From the NCBI GenBank assembly GCA_016927905.1, contig JAFGLW010000016.1:92379-156378 (forward strand): DNA of 64,000 bases. The letters run 5' to 3'. Source of the DNA: a candidate division CSSED10-310 bacterium (GTDB taxonomy: Bacteria > CSSED10-310 > JAFGJC01). The position numbers and the translations under genes are program-made. Position 1 is the stretch's first letter; every line of letters starts with the position of its first letter. The notes beneath the pieces are model-generated. The model was not told the origin of the DNA. It worked only from the letters and a program-made list of their open reading frames with translations, and searched no databases. Below, piece by piece: positions 1 through 64,000 of the stretch.

Positions 1-1545
1 CTTCAGAACAGGTTCTGGAATTCCCAGTCTGGCGGCGATGGAAAGCGCATTGGACTGCCCGATTTGATTCATTATTATCCGGTAGGTGGGACGAAGGGTT
101 CGACCATCGAATTCAACAGCGGCATTGGCAATACCCGATGTCGTATATGCGAAAGCCTTGATCGTATTGTGATGCGTCGTCGCCAGCACCGTGACATCCC
201 GCTTCAGAAGCTCGGCGAGGATTGCAATACCCAGCGCGGATCCCTCCGTCGGATCGGTTCCGGCGCCTAATTCGTCAAGCAGAACCAGAGAATGCTTGTC
301 CGCCTGATCCAGAATTGGAACAATCTGCTTCAGATGTGCCGAAAAAGTAGATAATGACTGCTCCAGAGACTGCTCATCGCCGATGTCGGCAAAAATATCC
401 GCGAATACGCCCACAGTGGAATCCGGGGAGCAGGTCGGATAGAGCCCGGACTGGATCATGAGTTGAGTCAATCCGGCGGATTTCAACGCAACCGTTTTAC
501 CGCCGGTATTGGGTCCGGTGATAACCAGGATGCGATTGCCGTCACCGATCTCGATGTCGATCGGCACTACGGGTGAATCATCACCGAGTCTGGTTTCACT
601 GTGCTGCTTGTGCAAAACCAAAAGCGGATTTCGGCAGGAAACCAGTTTCATAATCGGATCCCGGCTGATCTGCACCTGATTCGCACCGGTTTCCTGTGCA
701 AATCGTGCTTTCGCCACTATCAAATCGAACTCGATCAATGTTCGATAGTTGTATTCGAGCCGGTCAGCCCTGTTCCCGATCTGCTTTGTGATTTCTTTCA
801 AGACCCTCTGGATCTCACGCCGCTCGGCGATATGCAGTTCGGAGACGGAATTGTTCATCTTGATGATCGCCTGGGGTTCGACGAAGGTTGTAACCCCCGA
901 AGCGGAACGATCGTGAACGATTCCCGGCACCAAACGGCTCTGTTCGGCTTTCACCGGCAGCACATACCGTTCGTTTCGCAATGTGACAATGGGTTCCTGC
1001 AGGATATTCCGTTGGTACAGCTCCATTGCGAGTGTTTGCATTCTCGATCGGATGGAATCCAGTGTTTTGCGGATCTTCCGTCTTATGACTGAGAGTTCGG
1101 AAGATGCCTGATCCAGGATATCACCCGCTTCATTGACCGTATTGTCGATCATCCTGCCAAGATCCTCACAGGAACTCATGACCTCGATCATGGCCCTGAT
1201 TCTCGGCGCTCCATCGAATGTCATAACAGTTTTCCTGACGGCACCGGAATGTTTGATGAGTATCCCTATTTCGGCTATTTTCAATGGCGGGAGCATCCAT
1301 CCCTGAATTCGCGAGTTTGCGATACTCTCGGATAAATCCTCCGGGATGATCGATACGTTCAGATCCTTTTCCCGCATGAGCCGGATACATTCAGTAACTT
1401 CCTCCAGCCTTTCGACCACATCTGTGTACCGGTTTGAAGGCCGGAGTTCGCGGATTTTCCTTTTAGTCGGTTCCGAATCGGTAAACTGACTGAAATACTT
1501 CAGCAGGACAGGGAATTCCAGCACTTTTAATGCATGCTCGTTCAA
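1..1545 (-). CDS. mutS2: Endonuclease MutS2 (partial, runs off left edge)
   Basis: Reverse-strand translation from a TTG start at 1545 gives LNEHALKVLEFPVLLKYFSQFTDSEPTKRKIRELRPS..., then ILVITGPNTGGKTVALKSAGLTQLMIQSG (Walker A) and LVLLDELGAGTDPTEGSALGIAILAELL...VLATTHH, typical of the MutS2 ATPase. Missing from the ORF track because the stop is outside the window. The start overlaps the murA stop (TTGA). Confidence 0.92.
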   Translation of the reverse strand, partial: MNEHALKVLEFPVLLKYFSQFTDSEPTKRKIRELRPSNRYTDVVERLEEVTECIRLMREKDLNVSIIPEDLSESIANSRIQGWMLPPLKIAEIGILIKHSGAVRKTVMTFDGAPRIRAMIEVMSSCEDLGRMIDNTVNEAGDILDQASSELSVIRRKIRKTLDSIRSRMQTLAMELYQRNILQEPIVTLRNERYVLPVKAEQSRLVPGIVHDRSASGVTTFVEPQAIIKMNNSVSELHIAERREIQRVLKEITKQIGNRADRLEYNYRTLIEFDLIVAKARFAQETGANQVQISRDPIMKLVSCRNPLLVLHKQHSETRLGDDSPVVPIDIEIGDGNRILVITGPNTGGKTVALKSAGLTQLMIQSGLYPTCSPDSTVGVFADIFADIGDEQSLEQSLSTFSAHLKQIVPILDQADKHSLVLLDELGAGTDPTEGSALGIAILAELLKRDVTVLATTHHNTIKAFAYTTSGIANAAVEFDGRTLRPTYRIIMNQIGQSNALSIAARLGIPEPVLK

Positions 1546-2804
1546 GGTTTTCTCCCGGGAATTCTTTGTATATCCGCACCCATTGATTGCATTTTTCCCA
1601 CCAGATTTTCATAACCCCGGTCAAGATGGTAAACACGCAATACCCGGGTTCTCCCCTGCGCCGCCAGACCGGCGAGCACCAGAGATGCGCTGGCCCGTAA
1701 ATCGGTCGCCATGACTTCGGATCCCAGTAGATTATCGACACCCCTGACAATGGCCGCCCGTCCCCGAATGGTGATATCGGCACCCATCCGTATAAGTTCC
1801 GCAACATGCATGAATCGGTTTTCGAAAATTGTTTCAGTAATGACACTCTCCCCGTCGGCGAGACACATCAAGGCCATGAATTGAGCCTGCAGATCGGTCG
1901 GATAACCTGGATATACCGCTGTCTGGATGTCGACAGCCTTCGGTCCAGGAACGCCCTGAACCAGAATTCGATCCTTCTCGACGGCAATGGAGACACCGGC
2001 TTGGTCCAGCTTGGACAGCAGCGACGTCAGGTGGCCGGGTATCACGTTGCAGATCTGGATGCATCCGGCGGTGATGGCGGCAGCCGCAGCAAAAGTTCCC
2101 GCCTCAATACGGTCCGGAATGATCCGGTGTTCGCAGGCATTCAGCGATTTCACAGGATGCACGACAATCCGATCGGTTCCCGCGCCCTCAATCTCCGCAC
2201 CCATGGAATTCAACATATCGGCCAGATTGACAATCTCCGGCTCCATGGCTGCATTGTGAATCTCCGTGACATCATCAGCCTTGACAGCCGCCATCATGAT
2301 GTTCTCCGTCCCGGTAACCGTTGGAAAATCCAGAACCAGAATACCCCCGGTCAATTTATCGGCACGGATGTCGATCATGCCGTGCCGGAGTTCCACTTCG
2401 GCACCCATTTTCGAAAAAGCCTTGAGATGAATATCGATCGGCCTGTTGCCGATGGCACATCCGCCCGGCAGGGAAACCCGCGCTTTCCCAAGACGGGATA
2501 ACAAGGGTCCGAGAAGCAATACGGAAGCCCGCATTGTTCTGACAAGATTATACGGGGCTTCAAATGATGTAATATCTGAAGCGTTCACCCGGAAGGTGTC
2601 GGTTACCCGGTCAATCTCCGCTCCCAGCTGAGTCAGCAATTCGGACATCACCCGCACGTCTTTGACGTCAGGGATATTTGTCAAAGCGGTGACACCGGGA
2701 GCCATGATGGCTGCTGCAAGTGCCGGCAGCGCTGCGTTCTTGGCACCCGAAATGAGAATCCTGCCGTTCAGTATTTCGCCACCGTTAATCACGATCTCAT
2801 CCAT
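1542..2804 (-). CDS. murA: UDP-N-acetylglucosamine 1-carboxyvinyltransferase
   Basis: MDEIVINGGEILNGRILISGAKNAALPALAAAIMAPG; GGCAIGNRPIDIHL; YPGYPTDLQAQFMAL; full-length 420 aa. Confidence 0.97.
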   Translation of the reverse strand: MDEIVINGGEILNGRILISGAKNAALPALAAAIMAPGVTALTNIPDVKDVRVMSELLTQLGAEIDRVTDTFRVNASDITSFEAPYNLVRTMRASVLLLGPLLSRLGKARVSLPGGCAIGNRPIDIHLKAFSKMGAEVELRHGMIDIRADKLTGGILVLDFPTVTGTENIMMAAVKADDVTEIHNAAMEPEIVNLADMLNSMGAEIEGAGTDRIVVHPVKSLNACEHRIIPDRIEAGTFAAAAAITAGCIQICNVIPGHLTSLLSKLDQAGVSIAVEKDRILVQGVPGPKAVDIQTAVYPGYPTDLQAQFMALMCLADGESVITETIFENRFMHVAELIRMGADITIRGRAAIVRGVDNLLGSEVMATDLRASASLVLAGLAAQGRTRVLRVYHLDRGYENLVGKMQSMGADIQRIPGRKP

Positions 2805-2821
2805 CGTTTTAACCTTTCAGG

Positions 2822-3691
2822 TCAGGGCTTGCACCCGACTACGATCCGGTCTGTATGAAAATCATCCTGGACCACCCGCTCGCGGACAAGACCCGATTCT
2901 TTGAAGATCCCCATCACGTCGTCCGCCTGACCGTTGCCGATTTCAACAGCGATCATACCGCCTTCATTCAGGTATTTCATCGCGCCTTCCGCCAGAACGG
3001 GATAATATTTCAACCCGTCTGCACCGCCGTCGAGAGCAATGTTGGGTTCATATCTCCCGATCTCCGGTTCAACATTATATAGAAGATCCCTGCTGGGAAT
3101 GTAAGGCGGATTGGAACAAATGACATCGAATCGGACCGGATCCCGAAGCGTATCCATTGGCTGAAACCAATCTCCATGTTCCAGATGGGTCCGGTGAAGA
3201 ATTCCCAGGCTTCTGAAATTGCTCCTCGCCACGGCAAGCGCGTCCCTGGAGATGTCGCTGCACCAGAAAACCGCCTCGGCAAGTTCTCCGGCAAGCGCCA
3301 TCGTGATACAGCCCGAACCTGTACCCATGTCACATACCGCAATATTCCGGGATTCTCCGGCATGTGCTTCCAGGACGACTCTGACCAGCGATTCTGTTTC
3401 CGGTCGGGGAATCATCACGGCCCGGGTGACCCGCACCGGCAGAGACCAGAATTCCCGAGTGCCGGTCAGATAGGCCACCGGTATCCTGCCAGCCCGTTTC
3501 CGTATCAATTCTCTGAATCGGGAACGTTCCGGTTCCGTGACCGGCCGGTCGGCGTCGAGGTACAACTGGAGACGTTCCAATTTCAGGGAATGGGCCAGGA
3601 GTATTTCGGCATCAAGTCGGGGCGAGGAGATTTTCAGGGATGCGAAGTATTGCGTTGTCCAGGCCAGAAGTTCGCGGATTGTCCACGTCAC
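2822..3691 (-). CDS. prmC: Peptide chain release factor N5-glutamine methyltransferase
   Basis: [64 protein letters not shown]. The ORF track begins at 3745, but a GTG at 3691 overlaps the prfA stop (GTGA) and gives the usual N-terminus. Confidence 0.93.
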
Positions 3692-4800
3692 GGGACATGA
3701 TTGGATGAGTTTTTTGATTTCATCGAGATTTTTGCTGCAGCACAATGGGTTTGGAGCGCACTGATAAACTCATCCAGATTCCCTTCCAGAATCTGGTTTA
3801 ATTTGTGAAGGGTCAGGTTGATCCGATGATCACTCACGCGGTTCTGGGGATAATTATACGTCCTGATTTTAGCACTTCGATCTCCCGTTGATACCATCTG
3901 ACGCCGTTCCATGGCGATCTTTTCCTGCTGTTTCTGCAAAGCCCGGTCAAGCAATCTGGATTTCAGGATCTTCAGGGCCTTTGATTTGTTTTTATGCTGG
4001 CTCTTTTCATCCTGGCAGGTCACGACAAGACCGGTTTCCAGGTGGGTGATCCGAACCGCGGAATCGGTCGTGTTGACACTCTGTCCTCCGGGCCCGCTCG
4101 AACGGTAAACATCGATCCGGATATCGGCTGGATCGATTTCGATCTCGACATCCTCCGCTTCCGGCAGAACGGCGACCGTAACCGCTGAAGTGTGAATCCG
4201 TCCCCCGGCCTCTGTCACGGGAATGCGCTGAACCCGGTGAACGCCGCTCTCGTACCGCAGTTTACCGTATACCTGCCGCCCGGAAATCAATGCGATGACT
4301 TCTTTCAATCCATCCAGCTCACCCAGCGACCGGCTCAGAATTTCAACTTTCCAACCCTGGGTCTCCGCATATCGTGAATACATCCTGAATAAATCCGCTG
4401 CAAACAGACCGGCTTCAGCGCCACCTGTTCCCGCACGGATTTCCAGAATTGCATTTTTGGCATCGAACGGATCGGGAGGATCAAGGACCTGTTTGATACC
4501 GGCCTTCAAATCCGCAATCTCACGCTTTAGCTCCTCAATTTCGTTCTCAGCCATACGCTGAAGATCCGGATCTGATTCCGTTCCCGCCAGTTCCCGAGCG
4601 CCTGCCAGTTCATTCAGTTTTTTCTTCAATTGGTTGTAAAGCTCGACCACACCGCTCAGTTCCGAATATTCCCGGTTCAATGTAATGTACTTGTTTTTAT
4701 TCTTGAGAACAACCGGGTCGGCGAGTTGTTCGGCAAGTTCTTGATGCCGTCTGGACAATTCCTGCAATTTGTCCAACAATGCAATGCTCTTGTTGTTCAT
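3688..4800 (-). CDS. prfA: Peptide chain release factor 1
   Basis: [42 protein letters not shown] (GGQ motif); start at [15 protein letters not shown] inside the longer ORF. Confidence 0.96.
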
Positions 4801-4802
4801 AA

Positions 4803-5777
4803 TCAGATGATGATATCGGCTGCGGAATCCTGAGTTTTGGTGAGTGCGGTCTCTAGTGCCTTCAGGCCGACTTCCAGCTGACTCTCGTCCGGTTCTCTCG
4901 TCGTTATCCGCTGCAACCATATTCCGGGCAATATAACAAGCCGGAAGAACCGGTTCCCGGATTCACCCGCTTTCCGGATCAATTCAAATGACACACCGGC
5001 AATCACCGGAAGCAAAACAATCCGTGAAGCGACCTTGATCCAGACGGGCATGCCGGATGGCACCAATGAAAACACGAACACCGCCACTACCATGACCACC
5101 AGAAGAAACGCGGTGCCGCAGCGGGGATGCAGGGTCGAAAATCCACGCGCGTTTTCGACGGTCAACGGCAGTCCGGCTTCATAAGTAAAAATTGATTTGT
5201 GCTCCGCTCCATGATACTGAAACAAGCGCCTGATATCGGGCAGAAGTGTTATCCCGGCAATATATAAAAGGAAAATAAACACACGAATAATCCCATCGAT
5301 AATGTTGTAGAAAACGGTATTCTCGGCGATCAAAGAAAAGCTGCCAGCCAGAATCTCCGTCAGAAACAGAGGGAGCATGAAGAAAAACCCGATACCCAGT
5401 ATCAGGGTTAATCCCAGTATTCCCGCCACCGACCAGCCCGACAATCCACCCCGCTCCTCCAGTCTTGACTCCCCCTCGCCCGATCCATTCGGCCGGGTGG
5501 CATCGGAATCGATATCTGCAACGGCGACTGCCGATGAATAGTTCAGGGCTTTGAATCCAAGCACGAGGGACTGAACCAGCGCCAGCACACCGCGAAGAAA
5601 GGGTTTGCGCATCCATAACCATCGGCGCGGAACATTAATCCTGTCGGTATGCACCGCGATGGAACCGTCCTGGCGCCGCACTGCAACCGTCATGATACCG
5701 GGCGCTCTCATCATGATACCTTCGAGAACAGCCTGTCCTCCAACGGAAACCTTCCCCATGGTATGAGCTATTCGCAA
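4803..5777 (-). CDS. DUF1385 (YqhQ-like) membrane protein
   Basis: [22 protein letters not shown]-terminus; [39 protein letters not shown]; several TM stretches. Start may be the internal ATG at 5759. Confidence 0.9.
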
Positions 5778-5782
5778 CAGGT

Positions 5783-6007
5783 CTATTCAGCCGGTTTGTT
5801 TTTTTCTGTGTCCAGCCCGTAACGTTTCCTGAATTTTTCCACGCGTCCCGTGGTGTCCACCACGCGCTGTTTGCCGGTAAAAAATGGATGACAAACCGAA
5901 CAAACCTCAATCTTCATCTCCGGCTTCGTGGATCGGGTTTCGATCACATTCCCGCAGGCACAGGTGATCTTCGATGGGCCGTATTTGGGATGAATATCTT
6001 TTTTCAC
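5783..6007 (-). CDS. rpmE: 50S ribosomal protein L31 (Cys-containing form)
   Basis: GTG start at 6007 preceded by GGAGG on the reverse strand gives [64 protein letters not shown] (74 aa). Confidence 0.95.
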
Positions 6008-6088
6008 TTCAACACCCTCCAATATCTCCAGATGAGGAAAATCTGGATGTGGAGTATAAACATCTTGCTGTTCAGAGTGCAACTGTTT

Positions 6089-7342
6089 TTAGGAATTCAT
6101 AATCGCGAGGAATTCCTCGTTTGTCTTGGTCTGACCCAGTTTTTCGAGAAGAAACTCCATGCTTTCCACCACACCCATGGGATTGAGCAGTTTCCTGAGT
6201 ATCCAGATACGTTTCAAAATATCGCTGTCGAGCAGCAGTTCTTCTTTTCGCGTTCCCGATCGCTTGATATCGATTGCAGGGAATACCCGCCGGTCGACCA
6301 GGCGCCGGTCCAGATGTATTTCCAGATTGCCCGTTCCTTTGAATTCCTCGAAGATGACATCATCCATCCGGCTTCCCGTATCGATCAGGGCGGTCGCGAT
6401 GATGGTCAGACTGCCGCCCTCCTCGGTATTCCGTGCCGCTCCGAAAAACCGCTTGGGACGGTGCAGAGCATTTGAATCCACGCCACCGGAAAGAATTTTT
6501 CCCGAGGGAGGAACGACCGCATTATAAGCACGGGCAAGGCGGGTGATCGAATCCAGCAGGATCACCACGTTCCGCTTATGTTCCACCAGGCGTTTCGCTT
6601 TTTCGATAACCATTTCCGCAACCTGTACGTGCCGCTGGGCCGGTTCGTCGAATGTTGAACTGATAATCTCACCCTTGACATTCCGTTCCATGTCCGTGAC
6701 CTCTTCCGGTCTTTCATCGATGAGCAGAACAATCAGATATACATTCGGATGATTCGTGGTGACGGAATGCGCAATCGACTGGAGCAGCATTGTTTTACCG
6801 GTTCTGGGCGGCGATACGATCAAACCTCTCTGACCCATGCCGACCGGCGTCAGAAGAGCCATGACCCGGGTGGAGATGTCCTCCGGACCCCGTTCGAGCT
6901 TGAACGCCTTCAAGGGATACAGCGGCGTCAAATTGTCAAAAAATGACTTGTTCCTCGAAACCTCCGGGCTCTCAAAATTTATGGCTTCAACCTTGAGCAA
7001 TGCGAAATACCGCTCATTCTCCTTCGGCGGACGTATCTGACCGGAAACGGTATCCCCCGTCCTCAGTTCAAATCTTCTGATTTGTGAAGGGGAGATGTAG
7101 ACATCATCCGGACCGGGAAGATAATTGTAGTCGGGTGACCTCAAGAATCCGAATCCATCCGGCAAGGTTTCCAAAACACCCTCGGCAAAAATCAGGCCGT
7201 CTTTTTCAGCCTGTGCCTGTAAAATTCTGAAAATCATTTCCTGTTTCCGCAGCGCCGACGGCAAGGTCAATCCGAAGTCCGATGCCAGTTGATATAATTC
7301 ACCGATCGATTTTTCCTTTAACTCCGTAATGTTCATGATCAT
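6089..7342 (-). CDS. rho: Transcription termination factor Rho
   Basis: [82 protein letters not shown]. Confidence 0.97.
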
Positions 7343-7549
7343 GTTTCACTCCTTTTGATTAATCCGGATGCCGGATATTTGGCTGTGACCTGTCTCCCGT
7401 TCTTGTTTCGCTTTAATTGAATCGATTCTGATCAGGATGGCTGGGTTGATATATGGCAGAGATTCACTCTAATCGGCACAAACGGCACAGCATCACCTTA
7501 CCGATAGGATAATAGCAACTTACCAGGACCAGATCTTATTGTCAACCTG

Positions 7550-9355
7550 TCAGGTTGTTTCCTTTTTCCCCGAATTCTCAATCAGTGATTTCAGCCCCAG
7601 CATCTTCATTTGCTCGGAAGTCGCGGGAGATGGTGCATTGGTCAAAAGACAGGCGGCCTGAAGGGTCTTTGGAAACGCGATGACATCTCTGAGATTGTCG
7701 GTACCGGCCAGCATCATGATCAGCCTGTCCATCCCGAATGCAATCCCGCAGTGAGGCGGCGTTCCATATCTGAGCGCTTCCAGAAAAAATCCGAATCGGT
7801 TTTCAGCTTCCTGCTTGGTTAAACCCAGGGCTTTGAATATCCGGCACTGCAGATCCTCCCTGAATATCCGAACGCTTCCACCTCCGAGTTCCACTCCATT
7901 CAAAACCAAATCGTAAGCCTGTGCTCTGCACAATGCCGGGTTTGAATCCAGAAGATTTTCATCCTGGGCGAGCGGAGCGGTAAACGGGTGATGCATCGCC
8001 TGGTATCTACTCTCTTGGGGAACATATTCAAAAAGAGGAAAATCGATCACCCACAGAAATTTCAGGGAATCTCCCGTCATATTTCCCCGACGTGCAATTT
8101 CGAGTCTCAGATCACCCAGCGCCCAGGCTGTTTCCTCGAAACCGCCCGCAGCCAAACAAATCAAATCACCAGGCCGGGCATCAAACCGCTGCACAAGCTG
8201 CAGGCGTCGTTCCGGTTCAAGATGCTTGCCGAGCGGTGATCCCGTCAGTTCGCCGCCATCCCCCGTCTTAAACGTGATCAATCCCCCCGGTCCCCGGGAC
8301 CTCACAATCCGCTCCAGATCCCCAATCTGTTTCCGGGAAAGTCCAGCTCCGCCCGGATAGACCACCCCGCGAACACCTCCGCCGTTCCGGATCGCGTCCT
8401 CGGTCAGCTGGTATCCGGAACCGGCGAGAACATCCGTTGCATCGCGTAGCTTCAGATCGAACCGAATGTCCGGTTTGTCGGAACCATAATCCACCAGGGC
8501 ATCGGAATAGGTCATCCGGGGGAATGGTGTCTGTATTTCGATACCCAACACCTCGCGGTACACCACGGCCATCAATTCCTCGTGAATCCGGAACAGTGTA
8601 TCCCGGGTGACGAACGACATCTCTACGTCAATCTGGCTGAATTCCGGCTGACGGTCCGCCCGGGAATCCTCATCCCGGAAACACTTGACGATCTGGAAAT
8701 ACCGGTCAACCCCGCCGATCATCAAAATCTGTTTGAGAATTTGAGGTGATTGCGGAAGGGCATAGCATCTGCCGGGATACAGACGGCTCGGAACAAGAAA
8801 ATCCCGGGCACCCTCGGGTGTGGACCGGATGAGGTGGGGTGTCGTCACTTCGATGAACCCATTATCCGAATAGAATTTCCGAACCACCTGGTAAGTCTGG
8901 TGGCGTACGGACAGAATACGGAACATCTCCGAACGCCTTAGATCCAGATAACGATACTTCAGTCGAAGTTCCTCATTCACTTCCTGATCGCCGATCAGAT
9001 GAAACGGTGGCACCCTGGAAGTGCTATGCAGTTTGACCCGGGATGCGATCAGTTCAATCCTGCCCGTCTTCATGGACTGATTGACAGCCTCATCGGGACG
9101 CATCGATATCGTACCTTCGACAGTCAAAACACTTTCACGTTTCATTTCCTGAGCCAACACAACCAGATCCGGATTCCGGACCGGGTCGAAAACAACCTGA
9201 AGAATGCCGGATCGGTCGTACAGATCGATAAACACCAGATTCCCCAGATCCCGCCGTTTCCGTACCCATCCGGCAACCCGGATTGTTGTGCCCGGTTCCA
9301 GATGGGTGATTTCGGTGCAATAGTGCGTTCTTTCGAGCAAATCCGCGTGATTCAT
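7550..9355 (-). CDS. aspS: Aspartyl-tRNA synthetase
   Basis: RTHYCTEIT...GWVRKRRDLGNLVFIDLYDRSGILQVVFDP; FRDEDSRADRQPEFSQIDVEMSFV; GIAFGMDRLIMMLAG. Start at MNHADLLERTHYC. Confidence 0.97.
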   Translation of the reverse strand: MNHADLLERTHYCTEITHLEPGTTIRVAGWVRKRRDLGNLVFIDLYDRSGILQVVFDPVRNPDLVVLAQEMKRESVLTVEGTISMRPDEAVNQSMKTGRIELIASRVKLHSTSRVPPFHLIGDQEVNEELRLKYRYLDLRRSEMFRILSVRHQTYQVVRKFYSDNGFIEVTTPHLIRSTPEGARDFLVPSRLYPGRCYALPQSPQILKQILMIGGVDRYFQIVKCFRDEDSRADRQPEFSQIDVEMSFVTRDTLFRIHEELMAVVYREVLGIEIQTPFPRMTYSDALVDYGSDKPDIRFDLKLRDATDVLAGSGYQLTEDAIRNGGGVRGVVYPGGAGLSRKQIGDLERIVRSRGPGGLITFKTGDGGELTGSPLGKHLEPERRLQLVQRFDARPGDLICLAAGGFEETAWALGDLRLEIARRGNMTGDSLKFLWVIDFPLFEYVPQESRYQAMHHPFTAPLAQDENLLDSNPALCRAQAYDLVLNGVELGGGSVRIFREDLQCRIFKALGLTKQEAENRFGFFLEALRYGTPPHCGIAFGMDRLIMMLAGTDNLRDVIAFPKTLQAACLLTNAPSPATSEQMKMLGLKSLIENSGKKETT

Positions 9356-9384
9356 ATCGGCGTGGTCCTTTCGCGAGGTTGATC

Positions 9385-10017
9385 TCACGGGAAGGAGAGG
9401 AATTTATGCAGCTGGAGCTGCAGTCTGGCAGGCATTTTATCAGATAAAATCCAGGAGGCAAGATCGGAGGGTGAACAGCAGCGCCATGCCGGTGACATCA
9501 ACACTGAACCCGGGAAACATGCCAACCGGGAACGGATGACCTCGCATGCGTACCGATAATCTTCCCGATTGGAAATAACGAATTTGATTTCATCCCAGGC
9601 GTTCAGAATCGGGATGTTTTCCCACAGGGTTCGATCGGTCATGCCGCTCGAAGGGCATTTGATATCCATCACCCGGACAACCGACGCCGGAATCATGGAA
9701 ATATCGATGCTTCCGTTGGTTTCCAATGTGACGACATGACCGGTTTCGAGCAGAATCCTCAGCAGCTCTCGGGTGCCCGCCTGCAGCAACGGTTCACCTC
9801 CGGTGACGCACACATGCCTCAGTCCTTCTTCGTTCACTCTCTCGATTATCCGATGAATACCGATATCCGTTCCGCTGTCCGGTTCCCAGGCTTCCGGCGT
9901 ATCGCACCAGCGGCACCGTAGATTGCATCCGCTCAATCGGATAAACGTGAACGGAAGGCCCTGGTAGGTTGATTCTCCCTGGATGGATGAAAAAATGCTC
10001 TGAACCCGCAGTGTCAT
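9385..10017 (-). CDS. queE: 7-carboxy-7-deazaguanine synthase (radical SAM)
   Basis: MTLRVQSIFSSIQGESTYQGLPFTFIRLSGCNLRCRWCDTPEAW with CxxxCxxC; VCVTGGEPLLQ. Start internal to the ORF-track entry. Confidence 0.9.
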   Translation of the reverse strand: MTLRVQSIFSSIQGESTYQGLPFTFIRLSGCNLRCRWCDTPEAWEPDSGTDIGIHRIIERVNEEGLRHVCVTGGEPLLQAGTRELLRILLETGHVVTLETNGSIDISMIPASVVRVMDIKCPSSGMTDRTLWENIPILNAWDEIKFVISNREDYRYACEVIRSRLACFPGSVLMSPAWRCCSPSDLASWILSDKMPARLQLQLHKFLSFP

Positions 10018-10021
10018 ATTT

Positions 10022-11233
10022 TCAGTCGCGCAGTTTCTCCAGCAGATTGAAAAGGTCCAGCACATGAGGCGGGCATCCGGGAATCCAGCAGCCTTTCCGG
10101 CGTTTCGCCCGGTCGTAAAACTGGAATTCGCTGGCACAATTACCGAACAGGATCAAATTCCCTTCCCATTCATCGAGCGTCTGTTCGTTGCACATCGGTC
10201 TTCCGGATACGATAGTGGAGACTGGATATAGTTTTAAATCCGATTCAAAAGCCAGCTTGTCAAGGCTATGGCGGATGGCCGAAAGGCATCCATTGCAAAC
10301 TCCGCATTCGATGCATCGAAATCCCGGAAACTGGCCGGCACTGGACAAAACGGGTCGTTTGAACCGGCGCTTTAAAAGATCCTTTTCAGGACCGATGACA
10401 TTGACGGGATGGTCGACACCGTTCCAGATGCGTTCCCGTGCGATCATGAGATGGGGAATTTCGCTGATGGAAAAACCCATCCACTCAGCGACCGTGCTGT
10501 CGAGGGCGATCATATCCGTGCTGACCGCCAGGCCATTGTAATCCCGGATTGAAACACCATGAAACGGTGCCTGCCCCTCCATGGCCCATAGCCCATCGAT
10601 GATGTTCAAATCAGGTACCCTCACCTGCGCCAGATCCACTATTTTCTCAGCGATATCATTGCGGTGAAACAGCATCCGCTGATCATCGTGAATGATACCC
10701 AAAAGATTCTTGATGGACAGGGATATGCAGGTGAGCATATGGGTTTTCCATTTGGGCAGATTGATGAAAACACCCGCCTCCATTACCGGTTTTGCCACTC
10801 GAATGTTCCGGTACAGCCGGCCTGCGGGATTCGGTATATCCACCCATTCTCCATCGTCGAAAAAAAACGTTTTGAATCCGCGTTTTTTAAGCAGAGCCGT
10901 CAAACCCGAGATCTCGAAAGCCTCCCGGGCCGGGTATTCAAATCCCGGATTCTCTCCAACACCCACTTCGCGCGCGCCGAAATCGCTGCATAACTCCGCT
11001 ATCGCAATCACCACCCGGGGATCGGTGGAACTGGCTGGGATCAACCGGGGATTGGGACGGACCAGGTTGGGTTTCAGAATCACTGTCGATCCCCGGATAT
11101 CTGCGGTCTGATATGAAATCGCTTCCAAGCTCCCGGCAATTTCCTCCTTGATCCTGCTGATATCGGATTCGGGGCAGTTGAGGGGTGAACCTGTCAGGTT
11201 GGAAACCTTATTCAGGTATACGCTGTTCATCAT
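10022..11233 (-). CDS. DUF362 domain-containing protein, Cys-rich C-terminus
   Basis: STVILKPNLVRPNPR...SSTDPRVVIAIAELCSDFGAREVGVGENPG; LPKWKTHMLTCISLSIKNLLGII; Cys-rich FRCIECGVCNGC. Confidence 0.82.
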   Translation of the reverse strand: MMNSVYLNKVSNLTGSPLNCPESDISRIKEEIAGSLEAISYQTADIRGSTVILKPNLVRPNPRLIPASSTDPRVVIAIAELCSDFGAREVGVGENPGFEYPAREAFEISGLTALLKKRGFKTFFFDDGEWVDIPNPAGRLYRNIRVAKPVMEAGVFINLPKWKTHMLTCISLSIKNLLGIIHDDQRMLFHRNDIAEKIVDLAQVRVPDLNIIDGLWAMEGQAPFHGVSIRDYNGLAVSTDMIALDSTVAEWMGFSISEIPHLMIARERIWNGVDHPVNVIGPEKDLLKRRFKRPVLSSAGQFPGFRCIECGVCNGCLSAIRHSLDKLAFESDLKLYPVSTIVSGRPMCNEQTLDEWEGNLILFGNCASEFQFYDRAKRRKGCWIPGCPPHVLDLFNLLEKLRD

Positions 11234-12038
11234 CCGCCTCCTTTCCCTGTTTCACATCCCGGAGGTAAGGTCTCAACCGGTTGATTTTTAAAACCATTTC
11301 ACGGTATTGTTCGAAATCAAGCGATTGCAGACCATCACACAGGGCTTTCTGCGGATTGGGATGAATCTCCACGATCAATCCATCGGCTCCCGCCATCAAG
11401 GCAGCCAGAGCCATTGGAATGATGATATCACTTCTTCCACATGAATGGCTCGGATCGACGATGATCGGAAGCGGTGATAATTTTTTGACGATGGGCACGG
11501 CGGACAGGTCCAGGGTGCTGCGTGTGTACTTTTCGAACGTCCGGATACCCCGTTCGCATAAAATGACGTGCGGGTTGCCACCGGATGTCAGATATTCGGC
11601 TGCCAGCAGCAGCTCTTCGATGGTTGCGGCAATCCCGCGTTTGAGAAGGATCGGTTTTCCCGCTTTCGCCAGCTGTTTGAGAAACTGGAAATTGCTCATG
11701 TTCCGAGCGCCGATCTGGAGAATATCCACCGTATCGGCATACAAATCGAGATGGGCGATATCCACGATCTCCGTGACAATCTTAAGACCAAACTCCTTCT
11801 TGGCCATTCCCAGGAGCCGGATACCCTCTTCCTGCAATCCTTGAAAACTGTATGGACTGGTCCTGGGTTTAAACGCTCCCCCTCTTAAAAACCGATACCC
11901 CGCCCGGCGCACTTCACCCGCAGCCGCAAAAAGCTGCTCCTCACTTTCCACGCTGCACGGGCCGGCGATGAGCAGTAAATCTTCCCGTGTAACAGTTATG
12001 TCCGGAAGTTTCAGAATGGGTTTCATCGCCGATTTCAA
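11208..12038 (-). CDS. aroF: 3-deoxy-7-phosphoheptulonate synthase (AroF/KDPS-like type)
   Basis: LLLIAGPCSVESEEQL; FLRGGAFKPRTSPYSFQGL; ILQIGARNMSNFQFL; PIIVDPSHSCGRSD; IVEIHPNPQKALCDG. No N-terminal ferredoxin-like regulatory domain. Confidence 0.93.
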   Translation of the reverse strand: MKSAMKPILKLPDITVTREDLLLIAGPCSVESEEQLFAAAGEVRRAGYRFLRGGAFKPRTSPYSFQGLQEEGIRLLGMAKKEFGLKIVTEIVDIAHLDLYADTVDILQIGARNMSNFQFLKQLAKAGKPILLKRGIAATIEELLLAAEYLTSGGNPHVILCERGIRTFEKYTRSTLDLSAVPIVKKLSPLPIIVDPSHSCGRSDIIIPMALAALMAGADGLIVEIHPNPQKALCDGLQSLDFEQYREMVLKINRLRPYLRDVKQGKEADDEQRIPE

Positions 12039-12050
12039 TATTCATCTCCC

Positions 12051-13811
12051 CTACAGGTACTGTTCGATGGATAGAATGGCATGAAAAATCTCTTCAATGA
12101 TGGAATCATGAAGCGGTCCCGGATTGAACTCCAGAAGACGCTGCAGGGTTTCCTGAATCTGCTCGGGATGAAATGTCTTCTCGTTCGTTCTGCGGTGAAG
12201 ATCCATGACGACTTTAAACCGTTCATTGAGAAGGTGCAGAATCTTCAGGTCGATCGACTCGATTCTGCGTTGCATTGAGGCAGCCAAGTCGGATTTGTCC
12301 GACAACGATGTCCCGGTCAGGATCTTCCGGTCAACCTTGCCGCCTGAAGTTCGCGGCAGATCCGACATGAATCGGATGATCCGGGGCTGGCGTGCGCGGG
12401 AAAGCTTGCTTCCCAGATACTGCCGGAGCTGCGGTTCGGTCAGTGTTTCTCCCGGTTCAATGACAACGGCTGCCATCGGCACGACACCTCTCAATCGATC
12501 TTCGTACGGGATCACCACGGCGTCCCGGACCAGAGGATGTGAAAAAAGAACAGCCTCAATCTCGGCAGGATACACTTTTATCCCCCCGACTTTGATCATG
12601 GCATCCGTGCGCCCGACACAGGTATAGTTGCCATGCGCATCGCGGCGGAACAAATCGCCTGTACACAGCCATCCATCCTTCATAACCCGGGCGGTCTCTT
12701 CGTCCGCACGCCAGTAGGAAAGCATTATACCCGGGCTGCGGATCCATAATTCTCCAACTTCCCCATCAGGAACCGGTTCCCCTGCGGCATCCGTCAATTT
12801 CGTTTCATAATAGGGAATCACCTGACCGACCGATCCCGGAGGGGTATTCCCGCCTGATTTCGACGCGAAAGCTATCCCCATCGTCTCGGTGCTGCCCCAC
12901 ACCGGAACAATGGCTGCACCCATTTCCGCCTGGAATCTCTCCTGCAGCCATTGGGGTGTTGCCATGCCGCCGCTTTCCGGTATTCTCAGAGAACTGAAAT
13001 CAAAGGTTTCGCATTGGCCGAATGGCAGGAGAAGTTCATAAACCGGCGATACGGCCATCACACATGTCACCCGGTGTTCATGAATCGCCCTGGCAATCGA
13101 TCGGGGATAGAGCTGCTCGATCAAAACGACGGTTCCACCCAGCATCAAGGCCCGGCAGAATATCTCGTGAGGGTGAAGCATGACGGCAAACAGGGGGAGA
13201 TGGATGTCGGTCGAATCGATGTTCAGCGCCAGAGCGGAAGCCATCGTATTGTAAAACAGATTCCGATGCGAGGCCACAGCCGCCTTGACTTGACCCGTGC
13301 TCCCCGAAGTGAAATTCAGATAGACCGGATCGTCCGGTTCGCTCGCGGCCGCTACAGCATTCTCACCGGATGTGTCCGTTGACAGCATATCCATCGATAC
13401 CGCCAGGATCCATTCACCCGGATCCGATCGGCCGATCTGATTCTCGAGATCGGTGTGAAACAGGGTGGCTGCCGGTTTGATCAGGAACCGCATCCCGGCT
13501 ATTTCCGTATCGGACGCCTTGAAATTCAAAGGCACTGCCAATGCTCCGACACGGGCCACCGCCAGGAAGGCTGCTATCAATTCCGGGCGCCGCTGCATGG
13601 CAATAAAAACACGATCACCCGGTTTGATTCCCCTGCGATGCAGTTCAAAAGCCAGATTGTCCACCATCCGCTTCAGATCGATATACCGGATGCGGCGATC
13701 CTTGTAGATAATTGCCGTCTTCCCGCCAATCCGCTGAGCCTGGTAATCCAACTGCCGGTCCAGCGGAATCGGAATATCCCGATAATCACTGTGGATCTGG
13801 AATTGTTCCAT
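12051..13811 (-). CDS. AMP-dependent acyl/aryl-CoA ligase fused to a C-terminal AroQ-type chorismate mutase-like domain
   Basis: Ligase motifs: YLNFTSGSTGQVKAAVASH, VWGSTETMGIAF, LCTGDLFRRDAHGNYTCVGRTDAMIKVGGIKVYPAEIEAVL, LPRTSGGKVDRKIL. The last ~76 aa, MQRRIESIDLKILHLLNERFKVVMDLHRRTNEKTFHPEQIQETLQRLLEFNPGPLHDSIIEEIFHAIL, follow the AroQ pattern (IDxxDxxILxLLNER...L..NpGPL....I..IF..I). Confidence 0.85.
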   Translation of the reverse strand: MEQFQIHSDYRDIPIPLDRQLDYQAQRIGGKTAIIYKDRRIRYIDLKRMVDNLAFELHRRGIKPGDRVFIAMQRRPELIAAFLAVARVGALAVPLNFKASDTEIAGMRFLIKPAATLFHTDLENQIGRSDPGEWILAVSMDMLSTDTSGENAVAAASEPDDPVYLNFTSGSTGQVKAAVASHRNLFYNTMASALALNIDSTDIHLPLFAVMLHPHEIFCRALMLGGTVVLIEQLYPRSIARAIHEHRVTCVMAVSPVYELLLPFGQCETFDFSSLRIPESGGMATPQWLQERFQAEMGAAIVPVWGSTETMGIAFASKSGGNTPPGSVGQVIPYYETKLTDAAGEPVPDGEVGELWIRSPGIMLSYWRADEETARVMKDGWLCTGDLFRRDAHGNYTCVGRTDAMIKVGGIKVYPAEIEAVLFSHPLVRDAVVIPYEDRLRGVVPMAAVVIEPGETLTEPQLRQYLGSKLSRARQPRIIRFMSDLPRTSGGKVDRKILTGTSLSDKSDLAASMQRRIESIDLKILHLLNERFKVVMDLHRRTNEKTFHPEQIQETLQRLLEFNPGPLHDSIIEEIFHAILSIEQYL

Positions 13812-13828
13812 GTTTCACTCACCCGATC

Positions 13829-14965
13829 TTATTGAGTCAGCCCGTACTGCTCCAGTTCGGCCCGCGCCCGCTCGAAACCGTCTTCAGCGACCTGGTTCGC
13901 CACCCACTCCGTCAGCTCATCGATACCATCTTCAAACTGGACCGACGGCTCATATCCCAGCATATCCCGGATTTTCGCAATATCTGCATAGCAATGCCTG
14001 ATGTCCCCCTCCCTGAAAGTGTTTTCTATCCGGGGTGTCATTGGATGGCCCGCTCCCAACCTCCGGATCAGAATCTCGGCGACATGTTTTATCGTGATGT
14101 TTCGACCGGTACCGACATTGAATGCAGTATAATCGGCCGCCTGGTTTTCCATGGCGAGGATATTGGCCTGAACGATATCCGACACATGAACGAAATCCCG
14201 ACTTTGCAGGCCATCCTCAAAGATGACAGGCGGTTTTTTATTCAAGACGCGGGAGGAAAATATCGCCGCAACACCGGTGTAAGGATTCGATAAAGCCTGC
14301 CGGGTACCGTAAATATTGAAATATCTCAGGGCCACCGTGGGAATCCGGTAGCTTTTCCCCGTGACCAGGAACATCTCCTCATGATCCCGCTTGGTGATCG
14401 CATAGATCGATGTGGGAAACAGCGGTTTCGACTCGGGGGTCCCCTTGTGCCGGCTGGGAGCTTTGCATTCCGGGCACATGATATCCCATTGTTTCGCTTC
14501 CAACTGACGATTTGGCCGGAGTTTCGGGGTGAAATCGCCGCAGTTGTCGCAGGTGTACAAACCCTCCCCATAAATGGACATTGAAGACGCCACGACAACC
14601 TTGCGCACCCGGTCACGGATTTTTCTGTTGTTGATCAGGATATCGAGAAGTGTTGCACCACCGGTGGAATTATAATCGACATATTTCCGGATCATGTACA
14701 TCGATTGACCGACACCGACCGCCGCACCCTGATGAAAAATGACATCCTTCCCCTCCATGGCCCGGGTCAGAACATCTGCATCCCGCACATCCCCACAGAT
14801 AAACCGGGCTCCCCTGTTGAGATAATCCGGTAGACGACCTTGATGCACCTGATATTCGAGGTTATCAAAAATCGTGACATCATGACCCATTTCAACCAGT
14901 CGGTCGACCAGGTGCGACCCGACAAATCCGGCTCCGCCGGTAACAAGAATAGACTCCCGTTTCAA
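13829..14965 (-). CDS. NAD-dependent epimerase/dehydratase (extended SDR) with CxxC...CxxC insertion
   Basis: ILVTGGAGFVGSHLVDRLVEMGHDV; SSMSIYGEG; TSIYAITKRDHEEM; ALRYFNIYGTRQALSNPYTGVAAIF; RDFVHVSDIVQA. Confidence 0.92.
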   Translation of the reverse strand: MKRESILVTGGAGFVGSHLVDRLVEMGHDVTIFDNLEYQVHQGRLPDYLNRGARFICGDVRDADVLTRAMEGKDVIFHQGAAVGVGQSMYMIRKYVDYNSTGGATLLDILINNRKIRDRVRKVVVASSMSIYGEGLYTCDNCGDFTPKLRPNRQLEAKQWDIMCPECKAPSRHKGTPESKPLFPTSIYAITKRDHEEMFLVTGKSYRIPTVALRYFNIYGTRQALSNPYTGVAAIFSSRVLNKKPPVIFEDGLQSRDFVHVSDIVQANILAMENQAADYTAFNVGTGRNITIKHVAEILIRRLGAGHPMTPRIENTFREGDIRHCYADIAKIRDMLGYEPSVQFEDGIDELTEWVANQVAEDGFERARAELEQYGLTQ

Positions 14966-15007
14966 TGATATTTCCTCCTCAATCGGTTGCCGCAGCTCGA
15001 TAACTTT

Positions 15008-16573
15008 TCACGGTTCCGTCAACCGGATATTATCCGATGCGATGCATTTTTTCAGCACCCTGACGATATCCGGATCAAATTGAGACTCGGAAGAACCCTC
15101 GATCTCCCGGAGTGCATGATCCAACGAGTTTTTCGGCCGGTAGGCTCTGTCGGTTGTGATTGCATCCAGAGTATCGGCGATACACAGAATGCGGCTCCCA
15201 AGCGGTATTCGCTCACCCTTCAGCTTGTCCGGGTAACCGGTTCCGTCAAACCGTTCATGATGATGCCTGACGATCCTGGCAATATCCTCCATACCTTCAA
15301 TATTTACCAGAATATCCGCACCGGTTACAGGATGCAGCTGCATGATGTTGATTTCCGAAGTGTCAAACTGCCCCGGTTTGTTCAGGATCTCGTTGGGGAT
15401 TCCCACTTTCCCCACGTCGTGCAGCAAGGCCGCCATTTCCAACCGCTCCACTTCGTCTTCATGTAATCCCATGCAGCTGGCGAGCTGTTTCGAGAATTCG
15501 GCAACCCTGATCGAATGCCCCCCCGTATACGGATCACTGGCTTCGATCGTTGCCACGATGGTCCGAACCGTCGATCGAAACAGCCTTTTCAGATTTTCGA
15601 ACAACCGCATGTTTTCAATGGCGATACCGGCACTGATGCCGATCGCCGTCAGAAGTTTCAAGTCCGATTCGGTGAATGTATCGTGCGAACCCTTGGTATC
15701 GACATGAATCACTCCCAGGATCTTGTTTCGACACTTCAGTGGAACACACATTGCCGATCGGATGGAATGAACGAAAATACTTTCCGATCCACGGAACCGC
15801 TCATCCTGAAATGCATCCGGAGACAGAATGGATATTCCGTTTTCGAATACCTGATTGAGTATGGTATTTGAAAGTTTCGGAATGTTGTTCTGGGTTTCCT
15901 CGGTCCGGACTGCCGCCGGTACGAATTCCCCCGAATTCTCATCGCGAAGCAGGAGATAACATCTGTCCGCCATGATAACCCGGGTGATCTGATCCAGGAT
16001 TTCATTCATCAGTGTCTTTGAATCTCGAGCGACATTGATGATATTGCCCACCTCGAACAATGTGGTTAACTTGGCCAGAACATTCTTCAGATCCTGCTTG
16101 CCTTCTCTCGTGATTTCCACGTCCACCAGATTTTTAAGCTCAAAACTGTGATCCAGAATCCTGATCATACTGGATGAATCCGCTGGATCCCTGGATATTT
16201 CCCTGCCGGGAACCGCATCCAGAAAAGGTTCACTCTCGAATACAATATCCGCTTCACCGATCCGGATGCGATCTCCAGACGCCAGCTCACTCTCCGAGAT
16301 CTGAACACCGTTCAGATAAGTACCGTTCCGGCTTCCCAGATCCCGAATGACATGATACCCTTTTCTGCGTTCGATGATGGAGTGCCGCCGGGATACTTTC
16401 GCGTCGATCAACTGGATATCGTTGTTCGAATCCCGCCCGATGGTAACCACATCCTCGATCCGGATGATTTGAGCCGGCCGGCCGTCGAGTTCTACGGTGA
16501 GTTTTGCCACTTGACCTCGCTTTCCCTGAATGCCACTCCGGTTCCGGCCTGCGCCGCTGGTTCGTTCTGACAT
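15008..16573 (-). CDS. FHA - GAF - HD-GYP domain protein (predicted cyclic-di-nucleotide phosphodiesterase)
   Basis: FHA: VTIGRDSNNDIQLIDAKVSRRHSIIE...DLGSRNGTYLNG. GAF-like middle (CVPLKCRNKILGVIHVD). HD-GYP: LLHDVGKVGIPNEILNKPG...HHERFDGTGYPDKLKGERIPLGSRILCIADTLDAITTDRAYRP. Confidence 0.93.
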   Translation of the reverse strand: MSERTSGAGRNRSGIQGKRGQVAKLTVELDGRPAQIIRIEDVVTIGRDSNNDIQLIDAKVSRRHSIIERRKGYHVIRDLGSRNGTYLNGVQISESELASGDRIRIGEADIVFESEPFLDAVPGREISRDPADSSSMIRILDHSFELKNLVDVEITREGKQDLKNVLAKLTTLFEVGNIINVARDSKTLMNEILDQITRVIMADRCYLLLRDENSGEFVPAAVRTEETQNNIPKLSNTILNQVFENGISILSPDAFQDERFRGSESIFVHSIRSAMCVPLKCRNKILGVIHVDTKGSHDTFTESDLKLLTAIGISAGIAIENMRLFENLKRLFRSTVRTIVATIEASDPYTGGHSIRVAEFSKQLASCMGLHEDEVERLEMAALLHDVGKVGIPNEILNKPGQFDTSEINIMQLHPVTGADILVNIEGMEDIARIVRHHHERFDGTGYPDKLKGERIPLGSRILCIADTLDAITTDRAYRPKNSLDHALREIEGSSESQFDPDIVRVLKKCIASDNIRLTEP

Positions 16574-16640
16574 TTTCTTAATAACTTAAATTACAGGAAA
16601 TTATGAAAAAAAGTCAATGTGCCCGCCCGGTGCGAGCCGG

Positions 16641-17579
16641 TCAGAAATCCATCAGTCCGAACCGTTTCAGACTGGGTGTTTTGTTGCGCCAGTTCTGATC
16701 TGTTTTCACCCGGAGATAAAGATCCACGGGTTTTTCAAAATAACCGGCCAGGTCCCTGCGGGCGTTTTGGCCGATCGTTTTCAGGCGGGATCCCTGTTTC
16801 CCAATCACGATACCTTTCTGACTTTGCTTTTCAATATATATCACAGCATCGATCCTGATTTTTCCCCCCTCACCCACATCGATGAATTCTTCGACGAGTA
16901 CCGCACTGGCGTGAGGCAGCTCGTGATAGGTCTGCTCGATCAGATGCTGACGGACGATTTCAGATGCCATGAATTTTTCGGTACGGTCCGTTATCGTCCC
17001 GGCCGGATACATCGGCAGCGATTCCGGCAAAAGCGCCACAAGTTCTGAAATCAATCTGTCGACGTTTTCTCCGGTTCTGGCGGATATGGGAACGATCGCT
17101 GCAGGCTGCAACTGCTCTGCACAGGTCTGAATGAACGGCAGTAGATTCTCATATCTTATTGTGTCAATCTTGTTGATGGCCAGAATCCACGGCAACCTGA
17201 AAAATTCCTGTTTGTCCTTGAGCAGTTTGATCTGTGGAACCGGATCACGATCACAGAACACCATCCAGATCAGGGCATCGGCACTCTCGGCAGTCAGCCG
17301 GGCAATCCTCAGCATCCGGCGTGAAAGTTCGGTGCCGGGTTTATGAAATCCCGGTGTATCCGCCAGGACGATCTGGTAATCCGGTCCGTGCAAGATGCCG
17401 ATAATCCGGTTGCGGGTTGTTTGCGGGGTGTTCGATGTTATGGCGATCCGGTGCCGGACCAGCAGATTGATCAGGCTTGATTTACCGACATTCGTCCATC
17501 CGATCAGCGCTGCAAATCCGCACCGGATTGCGGAATCAACCGCTTTCAGCGTTGGACTCCCGATCGCCGGGCACTTCAT
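16641..17579 (-). CDS. era: GTPase Era
   Basis: GFAALIGWTNVGKSSLINLLVRHRIAITSNTPQTTRNRIIGI; DTPGFHKP; NKID; KH region GIVIGKQGSRLKTIGQNARRDL. Confidence 0.95.
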   Translation of the reverse strand: MKCPAIGSPTLKAVDSAIRCGFAALIGWTNVGKSSLINLLVRHRIAITSNTPQTTRNRIIGILHGPDYQIVLADTPGFHKPGTELSRRMLRIARLTAESADALIWMVFCDRDPVPQIKLLKDKQEFFRLPWILAINKIDTIRYENLLPFIQTCAEQLQPAAIVPISARTGENVDRLISELVALLPESLPMYPAGTITDRTEKFMASEIVRQHLIEQTYHELPHASAVLVEEFIDVGEGGKIRIDAVIYIEKQSQKGIVIGKQGSRLKTIGQNARRDLAGYFEKPVDLYLRVKTDQNWRNKTPSLKRFGLMDF

Positions 17580-18813
17580 CCCCCGCAGGGTTCTTATATA
17601 TGCTGACTTTCAATATCCGCCGTTCATCCGCTTCAAGTATCTCGATCGTAAAATTTCTGAAATGTACGATTTCACCGAGCGCCGGAATTCTTCCAAGCTG
17701 ATCGAACAGAAAACCACCCAGGGTTTCATAACCGTCCCTGGGAAATTCAATATCCAGAATTTCCTCCAGCTCATCCAGATCGATTTTGGCATCGACCGTC
17801 CATACATCCTGGCTGACGGACTGGATCATCCTTTGCTCCACATCGTATTCATCATGTATCTCGCCCACGATCTCTTCCAGTAAATCCTCGATGGTCACCA
17901 GCCCGGCCACTCCCCCGTATTCATCCACAACGACGGCCATATGCATTTTTTCCTTCTGAAACTCCCGTAAAAGATCCCGGACCTTTTTCGTTTCGGGAAT
18001 AAAGTAAGGACTCCGCATGAATTCGCCGATCTTGACGCTCTCCCGGGGATTATCCCAGAATTGCAGTATGTCCTTGGCGTAAAGAATCCCCACGATTTCA
18101 TCGATTCTTTCCCGGTACACCGGAATTTTTGAATACCCTGAGGTGATGACCAGATTGACCAGATCCAACAGAGTGTCCTCGATTTCAATACACTGCATAT
18201 CGATTCGCGGTGTCATGACTTCCCTGACCAGGGTTTCGGAGAATTCGACGATGGATTGCAGCATTTCACCGTCATCCTCCTTGAATATCCCCTCCTTCTC
18301 CCCCACATTAATAATCGATTTGATCGTCTCCTCAGCATAGGTGATCCGATCTTCATCCGTTTTGGAATACAACAGCCGGTTGATCTGAACGGAAATCAAT
18401 TCAATCAGAGCGACAACAGGATAGAAAGCATAACTGCATGCGATAAACAGCGTGGATTCAATCGATTTGAGCGATGTCCGTTCCCTGAACAGGATCACCA
18501 TGGGCAGGAAAGATCTCCCGACAATCTGCACAGCGAATCCGATCAGCAGGAAAATCAAATAATGGGTCGGATTCCAGCCTGGCACGATCAGCAGAATAGC
18601 CAGAAGTAGCAGGAACACAAGGTCGGCGAAAACTGCGGCGGTCTGCATGGCCAGAAGTACGACAGACAGACGGATTCCATGAAAGGAATCCGTTTCCGGC
18701 CTGATCCGCAATATCCGTTCCAACTGAGCAGAATTCAGGCGGGTCAGCGAAACTTCATAATACCCCGATACGATGGCTGCCAATCCCGCCAGAACCGTAA
18801 TCAGTTTAATCAT
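17536..18813 (-). CDS. HlyC/CorC-family transporter-like protein (DUF21-CBS-CorC_HlyC)
   Basis: VREVMTPRIDMQCIEIEDTLLDLVNLVITSGYSKIPVYRERIDEIVGILYAKDIL; MAVVVDEYGGVAGLVTIEDLLEEIVGEIHDEYD; GGFLFDQLGRIPALGEIV. Start at MIKLITVLAG. Confidence 0.92.
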   Translation of the reverse strand: MIKLITVLAGLAAIVSGYYEVSLTRLNSAQLERILRIRPETDSFHGIRLSVVLLAMQTAAVFADLVFLLLLAILLIVPGWNPTHYLIFLLIGFAVQIVGRSFLPMVILFRERTSLKSIESTLFIACSYAFYPVVALIELISVQINRLLYSKTDEDRITYAEETIKSIINVGEKEGIFKEDDGEMLQSIVEFSETLVREVMTPRIDMQCIEIEDTLLDLVNLVITSGYSKIPVYRERIDEIVGILYAKDILQFWDNPRESVKIGEFMRSPYFIPETKKVRDLLREFQKEKMHMAVVVDEYGGVAGLVTIEDLLEEIVGEIHDEYDVEQRMIQSVSQDVWTVDAKIDLDELEEILDIEFPRDGYETLGGFLFDQLGRIPALGEIVHFRNFTIEILEADERRILKVSIYKNPAGDEVPGDRESNAESG

Positions 18814-19327
18814 TATCCCGCTTTCCATCTCGCGACTCCATCCTCTCCCCCAACCGCATGAAAACCGTCCGGGCCCGGTTTTCCATAGATTCCATAATCG
18901 AAAACCCGGAATCATCCTGATGATCGTAACCGTAAACATGCAGAATCCCGTGAATACAGATGCGCGCGAGTTCCGACCACCAGGATTCACCGGATTTCCC
19001 TGAATCTTTAAAAACGGTTCCGACCGATACGATCACTTCACCCAGCAACAGAGGGGGTGTGTCGAGGCCCTTCACGCCGGTCGACTCCATTTTACCGCCG
19101 GCTTCCCGCCACTCGAAATGTGGGAAGGCGATTACGTTGGTCGGCCGGTCGACCCCCCGATAACGTTTATTGAGATCTTGGACTGTTTCCGGATCGACTA
19201 AATTCACTTCGATATCACCCGGGGGGAGATTCAACTCGGTGACAATCCGGGTCAACAGGTGATCCAGTTTCCCCAGGTCAATTTCAGGATCCTGCGTCTT
19301 TCTCATATCATTCAGTTGTAGACTCAC
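18806..19327 (-). CDS. ybeY: Endoribonuclease YbeY
   Basis: LNKRYRGVDRPTNVIAFPH; LGEVIVSVGTV; ARICIHGILHVYGYDHQDD (HGxLHxxGYDH). Confidence 0.95.
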   Translation of the reverse strand: MSLQLNDMRKTQDPEIDLGKLDHLLTRIVTELNLPPGDIEVNLVDPETVQDLNKRYRGVDRPTNVIAFPHFEWREAGGKMESTGVKGLDTPPLLLGEVIVSVGTVFKDSGKSGESWWSELARICIHGILHVYGYDHQDDSGFSIMESMENRARTVFMRLGERMESRDGKRDND

Positions 19328-21695
19328 GACTCAGCGGTTCCTCCGTCACGGTTCCGTCCGTTCCCGGTTCGGATGTGTCTGCGGGTACATTGAAACTGAA
19401 ACCGGGATAATCAATCCTGCTGTGATAATTTCTGAGAAGACATTGATAGAGTTTTTCAGCGATGACAGTCAATTCACGGAAGGTCAGATCACAGTCGTCA
19501 AACTGGTGATCCTGAAATTTTGACAAGGTGATCCTGTTGACCAGATTCTTTAAAATAGATGCCGACGGTGTTTTGATGCTTCGAGCTGCAGCTTCAACGG
19601 AATCGGCAATTAAAACGATGGCCGCCTCCTTGCTTCTGGGGCGAGGCCCGGGATACCGAAAATCATCCTCCCAGATCGCCTGAACATCTGCATTTCCCTT
19701 TGCCCTGGCCTTTTCATAGAAATAACTCATTATCGAATTTCCGTGATGCTGCGCAATGATATTGATGATATCCTGCCCCAATCCCGATTTCCGGGCCAGA
19801 TCGATCCCGTATTTCAGGTGATTTCTCAGGATCATGGCACTCATGCTGGGAGTCAGGTCCTCATGAGGATTTTTTCCCCGGATGTTTTCGATGAAATAAT
19901 GCGGTTTGGAGATCTTGCCGATGTCATGATAGTAAGCTCCCACGCGAGCCAGGAGCGCGTTGGCGCCGATGGCTTCGGCAGCCACTTCCGCAAGATCTCC
20001 GACGATGAGCGAGTGATGGTGGGTTCCGGGAGCTTCCAGGGCAAGCCTGCGAAGCAGCGGTTGATTGAAATTGGACAGTTCCAGAAGGCGGATATCGGTC
20101 GGGATCTGGAACAACCATTCGAGGACGGGGAGCAGAACCGTAACGATCACCGCCACCAGCACTCCATTCACAACCGCCATCAGTCCCGAGAACACGATCG
20201 GGAGGGAACCGGGATCCCCCTTCAAACTCCACAGCGTTAAAACTAAAATGAGATTGGCGATGCTTACGAAAAATCCGGCCTGAATAACCATGGTTCGCTG
20301 TTTATACTGCGTCACCGCAAATACCGATGCGCAGGATGATGTCATGGCATACAGGCCGATCCAGAAATTCCAACCGGAAGATATGGATGCCACAATTCCG
20401 AATATGAAGCTGATCAGGATCGCCAGGCGTGCATGAACCAACAGGGCCACCATCATCGATCCGACGGCAAATGGAATGGCGTACAGATAAGGATCGGACA
20501 GATTGAACGGAGATCGTGACATCATTTCCGGGATAAAGGCGGTCAGTTTCATGAACGATTTGATCAGGATAACCTGGATCAGGGATATCAGTCCCAGCAA
20601 AACCAGCCGGTTCCTGTCCCGGAGCAGTTCCGGATCAAATCGCTGGATATGTACGACGACAAGTAAAAACAACAGACCCGACAGTACCAGATTTCCGAAA
20701 AACAGCAGGCTCCGACGCTGTTCGCGCCCCAGCCGGTTGAGCTGGTCGATTTTGAGTTTGATTTCCGGCGTGATCGTATCCCCCGACCTGGCAATGATTT
20801 CCCCGGTTGAAACCCTGAAATAAACCGGTTTAACGGACTCACGGGCTGAACGCCGGCGATTCTGCGTCTCCAGCATGTTCAAGGTGAGATTGGGTCGAAT
20901 CAACTGCCGGGTCAGCTCCGCCGAAATGTCTTGCAGAATCTGATTATCAGGAAAGTACCGGGATGAGAGAATATCGATTTCCCGTTTTGAATCCTCGATG
21001 GACAGAACAAGATCCAAGTTGTACAGTTTTTTCTCCTCACCGGAAACCAGATCCTTCTTAATCAGTCCCGCGAACGAATCATCCAGGAGATTATTCCGGT
21101 CATTGATGATGGAATATTGACACACCCGTTCAATGATCCACCGGACAGCTTCTTCAATCTCCACCGAAAAGTTAAATGATTTCAGCATCTGGAACGTTCC
21201 GGTGGATATTTTCAGTCCCGTCTGGGTTATGAATTCGCTGTATCCGCTTTCAACTTCCGGAGTTTTCTCCGGATTTTGAATAACAAGTTCATATTCCTCC
21301 CATGTGGGCGGTCCAATCTGATCATCCAATCCCGCCTGTATTCTGGCTTCACGCAGATACTGGCGCCACATTCCGAAAATGCCGGTAACGCGCTGTTCAA
21401 GCTTGCCACTCATCGCGCTGTCGAAATCGTATACCGGAAGAGCCAGCTTTTCCGCATCCTGACGACGTCTCTCGGTCGTCGACTCGTCGACTACCGTAAA
21501 ACCGAAATTGGACCGGATATCTTCCCAGACTTTTTCACCCACACTCAGATCGGCATACGATGGTATCTGGGGAGGTGTCATCAGAAAAGCGATAATAAGC
21601 AGAAACAATGCGCTGCTGAGAAGGATCAGCCATCTGGGCGTTTTCCATCCGGACTTGAAAAACTTGGGCATGAAGCGGCTCAATATCGGTCTCAT
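19308..21695 (-). CDS. 7TM-HD (PgpH/YqfF-like) phosphohydrolase
   Basis: N-terminal TM plus extracellular region, then a multi-TM segment, then LEAPGTHHHSLIVGDLAEVAAEAIGANALLARVGAYYHDIGKISKPHYFIENI...HHGNSIMSYFYEKA. Order phoH-pgpH-ybeY-HlyC-era is typical. Confidence 0.93.
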   Translation of the reverse strand: MRPILSRFMPKFFKSGWKTPRWLILLSSALFLLIIAFLMTPPQIPSYADLSVGEKVWEDIRSNFGFTVVDESTTERRRQDAEKLALPVYDFDSAMSGKLEQRVTGIFGMWRQYLREARIQAGLDDQIGPPTWEEYELVIQNPEKTPEVESGYSEFITQTGLKISTGTFQMLKSFNFSVEIEEAVRWIIERVCQYSIINDRNNLLDDSFAGLIKKDLVSGEEKKLYNLDLVLSIEDSKREIDILSSRYFPDNQILQDISAELTRQLIRPNLTLNMLETQNRRRSARESVKPVYFRVSTGEIIARSGDTITPEIKLKIDQLNRLGREQRRSLLFFGNLVLSGLLFLLVVVHIQRFDPELLRDRNRLVLLGLISLIQVILIKSFMKLTAFIPEMMSRSPFNLSDPYLYAIPFAVGSMMVALLVHARLAILISFIFGIVASISSGWNFWIGLYAMTSSCASVFAVTQYKQRTMVIQAGFFVSIANLILVLTLWSLKGDPGSLPIVFSGLMAVVNGVLVAVIVTVLLPVLEWLFQIPTDIRLLELSNFNQPLLRRLALEAPGTHHHSLIVGDLAEVAAEAIGANALLARVGAYYHDIGKISKPHYFIENIRGKNPHEDLTPSMSAMILRNHLKYGIDLARKSGLGQDIINIIAQHHGNSIMSYFYEKARAKGNADVQAIWEDDFRYPGPRPRSKEAAIVLIADSVEAAARSIKTPSASILKNLVNRITLSKFQDHQFDDCDLTFRELTVIAEKLYQCLLRNYHSRIDYPGFSFNVPADTSEPGTDGTVTEEPLSRESTTE

Positions 21696-21720
21696 GTCAT
21701 ATTACAGATCCGTTTCGGTA

Positions 21721-22737
21721 TCATTTCTCCTGCCGATCCATCCGTTCATAAGCTTCAACAATCTCTTGTACCAACCGGCACCGAACCACATCCGACCGGT
21801 CAAAATAAATGAACCGGATCGACGGGATTCCTTTCAGTATTTTCTGGACCTGTATGAGACCGGACTGTTTGCTGGTTGGTAGATCGATCTGGGTGATATC
21901 GCCGGTGACCACCGTCTTTGCATTGAAACCGAGACGGGTCAGAAACATCTTCATCTGTTCGGGTGTTGTGTTCTGTGCTTCATCCATGATGATGAACGAA
22001 TCATTCAATGTCCGGCCCCTCATGTAGGCTATCGGAGCCACCTCGATAACTCCGCGCTCCACCATCCGATTGGCCCGATCAACCTCCAGCATATCATAGA
22101 GCGCATCGTATAGAGGCCGGAGATACGGATTGACCTTCTGATACATGTCTCCCGGGAGAAATCCAAGGCTTTCTCCCGCTTCCACAGCCGGTCTGACCAG
22201 AAGAATGCGGCTGACTTTTCTGGACAGCAGATAGGTGATGGCCACCGCTACCGCGAGATATGTTTTCCCCGTGCCGGCCGGTCCGATGGAAAATACAAGG
22301 TCATGCTGCAGAATCGTGTCGATGTATTGTTTCTGGTTGGGGGTTTTGGGATAAATCTTCTTGGTGCGGGTGGTCAGAATACTCCCGGATAAAAGCAGAT
22401 CCCGGATCGATTTCGATTCGGAATCACCCTGGGCATTCCGTATGGCCAGCTGGAATTCTTCCCGGGTGAGATCGAATCCCTCCGAAGCCATCTTTTCCAG
22501 CCCCGCCAGAACTTTAGTGGCCTGAAGGACGTTTTCCCGGGAACCCTTGAGTCTGATTTCCGGACCCTGAGCGGATATCGATATATCGAATGCTTGTTCC
22601 AGTAGCCCGAGATGCTCATCAAAACATCCGTAGAATTTCTGGAGATCTTTGATGAGCGATAAGGTAACTGCGCCTGTGAACGACTCTTCTGAAGCGTTTA
22701 TCTTAGACGACAATCGGCCTCCTGAAACAATTCTCAC
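21721..22737 (-). CDS. phoH: PhoH family ATPase
   Basis: TPNQKQYIDTILQHDLVFSIGPAGTGKTYLAVAVAITYL; LVRPAVEAGESLGFLPGDMYQKVNPYLRPLYDAL; FIIMDEAQNTTPEQMKMFLTRLGFNAKTVVTGDITQIDLP. Confidence 0.96.
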   Translation of the reverse strand: MRIVSGGRLSSKINASEESFTGAVTLSLIKDLQKFYGCFDEHLGLLEQAFDISISAQGPEIRLKGSRENVLQATKVLAGLEKMASEGFDLTREEFQLAIRNAQGDSESKSIRDLLLSGSILTTRTKKIYPKTPNQKQYIDTILQHDLVFSIGPAGTGKTYLAVAVAITYLLSRKVSRILLVRPAVEAGESLGFLPGDMYQKVNPYLRPLYDALYDMLEVDRANRMVERGVIEVAPIAYMRGRTLNDSFIIMDEAQNTTPEQMKMFLTRLGFNAKTVVTGDITQIDLPTSKQSGLIQVQKILKGIPSIRFIYFDRSDVVRCRLVQEIVEAYERMDRQEK

Positions 22738-23312
22738 CGATTTTCCCGGCTCATGTCAACCTGAAGAATTAAAAGTGTGCTTTTCAACTCCTTTTCCAGG
22801 CGCATTTTGATAATCTCCGCTTCCGCCCGGTCAGCATATGGTCCCACCCGGATCCTGTAATTCACTTTGCCGTTGGTATATTCCACGATCGACAGATAAG
22901 CCGGGTATCCCCGCGTTTGAAGATCTTTCTGAAGCCGGATGGCATTTCCCCGTATCCCGACCGATGTGATCTGGATTGTATAACCCGTTCCCGAACGTAT
23001 CGTCTCGGGTGGTGACGGGTCTTGAGTGGGTAAGAACCCGACTTGTGCCCCGGACTCAATCCCGGTATCGCCGGATCCATCCGGCACAAATGATTTCGCA
23101 TCAGATGGGCCGGCTCCGCCTGCCGGAACGGGCGTCATACTTTCAACATCCGTCTGGACTGGCGGATTCGCGCCCCTGATTCCAGAGAAATCGACACCGG
23201 TGAAATTTAATGCCGCCGTGAATCCCAGAACCAGAAACAAGATCGCCAGGAAAAGGGCAATGGCGACCAGAAGGTAGAGCTGCCGCTTGGTTATCTCGTA
23301 TGATTCGGCCAT
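22734..23312 (-). CDS. Single-TM protein with C-terminal SPOR domain
   Basis: TM LYLLVAIALFLAILFLVLGFTAAL; GYTIQITSVGIRGNAIRLQKDLQTRGYPAYLSIVEYTNGKVNYRIRVGPYADRAEAEIIKMRLE. Confidence 0.85.
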   Translation of the reverse strand: MAESYEITKRQLYLLVAIALFLAILFLVLGFTAALNFTGVDFSGIRGANPPVQTDVESMTPVPAGGAGPSDAKSFVPDGSGDTGIESGAQVGFLPTQDPSPPETIRSGTGYTIQITSVGIRGNAIRLQKDLQTRGYPAYLSIVEYTNGKVNYRIRVGPYADRAEAEIIKMRLEKELKSTLLILQVDMSRENR

Positions 23313-23317
23313 TCAGC

Positions 23318-24085
23318 TTATTCGGCGTCACCTGATTTAGGTTTTATGAATATATTGAACAGGTCCAGCGGTATCGGGAAAATGGTCGTGGAATTGTTCT
23401 CGGTCGCGATCTCGGTCAATGTCTGCAGATAGCGCATCTGAAGTGCAATCGGTTCGCGGGCGATAATTACCGCAGCCTGATTCAGTTTGTCTGCAGCCTG
23501 GAATTCGCCCTCCGCAGCAATCACTTTCGCCCGTCGTTCCCGTTCCGCTTCCGCCTGTTTGGCCATTGCTCTCTGCATCTCGCTTGGCAGATCGACATGT
23601 TTGATTTCCACATTGGACACCTTGATACCCCAGGGATCGGTGTGGCTGTCGAGAATCGACTGGAGATCGTGATTGATTTTCTCCCGGTTGGACAGCAGAT
23701 CATCCAGTTCGTGCTGCCCCAGGACGCTCCGCAGAGTTGTCTGGGCGAGTTGTGATGTGGCATACAGGAAATTTTCCACTTCGACGACGGCATTGATGGG
23801 GGCCATCACCCGAAAATATATGACCGCGTTCACTTTTACCGAAACGTTGTCGCGGGTGATGATATCCTGCGGCGGGACGTCCATGGCCACCAGCCGGGTG
23901 CTGATTCGCACAATCCGGTCAATGGGAGCGAACACAAAGATCAAGCCGGGTCCTTTCGGTTCCGCCAGTACACGTCCAAGCCGGAAGATCACGCCTCTTT
24001 CATATTCTCTCAGAATCTTGATGCAGCTGAAAAAATACAGTACAACCGCCAGAATAATGATCGTTGGAAAAGATATCGGGCTCAC
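23318..24085 (-). CDS. Slipin / stomatin-like SPFH protein
   Basis: [103 protein letters not shown]. Confidence 0.95.
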
Positions 24086-25497
24086 TTGTTGTCCTCCTTG
24101 GGTTCATTGTCCTTCCTGCGAACGAACAGGGTCAGGTCCCGGCTGGAGACGATTTCGACGGATGATCCTGCCGGGATCGTCCGGCCATCGGCCGATTTGG
24201 CCCGCCAGATTTCGCCGTGAACAAAAACCTGGCCTTCCGGATCCAACGGTGCTTTGACCGTACCGGTCAATCCGATCATACCGATATTGCCTGTGATTGT
24301 CTTACGAGTATGGGATTTCACAACCAGAGACACCAGAAAAACGGTGATCCCCGCCACCGCGATTGCCAATGGCAAAATGGCTCCCATGGATACCTCCAAT
24401 CCGGATATTTCCGAATCAATCAGCATGGACGCACCGAGAAGAAGTGCCACGATTCCGCCGATACTGAGAATACCATAACTCTGCACTTTAACCTCAGCGA
24501 TGAAAAAAGCAAACGACAGAAGCAACAGAAACAATCCGGCATAGTTGATGGGGAGCGTGTGCATGGCAAACAACGCCAGGATCAAACTGATCGCTCCGAA
24601 AACACCCGGCAATATGAACCCGGGATGGGTCAATTCGATGTACAGACCGATCAATCCCCCGAAAAGCAGATAAATGGCGATCGTGGGATTGATGATGACC
24701 GACAGCAGCCTCTGACGGAAGGTCATGGGTTTCTCGATGATCCGGGCTGTGGCCACATTCAACTTGATTTCACCCTGAGGAAGCATGATGTGCCTGCCAT
24801 GAAGTGCTTTGATCAGATCGTTTCTGTCCCGGCATACCAGATCAATAACCCCCGCTTCCAATGCTTCCTGCTCAGTCGAGGAGATGCTCTCAACAATCGC
24901 CGATTCAACCCAATCCATGTTCCGGTTCCGGTTCTGAGCAATTGTTCTGGCCCAGGCAAGCGTATCGTTCATGATTTTCTGTTCCATGGCGCTTCCGTCG
25001 GTCATTTTTCCGGGTACGGACCGGTCGACCGGTTCTTTCTCCAGAGGAACCGACTCCGGAAGCTCTGGGGGACCGGGAGACATCGGTCCCAGACTGACCG
25101 GATGCGCCGCGCCGATGTTGGTAGCCGTCGCCATTGCTGCGATATGAGAAGCAATGGTAATAAACATGCCGGCGGATGCGGCCCGTGCTCCCTGGGGCGA
25201 TACGTAGACCACAATGGGTATCCGCGCGTTCATTTCTTTCTGCACGATTGCGTGAGTCGAATCCAGGACGCCACCCGGGGTGTCGAGTTCGATAATCAGG
25301 CAGTCAATCGCCTGAAGCTCCGCCTGGGTTATCATCTGGTTGAGATATTCTGAAACCATGGGATTGATGGTATCCTGAACCGGGCAGATCCATACAGTCG
25401 ATTCAGTGGATTCAGCGCTTTCCGCACCAATGAAACTCCATGACACAACCGGGAGAACCAGGCTGATAACAAGAATCAGACATCGCCGGAGTTTCAT
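24082..25497 (-). CDS. NfeD-family membrane-bound serine protease (ClpP-like)
   Basis: [70 protein letters not shown]-terminal NfeD domain [34 protein letters not shown] overlap with the cysS stop. Confidence 0.93.
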
Positions 25498-26909
25498 ATT
25501 CGCCGCCACCGGACACCTTCCGATGTGTCCTCCAGAATGATCCCATCAGACCGCAGATCATCCCTGATTTGATCCGCCATCTTGAAATCCCGGTTTCGCC
25601 TGGCTTCCTGGCGCTTTTCGATAAGTTTTTCAATTTCACCCGGCAGTATTTCATCCGAAAAATCCAGCACATCGATGATCCGGTTGACTTCTTTCAAAAG
25701 AACCAGGACGGCTTCGGCATCCGCAGCCCCAAGATCCTGCGATTCCACTAATGGATTGATTTCGCGCACCATCTCGAAAATACCGCCCATCGCTTTGGAA
25801 GTGTTCAGGTCATCCTGCATTCCCTGGTAAAATGTTTCCCGGGCCTTCTCGGTGATCCGACCGGCATGGGGGCCACTTTTGATCACGCCCGATTTATGGA
25901 TATCCCGGATACGTCGAACCAGTCCTTCCAGCCGTTCCACCGCGGACCGGGAGGCTTCGATGGATTCTTCGGCGAAAACCAGGGGTTTGCGGTAGTGTGA
26001 GGACAGAAGAAAATAACGGATCGCTCTGGGATTGATACCGGATTCAGCCAGCTCATGTATGGTGACGATGTTGCCCAACGACTTGGACATTTTCTGGGCC
26101 TTCATGTTCAGAAAAGCACAATGAAGCCAGTACCGGACAAATTCACCCCCGTACGCCGCGCGGCTCTGAGCGATTTCGTTTTCATGGTGGGGAAAAATCA
26201 GATCTTCGGCACCGGTATGAATATCGAACGTGTCGCCCAGATATTTATGACTCATCGCCGAGCATTCCAGGTGCCAACCAGGTCGGCCTTTACCGATCCG
26301 GGTATCCCATGACGGCTCGCCTTCCCGGTGACCCTTCCAAAGCACGAAATCCCGCAGGCTTTCCTTGTCGTATTCGTCGGAATCGACCCGTGCACCTGAT
26401 TTGATGCCGCTCAGATCGATACGGGACAATTTCCCATAATCCCGGTAGCCCGCAATCCGGAAATATATCGAACCCTCAGCCCGGTATGTCAGACCCTTGT
26501 CCTGCAGACGAACAACCAGATCCACCATTTCTTCGATGTGTTCGGTGGCACGGGGAAAATATTCCGCTGGTTCCAGCTTCAGAAACCTGCAATCTTCAAA
26601 AAACGCCTTCTCATATCGCCGTGTCAGTTCCGTCGTCGGAATACCTTCACCGGCGGCATCTCGGATGATCTTGTCGTCGATGTCGGTGATATTCATGACA
26701 TGAACCATGCGGTAGCCGAATGATTGGAGTGTCCGTCTGAGAATATCGACAAAAACGAAATTCCGGAAATTGCCGATATGCGCATAATCATATACGGTCG
26801 GTCCACAGGAATAGACCTTGGCAGTCCCCGGTATCAGGGGTTCGAACAGACGCTTGGATCCCGTCATGGTATCATAAAACGTAATCGGTTTCGGCATTTC
26901 CATCTTCAT
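25494..26909 (-). CDS. cysS: Cysteinyl-tRNA synthetase
   Basis: VYSCGPTVYDYAHIGNFRNFVFVDILRRTL; GRPGWHLECSAMSHKYLGDTFDIHTGAEDLIFPHHENEIAQSRA; KMSKSLGN. Confidence 0.97.
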   Translation of the reverse strand: MKMEMPKPITFYDTMTGSKRLFEPLIPGTAKVYSCGPTVYDYAHIGNFRNFVFVDILRRTLQSFGYRMVHVMNITDIDDKIIRDAAGEGIPTTELTRRYEKAFFEDCRFLKLEPAEYFPRATEHIEEMVDLVVRLQDKGLTYRAEGSIYFRIAGYRDYGKLSRIDLSGIKSGARVDSDEYDKESLRDFVLWKGHREGEPSWDTRIGKGRPGWHLECSAMSHKYLGDTFDIHTGAEDLIFPHHENEIAQSRAAYGGEFVRYWLHCAFLNMKAQKMSKSLGNIVTIHELAESGINPRAIRYFLLSSHYRKPLVFAEESIEASRSAVERLEGLVRRIRDIHKSGVIKSGPHAGRITEKARETFYQGMQDDLNTSKAMGGIFEMVREINPLVESQDLGAADAEAVLVLLKEVNRIIDVLDFSDEILPGEIEKLIEKRQEARRNRDFKMADQIRDDLRSDGIILEDTSEGVRWRRI

Positions 26910-26995
26910 CCCCTTCCCGGGTCGGTCTACCCATATATATCATATTTTATTCCATTTGTTCCTTTAAAATCCACTTTTCCGGATTTATCTTCCAG

Positions 26996-27025
26996 TTTAA
27001 CATTCTCCCCATGCCATGTTATAAT
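26996..27025 (+). promoter_or_regulatory. Candidate sigma70-type promoter upstream of thiM
   Basis: TTTAAC (26996-27001), 18-nt spacer, exact TATAAT (27020-27025). The -35 match is weak. Confidence 0.4.
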
Positions 27026-27175
27026 GAAATCAGAAGGTGAATGAACAGCCGGTCGGAGAAGGGATTGCCTTCCTTAAATTCAAAGGTCAATCCGGGTATA
27101 GCCAATCCAATGAACAAAAGGTGGTTCAGGTCGTCGATGCGGCGGCGCAATCATCATCGATCGAGGTGAGGTGGC

Positions 27176-27985
27176 ATGGAAAACTGGGGAGAACGAACCG
27201 TCAACACTCTGAATGCAATACGTCAGAAAAAACCCTTAATTCATAACATAACCAATTTTGTCGTCATGAACTCCACAGCGAATGTGATTCTGGCTGTGGG
27301 AGCATCTCCGGTAATGGCGCATGCCCGTGAAGAGGTGGAGGAAATGGCCGGATATGCCGGAGCTGTCGTCTTGAATATCGGCACACTCGAACCAGAATGG
27401 ATCGACTCCATGGTGCTGGCCGGTAAAGCGGCCAATCGATTGAATATACCTGTCATTTTCGATCCGGTCGGTGTGGGCGCTACGATCTATCGTTCCCGAG
27501 CGGCATCCCGAATTCTTGAGGAGGTTAAATGTGACGTGATACGCGGAAATGCATCCGAAATTCTTTCGCTGGCCGGAATGAAAGCTAAAATCCGCGGGGT
27601 CGATTCCCTGATGGAGGTGGATGGCCTGACATCAGACATTCTGACCATTGCCCGGCAGCTGAAGACGGTCATTGCCGTTACCGGCGTTGAAGATCTTGTT
27701 TGCGATGGCCGGACATGCCTTGAAATCAGCGGTGGTGACGAGATGTTCCGCAGGGTCACCGGAACCGGTTGCGCCGCATCGGCGGTGTGTGCCTGTTTTG
27801 TGGCTGTTGATCCCGATCATCTGAATGCATCCGTCCAGGCTCTGGCCTATTATGGAGTCGCGGGAAAAGAGGCCGCCCAGCGGGTCAGGGGTCCCGGAAG
27901 TTTCCAGGTCGCTCTGCTGGATGCCCTTGCCCTGGTGGACTCCCAGACACTCAAATCCTCGATCAAGGTACGGAAATTGATATGA
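27176..27985 (+). CDS. thiM: Hydroxyethylthiazole kinase
   Basis: KPLIHNITNFVVMNSTANVILAVGASPVMAHAREEVEEM; GALVLNIGTL-like GAVVLNIGTLEPEW; IFDPVGVGAT; IRGNASEI; RVTGTGCAASAV. Confidence 0.96.
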   Translation: MENWGERTVNTLNAIRQKKPLIHNITNFVVMNSTANVILAVGASPVMAHAREEVEEMAGYAGAVVLNIGTLEPEWIDSMVLAGKAANRLNIPVIFDPVGVGATIYRSRAASRILEEVKCDVIRGNASEILSLAGMKAKIRGVDSLMEVDGLTSDILTIARQLKTVIAVTGVEDLVCDGRTCLEISGGDEMFRRVTGTGCAASAVCACFVAVDPDHLNASVQALAYYGVAGKEAAQRVRGPGSFQVALLDALALVDSQTLKSSIKVRKLI

Positions 27986-28638
27986 GGCCCGATAAAAATT
28001 CCATCGATTATTCGATCTATGTCATCACCGACCCGTTCCGATCTCGGGGAAGATCATCCGAACGGATCATTCAGATGGCAGTGGCAGGTGGAGCAACCAT
28101 TGTGCAATACCGGGACAAGCGGGGATTATCCACGAGAAGCATGATCGAAGAAGCAGCCGCCATCTTGAATATCACCAGAACAGCAGGGCTCCCGCTGATA
28201 ATCAATGACCGGCTGGATATCGCCCTGGCCATGGACGCGGAAGGAATCCATCTGGGCCAGGAAGATCTGCCCATTCCCACAGCCCGGAAATACCTGAACG
28301 ATGAAAAGATAATCGGAGTTTCCGTTCGGAGTGTCGAGGAGGCTTTGCAGGCGATCTCGGAAGGCGCTGATTACCTGGCGGTATCGGGTGTCTTCCCCTC
28401 CACAACCAAACTCGACGTGGGGAAACCGCTCGGAGTAGAACGGATCAAACAGATATGTTCGGTATCCACTATTCCGGTTGTCGGCATCGGCGGCATCAGC
28501 GTTGCGAATGCCGGAACGGTCATTCAGAGTGGAGGCAGTGGTGTGGCGGTCATTTCAAGTGTGACTTCCGCCGTGGATCCGGCTGCGGCGGTCCGTTCCC
28601 TTAAACTGGCCATTCGATCGGCACGTGTGACCCGGTGA
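27982..28638 (+). CDS. thiE: Thiamine-phosphate synthase
   Basis: IYVITDPFRS; GGATIVQYRDKRGLSTRSMIEEAAAI; LIINDRLDIALAMDAEGIHLGQEDLPIPTARKYL; IPVVGIGGISVANA. Confidence 0.96.
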   Translation: MRPDKNSIDYSIYVITDPFRSRGRSSERIIQMAVAGGATIVQYRDKRGLSTRSMIEEAAAILNITRTAGLPLIINDRLDIALAMDAEGIHLGQEDLPIPTARKYLNDEKIIGVSVRSVEEALQAISEGADYLAVSGVFPSTTKLDVGKPLGVERIKQICSVSTIPVVGIGGISVANAGTVIQSGGSGVAVISSVTSAVDPAAAVRSLKLAIRSARVTR

Positions 28639-29639
28639 AATTATCGGAGTTAGGCGAATTCGAACTGATCCGGCGGATCACCGCCAATTTCCCAAAGCCG
28701 CCGGAAGATGTCTTGGAAGGCATCGGCGATGATTGTGCTGTAATCCGTCTCCCGGACGATTCCGTCCTTCTGGTCACAACCGATCTTTTGATCGACCGGA
28801 AACATTTCATCAGCGCTTTGATCTCCCCCCGACAGCTCGGGCGGAAATCCATGATCGTCAATCTGAGTGATATCGCGGCCATGGGAGGATTTGCGCATAG
28901 TTTTTTTGTAAGTATCGCAATCCCGCCCGGTTTTGATGTGGAATATATCGATGAAATTTACAGCGGATTCCGCGAACTTGCCGTTACTGCCGGCATTGTG
29001 TTGCTGGGCGGCGACACAACCGGATCTGAAACTGATCTGACCATCAGCATCACCCTTCTGGGCCGGGCGGAAAAGGGAAAATTTTTACTTCGAAAGGGAG
29101 CTCAGGTGGGGGATTGCGTTCAGGTATCCGGACCGCTGGGAGGATCCGCAGCCGGCTTGTATATGCTCCGGACCGGCATCCCCCGAGATATCGCTCCGGC
29201 ACTCCTCAGCACTCATGAAGAACCACCGCTTCGCCTTGCGACCGGTCAGATGCTTGCCGGCATCTCCGGAATTACGGCCATGATCGACATATCCGACGGT
29301 CTGCTCCAGGACCTGGGACACATCTGCCGGGCCGGCGGAGTCGGCGCATCCATCGATATTTCCAGGATCCCGTTACCCGTGGATTTGCCGGAATTCTGCC
29401 GGTCCCTTGACCTGGATCCGACGGACTGGATGCTTTCGGGCGGTGAAGATTACGAACTCTGCTGGACCGTCCACCCCGATCATGAACAGGAAGCTCTCCG
29501 TGCAGCATTCGACAGCGGTGCACACCAGGCGGCAACCATCGGCCAAATCACGGCCGAACAGACGATTACCGCCCACATCAAAGAGCGGCGGATTCAAACC
29601 GACCGAATCGGGTACGATCATTTCCCCCGTTCGTCCTGA
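28635..29639 (+). CDS. thiL: Thiamine-monophosphate kinase
   Basis: KLSELGEFELIRRI; GIGDDCAVIRLPDDSVLLVTTDLLIDRKHFI; RQLGRKSMIVNLSDIAAMGG; LLGGDTTGS; MIDISDGLLQDLGHI; SGGEDYELCWTV. Confidence 0.95.
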   Translation: MKLSELGEFELIRRITANFPKPPEDVLEGIGDDCAVIRLPDDSVLLVTTDLLIDRKHFISALISPRQLGRKSMIVNLSDIAAMGGFAHSFFVSIAIPPGFDVEYIDEIYSGFRELAVTAGIVLLGGDTTGSETDLTISITLLGRAEKGKFLLRKGAQVGDCVQVSGPLGGSAAGLYMLRTGIPRDIAPALLSTHEEPPLRLATGQMLAGISGITAMIDISDGLLQDLGHICRAGGVGASIDISRIPLPVDLPEFCRSLDLDPTDWMLSGGEDYELCWTVHPDHEQEALRAAFDSGAHQAATIGQITAEQTITAHIKERRIQTDRIGYDHFPRSS

Positions 29640-29740
29640 TTTTGATTTCGAAATGAAATCAAATACCGGTTGCATTTCCTATTGAATTTCGGGATAATTT
29701 CTTTCCGCGTGACCGCGATTGAACAACAAGGAGGTAACCG

Positions 29741-30379
29741 ATGAAAAAAATCCTTTCAACACTCATGATCGCATTGATGTTTGGATCTATAGCGTTCGCA
29801 GGAGATAAACCCCAGGAAAAACCGGCCGTTGCCCCAGGTGAAGGCGACCAGGTCACAATCCAGTTTGGTTCTGCAGAACGCTCCAAAAATATTTTTACCC
29901 TCCAGGAACTCATGGCGAACCCTGATCAGTTTGTTGGAAAAGATCTCACAACAAAAGGTACCGTCGTGGAAGGATGCCATCACTCGGGCATGTGGATCCG
30001 CATCAGCCACGAAGGCGTGACTCTCGACGTCTATTCAGGAAGCGACTGGAAATTTCCAACCGAACACAAAGGCATGATCGCTTCCGTTTCGGGAACTCTG
30101 AAGTCCAAAATACTCACCGGAGATGAATTGAAAGCTCACATCGACCACCTGAACAGGGAACACGACGGAAAAATGAAGGTCTCGGATTACCCGGAGGGAC
30201 TGAAATACTATACGCTGACAGCCACCGGAGCTACTCTGAAGGGAACAAAAAAAGAAACTATCGATCAGGCTTCAGAAGATCAGGTGATCCGACCGGGGCA
30301 GATGACAGATCCCTCCAGAGCCAGACCGGCACCTCCCGGGAAATCGGTTCCGAAATCCGGAAAACTGCAAATCAAATAA
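29741..30379 (+). CDS. Secreted protein with OB-like (DUF4920-like) domain, function unknown
   Basis: Signal peptide MKKILSTLMIALMFGSIAFAGD; AAGGAGG SD-like sequence upstream; LMANPDQFVGKDLTTKGTVVEGCHHSGMWIRISHEGVTLDVYSGSDWKFPTEHKGMIASVSGTL. Confidence 0.6.
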   Translation: MKKILSTLMIALMFGSIAFAGDKPQEKPAVAPGEGDQVTIQFGSAERSKNIFTLQELMANPDQFVGKDLTTKGTVVEGCHHSGMWIRISHEGVTLDVYSGSDWKFPTEHKGMIASVSGTLKSKILTGDELKAHIDHLNREHDGKMKVSDYPEGLKYYTLTATGATLKGTKKETIDQASEDQVIRPGQMTDPSRARPAPPGKSVPKSGKLQIK

Positions 30380-30401
30380 GCGGATCATTCCGGAATTCAC
30401 A

Positions 30402-31550
30402 TCAGACGGTTTGCGAATTGCCGGGTTGTTTCATCCCGAAATCTACACTTCGCCCGGCAACACTCAGAGAATCCCCGAAATACAAAGTCTGGCTTGGGAA
30501 GGCGAATTCCAGGTTCATTTCTTCCACAAGCTGCATGAACTTCAAGTTGATGCGCTGACGAACTTCCAGATATTCCTTCCAGACCGTTGTTTTGGTGAAA
30601 TAATAGACGAAGATTTCCAGCGCAGATGCACCGAAACCGGTAAAATACACCAGGAAATATTCCTGGTTTACGCCCGGATCCGATTTCAATATCCCCTCCA
30701 TACGATCCCGCAGAACAGCCATCTTGTCGGGAGGTGTGCTGTATGTTACGCCGATGGTCATCTTCACCCTGCGTTTGGGCATGGCGGACCAGTTCTCGAT
30801 TATTTCGGATGTCAGCAGTTTATTGGGCACTATTTTCAGTGATTTCGACCAGGTTCGAACTTTCGTCGATCGAAATCCGATTGATTCCACATCCCCATCC
30901 ACATCCTTGAACTGGACCCAATCGCCGATTTTGAAGGGTTTGTCTGTAATCATGACCAGGGTCCCGAACAGATTGGACAGCGTATCCTGCGCGGCAAGGG
31001 CGATCGCCAGACCGCCGATGCCTAACCCGGCCAGCAGACTGCCCACGGAATACCCGAGATTCTGGATAATTAACAGAATTCCCAGTACCAGAACCGTGAA
31101 CCTCAGCGCTTGGGTGACCAGAGGTGAAAATTGCTCGGCCATCTCTGGATCCGTCTGGGATATGATCTGCTTCAGGAAAATCGCCAGCAGGTTGCTGAGC
31201 CGATAAATGGCCCATACGACTACCAGGGAAATCGAAATACGGAAGGCATTACCCAGAAAAGCCGGAATGTTGTATGGTTCCAGAGGCAACTCCAGCAGAA
31301 TCAGCGCCCAGTAGATACCCGTAATGTAAATCAGCGCACTGACGGGTGCAGAGAGGGCATTCAGGAGAAGATCATCGTATTGTGATTTGGTTTTCCGGGC
31401 AATCCGCTTGCAAAGGTTGACGACATATCGTTCAAACACTTTCCGGACCACAAGTGCCAGCAGAATGACCAAAAACGCCAGTCCGATTTTATAAAGATGG
31501 ATCCCCGCAAAACTAACGGATAAAAAGCCGGTTAATCCTTCCAGTTTCAT
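30402..31550 (-). CDS. MscS-family mechanosensitive channel
   Basis: SVGSLLAGLGIGGLAIALAAQDTLSNLFGTLVMITDKPFKIGDWVQFKDVDGDVESIGFRSTKVRTWSKSLKIVPNKLL. Confidence 0.94.
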   Translation of the reverse strand: MKLEGLTGFLSVSFAGIHLYKIGLAFLVILLALVVRKVFERYVVNLCKRIARKTKSQYDDLLLNALSAPVSALIYITGIYWALILLELPLEPYNIPAFLGNAFRISISLVVVWAIYRLSNLLAIFLKQIISQTDPEMAEQFSPLVTQALRFTVLVLGILLIIQNLGYSVGSLLAGLGIGGLAIALAAQDTLSNLFGTLVMITDKPFKIGDWVQFKDVDGDVESIGFRSTKVRTWSKSLKIVPNKLLTSEIIENWSAMPKRRVKMTIGVTYSTPPDKMAVLRDRMEGILKSDPGVNQEYFLVYFTGFGASALEIFVYYFTKTTVWKEYLEVRQRINLKFMQLVEEMNLEFAFPSQTLYFGDSLSVAGRSVDFGMKQPGNSQTV

Positions 31551-31635
31551 CTCACCTCCCAACAAAAACAGATATCATGTTTTAAAGCAGGAAGACTCGA
31601 TTCTTCAATGATCTGAAGAGTTTCCCCGCTCAGGA

Positions 31636-32643
31636 TCAGTTGTAATCCTCGGCTATTTTTCTGATCATCCGGATACAGGCCATAAAATCGTGTTTGGATA
31701 TGACCGAATGTGGGCAGTGCATGTACCGGGCCGGTATGGTAATGGGATATCCCGCGACACCGAACCCCAGTGCCAGCCTTCCCAATTCACCGGATCCTTC
31801 CCGAACTGCCATATGCTGACTCGGAATCCGCCATTTGCGCGCCAGCATCTCCATAAACCGGCAGATTTCCGAATCCGGCTCATAGGATGCATCCATATTA
31901 ACCAGTACGATCCCTTTCCCCACTTCGGCCAGCGGGTTGGGATCGCCTGGCGTCGGACCTCCGGGACAGCATTCAACATTTACGATCAAATCGGGCAGAA
32001 GATTGATTTCCAGCATGTTCCGGTATAATTCCGTGACCGGCCAGTTCCCGGTCTCCTCCCGGGCTGTGAACACTCCGATAATCCGGTTCCGGCTTTCTCG
32101 TGGCCAGGTTTTCATGACTGAAACAATCGCTGCGCAACCGGCTCGATCATCCAGGCTTTTACCCATCAGCTGGGTGGGACTCTCCTGCATTTCGACATCC
32201 GCATAAGCGCCATTCGAATGGTAGGGTACCATTTTCATGGCTTCTGCGTCGTTTTTGGCACCGACATCCGCGAAAAACGCCGTCTGATTCCGTTCCCGCC
32301 TGACCACTAAAACGCCTCTGACATGAGTGGGATAAAAACGGATCATGTGATTGGCCACATCCTTCGGTATTCCACCCATGGGCGTCAACTTGATAAATCC
32401 GTCCGGATCATAACGGTAGGGCCGGACACCCAGTTCATCGGTGTGAGCCTGAAAAACGATGGTCCGTTCTGGATCCTTCTGATCGCGGTAAACGAGCAGA
32501 TTTTTGTGAGGGGTCCGGAGGCAATGATAATCCGGTTCCAATTCCTTCCGGATCAAACGGATAACTTCATCTTCCAATGTGGACGGCCCGAAAGCCTCCG
32601 ACAGATTCTTCAGCAGCCCGAATGCCGCCTTGTCACCGCTCAT
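31636..32643 (-). CDS. M42-family aminopeptidase
   Basis: NLSEAFGPSTLEDEVIRLIRKEL; IVFQAHTDELGVRPYRYDPDGFIKLTPMGG; GKSLDDRAGCAAIVSVM; VFTAREETGNWPV; VREGSGELGRL. Confidence 0.88.
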   Translation of the reverse strand: MSGDKAAFGLLKNLSEAFGPSTLEDEVIRLIRKELEPDYHCLRTPHKNLLVYRDQKDPERTIVFQAHTDELGVRPYRYDPDGFIKLTPMGGIPKDVANHMIRFYPTHVRGVLVVRRERNQTAFFADVGAKNDAEAMKMVPYHSNGAYADVEMQESPTQLMGKSLDDRAGCAAIVSVMKTWPRESRNRIIGVFTAREETGNWPVTELYRNMLEINLLPDLIVNVECCPGGPTPGDPNPLAEVGKGIVLVNMDASYEPDSEICRFMEMLARKWRIPSQHMAVREGSGELGRLALGFGVAGYPITIPARYMHCPHSVISKHDFMACIRMIRKIAEDYN

Positions 32644-32649
32644 CGCATG

Positions 32650-33552
32650 TTACCGCGGGGTGACGATGTTTTTTATCACATAGTACGCCATCACCGGATT
32701 CTCACGGAACCGCCTGAAAGAATATGCCCGCCAGGCAACACCGAACGGAACATAAATCCGAACCGTGTGACCGGCTTCACGTAAACTGCTCCACATGCTC
32801 TGACCGACGCCATAAAGCATCTGGAATTCGTACTTTTCCGATGACAATCCCCGTTTTTTGATTTCTCTGATAGATTCCGTGATCACCCATTTGTCGTGCG
32901 TCGCTATGGCAGGATATCCATCCCGATCCCAAACCATCCGGATCAATTCCATGAAGTTAGACCGGATCTGCTGTTTATTCTTATACGCGATCTGCTCCGG
33001 CTCCTTGTAAATTCCTTTGCAGATGCGGATATCAATCGGACCGCTTTCAGACAACTTCCTGATATCGTCGCAGGAACGTTTCAAATATGCCTGGATTGCG
33101 GCACCGGTCCGGGGGAATCCGGTCCGGAGACGGTTGTAGATTTCATAGGTGTTGTCGGTCGTAGATGAATCCTCGATATCCAGCCGGAGAAGAAATCCTT
33201 TGTCGTTGGCGGCGCGGGCGAGTTTTTCGATTCGCTGTCCGGCCTTGACTTTATCCAGGTTTAACCCCATCTGAGTCGGTTTGATGGAGATGTTGGCGGA
33301 AATCCCTGTTTTGGAGATTTCCTCTATCAGATTCAGATACTGAGTAACAGCTTCATCGGCATCCGCTTCCTTGAATGTATCCTCACCCAGAACATCCATT
33401 GTCGAAAGTATTTTCCGGTTGTCCAGTTGTTTTAAAACCTGGATCCCGTCGGATATCTGCGATCCGGCGATATATCTTCGCGCGAACCGCCAGATAATCG
33501 CTTCCGGAAATTTCTCAAGGATCGATACCAGCGCGTTTGTCAATGCTCCCAT
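32650..33552 (-). CDS. Proline dehydrogenase (monofunctional)
   Basis: STMDVLGEDTFKEADADEAVTQYLNLIEEI; ISANISIKPTQMGLNLD; LLRLDIEDSSTTDNTYEIYNRL; IRICKGIYKEPEQIAYK; EFQMLYGVGQSMWSSL. Confidence 0.93.
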   Translation of the reverse strand: MGALTNALVSILEKFPEAIIWRFARRYIAGSQISDGIQVLKQLDNRKILSTMDVLGEDTFKEADADEAVTQYLNLIEEISKTGISANISIKPTQMGLNLDKVKAGQRIEKLARAANDKGFLLRLDIEDSSTTDNTYEIYNRLRTGFPRTGAAIQAYLKRSCDDIRKLSESGPIDIRICKGIYKEPEQIAYKNKQQIRSNFMELIRMVWDRDGYPAIATHDKWVITESIREIKKRGLSSEKYEFQMLYGVGQSMWSSLREAGHTVRIYVPFGVAWRAYSFRRFRENPVMAYYVIKNIVTPR

Positions 33553-33715
33553 AGGTCATTTCTCCTTCCAATCCAAGGCAGCTTCATTCCGGATGAAAAT
33601 TAAACGGAAGCATGCTATCATAGTTGTGGCCGTTTCACATCTCGAACCATATTTTCGGACGGATCCGCGCCAAATTCAAGTTGTTTCGGAGGGGGGATAT
33701 GTCCGGGAGCGGAAA

Positions 33716-34087
33716 ATGCTGAAGACAATGCTGGACTATATACTGGTGGAACAACGTCTCGAGTGGTTCTTCCTGCATCTTGCCTGGATCGGTCCCTCTG
33801 GGGGTCTGGTCCTGGGCATCATTGCCGGTTTGACGAAACGCCGCCTGTGGGTCTGTATCCGTTCCGGTCTGATCTGGGGATTCGGCGCGACCTTGATTTC
33901 CGTGATGTGGTGGATTTATAACGCCATCTTGGATCATTACGGGATTGACTCCGTCAAGGGACTGCTTATCAACCTGTTGCTGTTCGCTCTGGTCGGTTGT
34001 CTTCTGGGAACAGGGGTTAGAATTGTCATGCACCGGTCTCAAAAAATCGCCAGCCGGGATTCCGAGACACCAAATATCACGGATTGA
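33716..34087 (+). CDS. Small integral membrane protein, unknown
   Basis: MLKTMLDYILVEQRLEWFFLHLAWIGPSGGLVLGIIAGLTKRRLWVCIRSGLIWGFGATLISVMWWIYNAILDHYGIDSVKGLLINLLLFALVGCLLGTGVRIVM: several TM segments, GGGAG SD-like sequence 7 nt upstream. The ORF-track start lies inside the antisense proline dehydrogenase gene. Confidence 0.6.
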   Translation: MLKTMLDYILVEQRLEWFFLHLAWIGPSGGLVLGIIAGLTKRRLWVCIRSGLIWGFGATLISVMWWIYNAILDHYGIDSVKGLLINLLLFALVGCLLGTGVRIVMHRSQKIASRDSETPNITD

Positions 34088-35561
34088 TATCCAGAGATTT
34101 CATTTTCCGATTGAGCACATTCTCGGAAATTCCCAGAGCTTTGGCGGTCTGCTTCCGGTCCCACACATGACGGACCAGAATCCGGGTAATGAAGTTTCTC
34201 TCGAACTCCTCCGTCCGCTCCTTCAGCGACCTTGCCCGTGCCCTGTCGGGCGGGTGGTGCAGGCCCAGATCCTGCACGTCGATAAGGGGTCCGCGCGCCA
34301 GGAACGCTGCGGAATGAATCCGGTGTTTTAACTCCCGGACATTCCCCGGCCAGGAATACCGCCGCATCAAATCCCATGCTGCAGTCGTGAAGCCGCTGAT
34401 TTCCAGGTGATGCGCCTGCACGACTTCTTCCAGGAAATATTCCGCCAGAATGTGCAGATCTTCCCCGCGATCCCTGAGTCTGGGCAACCGGATGGTGACG
34501 ATATCCAGGCGAAATCGCAGGGCATCTCTGAACCGTCCCTCCCGGATTTCCTTCTCCAGATCCTTGTTCGTCGCCGCCAGAACCCTCACATCAACCGAGA
34601 TTTCTTCACGACCTCCGATTCGTCTGAACTGACGGTTTTCGAGAAATCGCAGGAGTCTGTTCTGGACCCGGAAAGCCATGTCGCCGATCTCATCCAGAAA
34701 CAGGGTCCCGCCGTCCGCTTGCTCCATTTTTCCGGTCCGCTTGCGAACCTCCGTGGCGACACTCCGTTCCAGGCCAAAAAGCTCCGCTTCCACCAGACCC
34801 TCCGGCAACGCCGCGCAGTTGATTTGCTTCAGGGGGGCTTCGGACCGGCGGCTTGAATAATGAATGGCCTTGGCGATGAGTTCCTTTCCCGTGCCGGTAT
34901 CGCCGACAATCATGACATCCAGATCGGTGTTACGGATCATTTCAAGAGTGTCGTACACCCGCTTCATCTCCTCGCATTCACCAACGATACGATGGTAACC
35001 GAACCGGGATTTGACTTCCTGATGCAGCAACTTGAAATCATTCTGCAAAGCCTGGGTCAAAACAAGGTTGTCCAGAACAACCACTGCATGCCGGGCCAGA
35101 ATCGTGAAGAACTCCAGATCCAGCCGGTCAAACGGACGGGTGTAAATCTGGCTGTCCACATACAAAACCGCCGGTTCGATCCGCCGGTCACCCTCCTGAT
35201 CGCCGCTCAATGGTGCACACATGATGGTTTTGAGGTCCAGCGCGAGTATACTGGCCGTAGGCGGTATGGAATGGCCATCCGAATCCTCCACAAGACACAC
35301 CGGACGGTGATTGGCAAACACCGCCCGAATCGTGCTTCTCGACACCTCTGGATCCGTCGCGATCTGGCCGTCTACATCGTAAAAGACCAGATCCCGTTCC
35401 TGTGATTGTTCAATGAAAAACCCGCGTTCAGCCTGAGTGAATTCCACCGCATTTCTTATAAGAAAACGGATGAGATCCTTTTTGGACTGGATCGAGGATA
35501 ATTCCTCAATGATACGGATCAGCATTTTGATTCTATCCGGAACGGTCACCGTTTTCATCAC
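34077..35561 (-). CDS. GAF - AAA+ - Fis-HTH regulator (bEBP-like, no GAFTGA)
   Basis: GAF-like N-terminus; IVGDTGTGKELIAKAIHYSSRRSEAPLKQINCAALPEGLVEAELFGLERSVATEVRKRTGKMEQADGGTLFLDEIGDM; YSWPGNVRELKHRI; KQTAKALGISENVLNRKMKSLDI. Loop is SVATEV, not GAFTGA. Confidence 0.92.
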   Translation of the reverse strand: MMKTVTVPDRIKMLIRIIEELSSIQSKKDLIRFLIRNAVEFTQAERGFFIEQSQERDLVFYDVDGQIATDPEVSRSTIRAVFANHRPVCLVEDSDGHSIPPTASILALDLKTIMCAPLSGDQEGDRRIEPAVLYVDSQIYTRPFDRLDLEFFTILARHAVVVLDNLVLTQALQNDFKLLHQEVKSRFGYHRIVGECEEMKRVYDTLEMIRNTDLDVMIVGDTGTGKELIAKAIHYSSRRSEAPLKQINCAALPEGLVEAELFGLERSVATEVRKRTGKMEQADGGTLFLDEIGDMAFRVQNRLLRFLENRQFRRIGGREEISVDVRVLAATNKDLEKEIREGRFRDALRFRLDIVTIRLPRLRDRGEDLHILAEYFLEEVVQAHHLEISGFTTAAWDLMRRYSWPGNVRELKHRIHSAAFLARGPLIDVQDLGLHHPPDRARARSLKERTEEFERNFITRILVRHVWDRKQTAKALGISENVLNRKMKSLDINP

Positions 35562-38467
35562 TTCAGCAACTTTCGCAGGCTTTCCGGGCTGGTTCCCAGT
35601 AATTCAGCCGTCTTTTCGATAGTTTTTCCGGTTGAAGCGAACACTTCCCGGGCGGTTTTTCTCTGGAAATCCCTTACGGCTGCTTTCAACCCCTGTAAAT
35701 GCTTCTCGATTCCCGGAATACCCAGATCAGCGATTGTGATCCGTTTACCCTGAGCAAACAGGGTCGCTTTCCGCACGATGTGATCCAGCTCCCTGACATT
35801 ACCGGGCCAGTCATAGGCATCCATTGCATCCAGCGCCTGTCTGGTAAAACCGCTGATTTCCTTTCCAAACTCCGCATTATACCGCTCCAGAAATGAACGG
35901 GCCAGAATGACGACATCCCCGATTCGTTCCCTGAGCGGGGGAATCCGAATGGTCAACCCGCTTATCCTGTAGTAGAAATCTTCACGGACTGTTCGGTTCT
36001 CGATCATACTCTTGATGTCTTTCGAAGTGGTCGAGAGAATGCGGATATCCACGGTGATGACCCGGTCGGATCCGACCGGCTCAAACTCCCGCTCCTGCAG
36101 AACTCTCAGCAACTTTGCCTGCACATCCAGGGGAATATCAGCCACTTCATCCAGAAGGACCGTTCCCCCATTGGCATATTCCAGCAGGCCGACTCGAGGT
36201 TCGACACCGGTTGCGGTGCCCTTTTCGATACCGAAAAGCTCCGATTCGATAAGGGTCGACGGGATGGCCGAACAATCAAGGTGAACATAATGAGAAGCTT
36301 TCCTGGGGCTGACGGAATGAATGGTTTTAGCCACAAGATCTTTGCCGGTTCCCGTTTCACCATGTATAAGCACCGGAACCTCCGCAGACGCGACTTTTTC
36401 GATCAGAACAAAAACTTCTTTCATCGCTTCGCTGCTGCCGATGATGTCAGGATATTGCGGAACAATATCTTTCCTGAACTGATCTGTCAGTTCGTTGAGA
36501 CGGGACCGCATCAGCAGAATGGATAACGATGCGGATGCGGCTCGAAGCATGGTGTCGACAAACTCGATTTCTGTTTTGCCCATGGAATTGTCGGTACCGA
36601 CGCGATCGGCATATACCATGCCATAGTAAACACCGCCGTAGGTTATGGGAGCGCAGATCGCGGACCTGCGGTTTAGATCTTCCTCGTCCGGATCCCGGAT
36701 ATATATCATAGACCGATTGATATTCCGTGTGTTTCGAATCCATTTCGGGGGAACGGAGAACGCTTCCGAATCCTCCTGCTGGGATTTGACGCCCGTATAT
36801 TTGAACTGGTTCAAGCCCAGCTTTTGATCCATTTGAATCTGGACCCGGTCGGCATTCAGAATAAGCAGGATGTGCCGCAGACTCCGGATCAGAAGTTCTT
36901 CGATGGAGCTGGAGGAATACAGGTCGAACAGCGCATCCAGCATCAACTGGAGATCCCTGATGTTTCCCGTTTCTTCAGCATCGCCGGACGACCGGATTTC
37001 CACGGTTCCGGAATCAGACGGTTCCTGCGGGATCACGATCTCATCCAGATATTTTTGAAGGCTTTGTATCGATTCGCTTCTGGAAGCATGCTCACGATAC
37101 ATGCGCCGTAATCCGGGATCCCGAATGGATTTCAATATATCCGATACGCCCACCGCCGCCATGTGCATCTCGCTGTCCGCAGGATACTGCTCCCCTGAAG
37201 CGAGAAACATCTTTCCCCTCAGATTGTGGACCTGCCACTCCAGCTCTTTGGATCCGGATTGTATTGATCGTTCCAGCGCGGTTCCGGTTGCTGCAAATAT
37301 ACGGTTCTTCTCCGGACTCTGAACCAACTTTGTCTCGGGCAACCGGGACCATTCGAATCCGGCAGAATCCAGGATGGCCTGGCTTTCCAGTCGATATGAT
37401 CCGGCTGCTGCCGCTTCAGCCTGAGCCCGCCTGAATGCCCGCAGCGCATTTTCGGGATTATCCAGCCTGACCTGTGCATGGGCGATCTGGAGCCAGAATC
37501 GAGCGGGGCCCGGTGGCCGCGAATATTTAGCGATAACCGCCAGCAGGATCTCAAGCCTGTCCAGCACTTCCAGAACTTCCGTCTGGGTACCATCGGTACA
37601 CTTCCCGCTCAACCAGAGCAGCTCAGCCATCGGCTGGTAAAACCTCGAAACGCTTTCACCCCCATATTCGAGGATGGTCTTGACCTGCTGGAGATATTCC
37701 CGGGAACTCTCGATATCACCCACAGCCAGCAGGACCTCCGCAAGCGCCATCCGCCCTCTCAATCGCGGTGGTATCCGGCCCATCTGATCCGCTTCACTGA
37801 GGTGTCGATGGAGATCCTGAATGGCATCCGCATGGTAGTTTGATCGGAAAAGTTCCAGTGATTTCAGTATTTCAGCCGTCTTCAGAAACTCCCATCCAGC
37901 CCATCTGGGCGCTGACAGAATAACGGTTTCACACCATTTTAAAGCTTCATTTCGCTGAAGATCCGAAAACATTTCGGCAATGATCAGCGCAATATGAATC
38001 GACAGTTCGCTGTCTTCTCCGACCCGCTTGTAAACATCGGTCAGGATCTGGAACGCATCATTCCATTTCCCGCTGTCCCTGAGCAGACATCCGACATTCA
38101 CCCGGATATACAGCTCCCACTCCGGTATATGCTTGGTCGCTTTTTCAAGCGTTTCGAGCGCTTGTTCAGCGGCTTTCAGCCTGCCGGTGGAAATGTTGAG
38201 AAAGGCTTCCATGCAGCGCGCTTCGAACCATTGCTCGGACTCCTGTGCCAGTTTGTACTTTTTCTGATATGCCTTGATCCGTCTCAGAGCGTTTTCAAAC
38301 TCACCCCGGCTGAACAACAACCGGATCCATTTCCGATCGAGCTGCTGGAACTGCTTGGTTTTGAGTTTTTTATCCGCGATGGAATTGAGCAGGATTTCAA
38401 CCTGCCGGTGATTGCCCGCCAGCAGATGTTCATTGATTTCATCCATCACGGTTTCGAATGTGTCCAA
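35558..38467 (-). CDS. TPR-like N-terminal region - GAF - AAA+ - HTH regulator (bEBP-like, no GAFTGA)
   Basis: Helical-repeat N-terminus; LIHGETGTGKDLVAKTIHSVSPRKASHYVHLDCSAIPSTLIESELFGIEKGTATGVEPRVGLLEYANGGTVLLDEVADI; YDWPGNVRELDHIV; EKTAELLGTSPESLRKLLK. TTG at 38467 follows GGGAGGAG; ORF track begins at 38491. Confidence 0.9.
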   Translation of the reverse strand: MDTFETVMDEINEHLLAGNHRQVEILLNSIADKKLKTKQFQQLDRKWIRLLFSRGEFENALRRIKAYQKKYKLAQESEQWFEARCMEAFLNISTGRLKAAEQALETLEKATKHIPEWELYIRVNVGCLLRDSGKWNDAFQILTDVYKRVGEDSELSIHIALIIAEMFSDLQRNEALKWCETVILSAPRWAGWEFLKTAEILKSLELFRSNYHADAIQDLHRHLSEADQMGRIPPRLRGRMALAEVLLAVGDIESSREYLQQVKTILEYGGESVSRFYQPMAELLWLSGKCTDGTQTEVLEVLDRLEILLAVIAKYSRPPGPARFWLQIAHAQVRLDNPENALRAFRRAQAEAAAAGSYRLESQAILDSAGFEWSRLPETKLVQSPEKNRIFAATGTALERSIQSGSKELEWQVHNLRGKMFLASGEQYPADSEMHMAAVGVSDILKSIRDPGLRRMYREHASRSESIQSLQKYLDEIVIPQEPSDSGTVEIRSSGDAEETGNIRDLQLMLDALFDLYSSSSIEELLIRSLRHILLILNADRVQIQMDQKLGLNQFKYTGVKSQQEDSEAFSVPPKWIRNTRNINRSMIYIRDPDEEDLNRRSAICAPITYGGVYYGMVYADRVGTDNSMGKTEIEFVDTMLRAASASLSILLMRSRLNELTDQFRKDIVPQYPDIIGSSEAMKEVFVLIEKVASAEVPVLIHGETGTGKDLVAKTIHSVSPRKASHYVHLDCSAIPSTLIESELFGIEKGTATGVEPRVGLLEYANGGTVLLDEVADIPLDVQAKLLRVLQEREFEPVGSDRVITVDIRILSTTSKDIKSMIENRTVREDFYYRISGLTIRIPPLRERIGDVVILARSFLERYNAEFGKEISGFTRQALDAMDAYDWPGNVRELDHIVRKATLFAQGKRITIADLGIPGIEKHLQGLKAAVRDFQRKTAREVFASTGKTIEKTAELLGTSPESLRKLLK

Positions 38468-38565
38468 TACGTGATCTCCTCCCGACTGCACCTCATCTTA
38501 ATGCAAAACAACAGCTTATGAAAGATTGATCTTCAGGAAGATAGTATTGTTATGGATTAGGGAGA

Positions 38566-39996
38566 TTACATCGGAGGCAACAGAAATTGAAGAATCCGCT
38601 GGCCGGATTTATAAAAGTATAAGTTCATGAAATCCGTCTTGGATCCATCCGGAAATGTTCCGATGACAGACCAGATGTATTTGCCGTTGGGATAGGATTT
38701 CCATTGCTCGTAATTCAGGAAAAATGACGTGAACTGAGCACCGAGATCATATTCAAAGATATCGGTCACCATCTGACCGCTCTCCCCCAGCCTGGCAACA
38801 CCCAGCATGTAGGATTCGACTCCTTCGAATGAATCCCACATAAAAATCGGAGGCGCGTCGTTTGAGAAAAAAACCCAGTATTTTTGGGGACTTCTTAAAA
38901 CAACGACATCGGACGCGGCCAGACTGAAGAAAGAATCCTCGGATTTGCCGCTGATCGGATGTCCGTTATAACCGCTGATTTTCAAAACGAACCACTTGAT
39001 CTGACCCAATGATGCCATGTGATCCCAATCAATCCGGGCCAGTTCATACGTCACCTCAACCAGATTCCCCGGTTTGCGGGTGTAATCGAGGGGTCCGAAA
39101 TCAATCACTTCCATAGCGGGATAATTTACCAGGACAAGCACCATCCGGTAATACTCCATCGGATTATCTGAAGTCCAACTGAAAACAATCTTCCCCCGGG
39201 TCGCGTGGTAATTCAGCAACGCGCCATCTTCGGGCAAAACCGGTTCCGGTGGAAGAATCGGAATGCTTTCCGTTTGAAAATCCCAAGTCGATTCACTGGT
39301 GTTGCCTGCCCGATCCGCTGTCGATACCGTGACCGTCACCCATTCTCCATATTCAAATGGGGTCGGCGGCTGATAGATCAGCTTTGCCGTTTCCGTTGTA
39401 CCGGTGAGCGTGAATTCGACCGCGGCCTGTTCGACCTCCATTTTAATTGAATTCAGGTCAATACCCGATAATCCATCATAGATCTTGCAGGAAATCTGGG
39501 CAGTCCGGACAACATTCATGCTTCCGTCGGGCGGGGATTCGCCGAAAATTGTCGGTGGATCTTCATCCGGTATTCCATCCGTTCTGAACGACCAGCGATA
39601 GGTGGGCATGATGTTTCCGGCATGGTCGACGGCATCAATCTCGACATTGATCCAGGCGTCAGGGGGCATCGGAGTGGGAAGGTTGGAGTGGACAAATACC
39701 CGCTCACCCTCAAGAATGTCCACAAATACGGGGATTTCATTTTCCTGAATTCGCACTTTGATGGTCGCAATGTTGATACCCGAAACCGGAATAGCCATCT
39801 GGGGACTGAGATCATTCAGGTAGACTTCGATGGGCCGTTGTGGATTGACCTGGATTTCGAAGTTGAACGGTGAGGTATATTCGACAGCCGGGGGTTGGTT
39901 GTCACCGAAAGCATGTCCCGGGGGATTGATGCAGCAGAAAAGAACGGGATAGATGAAGACAGCCGCCAGCCAGCATCCTCCAATTCCCCGTTTCAA
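38566..39996 (-). CDS. Secreted protein with Ig-like (Big_5-type) repeats
   Basis: Hydrophobic N-terminus; VEYTSPFNFEIQVNPQRPIEVYLNDLSPQMAIPVSGINIATIKVRI; GESPPDGSMNVVRTAQISCKIYDGLSGIDLNSIKMEV; similar to the next gene. Confidence 0.7.
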   Translation of the reverse strand: MKRGIGGCWLAAVFIYPVLFCCINPPGHAFGDNQPPAVEYTSPFNFEIQVNPQRPIEVYLNDLSPQMAIPVSGINIATIKVRIQENEIPVFVDILEGERVFVHSNLPTPMPPDAWINVEIDAVDHAGNIMPTYRWSFRTDGIPDEDPPTIFGESPPDGSMNVVRTAQISCKIYDGLSGIDLNSIKMEVEQAAVEFTLTGTTETAKLIYQPPTPFEYGEWVTVTVSTADRAGNTSESTWDFQTESIPILPPEPVLPEDGALLNYHATRGKIVFSWTSDNPMEYYRMVLVLVNYPAMEVIDFGPLDYTRKPGNLVEVTYELARIDWDHMASLGQIKWFVLKISGYNGHPISGKSEDSFFSLAASDVVVLRSPQKYWVFFSNDAPPIFMWDSFEGVESYMLGVARLGESGQMVTDIFEYDLGAQFTSFFLNYEQWKSYPNGKYIWSVIGTFPDGSKTDFMNLYFYKSGQRILQFLLPPM

Positions 39997-40000
39997 TCCC

Positions 40001-41053
40001 CTATTCCTCTAACTTCTCAAATTCATACAGGAAATAGTCGCTGTAATGACCGGTGGGCATCATCGCTATGACCGTCCAGGTCCAGGTGCCGTTTCCATAG
40101 GTTTCCCAATGACCCGGCAACACCTCCATCTCCTTGCAGAAAGCTGGAACATAATTGATGATGATCTCACTTGTGAATTGCCCGAATTCATCTTTTCGAA
40201 TCAGGACAATATAATACTCCAGGGCATCACCGAGTGTTTCCCATGTGAAATAGGGGGGTGTCATTTGATTCAGGAGCGCTCCGTGTTCCGGAGTCAGGGG
40301 CATGGGCATATATCCGGATGCGTAACGGACAATTCTGGAAGGCGTGTAATCGTTCATCTGGTTCCCGTAGGTATCGATGGGAGCCACCTGCCAGCCAATT
40401 TCACCCACCGAACTCAATACCCCCCAGTCACTCCGGTTGAAAATCCTGAATTCAACCGAAATGACTCCAACCAGGTCAACATCGAACTGCCCTTCCTTAA
40501 AATCGATCGTTCCGGTGCTGTTGCCGGGAAGAGTCAATTTCAAGCGGTACCCTTCGGAGAAAAATCCCTGGGTCCAGCTGAACCGAACTTTATTGTATTC
40601 CCTGTCGTAATCCAGCCAGGCATGATCATCGGGCAGAACCGGAACCACACGATTGTCAAAACGCATTTCCGCCAGCATGAACTGCCAGGAATCAACCATC
40701 ACATTCTGGTTGGGTGACAGATCCACAGCTCGGATTTCGATCGTTACCAGAGTTCCAGGTTCCATTTCATGCAAAATATAATAGAGATTGTACCCATTTT
40801 CGGAATAAAACGGTTCGATGATCGGCTCTACCTCAGGCGGCGCTCCGTTGACGGTCATGGTGATACTGCCTTCATCCACGCCGCTCAGATCATCACCGAT
40901 TCCAACCTTAATGGTGATACACTGCGGGACACCGATGGCCCCCGGTTCGGGAACCGGGCTGACCAGATAGGGTGGACTCGTATCTTCAATCGCCGCCGCT
41001 GGCATTGATGCCAGGAACAGGCCGATGCAAACCCAAACGGACCAAGTCTTCAT
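40001..41053 (-). CDS. Secreted protein with Ig-like domain, paralogue of 38566..39996
   Basis: Signal MKTWSVWVCIGLFLASMPAAAIEDTSPPYLVSPVPEPGAIGVPQCITIKVGIGDDLSGVDEGSITMTVNG; C-terminal half resembles its neighbour (FSW, ALLN, WS/TVI...P.G). Confidence 0.7.
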   Translation of the reverse strand: MKTWSVWVCIGLFLASMPAAAIEDTSPPYLVSPVPEPGAIGVPQCITIKVGIGDDLSGVDEGSITMTVNGAPPEVEPIIEPFYSENGYNLYYILHEMEPGTLVTIEIRAVDLSPNQNVMVDSWQFMLAEMRFDNRVVPVLPDDHAWLDYDREYNKVRFSWTQGFFSEGYRLKLTLPGNSTGTIDFKEGQFDVDLVGVISVEFRIFNRSDWGVLSSVGEIGWQVAPIDTYGNQMNDYTPSRIVRYASGYMPMPLTPEHGALLNQMTPPYFTWETLGDALEYYIVLIRKDEFGQFTSEIIINYVPAFCKEMEVLPGHWETYGNGTWTWTVIAMMPTGHYSDYFLYEFEKLEE

Positions 41054-41249
41054 CAATTTCAATTTCGATTTTGTCTTCACAATTGAAATCTCCCCATATC
41101 GGATGCTGCAATATTTGTGCCCGTACAGCATTCCAAATACACTAAACGCGGAGATTTTTTGCCGTGGAGAATTTGTTTGACCATCACGCTATATTTTACC
41201 GATATCAGCGGAAAACTCAAGAGTATTTTCCAGCGGCTGAAAAAAATCT

Positions 41250-44200
41250 TCAGATTGACTCCCCTCGAACCGATCGCTCACATTCCCCTGCCTCGTCTTC
41301 ACACCCCATTTCCCGGTACAATTCTGCAGCTTTCTGCAAAATCTGCGCTCCGGATTTCGCGTCACCCATCTGCAATTTCGTTTCTCCCAGATTCCGATAA
41401 CAGACAGCTGCGCCCCGCAGATCATCCATTTTCAACCGGAGATCCAGGGCGGTCTGCAGGCGTTCCAGGGCCCTGGGGAAATCACCCTGAGCCCGGTAGG
41501 CCTCACCTGCGTTGAAGCTGCTGTAGGACATGCCGACGGAGTCGTCGAGTTCTTTTAACATACGGTAGCTTTTTTCAAAGTTTTTCAGAGCTTCGGGATA
41601 TTCTTTTTTCATAAACTGGATATTCCCGAGGTTGTTGAGCATGTATGCATATCCCCGGTTGTCTTTCAATATGCGGATCACTGTCAGGGCGCGTTGAAAA
41701 TATTCCCCCGCCATCACGAGTTTACCCGTGCGCTGGGAGATCGCACCCAGCGCATTCAGGCAATCGGCGATTCCCCTGTCGTCACCCAGCTTCTCCCGGA
41801 TCGCCAGCGATTGATTGAAATATTTCGCAGATTCGTCGAACTGCTTCTGATAAAACAGCACCTGACCGATGAATCGAAGCGCTTTGCTTTCCTCCCTTTC
41901 AAACGACAGTTCCCTGGCCCTGTCCGCCATTTTGTGAAATTCCTCGAATGCCAGACCATATTCTCCCCGAGTGCTGTAAACCTGTCCCTTTTCACCGGCT
42001 GACCATATCCAGAGTTCGTCGAAAGACCGCGCCATCATATCGCGCGTGTTGTAATATGCCGTCATCATGTCTCCAGGGCTGTAATGGTCAAATCCGATCA
42101 TCATGCCGGGCGGGCATGGAAGCGGTTGGATCCGGTGCTGTTTCGCCCGTTCGGAGATTTCCTGGATCAGATCGAAATACCGGATTGCATTCTGATGATC
42201 GAATCGGCGCTGAGCATTCAATCCGGCGGTCTTGAGAAATTCCACCGCCTGAAACGGAGTTTCACTCCGGCTGTAATGCTCCGCCAGAAATTCATCACGG
42301 TCCTCCGGATAATCAGATTTTTTTGCGGAGACTTCGGCGATGCGATGATGCAGATATGCCCGGTGAAAGGGTGATATCCCCTCATATATCGCGGTGCCCA
42401 GTTCGGGATTTGTGAAGTGAAAGAACATTTCCTTCTCGTCCATTTTTTCGACGATCCAGCCGGTTCGGATCAGGCGATCCAGCACTTCCAGAAGCAATTC
42501 CTCCCTGGCGGCGAAAATACCCGCCAGGAATGTAAACGGGCACCCTCTTTTGTAAGCCGCCAGCGTCCTGAGAACTTCCCGGTCCAGCCTCTCCACCAGC
42601 GGCAGCGACGGAATTATCGATTTGGGCGCTCTGAGAATATCCGGATCACTAATGGCCAGAAACTCCGAGTATTCCGGCAATAGAGGTGGTCCGATCTGCC
42701 AGGATCCTTCCCGGTAGCGCAGGGTTCCGTTTCGGATCCAGGCGTTCAAAATATCCCGTATGAGTCCGAACCGGCCGTCTGTCAGTGCGGACATCCGGGC
42801 CGCTGTTTTCCGGGGGATCTTGTCCACACCCAGGACCAGTTTCAGATACTGGGAACAATCCTGAGATCGGTGGGATTTAAGGTCAATCCGTTTGATTTTG
42901 CCTGAGGGCATCGGCGTGTCCGGTCGGCACGAAAACACGATCCTGCACCACCGGGTGGCATGCCCGGCCAGGATGTGCACAATCTCCCCCGCCAGTCCGC
43001 TGCATCGATCAACATTGTCGAAAAACAGCACCGCACGGTTTTGACTGCTGAAATATCCCGGAAAATCCGAGAATGACCCGATGAAGATCTCCCGGCGTTT
43101 CTGGGGGGAAATCCGGTCAATGCCTTCCGCAGCCTCCAGATAATCCCGGATGAATTTGTGCTCGGTTCCGGAATATTTTTTGCTGCCGGACAGACTTTCA
43201 TGGAAAAACCGGTTCAGGCTGCCGGCAACCGGCACAAGATTGCTCTCGATGTTGAAATCCAGCCGGAATGTGCGGCATCCCTCCGGAACCTGCCGCTCAA
43301 GTTCCTCCAGGAACCGACTCCGTCCGGAACGGGGAGATCCGATAACGGCCAGAATCGCGGCTTCCCCGGAATCGAGCCATCCGGATGCTGTCTTCAGATC
43401 TCCATACGGATCCAGCCATTCCGTCTCCAGAAGACCCCATCCCGTTTCATCCATTTCCAGGTTTTTCCGAGCGGGAGCCGGTTGAATCCGGTGAAGATCA
43501 CCGAGCGCTTGACCGGCGGTCTGGAACCGGCTCAGGGTATCGACTGCCAGAAGACGCGCAAAGAAGTGATCCCAGGTCTCCGGTATTTCGGGATGCAAGC
43601 GGCTGGGTGGGGTGACCTCCCCCGATAACTGCCGCTCGATCATTGTCTTCCAGTCGCCCTGCGATCCAAACGGATGCAATCCGCAAAGAGATTCGTACAG
43701 ACAGATGCCCAGCGCATACAGATCGCTTCTGGGATCGATGCGGGTTCCCCGGATCTGTTCGGGTGAAAGATAGCCTGCGGTTCCCCCACCCTCACGGTCC
43801 GATCCGGAACCCGGATTCCATACAAGTCCGAAATCGAGCAGTTTGACCGTCCGATTTTCAGTTATGACGATGTTAGCCGGTTTCAAGTCCCGGTGTATCA
43901 TCTTCCGGCCATGCAGATAACTCAATGCGTTCAGAGCCTGCCGGCTGATCTCCACCAGCTCCTTCATTCGATCATCTGGCAGCACTTCCATCGGACGCAG
44001 ACCCTGCCGGAGGTGTTCCAGTAGATTCAGGCCTTTCAGGTATTCCATCAGATAATACGGCACTCCCTGAAACTCCCCTGTTCCATACACCGATACGATG
44101 TTCGGATGCTGGCACCGTATGATTGCAGTGAATTCCCGCTTGAAACGGATGACCTCCCCGGAACCGGCCCCCCCCCGAAGAAGCTTTAAGGCTGCAAATC

Positions 44201-44294
44201 GCTGGCGGCCCGGCAGACGCACCAGGAAAACCTCCCCGGATGCACCCTCACCCAGTTTTTTTTCTACGGCGTATCCATCGATGTGTGTACTCAT
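41250..44294 (-). CDS. Ser/Thr protein kinase - ATPase - TPR multidomain protein (PknK-like)
   Basis: Kinase: VEKKLGEGASGEVFLVRLPGRQRFAALKLL, MIHRDLKPANIVITENRTVKLLDFGLVWN, GTAGYLSPEQIRG. ATPase: AILAVIGSPRSGRSRFLEEL, AVLFFDNVDRC. C-terminal TPRs: GDDRGIADCLNALGAISQRTGKLVMAGEYFQRALTVIRILKDNRGYAYMLNNLGNIQFM. Confidence 0.92.
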   Translation of the reverse strand: MSTHIDGYAVEKKLGEGASGEVFLVRLPGRQRFAALKLLRGGAGSGEVIRFKREFTAIIRCQHPNIVSVYGTGEFQGVPYYLMEYLKGLNLLEHLRQGLRPMEVLPDDRMKELVEISRQALNALSYLHGRKMIHRDLKPANIVITENRTVKLLDFGLVWNPGSGSDREGGGTAGYLSPEQIRGTRIDPRSDLYALGICLYESLCGLHPFGSQGDWKTMIERQLSGEVTPPSRLHPEIPETWDHFFARLLAVDTLSRFQTAGQALGDLHRIQPAPARKNLEMDETGWGLLETEWLDPYGDLKTASGWLDSGEAAILAVIGSPRSGRSRFLEELERQVPEGCRTFRLDFNIESNLVPVAGSLNRFFHESLSGSKKYSGTEHKFIRDYLEAAEGIDRISPQKRREIFIGSFSDFPGYFSSQNRAVLFFDNVDRCSGLAGEIVHILAGHATRWCRIVFSCRPDTPMPSGKIKRIDLKSHRSQDCSQYLKLVLGVDKIPRKTAARMSALTDGRFGLIRDILNAWIRNGTLRYREGSWQIGPPLLPEYSEFLAISDPDILRAPKSIIPSLPLVERLDREVLRTLAAYKRGCPFTFLAGIFAAREELLLEVLDRLIRTGWIVEKMDEKEMFFHFTNPELGTAIYEGISPFHRAYLHHRIAEVSAKKSDYPEDRDEFLAEHYSRSETPFQAVEFLKTAGLNAQRRFDHQNAIRYFDLIQEISERAKQHRIQPLPCPPGMMIGFDHYSPGDMMTAYYNTRDMMARSFDELWIWSAGEKGQVYSTRGEYGLAFEEFHKMADRARELSFEREESKALRFIGQVLFYQKQFDESAKYFNQSLAIREKLGDDRGIADCLNALGAISQRTGKLVMAGEYFQRALTVIRILKDNRGYAYMLNNLGNIQFMKKEYPEALKNFEKSYRMLKELDDSVGMSYSSFNAGEAYRAQGDFPRALERLQTALDLRLKMDDLRGAAVCYRNLGETKLQMGDAKSGAQILQKAAELYREMGCEDEAGECERSVRGESI

Positions 44295-44375
44295 GAATCA
44301 GCCATATTCCATCACCGGCATGAAGAAAACAAATCCACTGGACAACCCCGGCAGGTTAAGTTTAGCATAAAACGC

Positions 44376-45500
44376 ATGAATGTCGACGTTTCGGTCATAA
44401 TCGTCAGCTTCAACACTGCCGGACTACTCAGAAACTGCTTGAATGCCCTCCGGATTCACAGCAGTAACCTGGCAATCCAAACCATCGTCGTCGACAACAA
44501 CTCCCGCGACGGAACTCCCGATATGGTCCGCCGGGAATTTCCATCCGCAGTCCTGATCCCCAACCCGGAGAACCGGGGGTTTGCGAGGGCAAACAATCAG
44601 GGTCTGGAGAAGGCATCCGGTGAATTTGTTTTCTTGCTGAATCCGGATACGGAAATATGCCCTGGCACGATTCAACGCCTCCGGAAAACACTTGCCGGTG
44701 ATTCCGGCATCGGAGCGGTCGGGCCCAGAACCTATCTGGACCAAACCTTCACCTTTGAGGTCTGCTCCCTGAAACTTCTGACACCCGGTCGAAGCCTGCT
44801 CCTGTTTTCCCGTCTGCCTTTCCCCGGGCGAAACCGGATCCTGCAATCAGTCTGGCAGATCGACGGCCGGCACTGGGAAGCTCGGAATCCCACCCCCGTT
44901 GAAGGGATCGGCGGTGCCGCGATCATGATGTCCCGGGACCTGCTCAGATCGATGGGAGGTCTGGATGAACGCTTCTTCATGGGCTACGAAGATACCGATC
45001 TGGCCGCCCGGCTGAAATCGCTTGGATACTCGGTGTACCTGGACCCCGGATGCAAGATCATTCACCTGTTCGGCCAGTCCAAACAACTGCCCGGCTCCCC
45101 ACGTAAGGCAACCTACTCCTGGCACCAGGCTCCGTCACGCTATCTGAAAAAACACCACGGATACTTGAGCTGCGTGACCTTGGCCTGTGCCAAATGTCTG
45201 GAATCACCCTTCCGATCACCCGGCAGTGAATTCTCATCGGTTTCATATCACCCGGGAAATCCGCCAAGCGATATCACCATGACCTGGCCCGCAGCCGGGG
45301 AAGAAGATTATCTGTTTGAATGGAGCAATCAGCCGGTGTTCTATGACAAGTTCGCCGCCAGGGTCCATCGAAATTCCATCATTATTCCGGGATCATTGAT
45401 GGCCAGACTGGACGGCGACCGCTGGTTCTGGCGGGTTTTCCGCTGGCCCATGACCCGGCATCCCGAACCTTTGACTCAGGGTATTATAGTGGTTAAATAA
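44376..45500 (+). CDS. Family 2 glycosyltransferase (rhamnosyltransferase-like)
   Basis: MNVDVSVIIVSFNTAGLLRNCLNALRI; TIVVDNNSRDGTPDMVRREFP; NRGFARANNQGLEKASGEFVFLLNPDTEICPG; EGIGGAAIMMSRDLLRSMGGLDERFFMGYEDTDLAARLKSLGY. Confidence 0.92.
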   Translation: MNVDVSVIIVSFNTAGLLRNCLNALRIHSSNLAIQTIVVDNNSRDGTPDMVRREFPSAVLIPNPENRGFARANNQGLEKASGEFVFLLNPDTEICPGTIQRLRKTLAGDSGIGAVGPRTYLDQTFTFEVCSLKLLTPGRSLLLFSRLPFPGRNRILQSVWQIDGRHWEARNPTPVEGIGGAAIMMSRDLLRSMGGLDERFFMGYEDTDLAARLKSLGYSVYLDPGCKIIHLFGQSKQLPGSPRKATYSWHQAPSRYLKKHHGYLSCVTLACAKCLESPFRSPGSEFSSVSYHPGNPPSDITMTWPAAGEEDYLFEWSNQPVFYDKFAARVHRNSIIIPGSLMARLDGDRWFWRVFRWPMTRHPEPLTQGIIVVK

Positions 45501-45506
45501 ATATTG

Positions 45507-45535
45507 TTGACAAGAATCGGCTAAAATATTATAAT
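45507..45535 (+). promoter_or_regulatory. Exact-consensus sigma70-type promoter upstream of grpE
   Basis: TTGACA (45507-45512), 17-nt spacer, TATAAT (45530-45535). Confidence 0.75.
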
Positions 45536-45619
45536 TCGGGGAGCAGTATATCCGGCGGAGATCTGTGGAACCTTTGCCGCTTTCGAATCGTAATTATTCC
45601 GTAAGGTTTGGAGGGAACA

Positions 45620-46252
45620 ATGAAAGTAACAAAACACAAACCCAAATCAACCGACCCGCCCGAACAGCTTCTTCCCACTGAAACCGTTCCCGGTGATTCA
45701 GTATCCCGGACTGAGACCGAGCCGGATCCCTTGAAGGAAGCCCGGCAGCAGGCATCGGAATACCTGGATGCCCTTCAACGCCTGAAAGCAGAATTCGACA
45801 ACTACCGGAAACGGATGGATAAGGACCGCCAGCGGCTGGCGGAGATCTACCAGGCGTCTGTGCTAAGTGATCTGCTTCCCACCCTGGATGCCTTTGATGA
45901 AGCTTTCAAAGCCAAATCGGACATCCCCGGGAAAGCGGATATCCTCGATGATTCTTTCCGGTCCGGCATCCGGTTGGTATACGACGGCCTGGTGGATGTT
46001 CTGCAAAAACTCGGCCTTGAAAAACTGAACCCGGCCGGGCACCCATTCGATCCTGAAATCGCTGAAGCCATGGCAGTCGTTCCATCGGTTGAACTTCCCC
46101 CGGATCACGTCATCCAGGTGATCACCACCGGGTACAGATTCAAGAATCGTGTGCTTCGTCCGGCCAAGGTGATCGTATCCTCGCAACAACCACCGTCCCC
46201 CGAAACAGAACCGCGTGCACCCGGATCCGGCGGGATGGAAACGGGAGATTGA
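45620..46252 (+). CDS. grpE: GrpE nucleotide exchange factor
   Basis: YLDALQRLKAEFDNYRKRMDKDRQRLAEIYQASVLSDLLPTLDAFDEAF; GIRLVYDGLVDVLQKLGLEKLNPAGHPFDPEIAEAMAVVPS; VIQVITTGYRFKNRVLRPAKVIVS. Confidence 0.94.
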   Translation: MKVTKHKPKSTDPPEQLLPTETVPGDSVSRTETEPDPLKEARQQASEYLDALQRLKAEFDNYRKRMDKDRQRLAEIYQASVLSDLLPTLDAFDEAFKAKSDIPGKADILDDSFRSGIRLVYDGLVDVLQKLGLEKLNPAGHPFDPEIAEAMAVVPSVELPPDHVIQVITTGYRFKNRVLRPAKVIVSSQQPPSPETEPRAPGSGGMETGD

Positions 46253-46256
46253 CATT

Positions 46257-46964
46257 ATGATATTTGATCCCATGTACTTCATTTTTCTGATTCCCGGCCT
46301 TCTACTGGCAGTCTGGGCGTCATTTAAAGTCAAGACGGCGTACAACCGTTTTTCCAGAATCGGATCGACATCCGGTCTGTCGGGCGCTCAGGTGGCCCGT
46401 CTGATACTGGATCGCAACGGACTTTCGAACGTGGAAATCGAGATGACGGGCGGCCACCTTTCCGATCACTATGATCCCCGCAAACGCGTCCTGCGCTTGT
46501 CCGAGCAGGTTTACCGCTCCGCTTCAATCGCCGCCCTTGGAATCGCCGCACATGAAACGGGGCATGCCCTGCAGCACAAGACCGGATACGCACCGCTTCA
46601 GCTTCGCAATCTGATGGTCCCGGTGGCCAGTTTCGGGTCTAATTTTGCGTGGATTCTAATCATGATCGGCCTGTTTCTGGCGTATGCCGGATCAGCGCTG
46701 GGTCTGGGTATCGCCAAGCTGGGGATCCTGCTGTTCGCCGTCGCCGTTCTGTTTTCCATAATCACACTGCCGGTTGAATTCAACGCATCGTCCAGAGCCA
46801 AAGCCGTTTTGGCAGAAACCGGCATCATTTCCGTAAATGAACGCCAGGGCGTCTCAGCTGTTCTGAACGCAGCCGCCATGACTTACGTCGCGGCTGCCGT
46901 AACCGCAATATTGCAGCTCCTCTACTGGGTATTCAGAATGGGACTGCTCGGAGGTGACGACTGA
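46257..46964 (+). CDS. YugP-type zinc metallopeptidase (membrane)
   Basis: HLSDHYDPRKRVLRLSEQVYRSASIAALGIAAHETGHALQHKTGYAPLQLRNLMVPVASFGS; LPVEFNASSRAKAVL. Confidence 0.92.
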   Translation: MIFDPMYFIFLIPGLLLAVWASFKVKTAYNRFSRIGSTSGLSGAQVARLILDRNGLSNVEIEMTGGHLSDHYDPRKRVLRLSEQVYRSASIAALGIAAHETGHALQHKTGYAPLQLRNLMVPVASFGSNFAWILIMIGLFLAYAGSALGLGIAKLGILLFAVAVLFSIITLPVEFNASSRAKAVLAETGIISVNERQGVSAVLNAAAMTYVAAAVTAILQLLYWVFRMGLLGGDD

Positions 46965-46978
46965 GCGGATCGCCCGGC

Positions 46979-48025
46979 GTGTCCGGATTGAACGCGGATT
47001 CTGAGCGGTCCCGGCTGAATTTCCTGGATGCATTGACTGGTTTCGCCATCCTGCGGGTCGTGTTCATCCATGCTGTTTCCGACTATTCCGCCGTGGTCTG
47101 GAACATGCCGCCATACTTCCACAATTTTCCGGTCTGGGCCCAGATCATGGACATCTGCCTGCGTTTCAACGTCCCGGTTTTCGTCCTGTTGGCAGGATAT
47201 AAATACCAGCTGTCGATCGAACGCCACCCCGACCGCTCCTACCCTGCATACTGTTTATCCAGAATCCTGCGCCTGGCTGTTCCTTTCCTGATATGGACAT
47301 GGATTTATTACCTGGGCAAAGGTCTGCTGTTTCCGGAAGTCTTGCAGCAGGATCCGCTTTACCGTCATTTCCCCGTCCCTGATTTCGGCCGGATCGCCAC
47401 CATGCTCAGTGGTGCCCGGCATCCCGGTTTCCAGTTGTGGTTCATTCCCATGCTGATTACGGTCAATATCGCCTACCCGCCGATTCGCCGGCTGCTTCGG
47501 CATCCCTGGACGCTGCTCGTGCTGACTGCAGGTGTTTTCGGCATCTCCATCCGTTTGAATCTGAAAATGCCCTTTTCCTATATCGAATATCTCCTGCTCT
47601 ACCATCTGGGCTCCATGTTTTCCGAATCGACACACATCCGGAACCGGACACTTCAGACCGGCTGGATCCGGGTGTCTGCCATCGTTGCGCTTCCGCTCCT
47701 GATCTTCATCAAATTCATCCGCCCTGCCGACAGCCTGGCCGATAAAGGCCTGATGCTGAGTGTTCCGGTGGTATTGTTCACCCTGTTCAACCTTTTGAAC
47801 AACCGGCCGCTCCTGAATATCTTCAAATGGATCGGCCGCCGGACCTGGCAAATTTATATTCTTCACGAACCGCTGCTGCTGTTTCCCATAATGAAATGGA
47901 CCGCCCTGTCGGCTGGAATCCGGAGTGCATGGGCGATCCCCCTGTCCGGAACGGCGGCAATCCTGATCTGCCTGTTCCTGCTGGAAATTTTCAGAAAAAT
48001 GAACATCCATCGAGTGCTGTTTTAG
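46979..48025 (+). CDS. Acyltransferase 3 family membrane protein
   Basis: LNFLDALTGFAILRVVFIHAVSDY; multiple TM; FQLWFIPMLITVNIAYP; IGRRTWQIYILHEPLLLFPIMK. Confidence 0.8.
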   Translation: MSGLNADSERSRLNFLDALTGFAILRVVFIHAVSDYSAVVWNMPPYFHNFPVWAQIMDICLRFNVPVFVLLAGYKYQLSIERHPDRSYPAYCLSRILRLAVPFLIWTWIYYLGKGLLFPEVLQQDPLYRHFPVPDFGRIATMLSGARHPGFQLWFIPMLITVNIAYPPIRRLLRHPWTLLVLTAGVFGISIRLNLKMPFSYIEYLLLYHLGSMFSESTHIRNRTLQTGWIRVSAIVALPLLIFIKFIRPADSLADKGLMLSVPVVLFTLFNLLNNRPLLNIFKWIGRRTWQIYILHEPLLLFPIMKWTALSAGIRSAWAIPLSGTAAILICLFLLEIFRKMNIHRVLF

Positions 48026-48031
48026 GGTCGG

Positions 48032-49465
48032 TCAAGGTTTCACAAAGTAGATCCGACCCTGATGCCGGTATTCGAGATAGCCATGTTCCAGAAGCAGTTC
48101 GTTGACCTCGGACATCACATTCCGGTTCTCCGGAGTGAGATCCAGGATCGCCGTCAAATATCCCGCATCGATCAGGTCCGGCGGTTCGGTTGAAAAATCG
48201 TCGAACCAGCCGCTGAACCAGCGGGTCCGGACCCGCTGTGATGAACGGGCGAAGAAGAACTGCCAGGGATGGTAAATTCCGGCTGCATCCCGGACGAACA
48301 CCGGGTGAAGCGGTGCGACGGCGACCACGGATTGACCTCGATGCACCCTGGAACAAATAAAACGGAATTGCCCGATCCGCCAGGCCGATTCGTGGACGGA
48401 AGCGCAATCGGAGATGAATGCGATCAGGGGGGGGGCTGTGAGTCCGAATACCAGCACCAGTTGGATCCATAACCGGTGCGCTGGCCGGACCGACTCGAGG
48501 ATGACCGACCACAGCCGCGGACCCTGCATGGCAACAAATACAATCCAGAGAGCCAGGTTGTATTGCCATCCGAACGGGGCGATGAAGAAGGCTGCGAAAG
48601 CCAGGAGTGAATAAATGGCAATCAGCTTGTCAAAAAGTGAACGGACCGGAAAGGACCCGGATTTAACGTTCCGGAGATTACCCAATATCCAGACCAGCAT
48701 GACCATGCCGTTCCAGGAGAGTGCCGGCAGCTTGGAATACTCGACCGAACCCAGTATCGGTTGCCGATTCAAAGCCAGCACATCCCCCACAAATGTGCTC
48801 CCCAAATTGTTCATCACCAGATAGATTGCCAGTGCCAGAGGCATCAGAGATACACCTGCCAGAAATAAAGCCGGAGACTGAAGTTCCCTTCGTTTCGACG
48901 CCCGCATCATCAACACGATCGGCACACCGATCCACAAAATGGCCGTCTTGGGAGTAAAACACGCGGATGCCCCCAGAAAAATACCCGAAGCAATCAATGC
49001 GCTCCGTTTCCCGCTGTCTGTCCATTTTTTGATGCAGACGATATGAAGCGCTACCATGAAAATCATGAATGGATCCGGACGGAGGTGATACAGAACCCAG
49101 TACACCGGAAGGGAAATACACAGAAACCAGAAATCCAGCCGGTGGATTTTGTCGAGCATCCCGGCGAGAATGATCGCAGATGCGGTCAGCACGGTCAAAA
49201 CCAGAAGTCTGGAGCAGAACACGGCGGCGATTCCCATCGGTGCGAACATCATGAGACCGCTCAGCAGAAGATGCAGAGCAGGCGGATGATTCTGAAAGAA
49301 ATCGATATGAGGTTTCTGACCGAGATGCGTCAGGTACGCACAGTGCAGATGTTCGATCTCATCTTCCCAGAGCGGGCGGACTGCGAATCCGATTCCGAAC
49401 ACCAGGATTGCAGCCCAGCACATCAGGATCTTTATTCGCCGGATATCCGGAGTTTTCGCCAGCAT
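48032..49465 (-). CDS. Multi-TM glycosyltransferase (ArnT/PMT-like)
   Basis: PLWEDEIEHLHCAYLTHLGQKPHIDFFQNHPPALHLLLSGLM (acidic loop after TM1, typical of GT-C); many TM segments; GGAGAGG SD before ATG 49465. Confidence 0.75.
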   Translation of the reverse strand: MLAKTPDIRRIKILMCWAAILVFGIGFAVRPLWEDEIEHLHCAYLTHLGQKPHIDFFQNHPPALHLLLSGLMMFAPMGIAAVFCSRLLVLTVLTASAIILAGMLDKIHRLDFWFLCISLPVYWVLYHLRPDPFMIFMVALHIVCIKKWTDSGKRSALIASGIFLGASACFTPKTAILWIGVPIVLMMRASKRRELQSPALFLAGVSLMPLALAIYLVMNNLGSTFVGDVLALNRQPILGSVEYSKLPALSWNGMVMLVWILGNLRNVKSGSFPVRSLFDKLIAIYSLLAFAAFFIAPFGWQYNLALWIVFVAMQGPRLWSVILESVRPAHRLWIQLVLVFGLTAPPLIAFISDCASVHESAWRIGQFRFICSRVHRGQSVVAVAPLHPVFVRDAAGIYHPWQFFFARSSQRVRTRWFSGWFDDFSTEPPDLIDAGYLTAILDLTPENRNVMSEVNELLLEHGYLEYRHQGRIYFVKP

Positions 49466-49616
49466 CGGATCCTCTCCCGAACGCAAAACGGATTCGATTG
49501 TTCAGATCCAGATTATAATTTGATTTTTGCCCGCTTTGCCACTACATTTCAGAATCTTGATCCCGCCCGGTCCCCACACCGGGCGTCACACTGACAAATT
49601 GTTCAAGGAATGGAAA

Positions 49617-52600
49617 ATGAAGAGACTGGCCGGATGGATTCTGATTGTCTTGATGCTGTTTCCGATTGCCGCATTTTCGGATGATTCCGAAATATGGGAT
49701 GCCATCAAATCCTCCAAAAAAGAATTCAAGGACGATCTTGCCGTTATTGCGTTCGACCGGATATGTTCCGAATACCAAGATGACGGGTCGGCAGTTACCC
49801 GGGAGGAAATTCTGATTCATTTCCGGAAGGAATCCGCAGCAGGCGAGTACCGGACGATCAATTATGATTACAACCCGCGCACATCTCTCATCCGGTTCTT
49901 GGAAGTCAGGATCTACCGGTCGGACGGAAAAACCGTCGATCCGGTGCCTCTGGATACCGTCTTCATCGACAAGGCGCCGGCAGACCTGATCTTCTGGAAT
50001 TTCGACGTGACCGTGTGCCCGGTTCCCTATCTGCGGGAAAACGACGCTCTTTATTACAAGATCGAACGCAGAGGATTGAATCTGGCTTATTTGAATAAGG
50101 AGGAGGAAGCGGCCTGGGACCGGAATTTCATCCCGCCCCAGCCAGGGTATTTCATGGATACGGTTTATTTCCAGAGCGAGCTTCCCATCATCGAAAAATC
50201 CTACCGCATCTCCGGCCCCCGATCCAAACCGCTTCAATTCGCTATGGCCAACGGCACCATGGATGTCAGCCTGAAACTGGATGGCGACAAACTCGTATAT
50301 TTCTTCCAGGTTAAAAATCAGGAAGGTTATCATCGGGAACCGTTCGATGTGGGATTCAACGATCAGGCTTTGAAGCTGGCCATGGCCAGTCATCCCAGCT
50401 GGGAGATTAAATCTCAGTGGTCCTATCATCACAACGAACCCCAGTTCGTCATCAGCGAAGAGATGCAGCGGAAAGTGGATGAAATCACGGCTCCGGCCGA
50501 AGATGACGACGATAAGATGTTCCGCCTGCTGCACTGGGTTGCCGAGGAAATCCGGTATCTGGGACTGGATATGGGCGAAGGCGAGGGGCACAAGGTTCAT
50601 CGGACGGACGAGATATTCAAGGACCGGGTGGGTGTCTGCAAGGACAAGGCCGCGGTTCTGGTCAGCATGCTCCGGGCCGCCGGATTCGACGCATATTTCG
50701 TTATGACCCTGGCCATGGAACAGACTCTGGATATTCCCGCGGATGACCGGTTCAACCACGGCGTTGTAGCGGTGCGCAAACCGGACGAAAAATGGGTGTT
50801 CCTGGACCCCACCTGGGCGCCTCAGAACCGGCCGCTGTTCAATTATCTGGAACAGGAACAACCGGTTCTTATTGCCGCTCCGGAAGGGTGTGTATTGATG
50901 CATGTTCCCTATTCACCGCCGGAGCAGAGTCCATTTGTCGTCGACGCCAAGTCATCGTTGAATCTGGATGGTTCGGCATCCGTCTTCATGCGGATTCAGT
51001 GCGATGGATACCCCGACGGCCGTCTACGCTCATCACTCGATTATTTTTCCCGCGATATGCGGTCCCGGATATTCTGGGACATTATCGAAGACCTGAGTCC
51101 CAGAGCTGTCCTGACAGATTATTCGTTTACGGCTCCCCAGGATTTCCACACCCCCATGCAGATCGAAATCGCAGCGGACATCCCCGATGCCGCCCTGAAA
51201 ATCGGGGACGATCTCCTGTTCACACCCCTGCTTACCCGCCATATTTTCAGCGAACGCTATCAGAGTGATTACCTGCATCTTCCAACGGGAATCAAGGAGA
51301 GAAAACATGCGGTGGAACTGGCCTGCACCCGTCTGATAAAATTCCACGAAAAACTTCAAATCCCCGATGGATACCATATCGAAACGCTGCCGGATCCCGT
51401 TAAAATGGAGGGACCCACTCTGGATCTCGATTTCAATGCCTCCGCCGATTCCAGAACCGGTTATTCCTTCGATCAGACCATCCGGATCAAGCGCCGGGTC
51501 ACACCACCGGAGGATTACCCGATCCTGGCTGAAAGCATTAAAAAACTGGGAGAAATCCGGGATGTCCGGATAACCGCCCGGAAGACCGGTAATCGAACGA
51601 AAAACCCCCGATCACAAGCTCCCCGGGTCCGGGATCTGGGCGGGGCCCGTTCCCTTCCGTCTTACGGCGCAGAGGTTGAATCCGAAGCGTTTTCACTGAC
51701 GCTTGAACCGGATGGGAAAATCATCGAGTCATTTTATACCGAAGCCAGGGTTTACAATGAAAACGGTCGGGACAATTTCGCCGATCACCGGTTTATTGTA
51801 AACGATGAAACCCAGAATCTGGAAGTTCTGGAATGTACCACGACGACTCCCGGCGGAACCGTTCACACCGCTCCCGGGACCGCTGTCAACATGACCATCG
51901 ACGACGAAGCGCTTCATGCACCGGATTACCGGAATATCCGCAACGGATCGGTATCGCTGGTGGGAATCGAAACCGGATCCGTTCTGAAAACACGCGTCCG
52001 CCGGACCACAAAACCCGGCATCGAAAATCCAGTTGAACGTCGGGTGACGGTTGGGCGGAGTGTCCCGGTTGCCCGCCAAACGATCACCGTGGAACTGCCC
52101 GAATCCCATACCCTGTCCTACCGGTTATGCGGACTGGATACCACTCCCCATGTCATGACCGAATCGGGTGTGACACGATATGTCTGGACCTTCACAGATC
52201 TCCAACCGGTTGTGCCGGAATATGACACTGGATCCTACATCCGGAATCTCCCGGTGCTGATTTTCTCAACCGCTGCCGCTGGAAACTGGGAAAACAGGAT
52301 CGATCCCCTCCGGACGGATTTCTTTTCATTCGAGCCCGTTCCCGAATCCATCCGGAACCGGTGCGACATGATTCTGAAAGATGTTCACGGTCCGGCATTC
52401 CGGATTTCGGCATTGCGGGATTTCGTAGCGAACAATATCATCGGAGTTGATATCGAACCGAGACGGTTCCATTTCCGGACCCGCCCGGTCGAACGGATCC
52501 TGGAATCGGGATACGGCTATCCGATGGATCGCATGAAACTGCTGGCGGCATTGGTGCAAGCCGCCAGTGGAAGTTTCGAGTTATGTTTTTCCGGGCCGGA

Positions 52601-53444
52601 GCAATCAGGATCCGGGGACATCCCCTGCCTGACCGCCCTTACCGACCTGTTCGCCCGGATACGGATCGGGACTGAAACCGCCTATGTTTCCCTGGATGAA
52701 TCCGTCTTTTCGATCCGGGACAAATGGGATCACCTTGTCCTGGCAGTCGGGCCGGAAGGTTTTTCCTGGATCGATATGTCTCCGTGGAGAACCGCATCCA
52801 ATACCAGCCGGATGGATCTGAACCTGACCGTTACCGACGACCTGGAAGTTTCCGGATCGATCGAAGTGCGGTACGCGGGGTGCTTGAATCCATACGATTC
52901 GATCCGGATAAATACGGATAAATGGATCGACGGCCTTCTGGAAGAATTGCTGGAAAAACCGGAGATAATCCGGACCAGCATTCTGTCCCTGGCCGAACCG
53001 CCAGACGGCACCACCCATGCCATCTGCGAATTCACCGGCAAACTGGTTCATGATGAAATCGAGGAAAATCTGATCCGGATCAACTGGATAAACTGCCCCG
53101 GGGGAATCCAGGATTTCGACCTGCATCTTCCCATGACCGAAAAACGATTCAATCCGGTCCGCATAGATTATCCCTGCAGCGAATCCGTTCGAATATCCAT
53201 CACCTGTCCGGAAAAATGGAAACCGGTTGTCATGCCTGCGACAACCGGCATCCGGACAAATACCGTTCACTTCACCCGATCGGTGAAACAACTGGAACAG
53301 ACAATCACCCTGAACAAGGAATTGACATTCAGCGCCAACACAATATCTTCCGGGGAATACATGCAACTGGTCCGGGCCTGGCAAGCCCATACACTGGATT
53401 CCGAGAACAGCACCATTTTCAAAATCCCGACGTCGGATGAATAA
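49617..53444 (+). CDS. Tandem DUF3857 / transglutaminase-like secreted protein
   Basis: Signal MKRLAGWILIVLMLFPIAAFSDD; first TG core VGVCKDKAAVLVSMLRAAGFDAYFVMT ... RFNHGVVAVRKPDEKWVFLDPTWA (Cys, His, Asp); second DUF3857-like half, then ERILESGYGYPMDRMKLLAALVQAASG without the catalytic Cys. Confidence 0.88.
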   Translation: MKRLAGWILIVLMLFPIAAFSDDSEIWDAIKSSKKEFKDDLAVIAFDRICSEYQDDGSAVTREEILIHFRKESAAGEYRTINYDYNPRTSLIRFLEVRIYRSDGKTVDPVPLDTVFIDKAPADLIFWNFDVTVCPVPYLRENDALYYKIERRGLNLAYLNKEEEAAWDRNFIPPQPGYFMDTVYFQSELPIIEKSYRISGPRSKPLQFAMANGTMDVSLKLDGDKLVYFFQVKNQEGYHREPFDVGFNDQALKLAMASHPSWEIKSQWSYHHNEPQFVISEEMQRKVDEITAPAEDDDDKMFRLLHWVAEEIRYLGLDMGEGEGHKVHRTDEIFKDRVGVCKDKAAVLVSMLRAAGFDAYFVMTLAMEQTLDIPADDRFNHGVVAVRKPDEKWVFLDPTWAPQNRPLFNYLEQEQPVLIAAPEGCVLMHVPYSPPEQSPFVVDAKSSLNLDGSASVFMRIQCDGYPDGRLRSSLDYFSRDMRSRIFWDIIEDLSPRAVLTDYSFTAPQDFHTPMQIEIAADIPDAALKIGDDLLFTPLLTRHIFSERYQSDYLHLPTGIKERKHAVELACTRLIKFHEKLQIPDGYHIETLPDPVKMEGPTLDLDFNASADSRTGYSFDQTIRIKRRVTPPEDYPILAESIKKLGEIRDVRITARKTGNRTKNPRSQAPRVRDLGGARSLPSYGAEVESEAFSLTLEPDGKIIESFYTEARVYNENGRDNFADHRFIVNDETQNLEVLECTTTTPGGTVHTAPGTAVNMTIDDEALHAPDYRNIRNGSVSLVGIETGSVLKTRVRRTTKPGIENPVERRVTVGRSVPVARQTITVELPESHTLSYRLCGLDTTPHVMTESGVTRYVWTFTDLQPVVPEYDTGSYIRNLPVLIFSTAAAGNWENRIDPLRTDFFSFEPVPESIRNRCDMILKDVHGPAFRISALRDFVANNIIGVDIEPRRFHFRTRPVERILESGYGYPMDRMKLLAALVQAASGSFELCFSGPEQSGSGDIPCLTALTDLFARIRIGTETAYVSLDESVFSIRDKWDHLVLAVGPEGFSWIDMSPWRTASNTSRMDLNLTVTDDLEVSGSIEVRYAGCLNPYDSIRINTDKWIDGLLEELLEKPEIIRTSILSLAEPPDGTTHAICEFTGKLVHDEIEENLIRINWINCPGGIQDFDLHLPMTEKRFNPVRIDYPCSESVRISITCPEKWKPVVMPATTGIRTNTVHFTRSVKQLEQTITLNKELTFSANTISSGEYMQLVRAWQAHTLDSENSTIFKIPTSDE

Positions 53445-53563
53445 CCTGCTCTGGCGTTCCAAGACGGCCTGATTCAACGTACAAGGCAGCGGCAGATCGC
53501 ATACCGGTCTGTTACCACCAATCGAACCATTGCATGCGATGTCTGCCGCTGCAGACTCGGTGT

Positions 53564-53905
53564 TTATTTTTCCGGATTGCCGTTCGTCGACAGGAACTCG
53601 ATGTCCCGGATCTGAATCTCCACATTTCCCCGCTTTTCACCCTCCTTGGTCTCCCAGGTATGATGCCGCAGCTGACCGCTGATTCCGACTCTCGCACCCT
53701 TATGTGTGAACTCGGAGCACAATTCCGCCAGGGGACCAAAAGCACAGCAGGTAAACCAATGGGTGATCGACTTGCGCTCCCCGTCGATCTTGCGGTATTC
53801 GTTGAACGCCAGGGGGAACGAAACCACGCTGGTGCCCGTTTCACTCGATTTCAGCTCGGGATCCGCTCCCAGTCTTCCAATGATTGTGACATTGTTGATC
53901 ATCAT
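53564..53905 (-). CDS. ssb: Single-stranded DNA-binding protein (short)
   Basis: MMINNVTIIGRLGADPELKSSETGTSVVSFPLAFNEYRKIDGERKSITHWFTCCAFGPLAELCSEFTHKGARVGISGQLRHHTWETKEGEKRGNVEIQIRDIEFL. Confidence 0.92.
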   Translation of the reverse strand: MMINNVTIIGRLGADPELKSSETGTSVVSFPLAFNEYRKIDGERKSITHWFTCCAFGPLAELCSEFTHKGARVGISGQLRHHTWETKEGEKRGNVEIQIRDIEFLSTNGNPEK

Positions 53906-53939
53906 ATGTCTCCTTTCATCATCACTTCTGGCCCGATTG

Positions 53940-54266
53940 TCATTTTGCGGGACGGATTCGATAACCTCCCTCATAGGGGGTGACCGTTACGTAAGGCCGC
54001 ATTCGAGCCAGTTTTTTGCGACCGATCCCGCGCACTTTCAGTAAATCCGTTACCGATCTGAAACCGCAGCGCCGCTCCCGTTCGTGAACAATCCGGACGG
54101 CATAGGCCGGACCGATCCCGGGAATGCTCTGCAGTTCCTGAACAGAGGCATGGTTCAAATCAATCCTGGGCTTCCCGCCGGCGGCGATCATCGTGAGCAC
54201 AGCCGCTGCAAGAATGGCCTTCATCATCAGTGAACATGATGAAATCCCAATCCTGAATTTCTGCAT
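53940..54266 (-). CDS. ComEA-type helix-hairpin-helix protein
   Basis: RIDLNHASVQELQSIPGIGPAYAVRIVHERERRCGFRSVTDLLKVRGIGRKKLARMRPYVTV. Confidence 0.9.
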   Translation of the reverse strand: MQKFRIGISSCSLMMKAILAAAVLTMIAAGGKPRIDLNHASVQELQSIPGIGPAYAVRIVHERERRCGFRSVTDLLKVRGIGRKKLARMRPYVTVTPYEGGYRIRPAK

Positions 54267-54912
54267 ACCCGAAACCTCCCGTCGTATGATTCCGGCTTAT
54301 GACAGGGCAAAGGGCATGCCATGAAAGAGGTAATTGGGTTATTTCATTGTTTTCATTGAATAATCTTTGCTTGGACAATCGGGTTGTCCTGCCGGGAGAT
54401 TCATGCTGCCGTCAACCGGAGTTGCCGGATCATCGATCGTCGAACTTAAGGGAAATAATTTAATGATAGTATGTTGAACGATAAATCGGAGCTTCGAAAT
54501 ACCGGTTGACTCGTCGCACCGCTCCAGCGGCACGGATTATTACAAATACATTCGAATACGCAGCCATACCTGCCCATTCCCCCGCATGGGTGTAGCTGTA
54601 AACATCTGTTGACGCCTCGGACGGGAATGAACCCAAGACATCACCTTGGAAAACCTTCGCATTACAAAGCGGAAAATCAGTATTCCGCTTGTTTGATCTG
54701 CAATGATTCGTCGATTTGAAATCTCCGGCAGATTACACATACCGTTTTTAAAATCGATCTACGCATTGGCACAGGATGTGCAGTTCCTGCGGAGCGAAAT
54801 CGCCGGACGAATTCAAATTTCCATCTGATCCAACCTCAACCCGGAATGGTTTCATTCGGGGATATTTGAATGGATGGCCCGCAGCGGGTTTTCCATGTGG
54901 AAGGAGTGTGTC

Positions 54913-55434
54913 ATGAATGGGTTGAATTTTCGCTGCTGCCGCTGGACGGTGTTTATAATTATCGGATGTGCAATCCACACAGGTTGTCTGGCTGTCGACT
55001 GGAGCATTCCGGTATTGTTTGAACAACCGGATCCGCCGGATTTTCCGAGATCCATGCTGAAATCCAAATCCAAAGGAACCGTGGTGATCCGTGCTGCTAT
55101 TGACTCTTCCGGCAGGGTAATCAACGCCGCCTTGATTCAGTCCAATGGTTTCGATGCACTGAACGCATTCATTGCCGAATGGGTGCTCAACTGGAAATAT
55201 CTGCCCAGGTTGGAATCGGATCGACCGGTACCGGGATTCACCGTCATCACGGTCCGGTTCGATCTTGAAACCAGGCAGTTTCAGGTTCCGGAACCAATCG
55301 ACGAAGCGTTTGTCATTCCGGACGGGCTCCTGAACATCCTCATGGATGAAGGCATTCCCAAACAGAACCGGCATGTTTTCGGGGATGTGCCCGGTGAATC
55401 GTCCAAATCAGAAATGCATCGGTTGCATGTATGA
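54913..55434 (+). CDS. TonB C-terminal-domain protein (possible lipoprotein)
   Basis: AAGGAG SD upstream of ATG 54913; hydrophobic N-terminus with IHTGC; PDPPDFPRSMLKSKSKGTVVIRAAIDSSGRVINAALIQSNGFDALNAFIAEWVLNWKYLP. Confidence 0.75.
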   Translation: MNGLNFRCCRWTVFIIIGCAIHTGCLAVDWSIPVLFEQPDPPDFPRSMLKSKSKGTVVIRAAIDSSGRVINAALIQSNGFDALNAFIAEWVLNWKYLPRLESDRPVPGFTVITVRFDLETRQFQVPEPIDEAFVIPDGLLNILMDEGIPKQNRHVFGDVPGESSKSEMHRLHV

Positions 55435-55506
55435 AGGTTTTGCCCTCCGGACCGCCTGTTCAGGTCGATTGCGTTGAGCTACAGGCTGAAGTTATAATGG
55501 CGCTCC

Positions 55507-56313
55507 ATGGATGTAGCGGTTGTTTTCGCAAACTGGTGGAATATTCCGGTTCTGTTCGGAATCGGTTTGTTTGCCGGTGTTTGCAACGTTCTGGCAGGTG
55601 GCGGCTCGCTGGTCACCATACCCGTCTTGATTTTCATGGGACTGGATGCCGGAACCGCCAACGGAACCAACCGGGTGGCCATCGCCATCCAGAACATATT
55701 TGCCGTTGCAGGATTCCGTCACAAAGGGTTCGGCAACTGGAAATTCACGTTTCTCCTGGTTTTCCCTGCCCTGCCCGGAACCATAATGGGCGCTGTTGTT
55801 GCCAGCACGATCACAGATGCCCTGTTCAGGAAAATTCTGTCACTGGTCATGATTCTCGTTCTGGTTCTGATTCTGGTAAAAAGCTCACAACACGAACGCA
55901 TGGAAACGATTACTGAGACTGATCTGACCTGGACCCAGAAACTCTGTGCCATGATCCTGTTTCTGGGAATCGGATTTTATTCCGGATTTATCCAGGCGGG
56001 TGTCGGATTCCTGGTCATGGCAGCACTCACTCTGACAACCGGATTGGACCTGATCCGGATCAATTCGCACAAGGTTGCGGTAATCGGAATCTGCACCTGG
56101 ATCGCGGTTCTGGTATTCATACTATACGGCAAAATAATATGGTCCGCGGCATTGATTCTGTCAGCCGGCAACGCCGCCGGAGGCTGGATGGGCAGTATGG
56201 CCAGCGTGGCCGGAGGCGAGACCTGGATCAAGCGGATTCTGGTTGTGGCCGTCACGGCCATGGCATTCAAACTGAGCGGGCTGCCGGAGTTCGTTTTCGA
56301 ATTGATCAGATAA
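55507..56313 (+). CDS. TauE/SafE-family (sulfite exporter-like) membrane permease
   Basis: LFAGVCNVLAGGGSLVTIPVLIFMGLDAGTANGTNRVAIAIQNIFAV; GIGFYSGFIQAGVGFLVMAAL; NAAGGWMGSMASVAGGETWIKRIL. Confidence 0.93.
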   Translation: MDVAVVFANWWNIPVLFGIGLFAGVCNVLAGGGSLVTIPVLIFMGLDAGTANGTNRVAIAIQNIFAVAGFRHKGFGNWKFTFLLVFPALPGTIMGAVVASTITDALFRKILSLVMILVLVLILVKSSQHERMETITETDLTWTQKLCAMILFLGIGFYSGFIQAGVGFLVMAALTLTTGLDLIRINSHKVAVIGICTWIAVLVFILYGKIIWSAALILSAGNAAGGWMGSMASVAGGETWIKRILVVAVTAMAFKLSGLPEFVFELIR

Positions 56314-56338
56314 AACGGCCGGATCTATACCGCCTTTT

Positions 56339-57415
56339 TCAGCCGGTAACGAACTCCAGCCCCTCACCGGTCCGGATTTCGCCGATCACCCAGATTTCCC
56401 GGTCGGTTTCATTCATGAGCCGCTGCAGCAGGTTCAACCGATCGGAAGCAACACAGATCAGCAATCCGCCCGAAGTTTCCGGAGTAAACAGCATCATCCT
56501 GAATTCCTCGGGCAAGTTTTCAGCAAACCTGACCCGGCACTCAAAGGCACTCCGATTGTGATTCGCCCCCGCTGGAAAAAGCCACATTCCGGCATAGTCC
56601 AGGGTGCCCGGAAGCAACGGCAGATTATCCGTTCGGATACGCAACCGGACCCGGCTGTGCGTGGCGATCTCCAAAGCGTGACCGATCAATCCAAACCCGG
56701 TGACATCCGTTGCACTGACGCAACCGGCATCGCGCATGCACCGGGCCGCCGACCGGTTTAGAGTAATCATGGATTCAACGGCGGATACCACATGTTCCGG
56801 CTCGGCAGCCTCTCCTTTCAATGCGGTAGTTATCAGCCCGGAACCGAGCGGTTTGGTCAGAACTAGCAAATCACCGGGACGCCCTCCTGATTTGTCCACC
56901 AGCCTGTCCGGGTGAGCCATCCCCATCACAGCCAGACCGTACTTGGGTTCGTCGTCATCGATTGTGTGCCCTCCAACAATTGCACCCCCTGCTTCCCGAA
57001 CCTTCAAAGCGCCCCCCCGCAGGATCTCCCGGATGACCGCATCATCCATGTCTTTCGGGAAACAGGCGATGTTCAGCGCCATGACCACTTCTCCACCCAT
57101 CGCATACACGTCGCTCATGGCATTCGCGGCGGCGATTGATCCATAGTCGAACGGATCGTCGACTATGGGAGTGAAAAAATCGGTCGTGAATATGATCGCG
57201 GTGTCGTCCGATAATCGATACACCGCTGCATCATCCGATTCGGACAGACCGGACCGGATTGCAGGGAAATCAGCCGGCAGAAAAAGCTCTCTCAAATGGC
57301 CCGTCACGCGAGCCAGGGCTTCAAAGCCTCTCTTGCCAGCTCACCCCGCGGCCTTGCTCATTTCCGTCAGTCTCCGGGGTATCTCCGGCGACGGATTGAA
57401 ACCGCAGCTTCCCAA
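56339..57415 (-). CDS. selD: Selenide, water dikinase; predicted selenoprotein (in-frame TGA = Sec at codon 25)
   Basis: DDAAVYRLSDDTAIIFTTDFFTPIVDDPFDYGSIAAANAMSDVYAMGG; VTDVTGFGLIGHALE-like SATDVTGFGLIGHALE. Reading upstream through TGA (57341-57343) gives MGSCGFNPSPEIPRRLTEMSKAAG-U-AGKRGFEALARVTGHLREL, matching the SelD active-site segment. TTG 57415 has GGAGG 8 nt upstream. The ORF track starts only at 57307. Confidence 0.9.
57341..57343 (-). other. Predicted selenocysteine codon (UGA) in selD
   Basis: TGA flanked by LTEMSKAAG and AGKRG; then GGC-UUUGAA-GCC, extendable as AG(A)GGC/GCCCU, as a candidate bacterial SECIS hairpin. Confidence 0.85.
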
Positions 57416-57437
57416 TCGAATGTCCTCCCGGAAAGGA

Positions 57438-58052
57438 TCAGATCCGCACCACCCGGCCTCCCGACACCAGCCGGGAAGCGATTTCAAACATGTTCGACAC
57501 GGATCCCACCTTCACTTGTTCTTTCAAACCATAATACTCCAGGCATGTACCGCATACCAACATATCAAGTCCCCCGGCCGCCAAAGACGCCAGATCCTCC
57601 AGAACCGGCGATCCAGCCACGGCCAGTTTGACTCCCGAATTATAAAAGATGATTGCAGCCGGTCGCGATTCCATGTTTCTCAGGGTATTGACGAATGCCT
57701 TCATGAGAATCTTCCCCAACGGCGCTGCACCGCTGCCCATCTCGTCCGAGGAAAAAACCACAACACAGTCCCGCTCCGGCAAAACGGGAATTGTTACCTT
57801 AGCGTCAATCCGGGGTTTCACGGATTCCGCACCGACCGGAACCGACCGGACAAGAAATACGGCGTAATCCCCGTCACCCGACATGACGGAGGTCTTCCAC
57901 CCGTTGCGCAAGGCCATCCTCGACACGTTTTCAGCCTGATTGAGATCGGAAACCAGAACCTTCAGCCGGTTCGTATCTTCCATGGCTTTTCGGGTCCGTA
58001 AAACCGGTTGGGGACAGGGCAGTCCCCGGACATCCAGTTCCTGCTCGTTCAT
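57438..58052 (-). CDS. yedF: YedF-type selenium-metabolism protein (TusA-like plus DsrE-like domains)
   Basis: ELDVRGLPCPQPVLRTRKAMED (TusA/SirA CPxP); VVVFSSDEMGSGAAPLGKILMKAFVNTLRNMESRPAAIIFYNSGVKLAVAGSPVLEDLASLAAGGLDMLVCGTCLEYYGL. Confidence 0.93.
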   Translation of the reverse strand: MNEQELDVRGLPCPQPVLRTRKAMEDTNRLKVLVSDLNQAENVSRMALRNGWKTSVMSGDGDYAVFLVRSVPVGAESVKPRIDAKVTIPVLPERDCVVVFSSDEMGSGAAPLGKILMKAFVNTLRNMESRPAAIIFYNSGVKLAVAGSPVLEDLASLAAGGLDMLVCGTCLEYYGLKEQVKVGSVSNMFEIASRLVSGGRVVRI

Positions 58053-58097
58053 GTCGACCTCATTTCAATTTGCGCATTCGGCACCACTTGCGTTATT

Positions 58098-58121
58098 ATA
58101 AGATTCTCTTATGATAAGAGA
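58098..58121. promoter_or_regulatory. Candidate LysR-type operator: ATAAGA-N3-TCTTAT-N1-ATAAGA
   Basis: Three alternating half-sites; TCTCTTAT-G-ATAAGAGA (58105-58121) is a perfect dyad containing T-N11-A (TCTTATGATAAGA), in the divergent yedF/lysR gap. Confidence 0.6.
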
Positions 58122-58186
58122 GCAAGTATTTCGGTTAAGATATAAATGCATGATTGGCAAAAGTCAATAGGGGGAACGGGGAATAC

Positions 58187-59122
58187 ATGAAACTTCCGAA
58201 TGAATCGATTCAATGGACCCTGAATCATATAAGAATGTTCTGCGTTCTGTCTCAAACCGGGAGCCTGTCGGAAACCGCCGGCAGGATGGGTTTGACCCAG
58301 CCTGCCGTCACGCAGAAGCTGAAACAGATGGAGACTGCCATTGGAATTCGGCTGTGGAAACGCCGGGGGCGGAAGTCCGGTCAATTAACGGAAGCCGGTC
58401 TCATTTTTTCCCGTTACGCCGAGGAAATACTGGACATGACCGGAAGGCTTCTGCGCGACCTGAAGATTGAAACGGAACCTTACGAGATTCCGGCGGCTGC
58501 GTCCACCATACCGGGGGAACGCCTTCTCCCGGAGATTCTCGCCGAAATCTCCCGGCGGCTGCCAGGGGTCAGGGTTCGGATGCGGATCACCGATTCGGAA
58601 CGGGTAGTCAGGCTGGTGGCGGATGCGGAGGTTCTGATCGGCTTTTGCGGACTCAAACCTTCCCGCCCGGATCTGACTGCGATCGAGTTTGCCCGGGATG
58701 ACATTGTGTTCGTGGTTGGGAGCGGTCATCCACTGGCCACGCGGGCCGGCCCGATATCGTTTCGGGAACTTTCGGGTCATTCGATCGTACTGCGTGAGCC
58801 TGGATCGGGAACCCGCATGGCGCTTGAAACTAAGATGGAGCGGGCCGCGATGGAATTGCCCCGGGATTGTCCCATGCTGGAACTGGGAAGTTCACAATCG
58901 GTCTTCGAAGCCATCGATCGGAATCTGGGTGTTGGTTTCATTTCCGGGGAGGCTGCCGGCGGGTTGAAGCAGATTCACATTCGCGGGCTGACCCCGATCA
59001 CCCGCCGGTTTTACATCATATTCCGCACCGCATTGAAAATGAATCCGGACATTCTGCGGGTAATGGAGCTGATCCGGTCGCATTTCAAGACGGTTCGATC
59101 GAATACGGCGGAAAGAACTTAA
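58187..59122 (+). CDS. LysR-family regulator (probably selenium-associated by context)
   Basis: WTLNHIRMFCVLSQTGSLSETAGRMGLTQPAVTQKLKQMETAIGIRLWKRRGRKSGQLTEAGLIFSRYAEEIL; substrate-domain GLKPSRPDLTAIEFARDDIVFVVGSGHPLA; adjacent to yedF/selD. Confidence 0.92.
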   Translation: MKLPNESIQWTLNHIRMFCVLSQTGSLSETAGRMGLTQPAVTQKLKQMETAIGIRLWKRRGRKSGQLTEAGLIFSRYAEEILDMTGRLLRDLKIETEPYEIPAAASTIPGERLLPEILAEISRRLPGVRVRMRITDSERVVRLVADAEVLIGFCGLKPSRPDLTAIEFARDDIVFVVGSGHPLATRAGPISFRELSGHSIVLREPGSGTRMALETKMERAAMELPRDCPMLELGSSQSVFEAIDRNLGVGFISGEAAGGLKQIHIRGLTPITRRFYIIFRTALKMNPDILRVMELIRSHFKTVRSNTAERT

Positions 59123-59349
59123 TTGCATTTCCCATCACATTGCATATTTACACGCAGATCGGAATCCCGGTTTCATCCTCGCAGGTGGTTGTGGGAGTCA
59201 TCGTCGCAATCGGACTGGTGAAAGGAATCCGGGCGTATAACCGGACCCAGTCGATGCATATATTCATCGGATGGACGACGGCGCCGTTGATTGCCGCACT
59301 TCTGGTATTCGCCGGTGTCAGCATGCCGCACTATTTTTTCGCCGGGTGA
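59101..59349 (+). pseudogene. Orphan C-terminal fragment of a PiT-type inorganic phosphate transporter
   Basis: GGKNLIAFPITLHIYTQIGIPVSSSQVVVGVIVAIGLVKGIRAYNRTQSMHIFIGWTTAPLIAALLVFAGV resembles the PiT C-terminal half (IGIPVSxSQxVVGxxxGxGLVKG); no N-terminal portion present. Confidence 0.6.
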
Positions 59350-60742
59350 ATTTCAGCAGTGCCGAAGCTCCCAGGAACAATCCCTTTAACTCGAACCACG
59401 ACCGCATACCGGTCAGGTAATTCCAGATATATCCGGGACGAATGTAATATTCCCGGAAAGCCCGGCGACGCAGCTCGGACACCTGTTCATGGGTCATGGT
59501 CTCCGGCGCATAAACGATCTCCTCTTTCAACAGCCCGATATTATTGATGTCCTTGGAGAAATTTTTCTGGCGGCAGGCCATATCCCAAAGGTCTGTTCCC
59601 GGAAAGGGTGATATCGGGAAGAATTCCGTGATATACGAGTTCAGGCGTTTGGCGAACCGGATGGTTTCCAGACCTTCCTCGAACGTTTCACCCGGAATAC
59701 CGAAGATATAGGTTGTAAAAGTTTTAATTCCGGATTCGTGTGTCATTCGCACCGCCGATTCGATCTGCTCCAGGGTGAGGTTCTTGCGGAGTGTATCCAG
59801 GTTCTTCTGCACTCCCGATTCGACCCCGAAATTGATGCACCAGCAGCCGGCCCGTTTCATCCATCTCAGCATTTCCCGGTCGACGGCATCGGCACGGGCT
59901 GAAATCCACCAGGTCACACGGATGTTTCGCCGCATGAGTTCTTCGCAGATGCCGATCACCCTGTCGCGGTCGTAGGTGAAGGATTCATCCCAGAACTTGA
60001 TGTCTCTCGCTCCATACCGGTTCACGTAATGCTGGATTTCATCCACGACGTTCCCGGGTGATCGGAACCGCAGTACATGGCGGCCCATCAACCGGTAGCA
60101 GTACAAGCAGTTGTTTTTGCAGCCACGGCTGGAAATGACCTGAAACGACGGGCGGCGACGAATCTGCCCGTAGGAGGGACAGTACCGATCCAATTCCGCC
60201 AGATCCATTGCCGGAAACGGAAGATCATCCAGATTTTCGATGAAAGGGTGAGGTGGATTGCAGGTGATTTCACCGTTTACCCGGATCGTCGTTCCCGGCA
60301 AATCATCCAGGGATTCTCCCTGCCGGAGCCGGTTCGCCAGGTCACGCATGGTGTATTCCGCTTCCGAGTGTACCACGGCATCCAGCTCCGGGGATTCCCG
60401 AAGGCATTGTTCAGCCAGTGCGGAGGGTCCGTGTCCGCCTGCAACCAGAAAGATACCCGGCAACTGCTTCTTGATCTCACGGTAGAGGCTTTTTGTCCGC
60501 TCCCAGAACATGGCGATTACGAAAGCGCCCAGCAAATCCGGCCGCTCCCGCCTGACCAGCTCAACCATCTCGGCTGGCGTGGTGAATGCTCCGTCCTTGA
60601 AAACGACCTGATGACCGTTTTCGCGCAGCACGGACGCGATGTACAGAGTGCCGATAGGCGGCCACATGCCGGCGATCCCCTGAGTATCATGCGCCCGGAT
60701 ATCCCGGATTGTCCAGGGCGGAACGATCAGCATCACCTTCAT
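59318..60742 (-). CDS. B12-binding-domain radical SAM protein
   Basis: MKVMLIVPPWTIRDIRAHDTQGIAGMWPPIGTLYIASVLRENGHQVVFKDG; SSRGCKNNCLYCYR (CxxxCxxC); FWDESFTYDRDRVIGICEELMRRNIRVTWWISARADAVDREMLRWMKRAGCWCINFGVESGVQKNLDTLRKN. Confidence 0.93.
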   Translation of the reverse strand: MKVMLIVPPWTIRDIRAHDTQGIAGMWPPIGTLYIASVLRENGHQVVFKDGAFTTPAEMVELVRRERPDLLGAFVIAMFWERTKSLYREIKKQLPGIFLVAGGHGPSALAEQCLRESPELDAVVHSEAEYTMRDLANRLRQGESLDDLPGTTIRVNGEITCNPPHPFIENLDDLPFPAMDLAELDRYCPSYGQIRRRPSFQVISSRGCKNNCLYCYRLMGRHVLRFRSPGNVVDEIQHYVNRYGARDIKFWDESFTYDRDRVIGICEELMRRNIRVTWWISARADAVDREMLRWMKRAGCWCINFGVESGVQKNLDTLRKNLTLEQIESAVRMTHESGIKTFTTYIFGIPGETFEEGLETIRFAKRLNSYITEFFPISPFPGTDLWDMACRQKNFSKDINNIGLLKEEIVYAPETMTHEQVSELRRRAFREYYIRPGYIWNYLTGMRSWFELKGLFLGASALLKFTRRKNSAAC

Positions 60743-60892
60743 CTGGAGTGTCCCCGAAGTTCGCAAACGGCCGGTCGGGCCGGCTGAAATGAGTTTAATT
60801 CAGCCGGTTCGACGGGTCAAATAGCCTGTCCGAGGTTTTTTTATGGGCATTCACCGGTTTAACGATTCCCGAAATTGGATTACAATGACGCC

Positions 60893-61708
60893 ATGAACCA
60901 GGACGCACGGCAACTCGACAGGAATGAAGTCACCTATACGGAATGGCTTCTGCAAAGCGTGGACGGACGCTTCTATGCAAAACTCCTGCGGGTGAAACCG
61001 AGCGTCATCCGATTGTACTTCATCTGGACAATCGTGGTTGCCGTGACGGTGAGTTCCATTGCGATTGCATTTTATTCCTACCAGATATTGGGAACGGTTG
61101 CGATGGTTTTCCGGGAACATTTTTCTCCGATGGAATTCACCGACGGTCAACTCAAGGTGCTGGGACCGGTGCCCATCGACTATGCCCGTCAGGATTTCCA
61201 GATCATCGTAGATCCCGGAGCGGAACACCGGAGCCTGGATCCCCTGTTTTCCAGCGGGCTGGTGCTGTTGTCGGACCGGCTGGCCATCCACCTGCCCGGC
61301 GGCGCATCTCAATCGTTCTCATACCGGAGTCTGGGTATCGGGGACTGGTCGCTGGATGCCCGGACCATCCTGGATTCCCGCATGATCAGCGCGTGGCTGG
61401 TTCTGGTTCTTTCGGCGGGCTTGCGGATGATCGGCTGGTTCATCGCCAAGACTTTCCAGGTGTTCGTCGGTGCCGCTCTGGTCGGAATCATATCGGAAAT
61501 CCGCCGGATCAAGTTAAACCATGGGCTTCGTCTGTCCCTGGCGGCGACTGCTTTGGTTCCGCCCATCTTCCTGCACTGCATCCAGGTTGTTTTCCGGATG
61601 ATCTTTCCCGGCTCGATCTATCTGTATTCGGCTGTCTATATCTTCTTTCTGGTAATGGGTACCCGCAATCTGGTCGGCGGCATTCATAAAAGTCTGCGAA
61701 GCGCTTGA
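60893..61708 (+). CDS. DUF1189-like membrane protein
   Basis: SVDGRFYAKLLRVKPSVIRLYFIWTIVVAVTVSSIAIAFYSYQIL...C-terminal TM cluster WLVLVLSAGLRMIGWFIAKTFQVFVGAALVGII. Confidence 0.65.
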   Translation: MNQDARQLDRNEVTYTEWLLQSVDGRFYAKLLRVKPSVIRLYFIWTIVVAVTVSSIAIAFYSYQILGTVAMVFREHFSPMEFTDGQLKVLGPVPIDYARQDFQIIVDPGAEHRSLDPLFSSGLVLLSDRLAIHLPGGASQSFSYRSLGIGDWSLDARTILDSRMISAWLVLVLSAGLRMIGWFIAKTFQVFVGAALVGIISEIRRIKLNHGLRLSLAATALVPPIFLHCIQVVFRMIFPGSIYLYSAVYIFFLVMGTRNLVGGIHKSLRSA

Positions 61709-61715
61709 AAATGGG

Positions 61716-62891
61716 TTAAATCAGGATCAGATCGGTCTGGACCGGTTCTCCGGTGACCGTAACGGATCCGTCTTGTCGGATGGCTACGTCGAGTTCCGAC
61801 CGGATACCGAATTTCCCCGGCAGGTAGATGCCCGGTTCGATGGTAAAACCCGTATCCGTAATCAATTGCCGGTCATCTTCGGATTCCAGGCTGTCGATAT
61901 TGGCTCCCGGACCGTGGACGTTCCCGGCGAGGGAATGGCCGGTCCGGTGAATGAAATACCGGCCGTATCCGGTGTCCTCGATCATCCCGCGGCAGGCCCG
62001 GTCGACTTCGGCACCGGTAATGGAGCAGCTGCCCCGGAAGGCTGCGCGTACGGTCTCCACGGCGGCATCCCGCGCGGTTTTGACCACGTTGAAAACCCGG
62101 AGAATTTCCGGATCCGGATCGGGACCGGTGAAGGCGGTCCAGGTGATGTCAGCGTACACCGATCCGTATGGTTTCATCCGGGCCCAGAGATCGATCAGGA
62201 TTACCTGGTTCGGTTGAATCCCGCGAGCAGATTCAACCGTAGCGGCGTAATGGGGATCCGCGGAATTTTCAGCAACCGCGCAGATGGGCGGGTGGTCGGT
62301 GGTCAATCCGACCCGGTCGAAGCGGTCCAGGATGAACCGGACCACATCCCATTCGGTCAATCCGGATGAATCGATGCGGTCCCGGACGAATGACCAGGTT
62401 TGATCGACGATGGCCCGCAGGAATCCGGCGGCGGTGGTATGGCTTTCATACCCGGATCTCCCCCATCGGGCGGTCAGGTATTGAAGAAGGTTGGCGGAAG
62501 ATGTGACGATACACCCGGCAGACCGGACGAGATCGATTGTGCCGGCGTCGACGCGTGAGACGGCGGGGATGCGGCCCAGGGGGGAGTATTCCATGGCGAT
62601 TGATTTGAATGCTTTCAGGGTGGTTTTCAGGATTTCAATTAAATGTTCCCGGCTTTTATAGACGGTTTTGGTGCCGGGCAGGTGATCCAGGGCGGCGGAT
62701 TCGACGGGGTGTACGACGCGGATGGGATCGCCTGTGGCGGGGATCAGGTAGTACCATCTGCGGCTGGCGTGTTGATCGGGGTTTATTTCCAAAAGATCGC
62801 GGGCGTGGGGATTGGTATTGTGGCAGTCTGTGAGCAGCCACCCGTCGAAATTCTCGGACCGTATCGCCTTTTGAATCGCTTGAATATCCAT
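61716..62891 (-). CDS. M24-family metallopeptidase (Xaa-Pro peptidase-like)
   Basis: VILIDLWARMKPYGSVYADITWTAF; YFIHRTGHSLAGNVHGPGANID; TGFTIEPGIYLPGKFGIRSELDVAI. GGAGG SD before ATG 62891. Confidence 0.9.
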   Translation of the reverse strand: MDIQAIQKAIRSENFDGWLLTDCHNTNPHARDLLEINPDQHASRRWYYLIPATGDPIRVVHPVESAALDHLPGTKTVYKSREHLIEILKTTLKAFKSIAMEYSPLGRIPAVSRVDAGTIDLVRSAGCIVTSSANLLQYLTARWGRSGYESHTTAAGFLRAIVDQTWSFVRDRIDSSGLTEWDVVRFILDRFDRVGLTTDHPPICAVAENSADPHYAATVESARGIQPNQVILIDLWARMKPYGSVYADITWTAFTGPDPDPEILRVFNVVKTARDAAVETVRAAFRGSCSITGAEVDRACRGMIEDTGYGRYFIHRTGHSLAGNVHGPGANIDSLESEDDRQLITDTGFTIEPGIYLPGKFGIRSELDVAIRQDGSVTVTGEPVQTDLILI

Positions 62892-63105
62892 TGCTTTCCT
62901 CCCTGCACACTCTTGAGATAGCATATCACGAAAATCACCCAATATAATCTTTGCCATACATCATCCATAATTTGATCAGCACCTTTGTATGGCACACAAT
63001 ATATAAGAGACTTTTTCACAGAGATAAACAATTCGGGCAATGGGGGAAACCATCATGATATTGCCCTTTATGAACCGTTCTTAACATGGAAAGACAACTG
63101 ATAAC

Positions 63106-63145
63106 CCTCCCCATGAAAGCGGATGCTTTCGCCGGGGAGGTTTTG
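63106..63145 (+). terminator. Hairpin plus T-run
   Basis: CCTCCCC-AT-GAAAGC-GGAT-GCTTTC-GCC-GGGGAGG followed by TTTT; the 3' arm plus T-run recurs at 63149-63159. Confidence 0.55.
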
Positions 63146-63293
63146 GTTGGGGAGGTTTTGCGACAATATCAAAAATAAACTGGTAGACTGAGTTATGGAA
63201 TGGCTGATTTCAGACATCTCCTTGGATATAGCCACTGGTATTTGACCTTTATAGGCACAAACATGCTGGCTGATGCTTCATTCAAGAATCCTC

Positions 63294-63322
63294 TTGACAG
63301 GGTGTAAAAGTCCTGCTAGGTT
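63294..63322 (+). promoter_or_regulatory. Candidate promoter of the tRNA-Val/tRNA-Asp unit
   Basis: TTGACA (63294-63299), 17 nt, TAGGTT (63317-63322), about 48 nt before tRNA-Val. Confidence 0.5.
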
Positions 63323-63369
63323 CCGGGTGCATTTCGCCGAGTGCGATTGCGGAATCTCCGGATCACGCT

Positions 63370-63441
63370 GGGCGGGTAGCTCAGCGGGAGAGCATCGGCC
63401 TTACAAGCCGGGGGTCGCAGGTTCGAACCCTGTTCCGCCCA
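63370..63441 (+). tRNA. tRNA-Val (anticodon TAC)
   Basis: GGGCGGG acceptor arm paired with TCCGCCC; TAGCTCAGCGGGAGAGC D-arm; CGGCC-TTACAAG-CCG anticodon region; GCAGGTTCGAACCCTGT T-arm. Confidence 0.93.
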
Positions 63442-63475
63442 TGAAGTGATCGCTATTTGACGGTATGCTTTGAGC

Positions 63476-63553
63476 GGGGACGTAGTTCAGATTGGTTAGA
63501 ACGTCGGCCTGTCACGCCGAAGGTCGCGAGTTCGAGTCTCGTCGTCCCCGCCA
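63476..63553 (+). tRNA. tRNA-Asp (anticodon GTC), CCA encoded
   Basis: GGGGACG/CGTCCCC acceptor; CGGCCTGTCACGCCG anticodon arm; GCGAGTTCGAGTCTCGT T-arm; GCCA end. Confidence 0.95.
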
Positions 63554-63571
63554 TTTTTTTATAACAACTTA

Positions 63572-63597
63572 CGCCCACTTGAGAAAAGTGGGCGTTT
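63572..63597 (+). terminator. Hairpin terminator after tRNA-Asp
   Basis: CGCCCACTT-GAGAA-AAGTGGGCG, perfect 9-bp stem, followed by TTT. Confidence 0.6.
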
Positions 63598-63634
63598 CCG
63601 TCTCAGATACCACTCAGATACCACTTTCGGATTT

Positions 63635-63970
63635 TTACACGTGTTTTTCTTCAGTATCACCCTCCTCCTCCACTATTGATTTGGACAATTTAATCGGAAG
63701 ATTCTCGATCACATTTCTGGCGTGATCAGGATTCAGGTGATGGTAGATCTCCATCGTCACCCGAATGGAGCTGTGGCCCAAGAGTTTGGATACCGCGCCG
63801 ACATCCGAACCTGACTGCAAAGCCAGATTTGCAAAGGTATGTCGGAAGTTATGGATGGTGAGATTGGGCATCTCTGCTTTCTTTCGCGTTGCGCGATGCG
63901 AGTTGTCAAAGGGTTCTTCGATCGGCTGATGCAACAGAATCAGCTCAAGTTTCCAAGAGGCAAATTGGGG
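63635..63970 (-). pseudogene. Tyrosine recombinase/integrase, truncated C-terminal catalytic part
   Basis: MPNLTIHNFRHTFANLALQSGSDVGAVSKLLGHSSIRVTMEIYHHLNPDHARNVI (HxxR...LGH...Y). Reading upstream in the same frame meets TGA at 63971-63973, so only ~112 codons are open. Confidence 0.8.
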
Positions 63971-64000
63971 TCAAGTCTGTTCTTGACTCTTGTTTTCCAG

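Follow-up and report, generated by a model that had tools for sequence, protein, structure and literature searches.

An adenylating ligase with an AroQ-like tail

What is an AroQ-like chorismate mutase domain doing at the end of an AMP-forming ligase? The question is raised by a gene in the window, by which we mean the whole 64,000-nucleotide stretch of a candidate division CSSED10-310 genome analyzed here. A single open reading frame on the reverse strand (12051-13811) encodes a 586-aa protein consisting of an AMP-forming ligase and a C-terminal AroQ-like (pseudo-chorismate mutase) domain. An initial annotation, made from the sequence, had described one uninterrupted frame of this length with a complete adenylating ligase and a chorismate mutase (CM)-like tail at 12054-12281, and each of these points was confirmed. 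The ligase matched the Pfam AMP-binding (adenylation) domain (PF00501, E 2.2e-69; residues 22-367, positions 12711-13748, reverse strand) and the AMP-binding_C domain (PF13193, E 2e-14; residues 417-492, positions 12336-12563, reverse strand), the latter with the catalytic A10 lysine K492, and its core motifs were all present. The match to CM_2 (PF01817; residues 515-581, positions 12069-12269, reverse strand) fell inside the tail. The initial annotation had proposed an HMM search as a check of the tail, and both scores obtained were above the Pfam cut-off of 27 bits: 39.3 bits for the whole fusion protein (E 7.5e-10) and 45.2 bits for its last 74 residues alone (E 1.1e-11).

The ligase part was modeled well by AF2. 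Its Foldseek neighbours were anthranilate-, feruloyl-, benzoate- and 4-coumarate-CoA ligase and MatB, with E values of about 1e-46 to 1e-42, and in NCBIfam it fell under the curated cut-off for all of the best 25 models listed. It is an adenylate-forming ligase, probably of the aryl- or acyl-CoA type. The initial annotation suggested that it may activate an acid derived from the shikimate pathway.

The fusion recurs in three lineages

The initial annotation was aware of no fusion of a ligase to AroQ and proposed a search for the same architecture in other genomes. We found it in 11 of them, so that the fusion is present in 12 genomes: six of the eight from the window's phylum (G000-G005) and three from each of two families outside it, f38 and f151. 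The other five proteins of the phylum are 41-59% identical to the window protein. A profile of the six tails from the phylum, run against 384 genomes sampled across the domain, identified the f38 fusions (G040, G184 and G318) and the f151 fusion of G153, whose tail scored 26.8 bits against CM_2, just below the 27-bit cut-off; scanning again around G153 brought in G290 and G384. The core motifs of the ligase are intact in the window, in its phylum and in f38, and the A10 position is a lysine throughout the phylum and f38. The f151 ligase is degenerate in the P-loop and in the A8 region, and its A10 lysine is replaced by arginine. The f151 ligase-CM proteins (L094, L129 and L130) look like double pseudoenzymes, encoded by a gene that overlaps the gene for DAHP synthase (DAHPS).

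Because the architecture is repeated in 11 other genomes and no conserved start codon stands at the CM boundary, the fusion frame is no accident, and the fusion of a ligase with an AroQ-like domain is real. A chance fusion, or one created by a sequencing or assembly error, was ruled out by the presence of the same architecture in 12 genomes. An internal start yielding a separate CM protein is unlikely, as a methionine just before the domain occurs only in the window and has no ribosome-binding site upstream.

In a tree of CM domains, all 12 fusions fell on one side of a branch (88/91). Their ligases also share an HPHE motif in the acid-pocket region (residues 213-216, positions 13164-13175 on the reverse strand of the window), which is invariant in 12 of 12 fusions across the three lineages and absent from the two ligases that were readable among six plasmid-record sequences chosen as outgroups. 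The branch and the shared motif make a single origin of the fusions plausible.

The remaining CM frames in the 384-genome scan were mostly about 355-410 aa, those read being fusions of CM to prephenate dehydratase (CM-PDT), or about 100 aa. Other long CM-matching frames occurred in G172, G155, G280 and G314. The two that were resolved, as far as they were read, are no ligase fusions: G172 has a CM-PDT behind a long open frame, and in G155 the CM precedes an aminotransferase-like domain. Queried with the full-length protein, the GTDB contigs gave no more than one ligase of 26% identity, which came from a Clostridia MAG and had no coverage of the CM domain. The matches listed from plasmid records, at less than 35% identity, were confined to ordinary ligases and to adenylation domains of NRPS and PKS. 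In line with the initial annotation, we found no ligase-CM fusion described in the open-access literature searched.

Most mutase active-site residues are missing from the tail

Reference AroQ domains keep R11, R28, K39, R51 and E52 (E. coli numbering) in 26 of 26 cases. The window tail keeps the equivalent of R28; the equivalents of R11, K39, D48, R51 and E52 are Q, T, H, Q and I, respectively, and Q88 is absent. Across the ten fusions compared, R28 is the only catalytic position kept in all, K39 is kept in none, and Q88 has no aligned residue in nine. E52 is replaced by Ile or Val in all six fusions of the window's phylum, where R11 is also mostly lost. The f38 fusions keep R11, R28 and R51, with E52 kept in two of the three, and the f151 tail has almost no active site left. 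Since all ten fusions are without K39, those of the window's phylum are also without E52, and the region of Q88 is missing, the tail is unlikely to be a working chorismate mutase. The f38 tails, which keep three of the arginines, could bind a ligand, and catalysis appears much less likely for the tails of the window's phylum than for those of f38.

Conservation in the fusion tails lies in the scaffold, namely IDLKILHLLNER, F.P and FN.GPLHD. AF2 predicted tail helices at residues 508-541, 549-562 and 570-581. Because AF2 confidence in the CM region was low (pLDDT only about 40-51), assignment of the fold rests on homology, and it is the HMM match and the three-helix pattern, rather than the AF2 model, that support an AroQ fold. 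Of the AroQ chorismate mutase pattern noted in the initial annotation, the family and scaffold stood, and the catalytic residues, mostly gone, did not. The accompanying suggestion that the tail ties ligase activity to chorismate or prephenate levels is weakened, since the ligand-binding residues are mostly gone as well.

In the PDB, the CM profile was closest to the CM domains of CM-DAHPS enzymes (5gmu, 2d8d, 5j6f and 3nvt; E 7e-10 to 3e-7). Despite these matches, NCBIfam slightly favoured the model for the CM of prephenate dehydratase (41.6 bits) over the CM-DAHPS models (37.7 and 35.1 bits) for the tail, and descent from a CM-DAHPS enzyme is therefore not established.

The fusion gene is linked to a DAHP synthase gene

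DAHP synthase is the first enzyme of the aromatic pathway. The gene for a barrel-only type I-beta DAHP synthase of 276 aa (11208-12038, reverse strand), with a TTG start and a GGGGAG ribosome-binding-like site, begins 12 bp past the stop codon of the fusion in the window; the initial annotation had overlooked this neighbour. This enzyme matched TIGR01361 with 359.9 bits (cut-off 267.75) and is without a regulatory domain; the closest PDB chains include 1zco (262 aa, the best match) and 3pg8 (272 aa). A short DAHP synthase (PF00793) is encoded directly downstream of the fusion in nine of the 12 genomes (G000-G005, G153, G290 and G384), and the two genes are thus linked. In the three f151 genomes, start and stop codons overlap as ATGA, the usual sign of translational coupling. 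In f38, the fusion adjoins galU and not a DAHP synthase gene. In the f38 genomes G040 and G184, a barrel-only DAHP synthase is encoded away from the fusion, and G318 has one partial PF00793 match and a second PF00793 match.

The CM tail and DAHP synthase are separate open reading frames, with stop codons between them in every junction read. The fusion and DAHP synthase share a reading frame in five of the six genomes of the window's phylum. We considered whether stop-codon read-through could join CM and DAHP synthase and rejected it, as the stops differ, several junctions have a second stop, and the two genes are out of frame in G002 and G153.

The order ligase-CM, DAHPS, DUF362 was found in G000-G005, including G005, whose neighbourhood is otherwise different. 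The third gene of this conserved set encodes a DUF362 (PF04015) protein (10022-11233, reverse strand), for which a LarA-like fold (nickel-pincer lactate racemase superfamily) is predicted and in which a CGVC.GC motif is conserved in most members. Upstream of the fusion, G000-G004 encode an NAD-dependent sugar epimerase (13829-14965 in the window), which has an inserted CxxC...CxxC segment with weak zinc-ribbon Pfam matches.

Prephenate-using enzymes were not found in the fusion genomes tested

No prephenate dehydratase turned up in the ten fusion genomes tested, which represent all three lineages, no prephenate dehydrogenase in the six fusion genomes of the window's phylum, and no CM_1 in that phylum's eight genomes. 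In seven of the eight (G000-G006), none of the three was found. The 14 control genomes have both prephenate dehydratase and prephenate dehydrogenase, and so does G007, which belongs to the window's phylum and is without the fusion. The tail is the only CM_2 match above the cut-off in most genomes of the phylum. Some of the genomes searched are incomplete (60-98%), but assembly gaps are hard to invoke as an explanation because the same negative result came from all ten genomes across three lineages. In these little-known bacterial lineages, the usual phenylalanine and tyrosine pathway seems to have been lost, and failure to find the enzymes that use prephenate is a further reason to consider chorismate mutase activity of the tail unlikely. 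The branch can be lost without the fusion being present: G006, also from the window's phylum, is without prephenate dehydratase, TyrA and CM and without the fusion.

Five of the six fusion genomes in the window's phylum yielded a chorismate synthase, whose gene in G000 and G002 adjoins one read by eye as aroB. G005 (96% complete; L037) has the ligase-CM / DAHPS / DUF362 set, and chorismate synthase was not found in it. The genome with a stand-alone ordinary CM, G007, has matches to DAHP synthase and prephenate dehydratase in one 651-aa frame (L047/L107, G007:C30), an apparent DAHPS-PDT fusion.

A proposed regulatory role and its alternatives

We propose that the adenylating ligase with its pseudo-chorismate mutase tail acts in trans on DAHP synthase, as its regulatory or docking subunit, and we put the probability of this at about 0.5. 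A ligase would have gained a catalytically dead AroQ domain, and this tail would serve as a docking or allosteric module that contacts the neighbouring barrel-only DAHP synthase. The regulatory domain that is covalent in the DAHP synthase of Bacillus and Listeria would then be supplied in trans on a ligase, and the ligase would supply the signal, such that entry to the shikimate pathway responds to the acid that the ligase binds or activates. The contact between tail and DAHP synthase, the direction of control, and the substrate or ligand of the ligase are what we infer; the adjacent barrel-only DAHP synthase is what points to control of shikimate-pathway entry instead of regulation of the ligase. 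When ligand binds to the CM-DAHPS enzymes of Listeria, Bacillus and Geobacillus, their N-terminal CM domain closes over the barrel of DAHP synthase, with Phe46 of the Listeria CM domain among the CM-DAHPS contacts (PMC5526877). M. tuberculosis has a weak CM that operates together with DAHP synthase in trans (PMC7762937). The position matching Listeria Phe46 is F547 in the window protein, and it is Phe in nine of the ten fusions. Chorismate and prephenate are unlikely to be the ligands that inhibit DAHP synthase through the tail, because the residues that bind them are largely lost.

Several points count against the proposed role, among them the low AF2 confidence in the CM region and the slightly better NCBIfam score of the tail to the CM of prephenate dehydratase. 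Barrel-only DAHP synthases can work unregulated, and the best match of the window enzyme is the 262-aa 1zco; in addition, the f38 fusion adjoins galU instead of a partner DAHP synthase. A non-catalytic role is supported by the f151 fusion, whose ligase is degenerate in the P-loop, A8 and A10 and whose gene still overlaps that of DAHP synthase. A more specific form of the proposal, which we hold tentatively and rate at somewhat under an even chance, is that a ligand-sensing ligase, through its pseudo-chorismate mutase tail, serves DAHP synthase in trans as an allosteric subunit in lineages that have lost the prephenate branch, and that the f151 ligase is a pseudoenzyme with the regulatory role alone left.

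The tail could instead be a leftover AroQ fold that serves an ordinary acyl- or aryl-CoA ligase as a dimerisation or stability module, in which case linkage to DAHP synthase would reflect a shared aromatic pathway and not contact. Such a role would suit a domain that is by nature an intertwined dimer (PMC10520331), and it agrees with the intact ligase motifs of the window's phylum and f38 and with a DAHP synthase that is not adjacent in f38. The f151 ligase, however, is degenerate and yet the ATGA overlap is kept, meaning that the linkage persists where ligase catalysis seems to be gone, and we regard the leftover module as rather unlikely. We are more doubtful still of an active tail, a chorismate mutase whose unusual site would be turned on by DAHP synthase, as happens in M. 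tuberculosis, and which would send prephenate to an unknown branch. The M. tuberculosis enzyme, MtCM, does have Arg for the conserved Lys and no residue equivalent to Gln88, and it reaches high activity only together with DAHP synthase (PMC7762937). The residues kept in f38 (R11, R28 and R51, and E52 in two of three) and the status of the tail as sole above-cut-off CM_2 match in most genomes of the window's phylum would also fit an active mutase, but in that phylum E52 is Ile or Val and R11 is mostly lost, the f151 site is almost gone, and prephenate dehydratase and dehydrogenase were not found in the fusion genomes tested (10 and 6, respectively).

The least probable of the readings, and a highly unlikely one, is that the ligase activates arylacetates, which a 2-oxoacid:ferredoxin oxidoreductase would convert to arylpyruvates, replacing the prephenate route to phenylalanine and tyrosine, and that the pseudo-CM tail lets this salvage restrain DAHP synthase. 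An arylacetate route occurs in anaerobes. Aryl-CoA ligases (anthranilate-, feruloyl-, benzoate- and 4-coumarate-CoA ligase) are among the Foldseek neighbours, and the failure to find prephenate-consuming enzymes in the fusion genomes tested is as such salvage would predict, but plain auxotrophy for phenylalanine and tyrosine would likewise account for the missing genes.

If the fusion is indeed a trans-acting subunit of DAHP synthase, a pseudo-chorismate mutase on a ligase, with a separate gene for a barrel-only DAHP synthase, would be a new way of gating entry to the shikimate pathway, with inter-enzyme control exerted by a different enzyme class. It would also show the fate of the chorismate mutase fold after prephenate has gone out of use in a lineage. 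The fusion also flags bacterial lineages with an unexplained supply of phenylalanine and tyrosine.

Comparison with known systems

The CM-DAHPS enzymes (B. subtilis AroA(G), Listeria 3nvt and Geobacillus 5j6f; PRK12595) show the same pairing of an AroQ-like domain with a TIGR01361 DAHP synthase, and theirs are the closest PDB CM domains to the profile of the fusion tail. In the fusion, however, the CM domain is on a ligase whose gene is separate from that of DAHP synthase, and the tail has lost ligand-binding residues that CM-DAHPS domains keep (PMC5526877). The AroQ-delta MtCM of M. tuberculosis is likewise an impaired AroQ domain with a shortened C-terminus, and its gene is separate from that of DAHP synthase (PMC7762937). 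MtCM is a stand-alone chain that binds its DAHP synthase, whereas the fusion tail is carried on a ligase, has a type I-beta barrel (TIGR01361) as its candidate partner, and has lost far more of its active site.

With the AMP-forming aryl- and acyl-CoA ligases (benzoate-, feruloyl- and 4-coumarate-CoA ligase, MenE and MatB), the window ligase shares a complete adenylation fold and the core motifs, and it differs from them by the extra AroQ-like tail and by HPHE in the acid-pocket region. Known partners of AroQ in fusions are PDT, PDH and CDT (in the exported CM-CDT), all of them prephenate users (PMC10520331), and AroQ is also known fused to DAHPS (PMC5526877). As in CM-PDT, CM-PDH and CM-CDT, AroQ is joined here to a second domain; what differs is that this domain is a ligase and that the mutase site has been lost.
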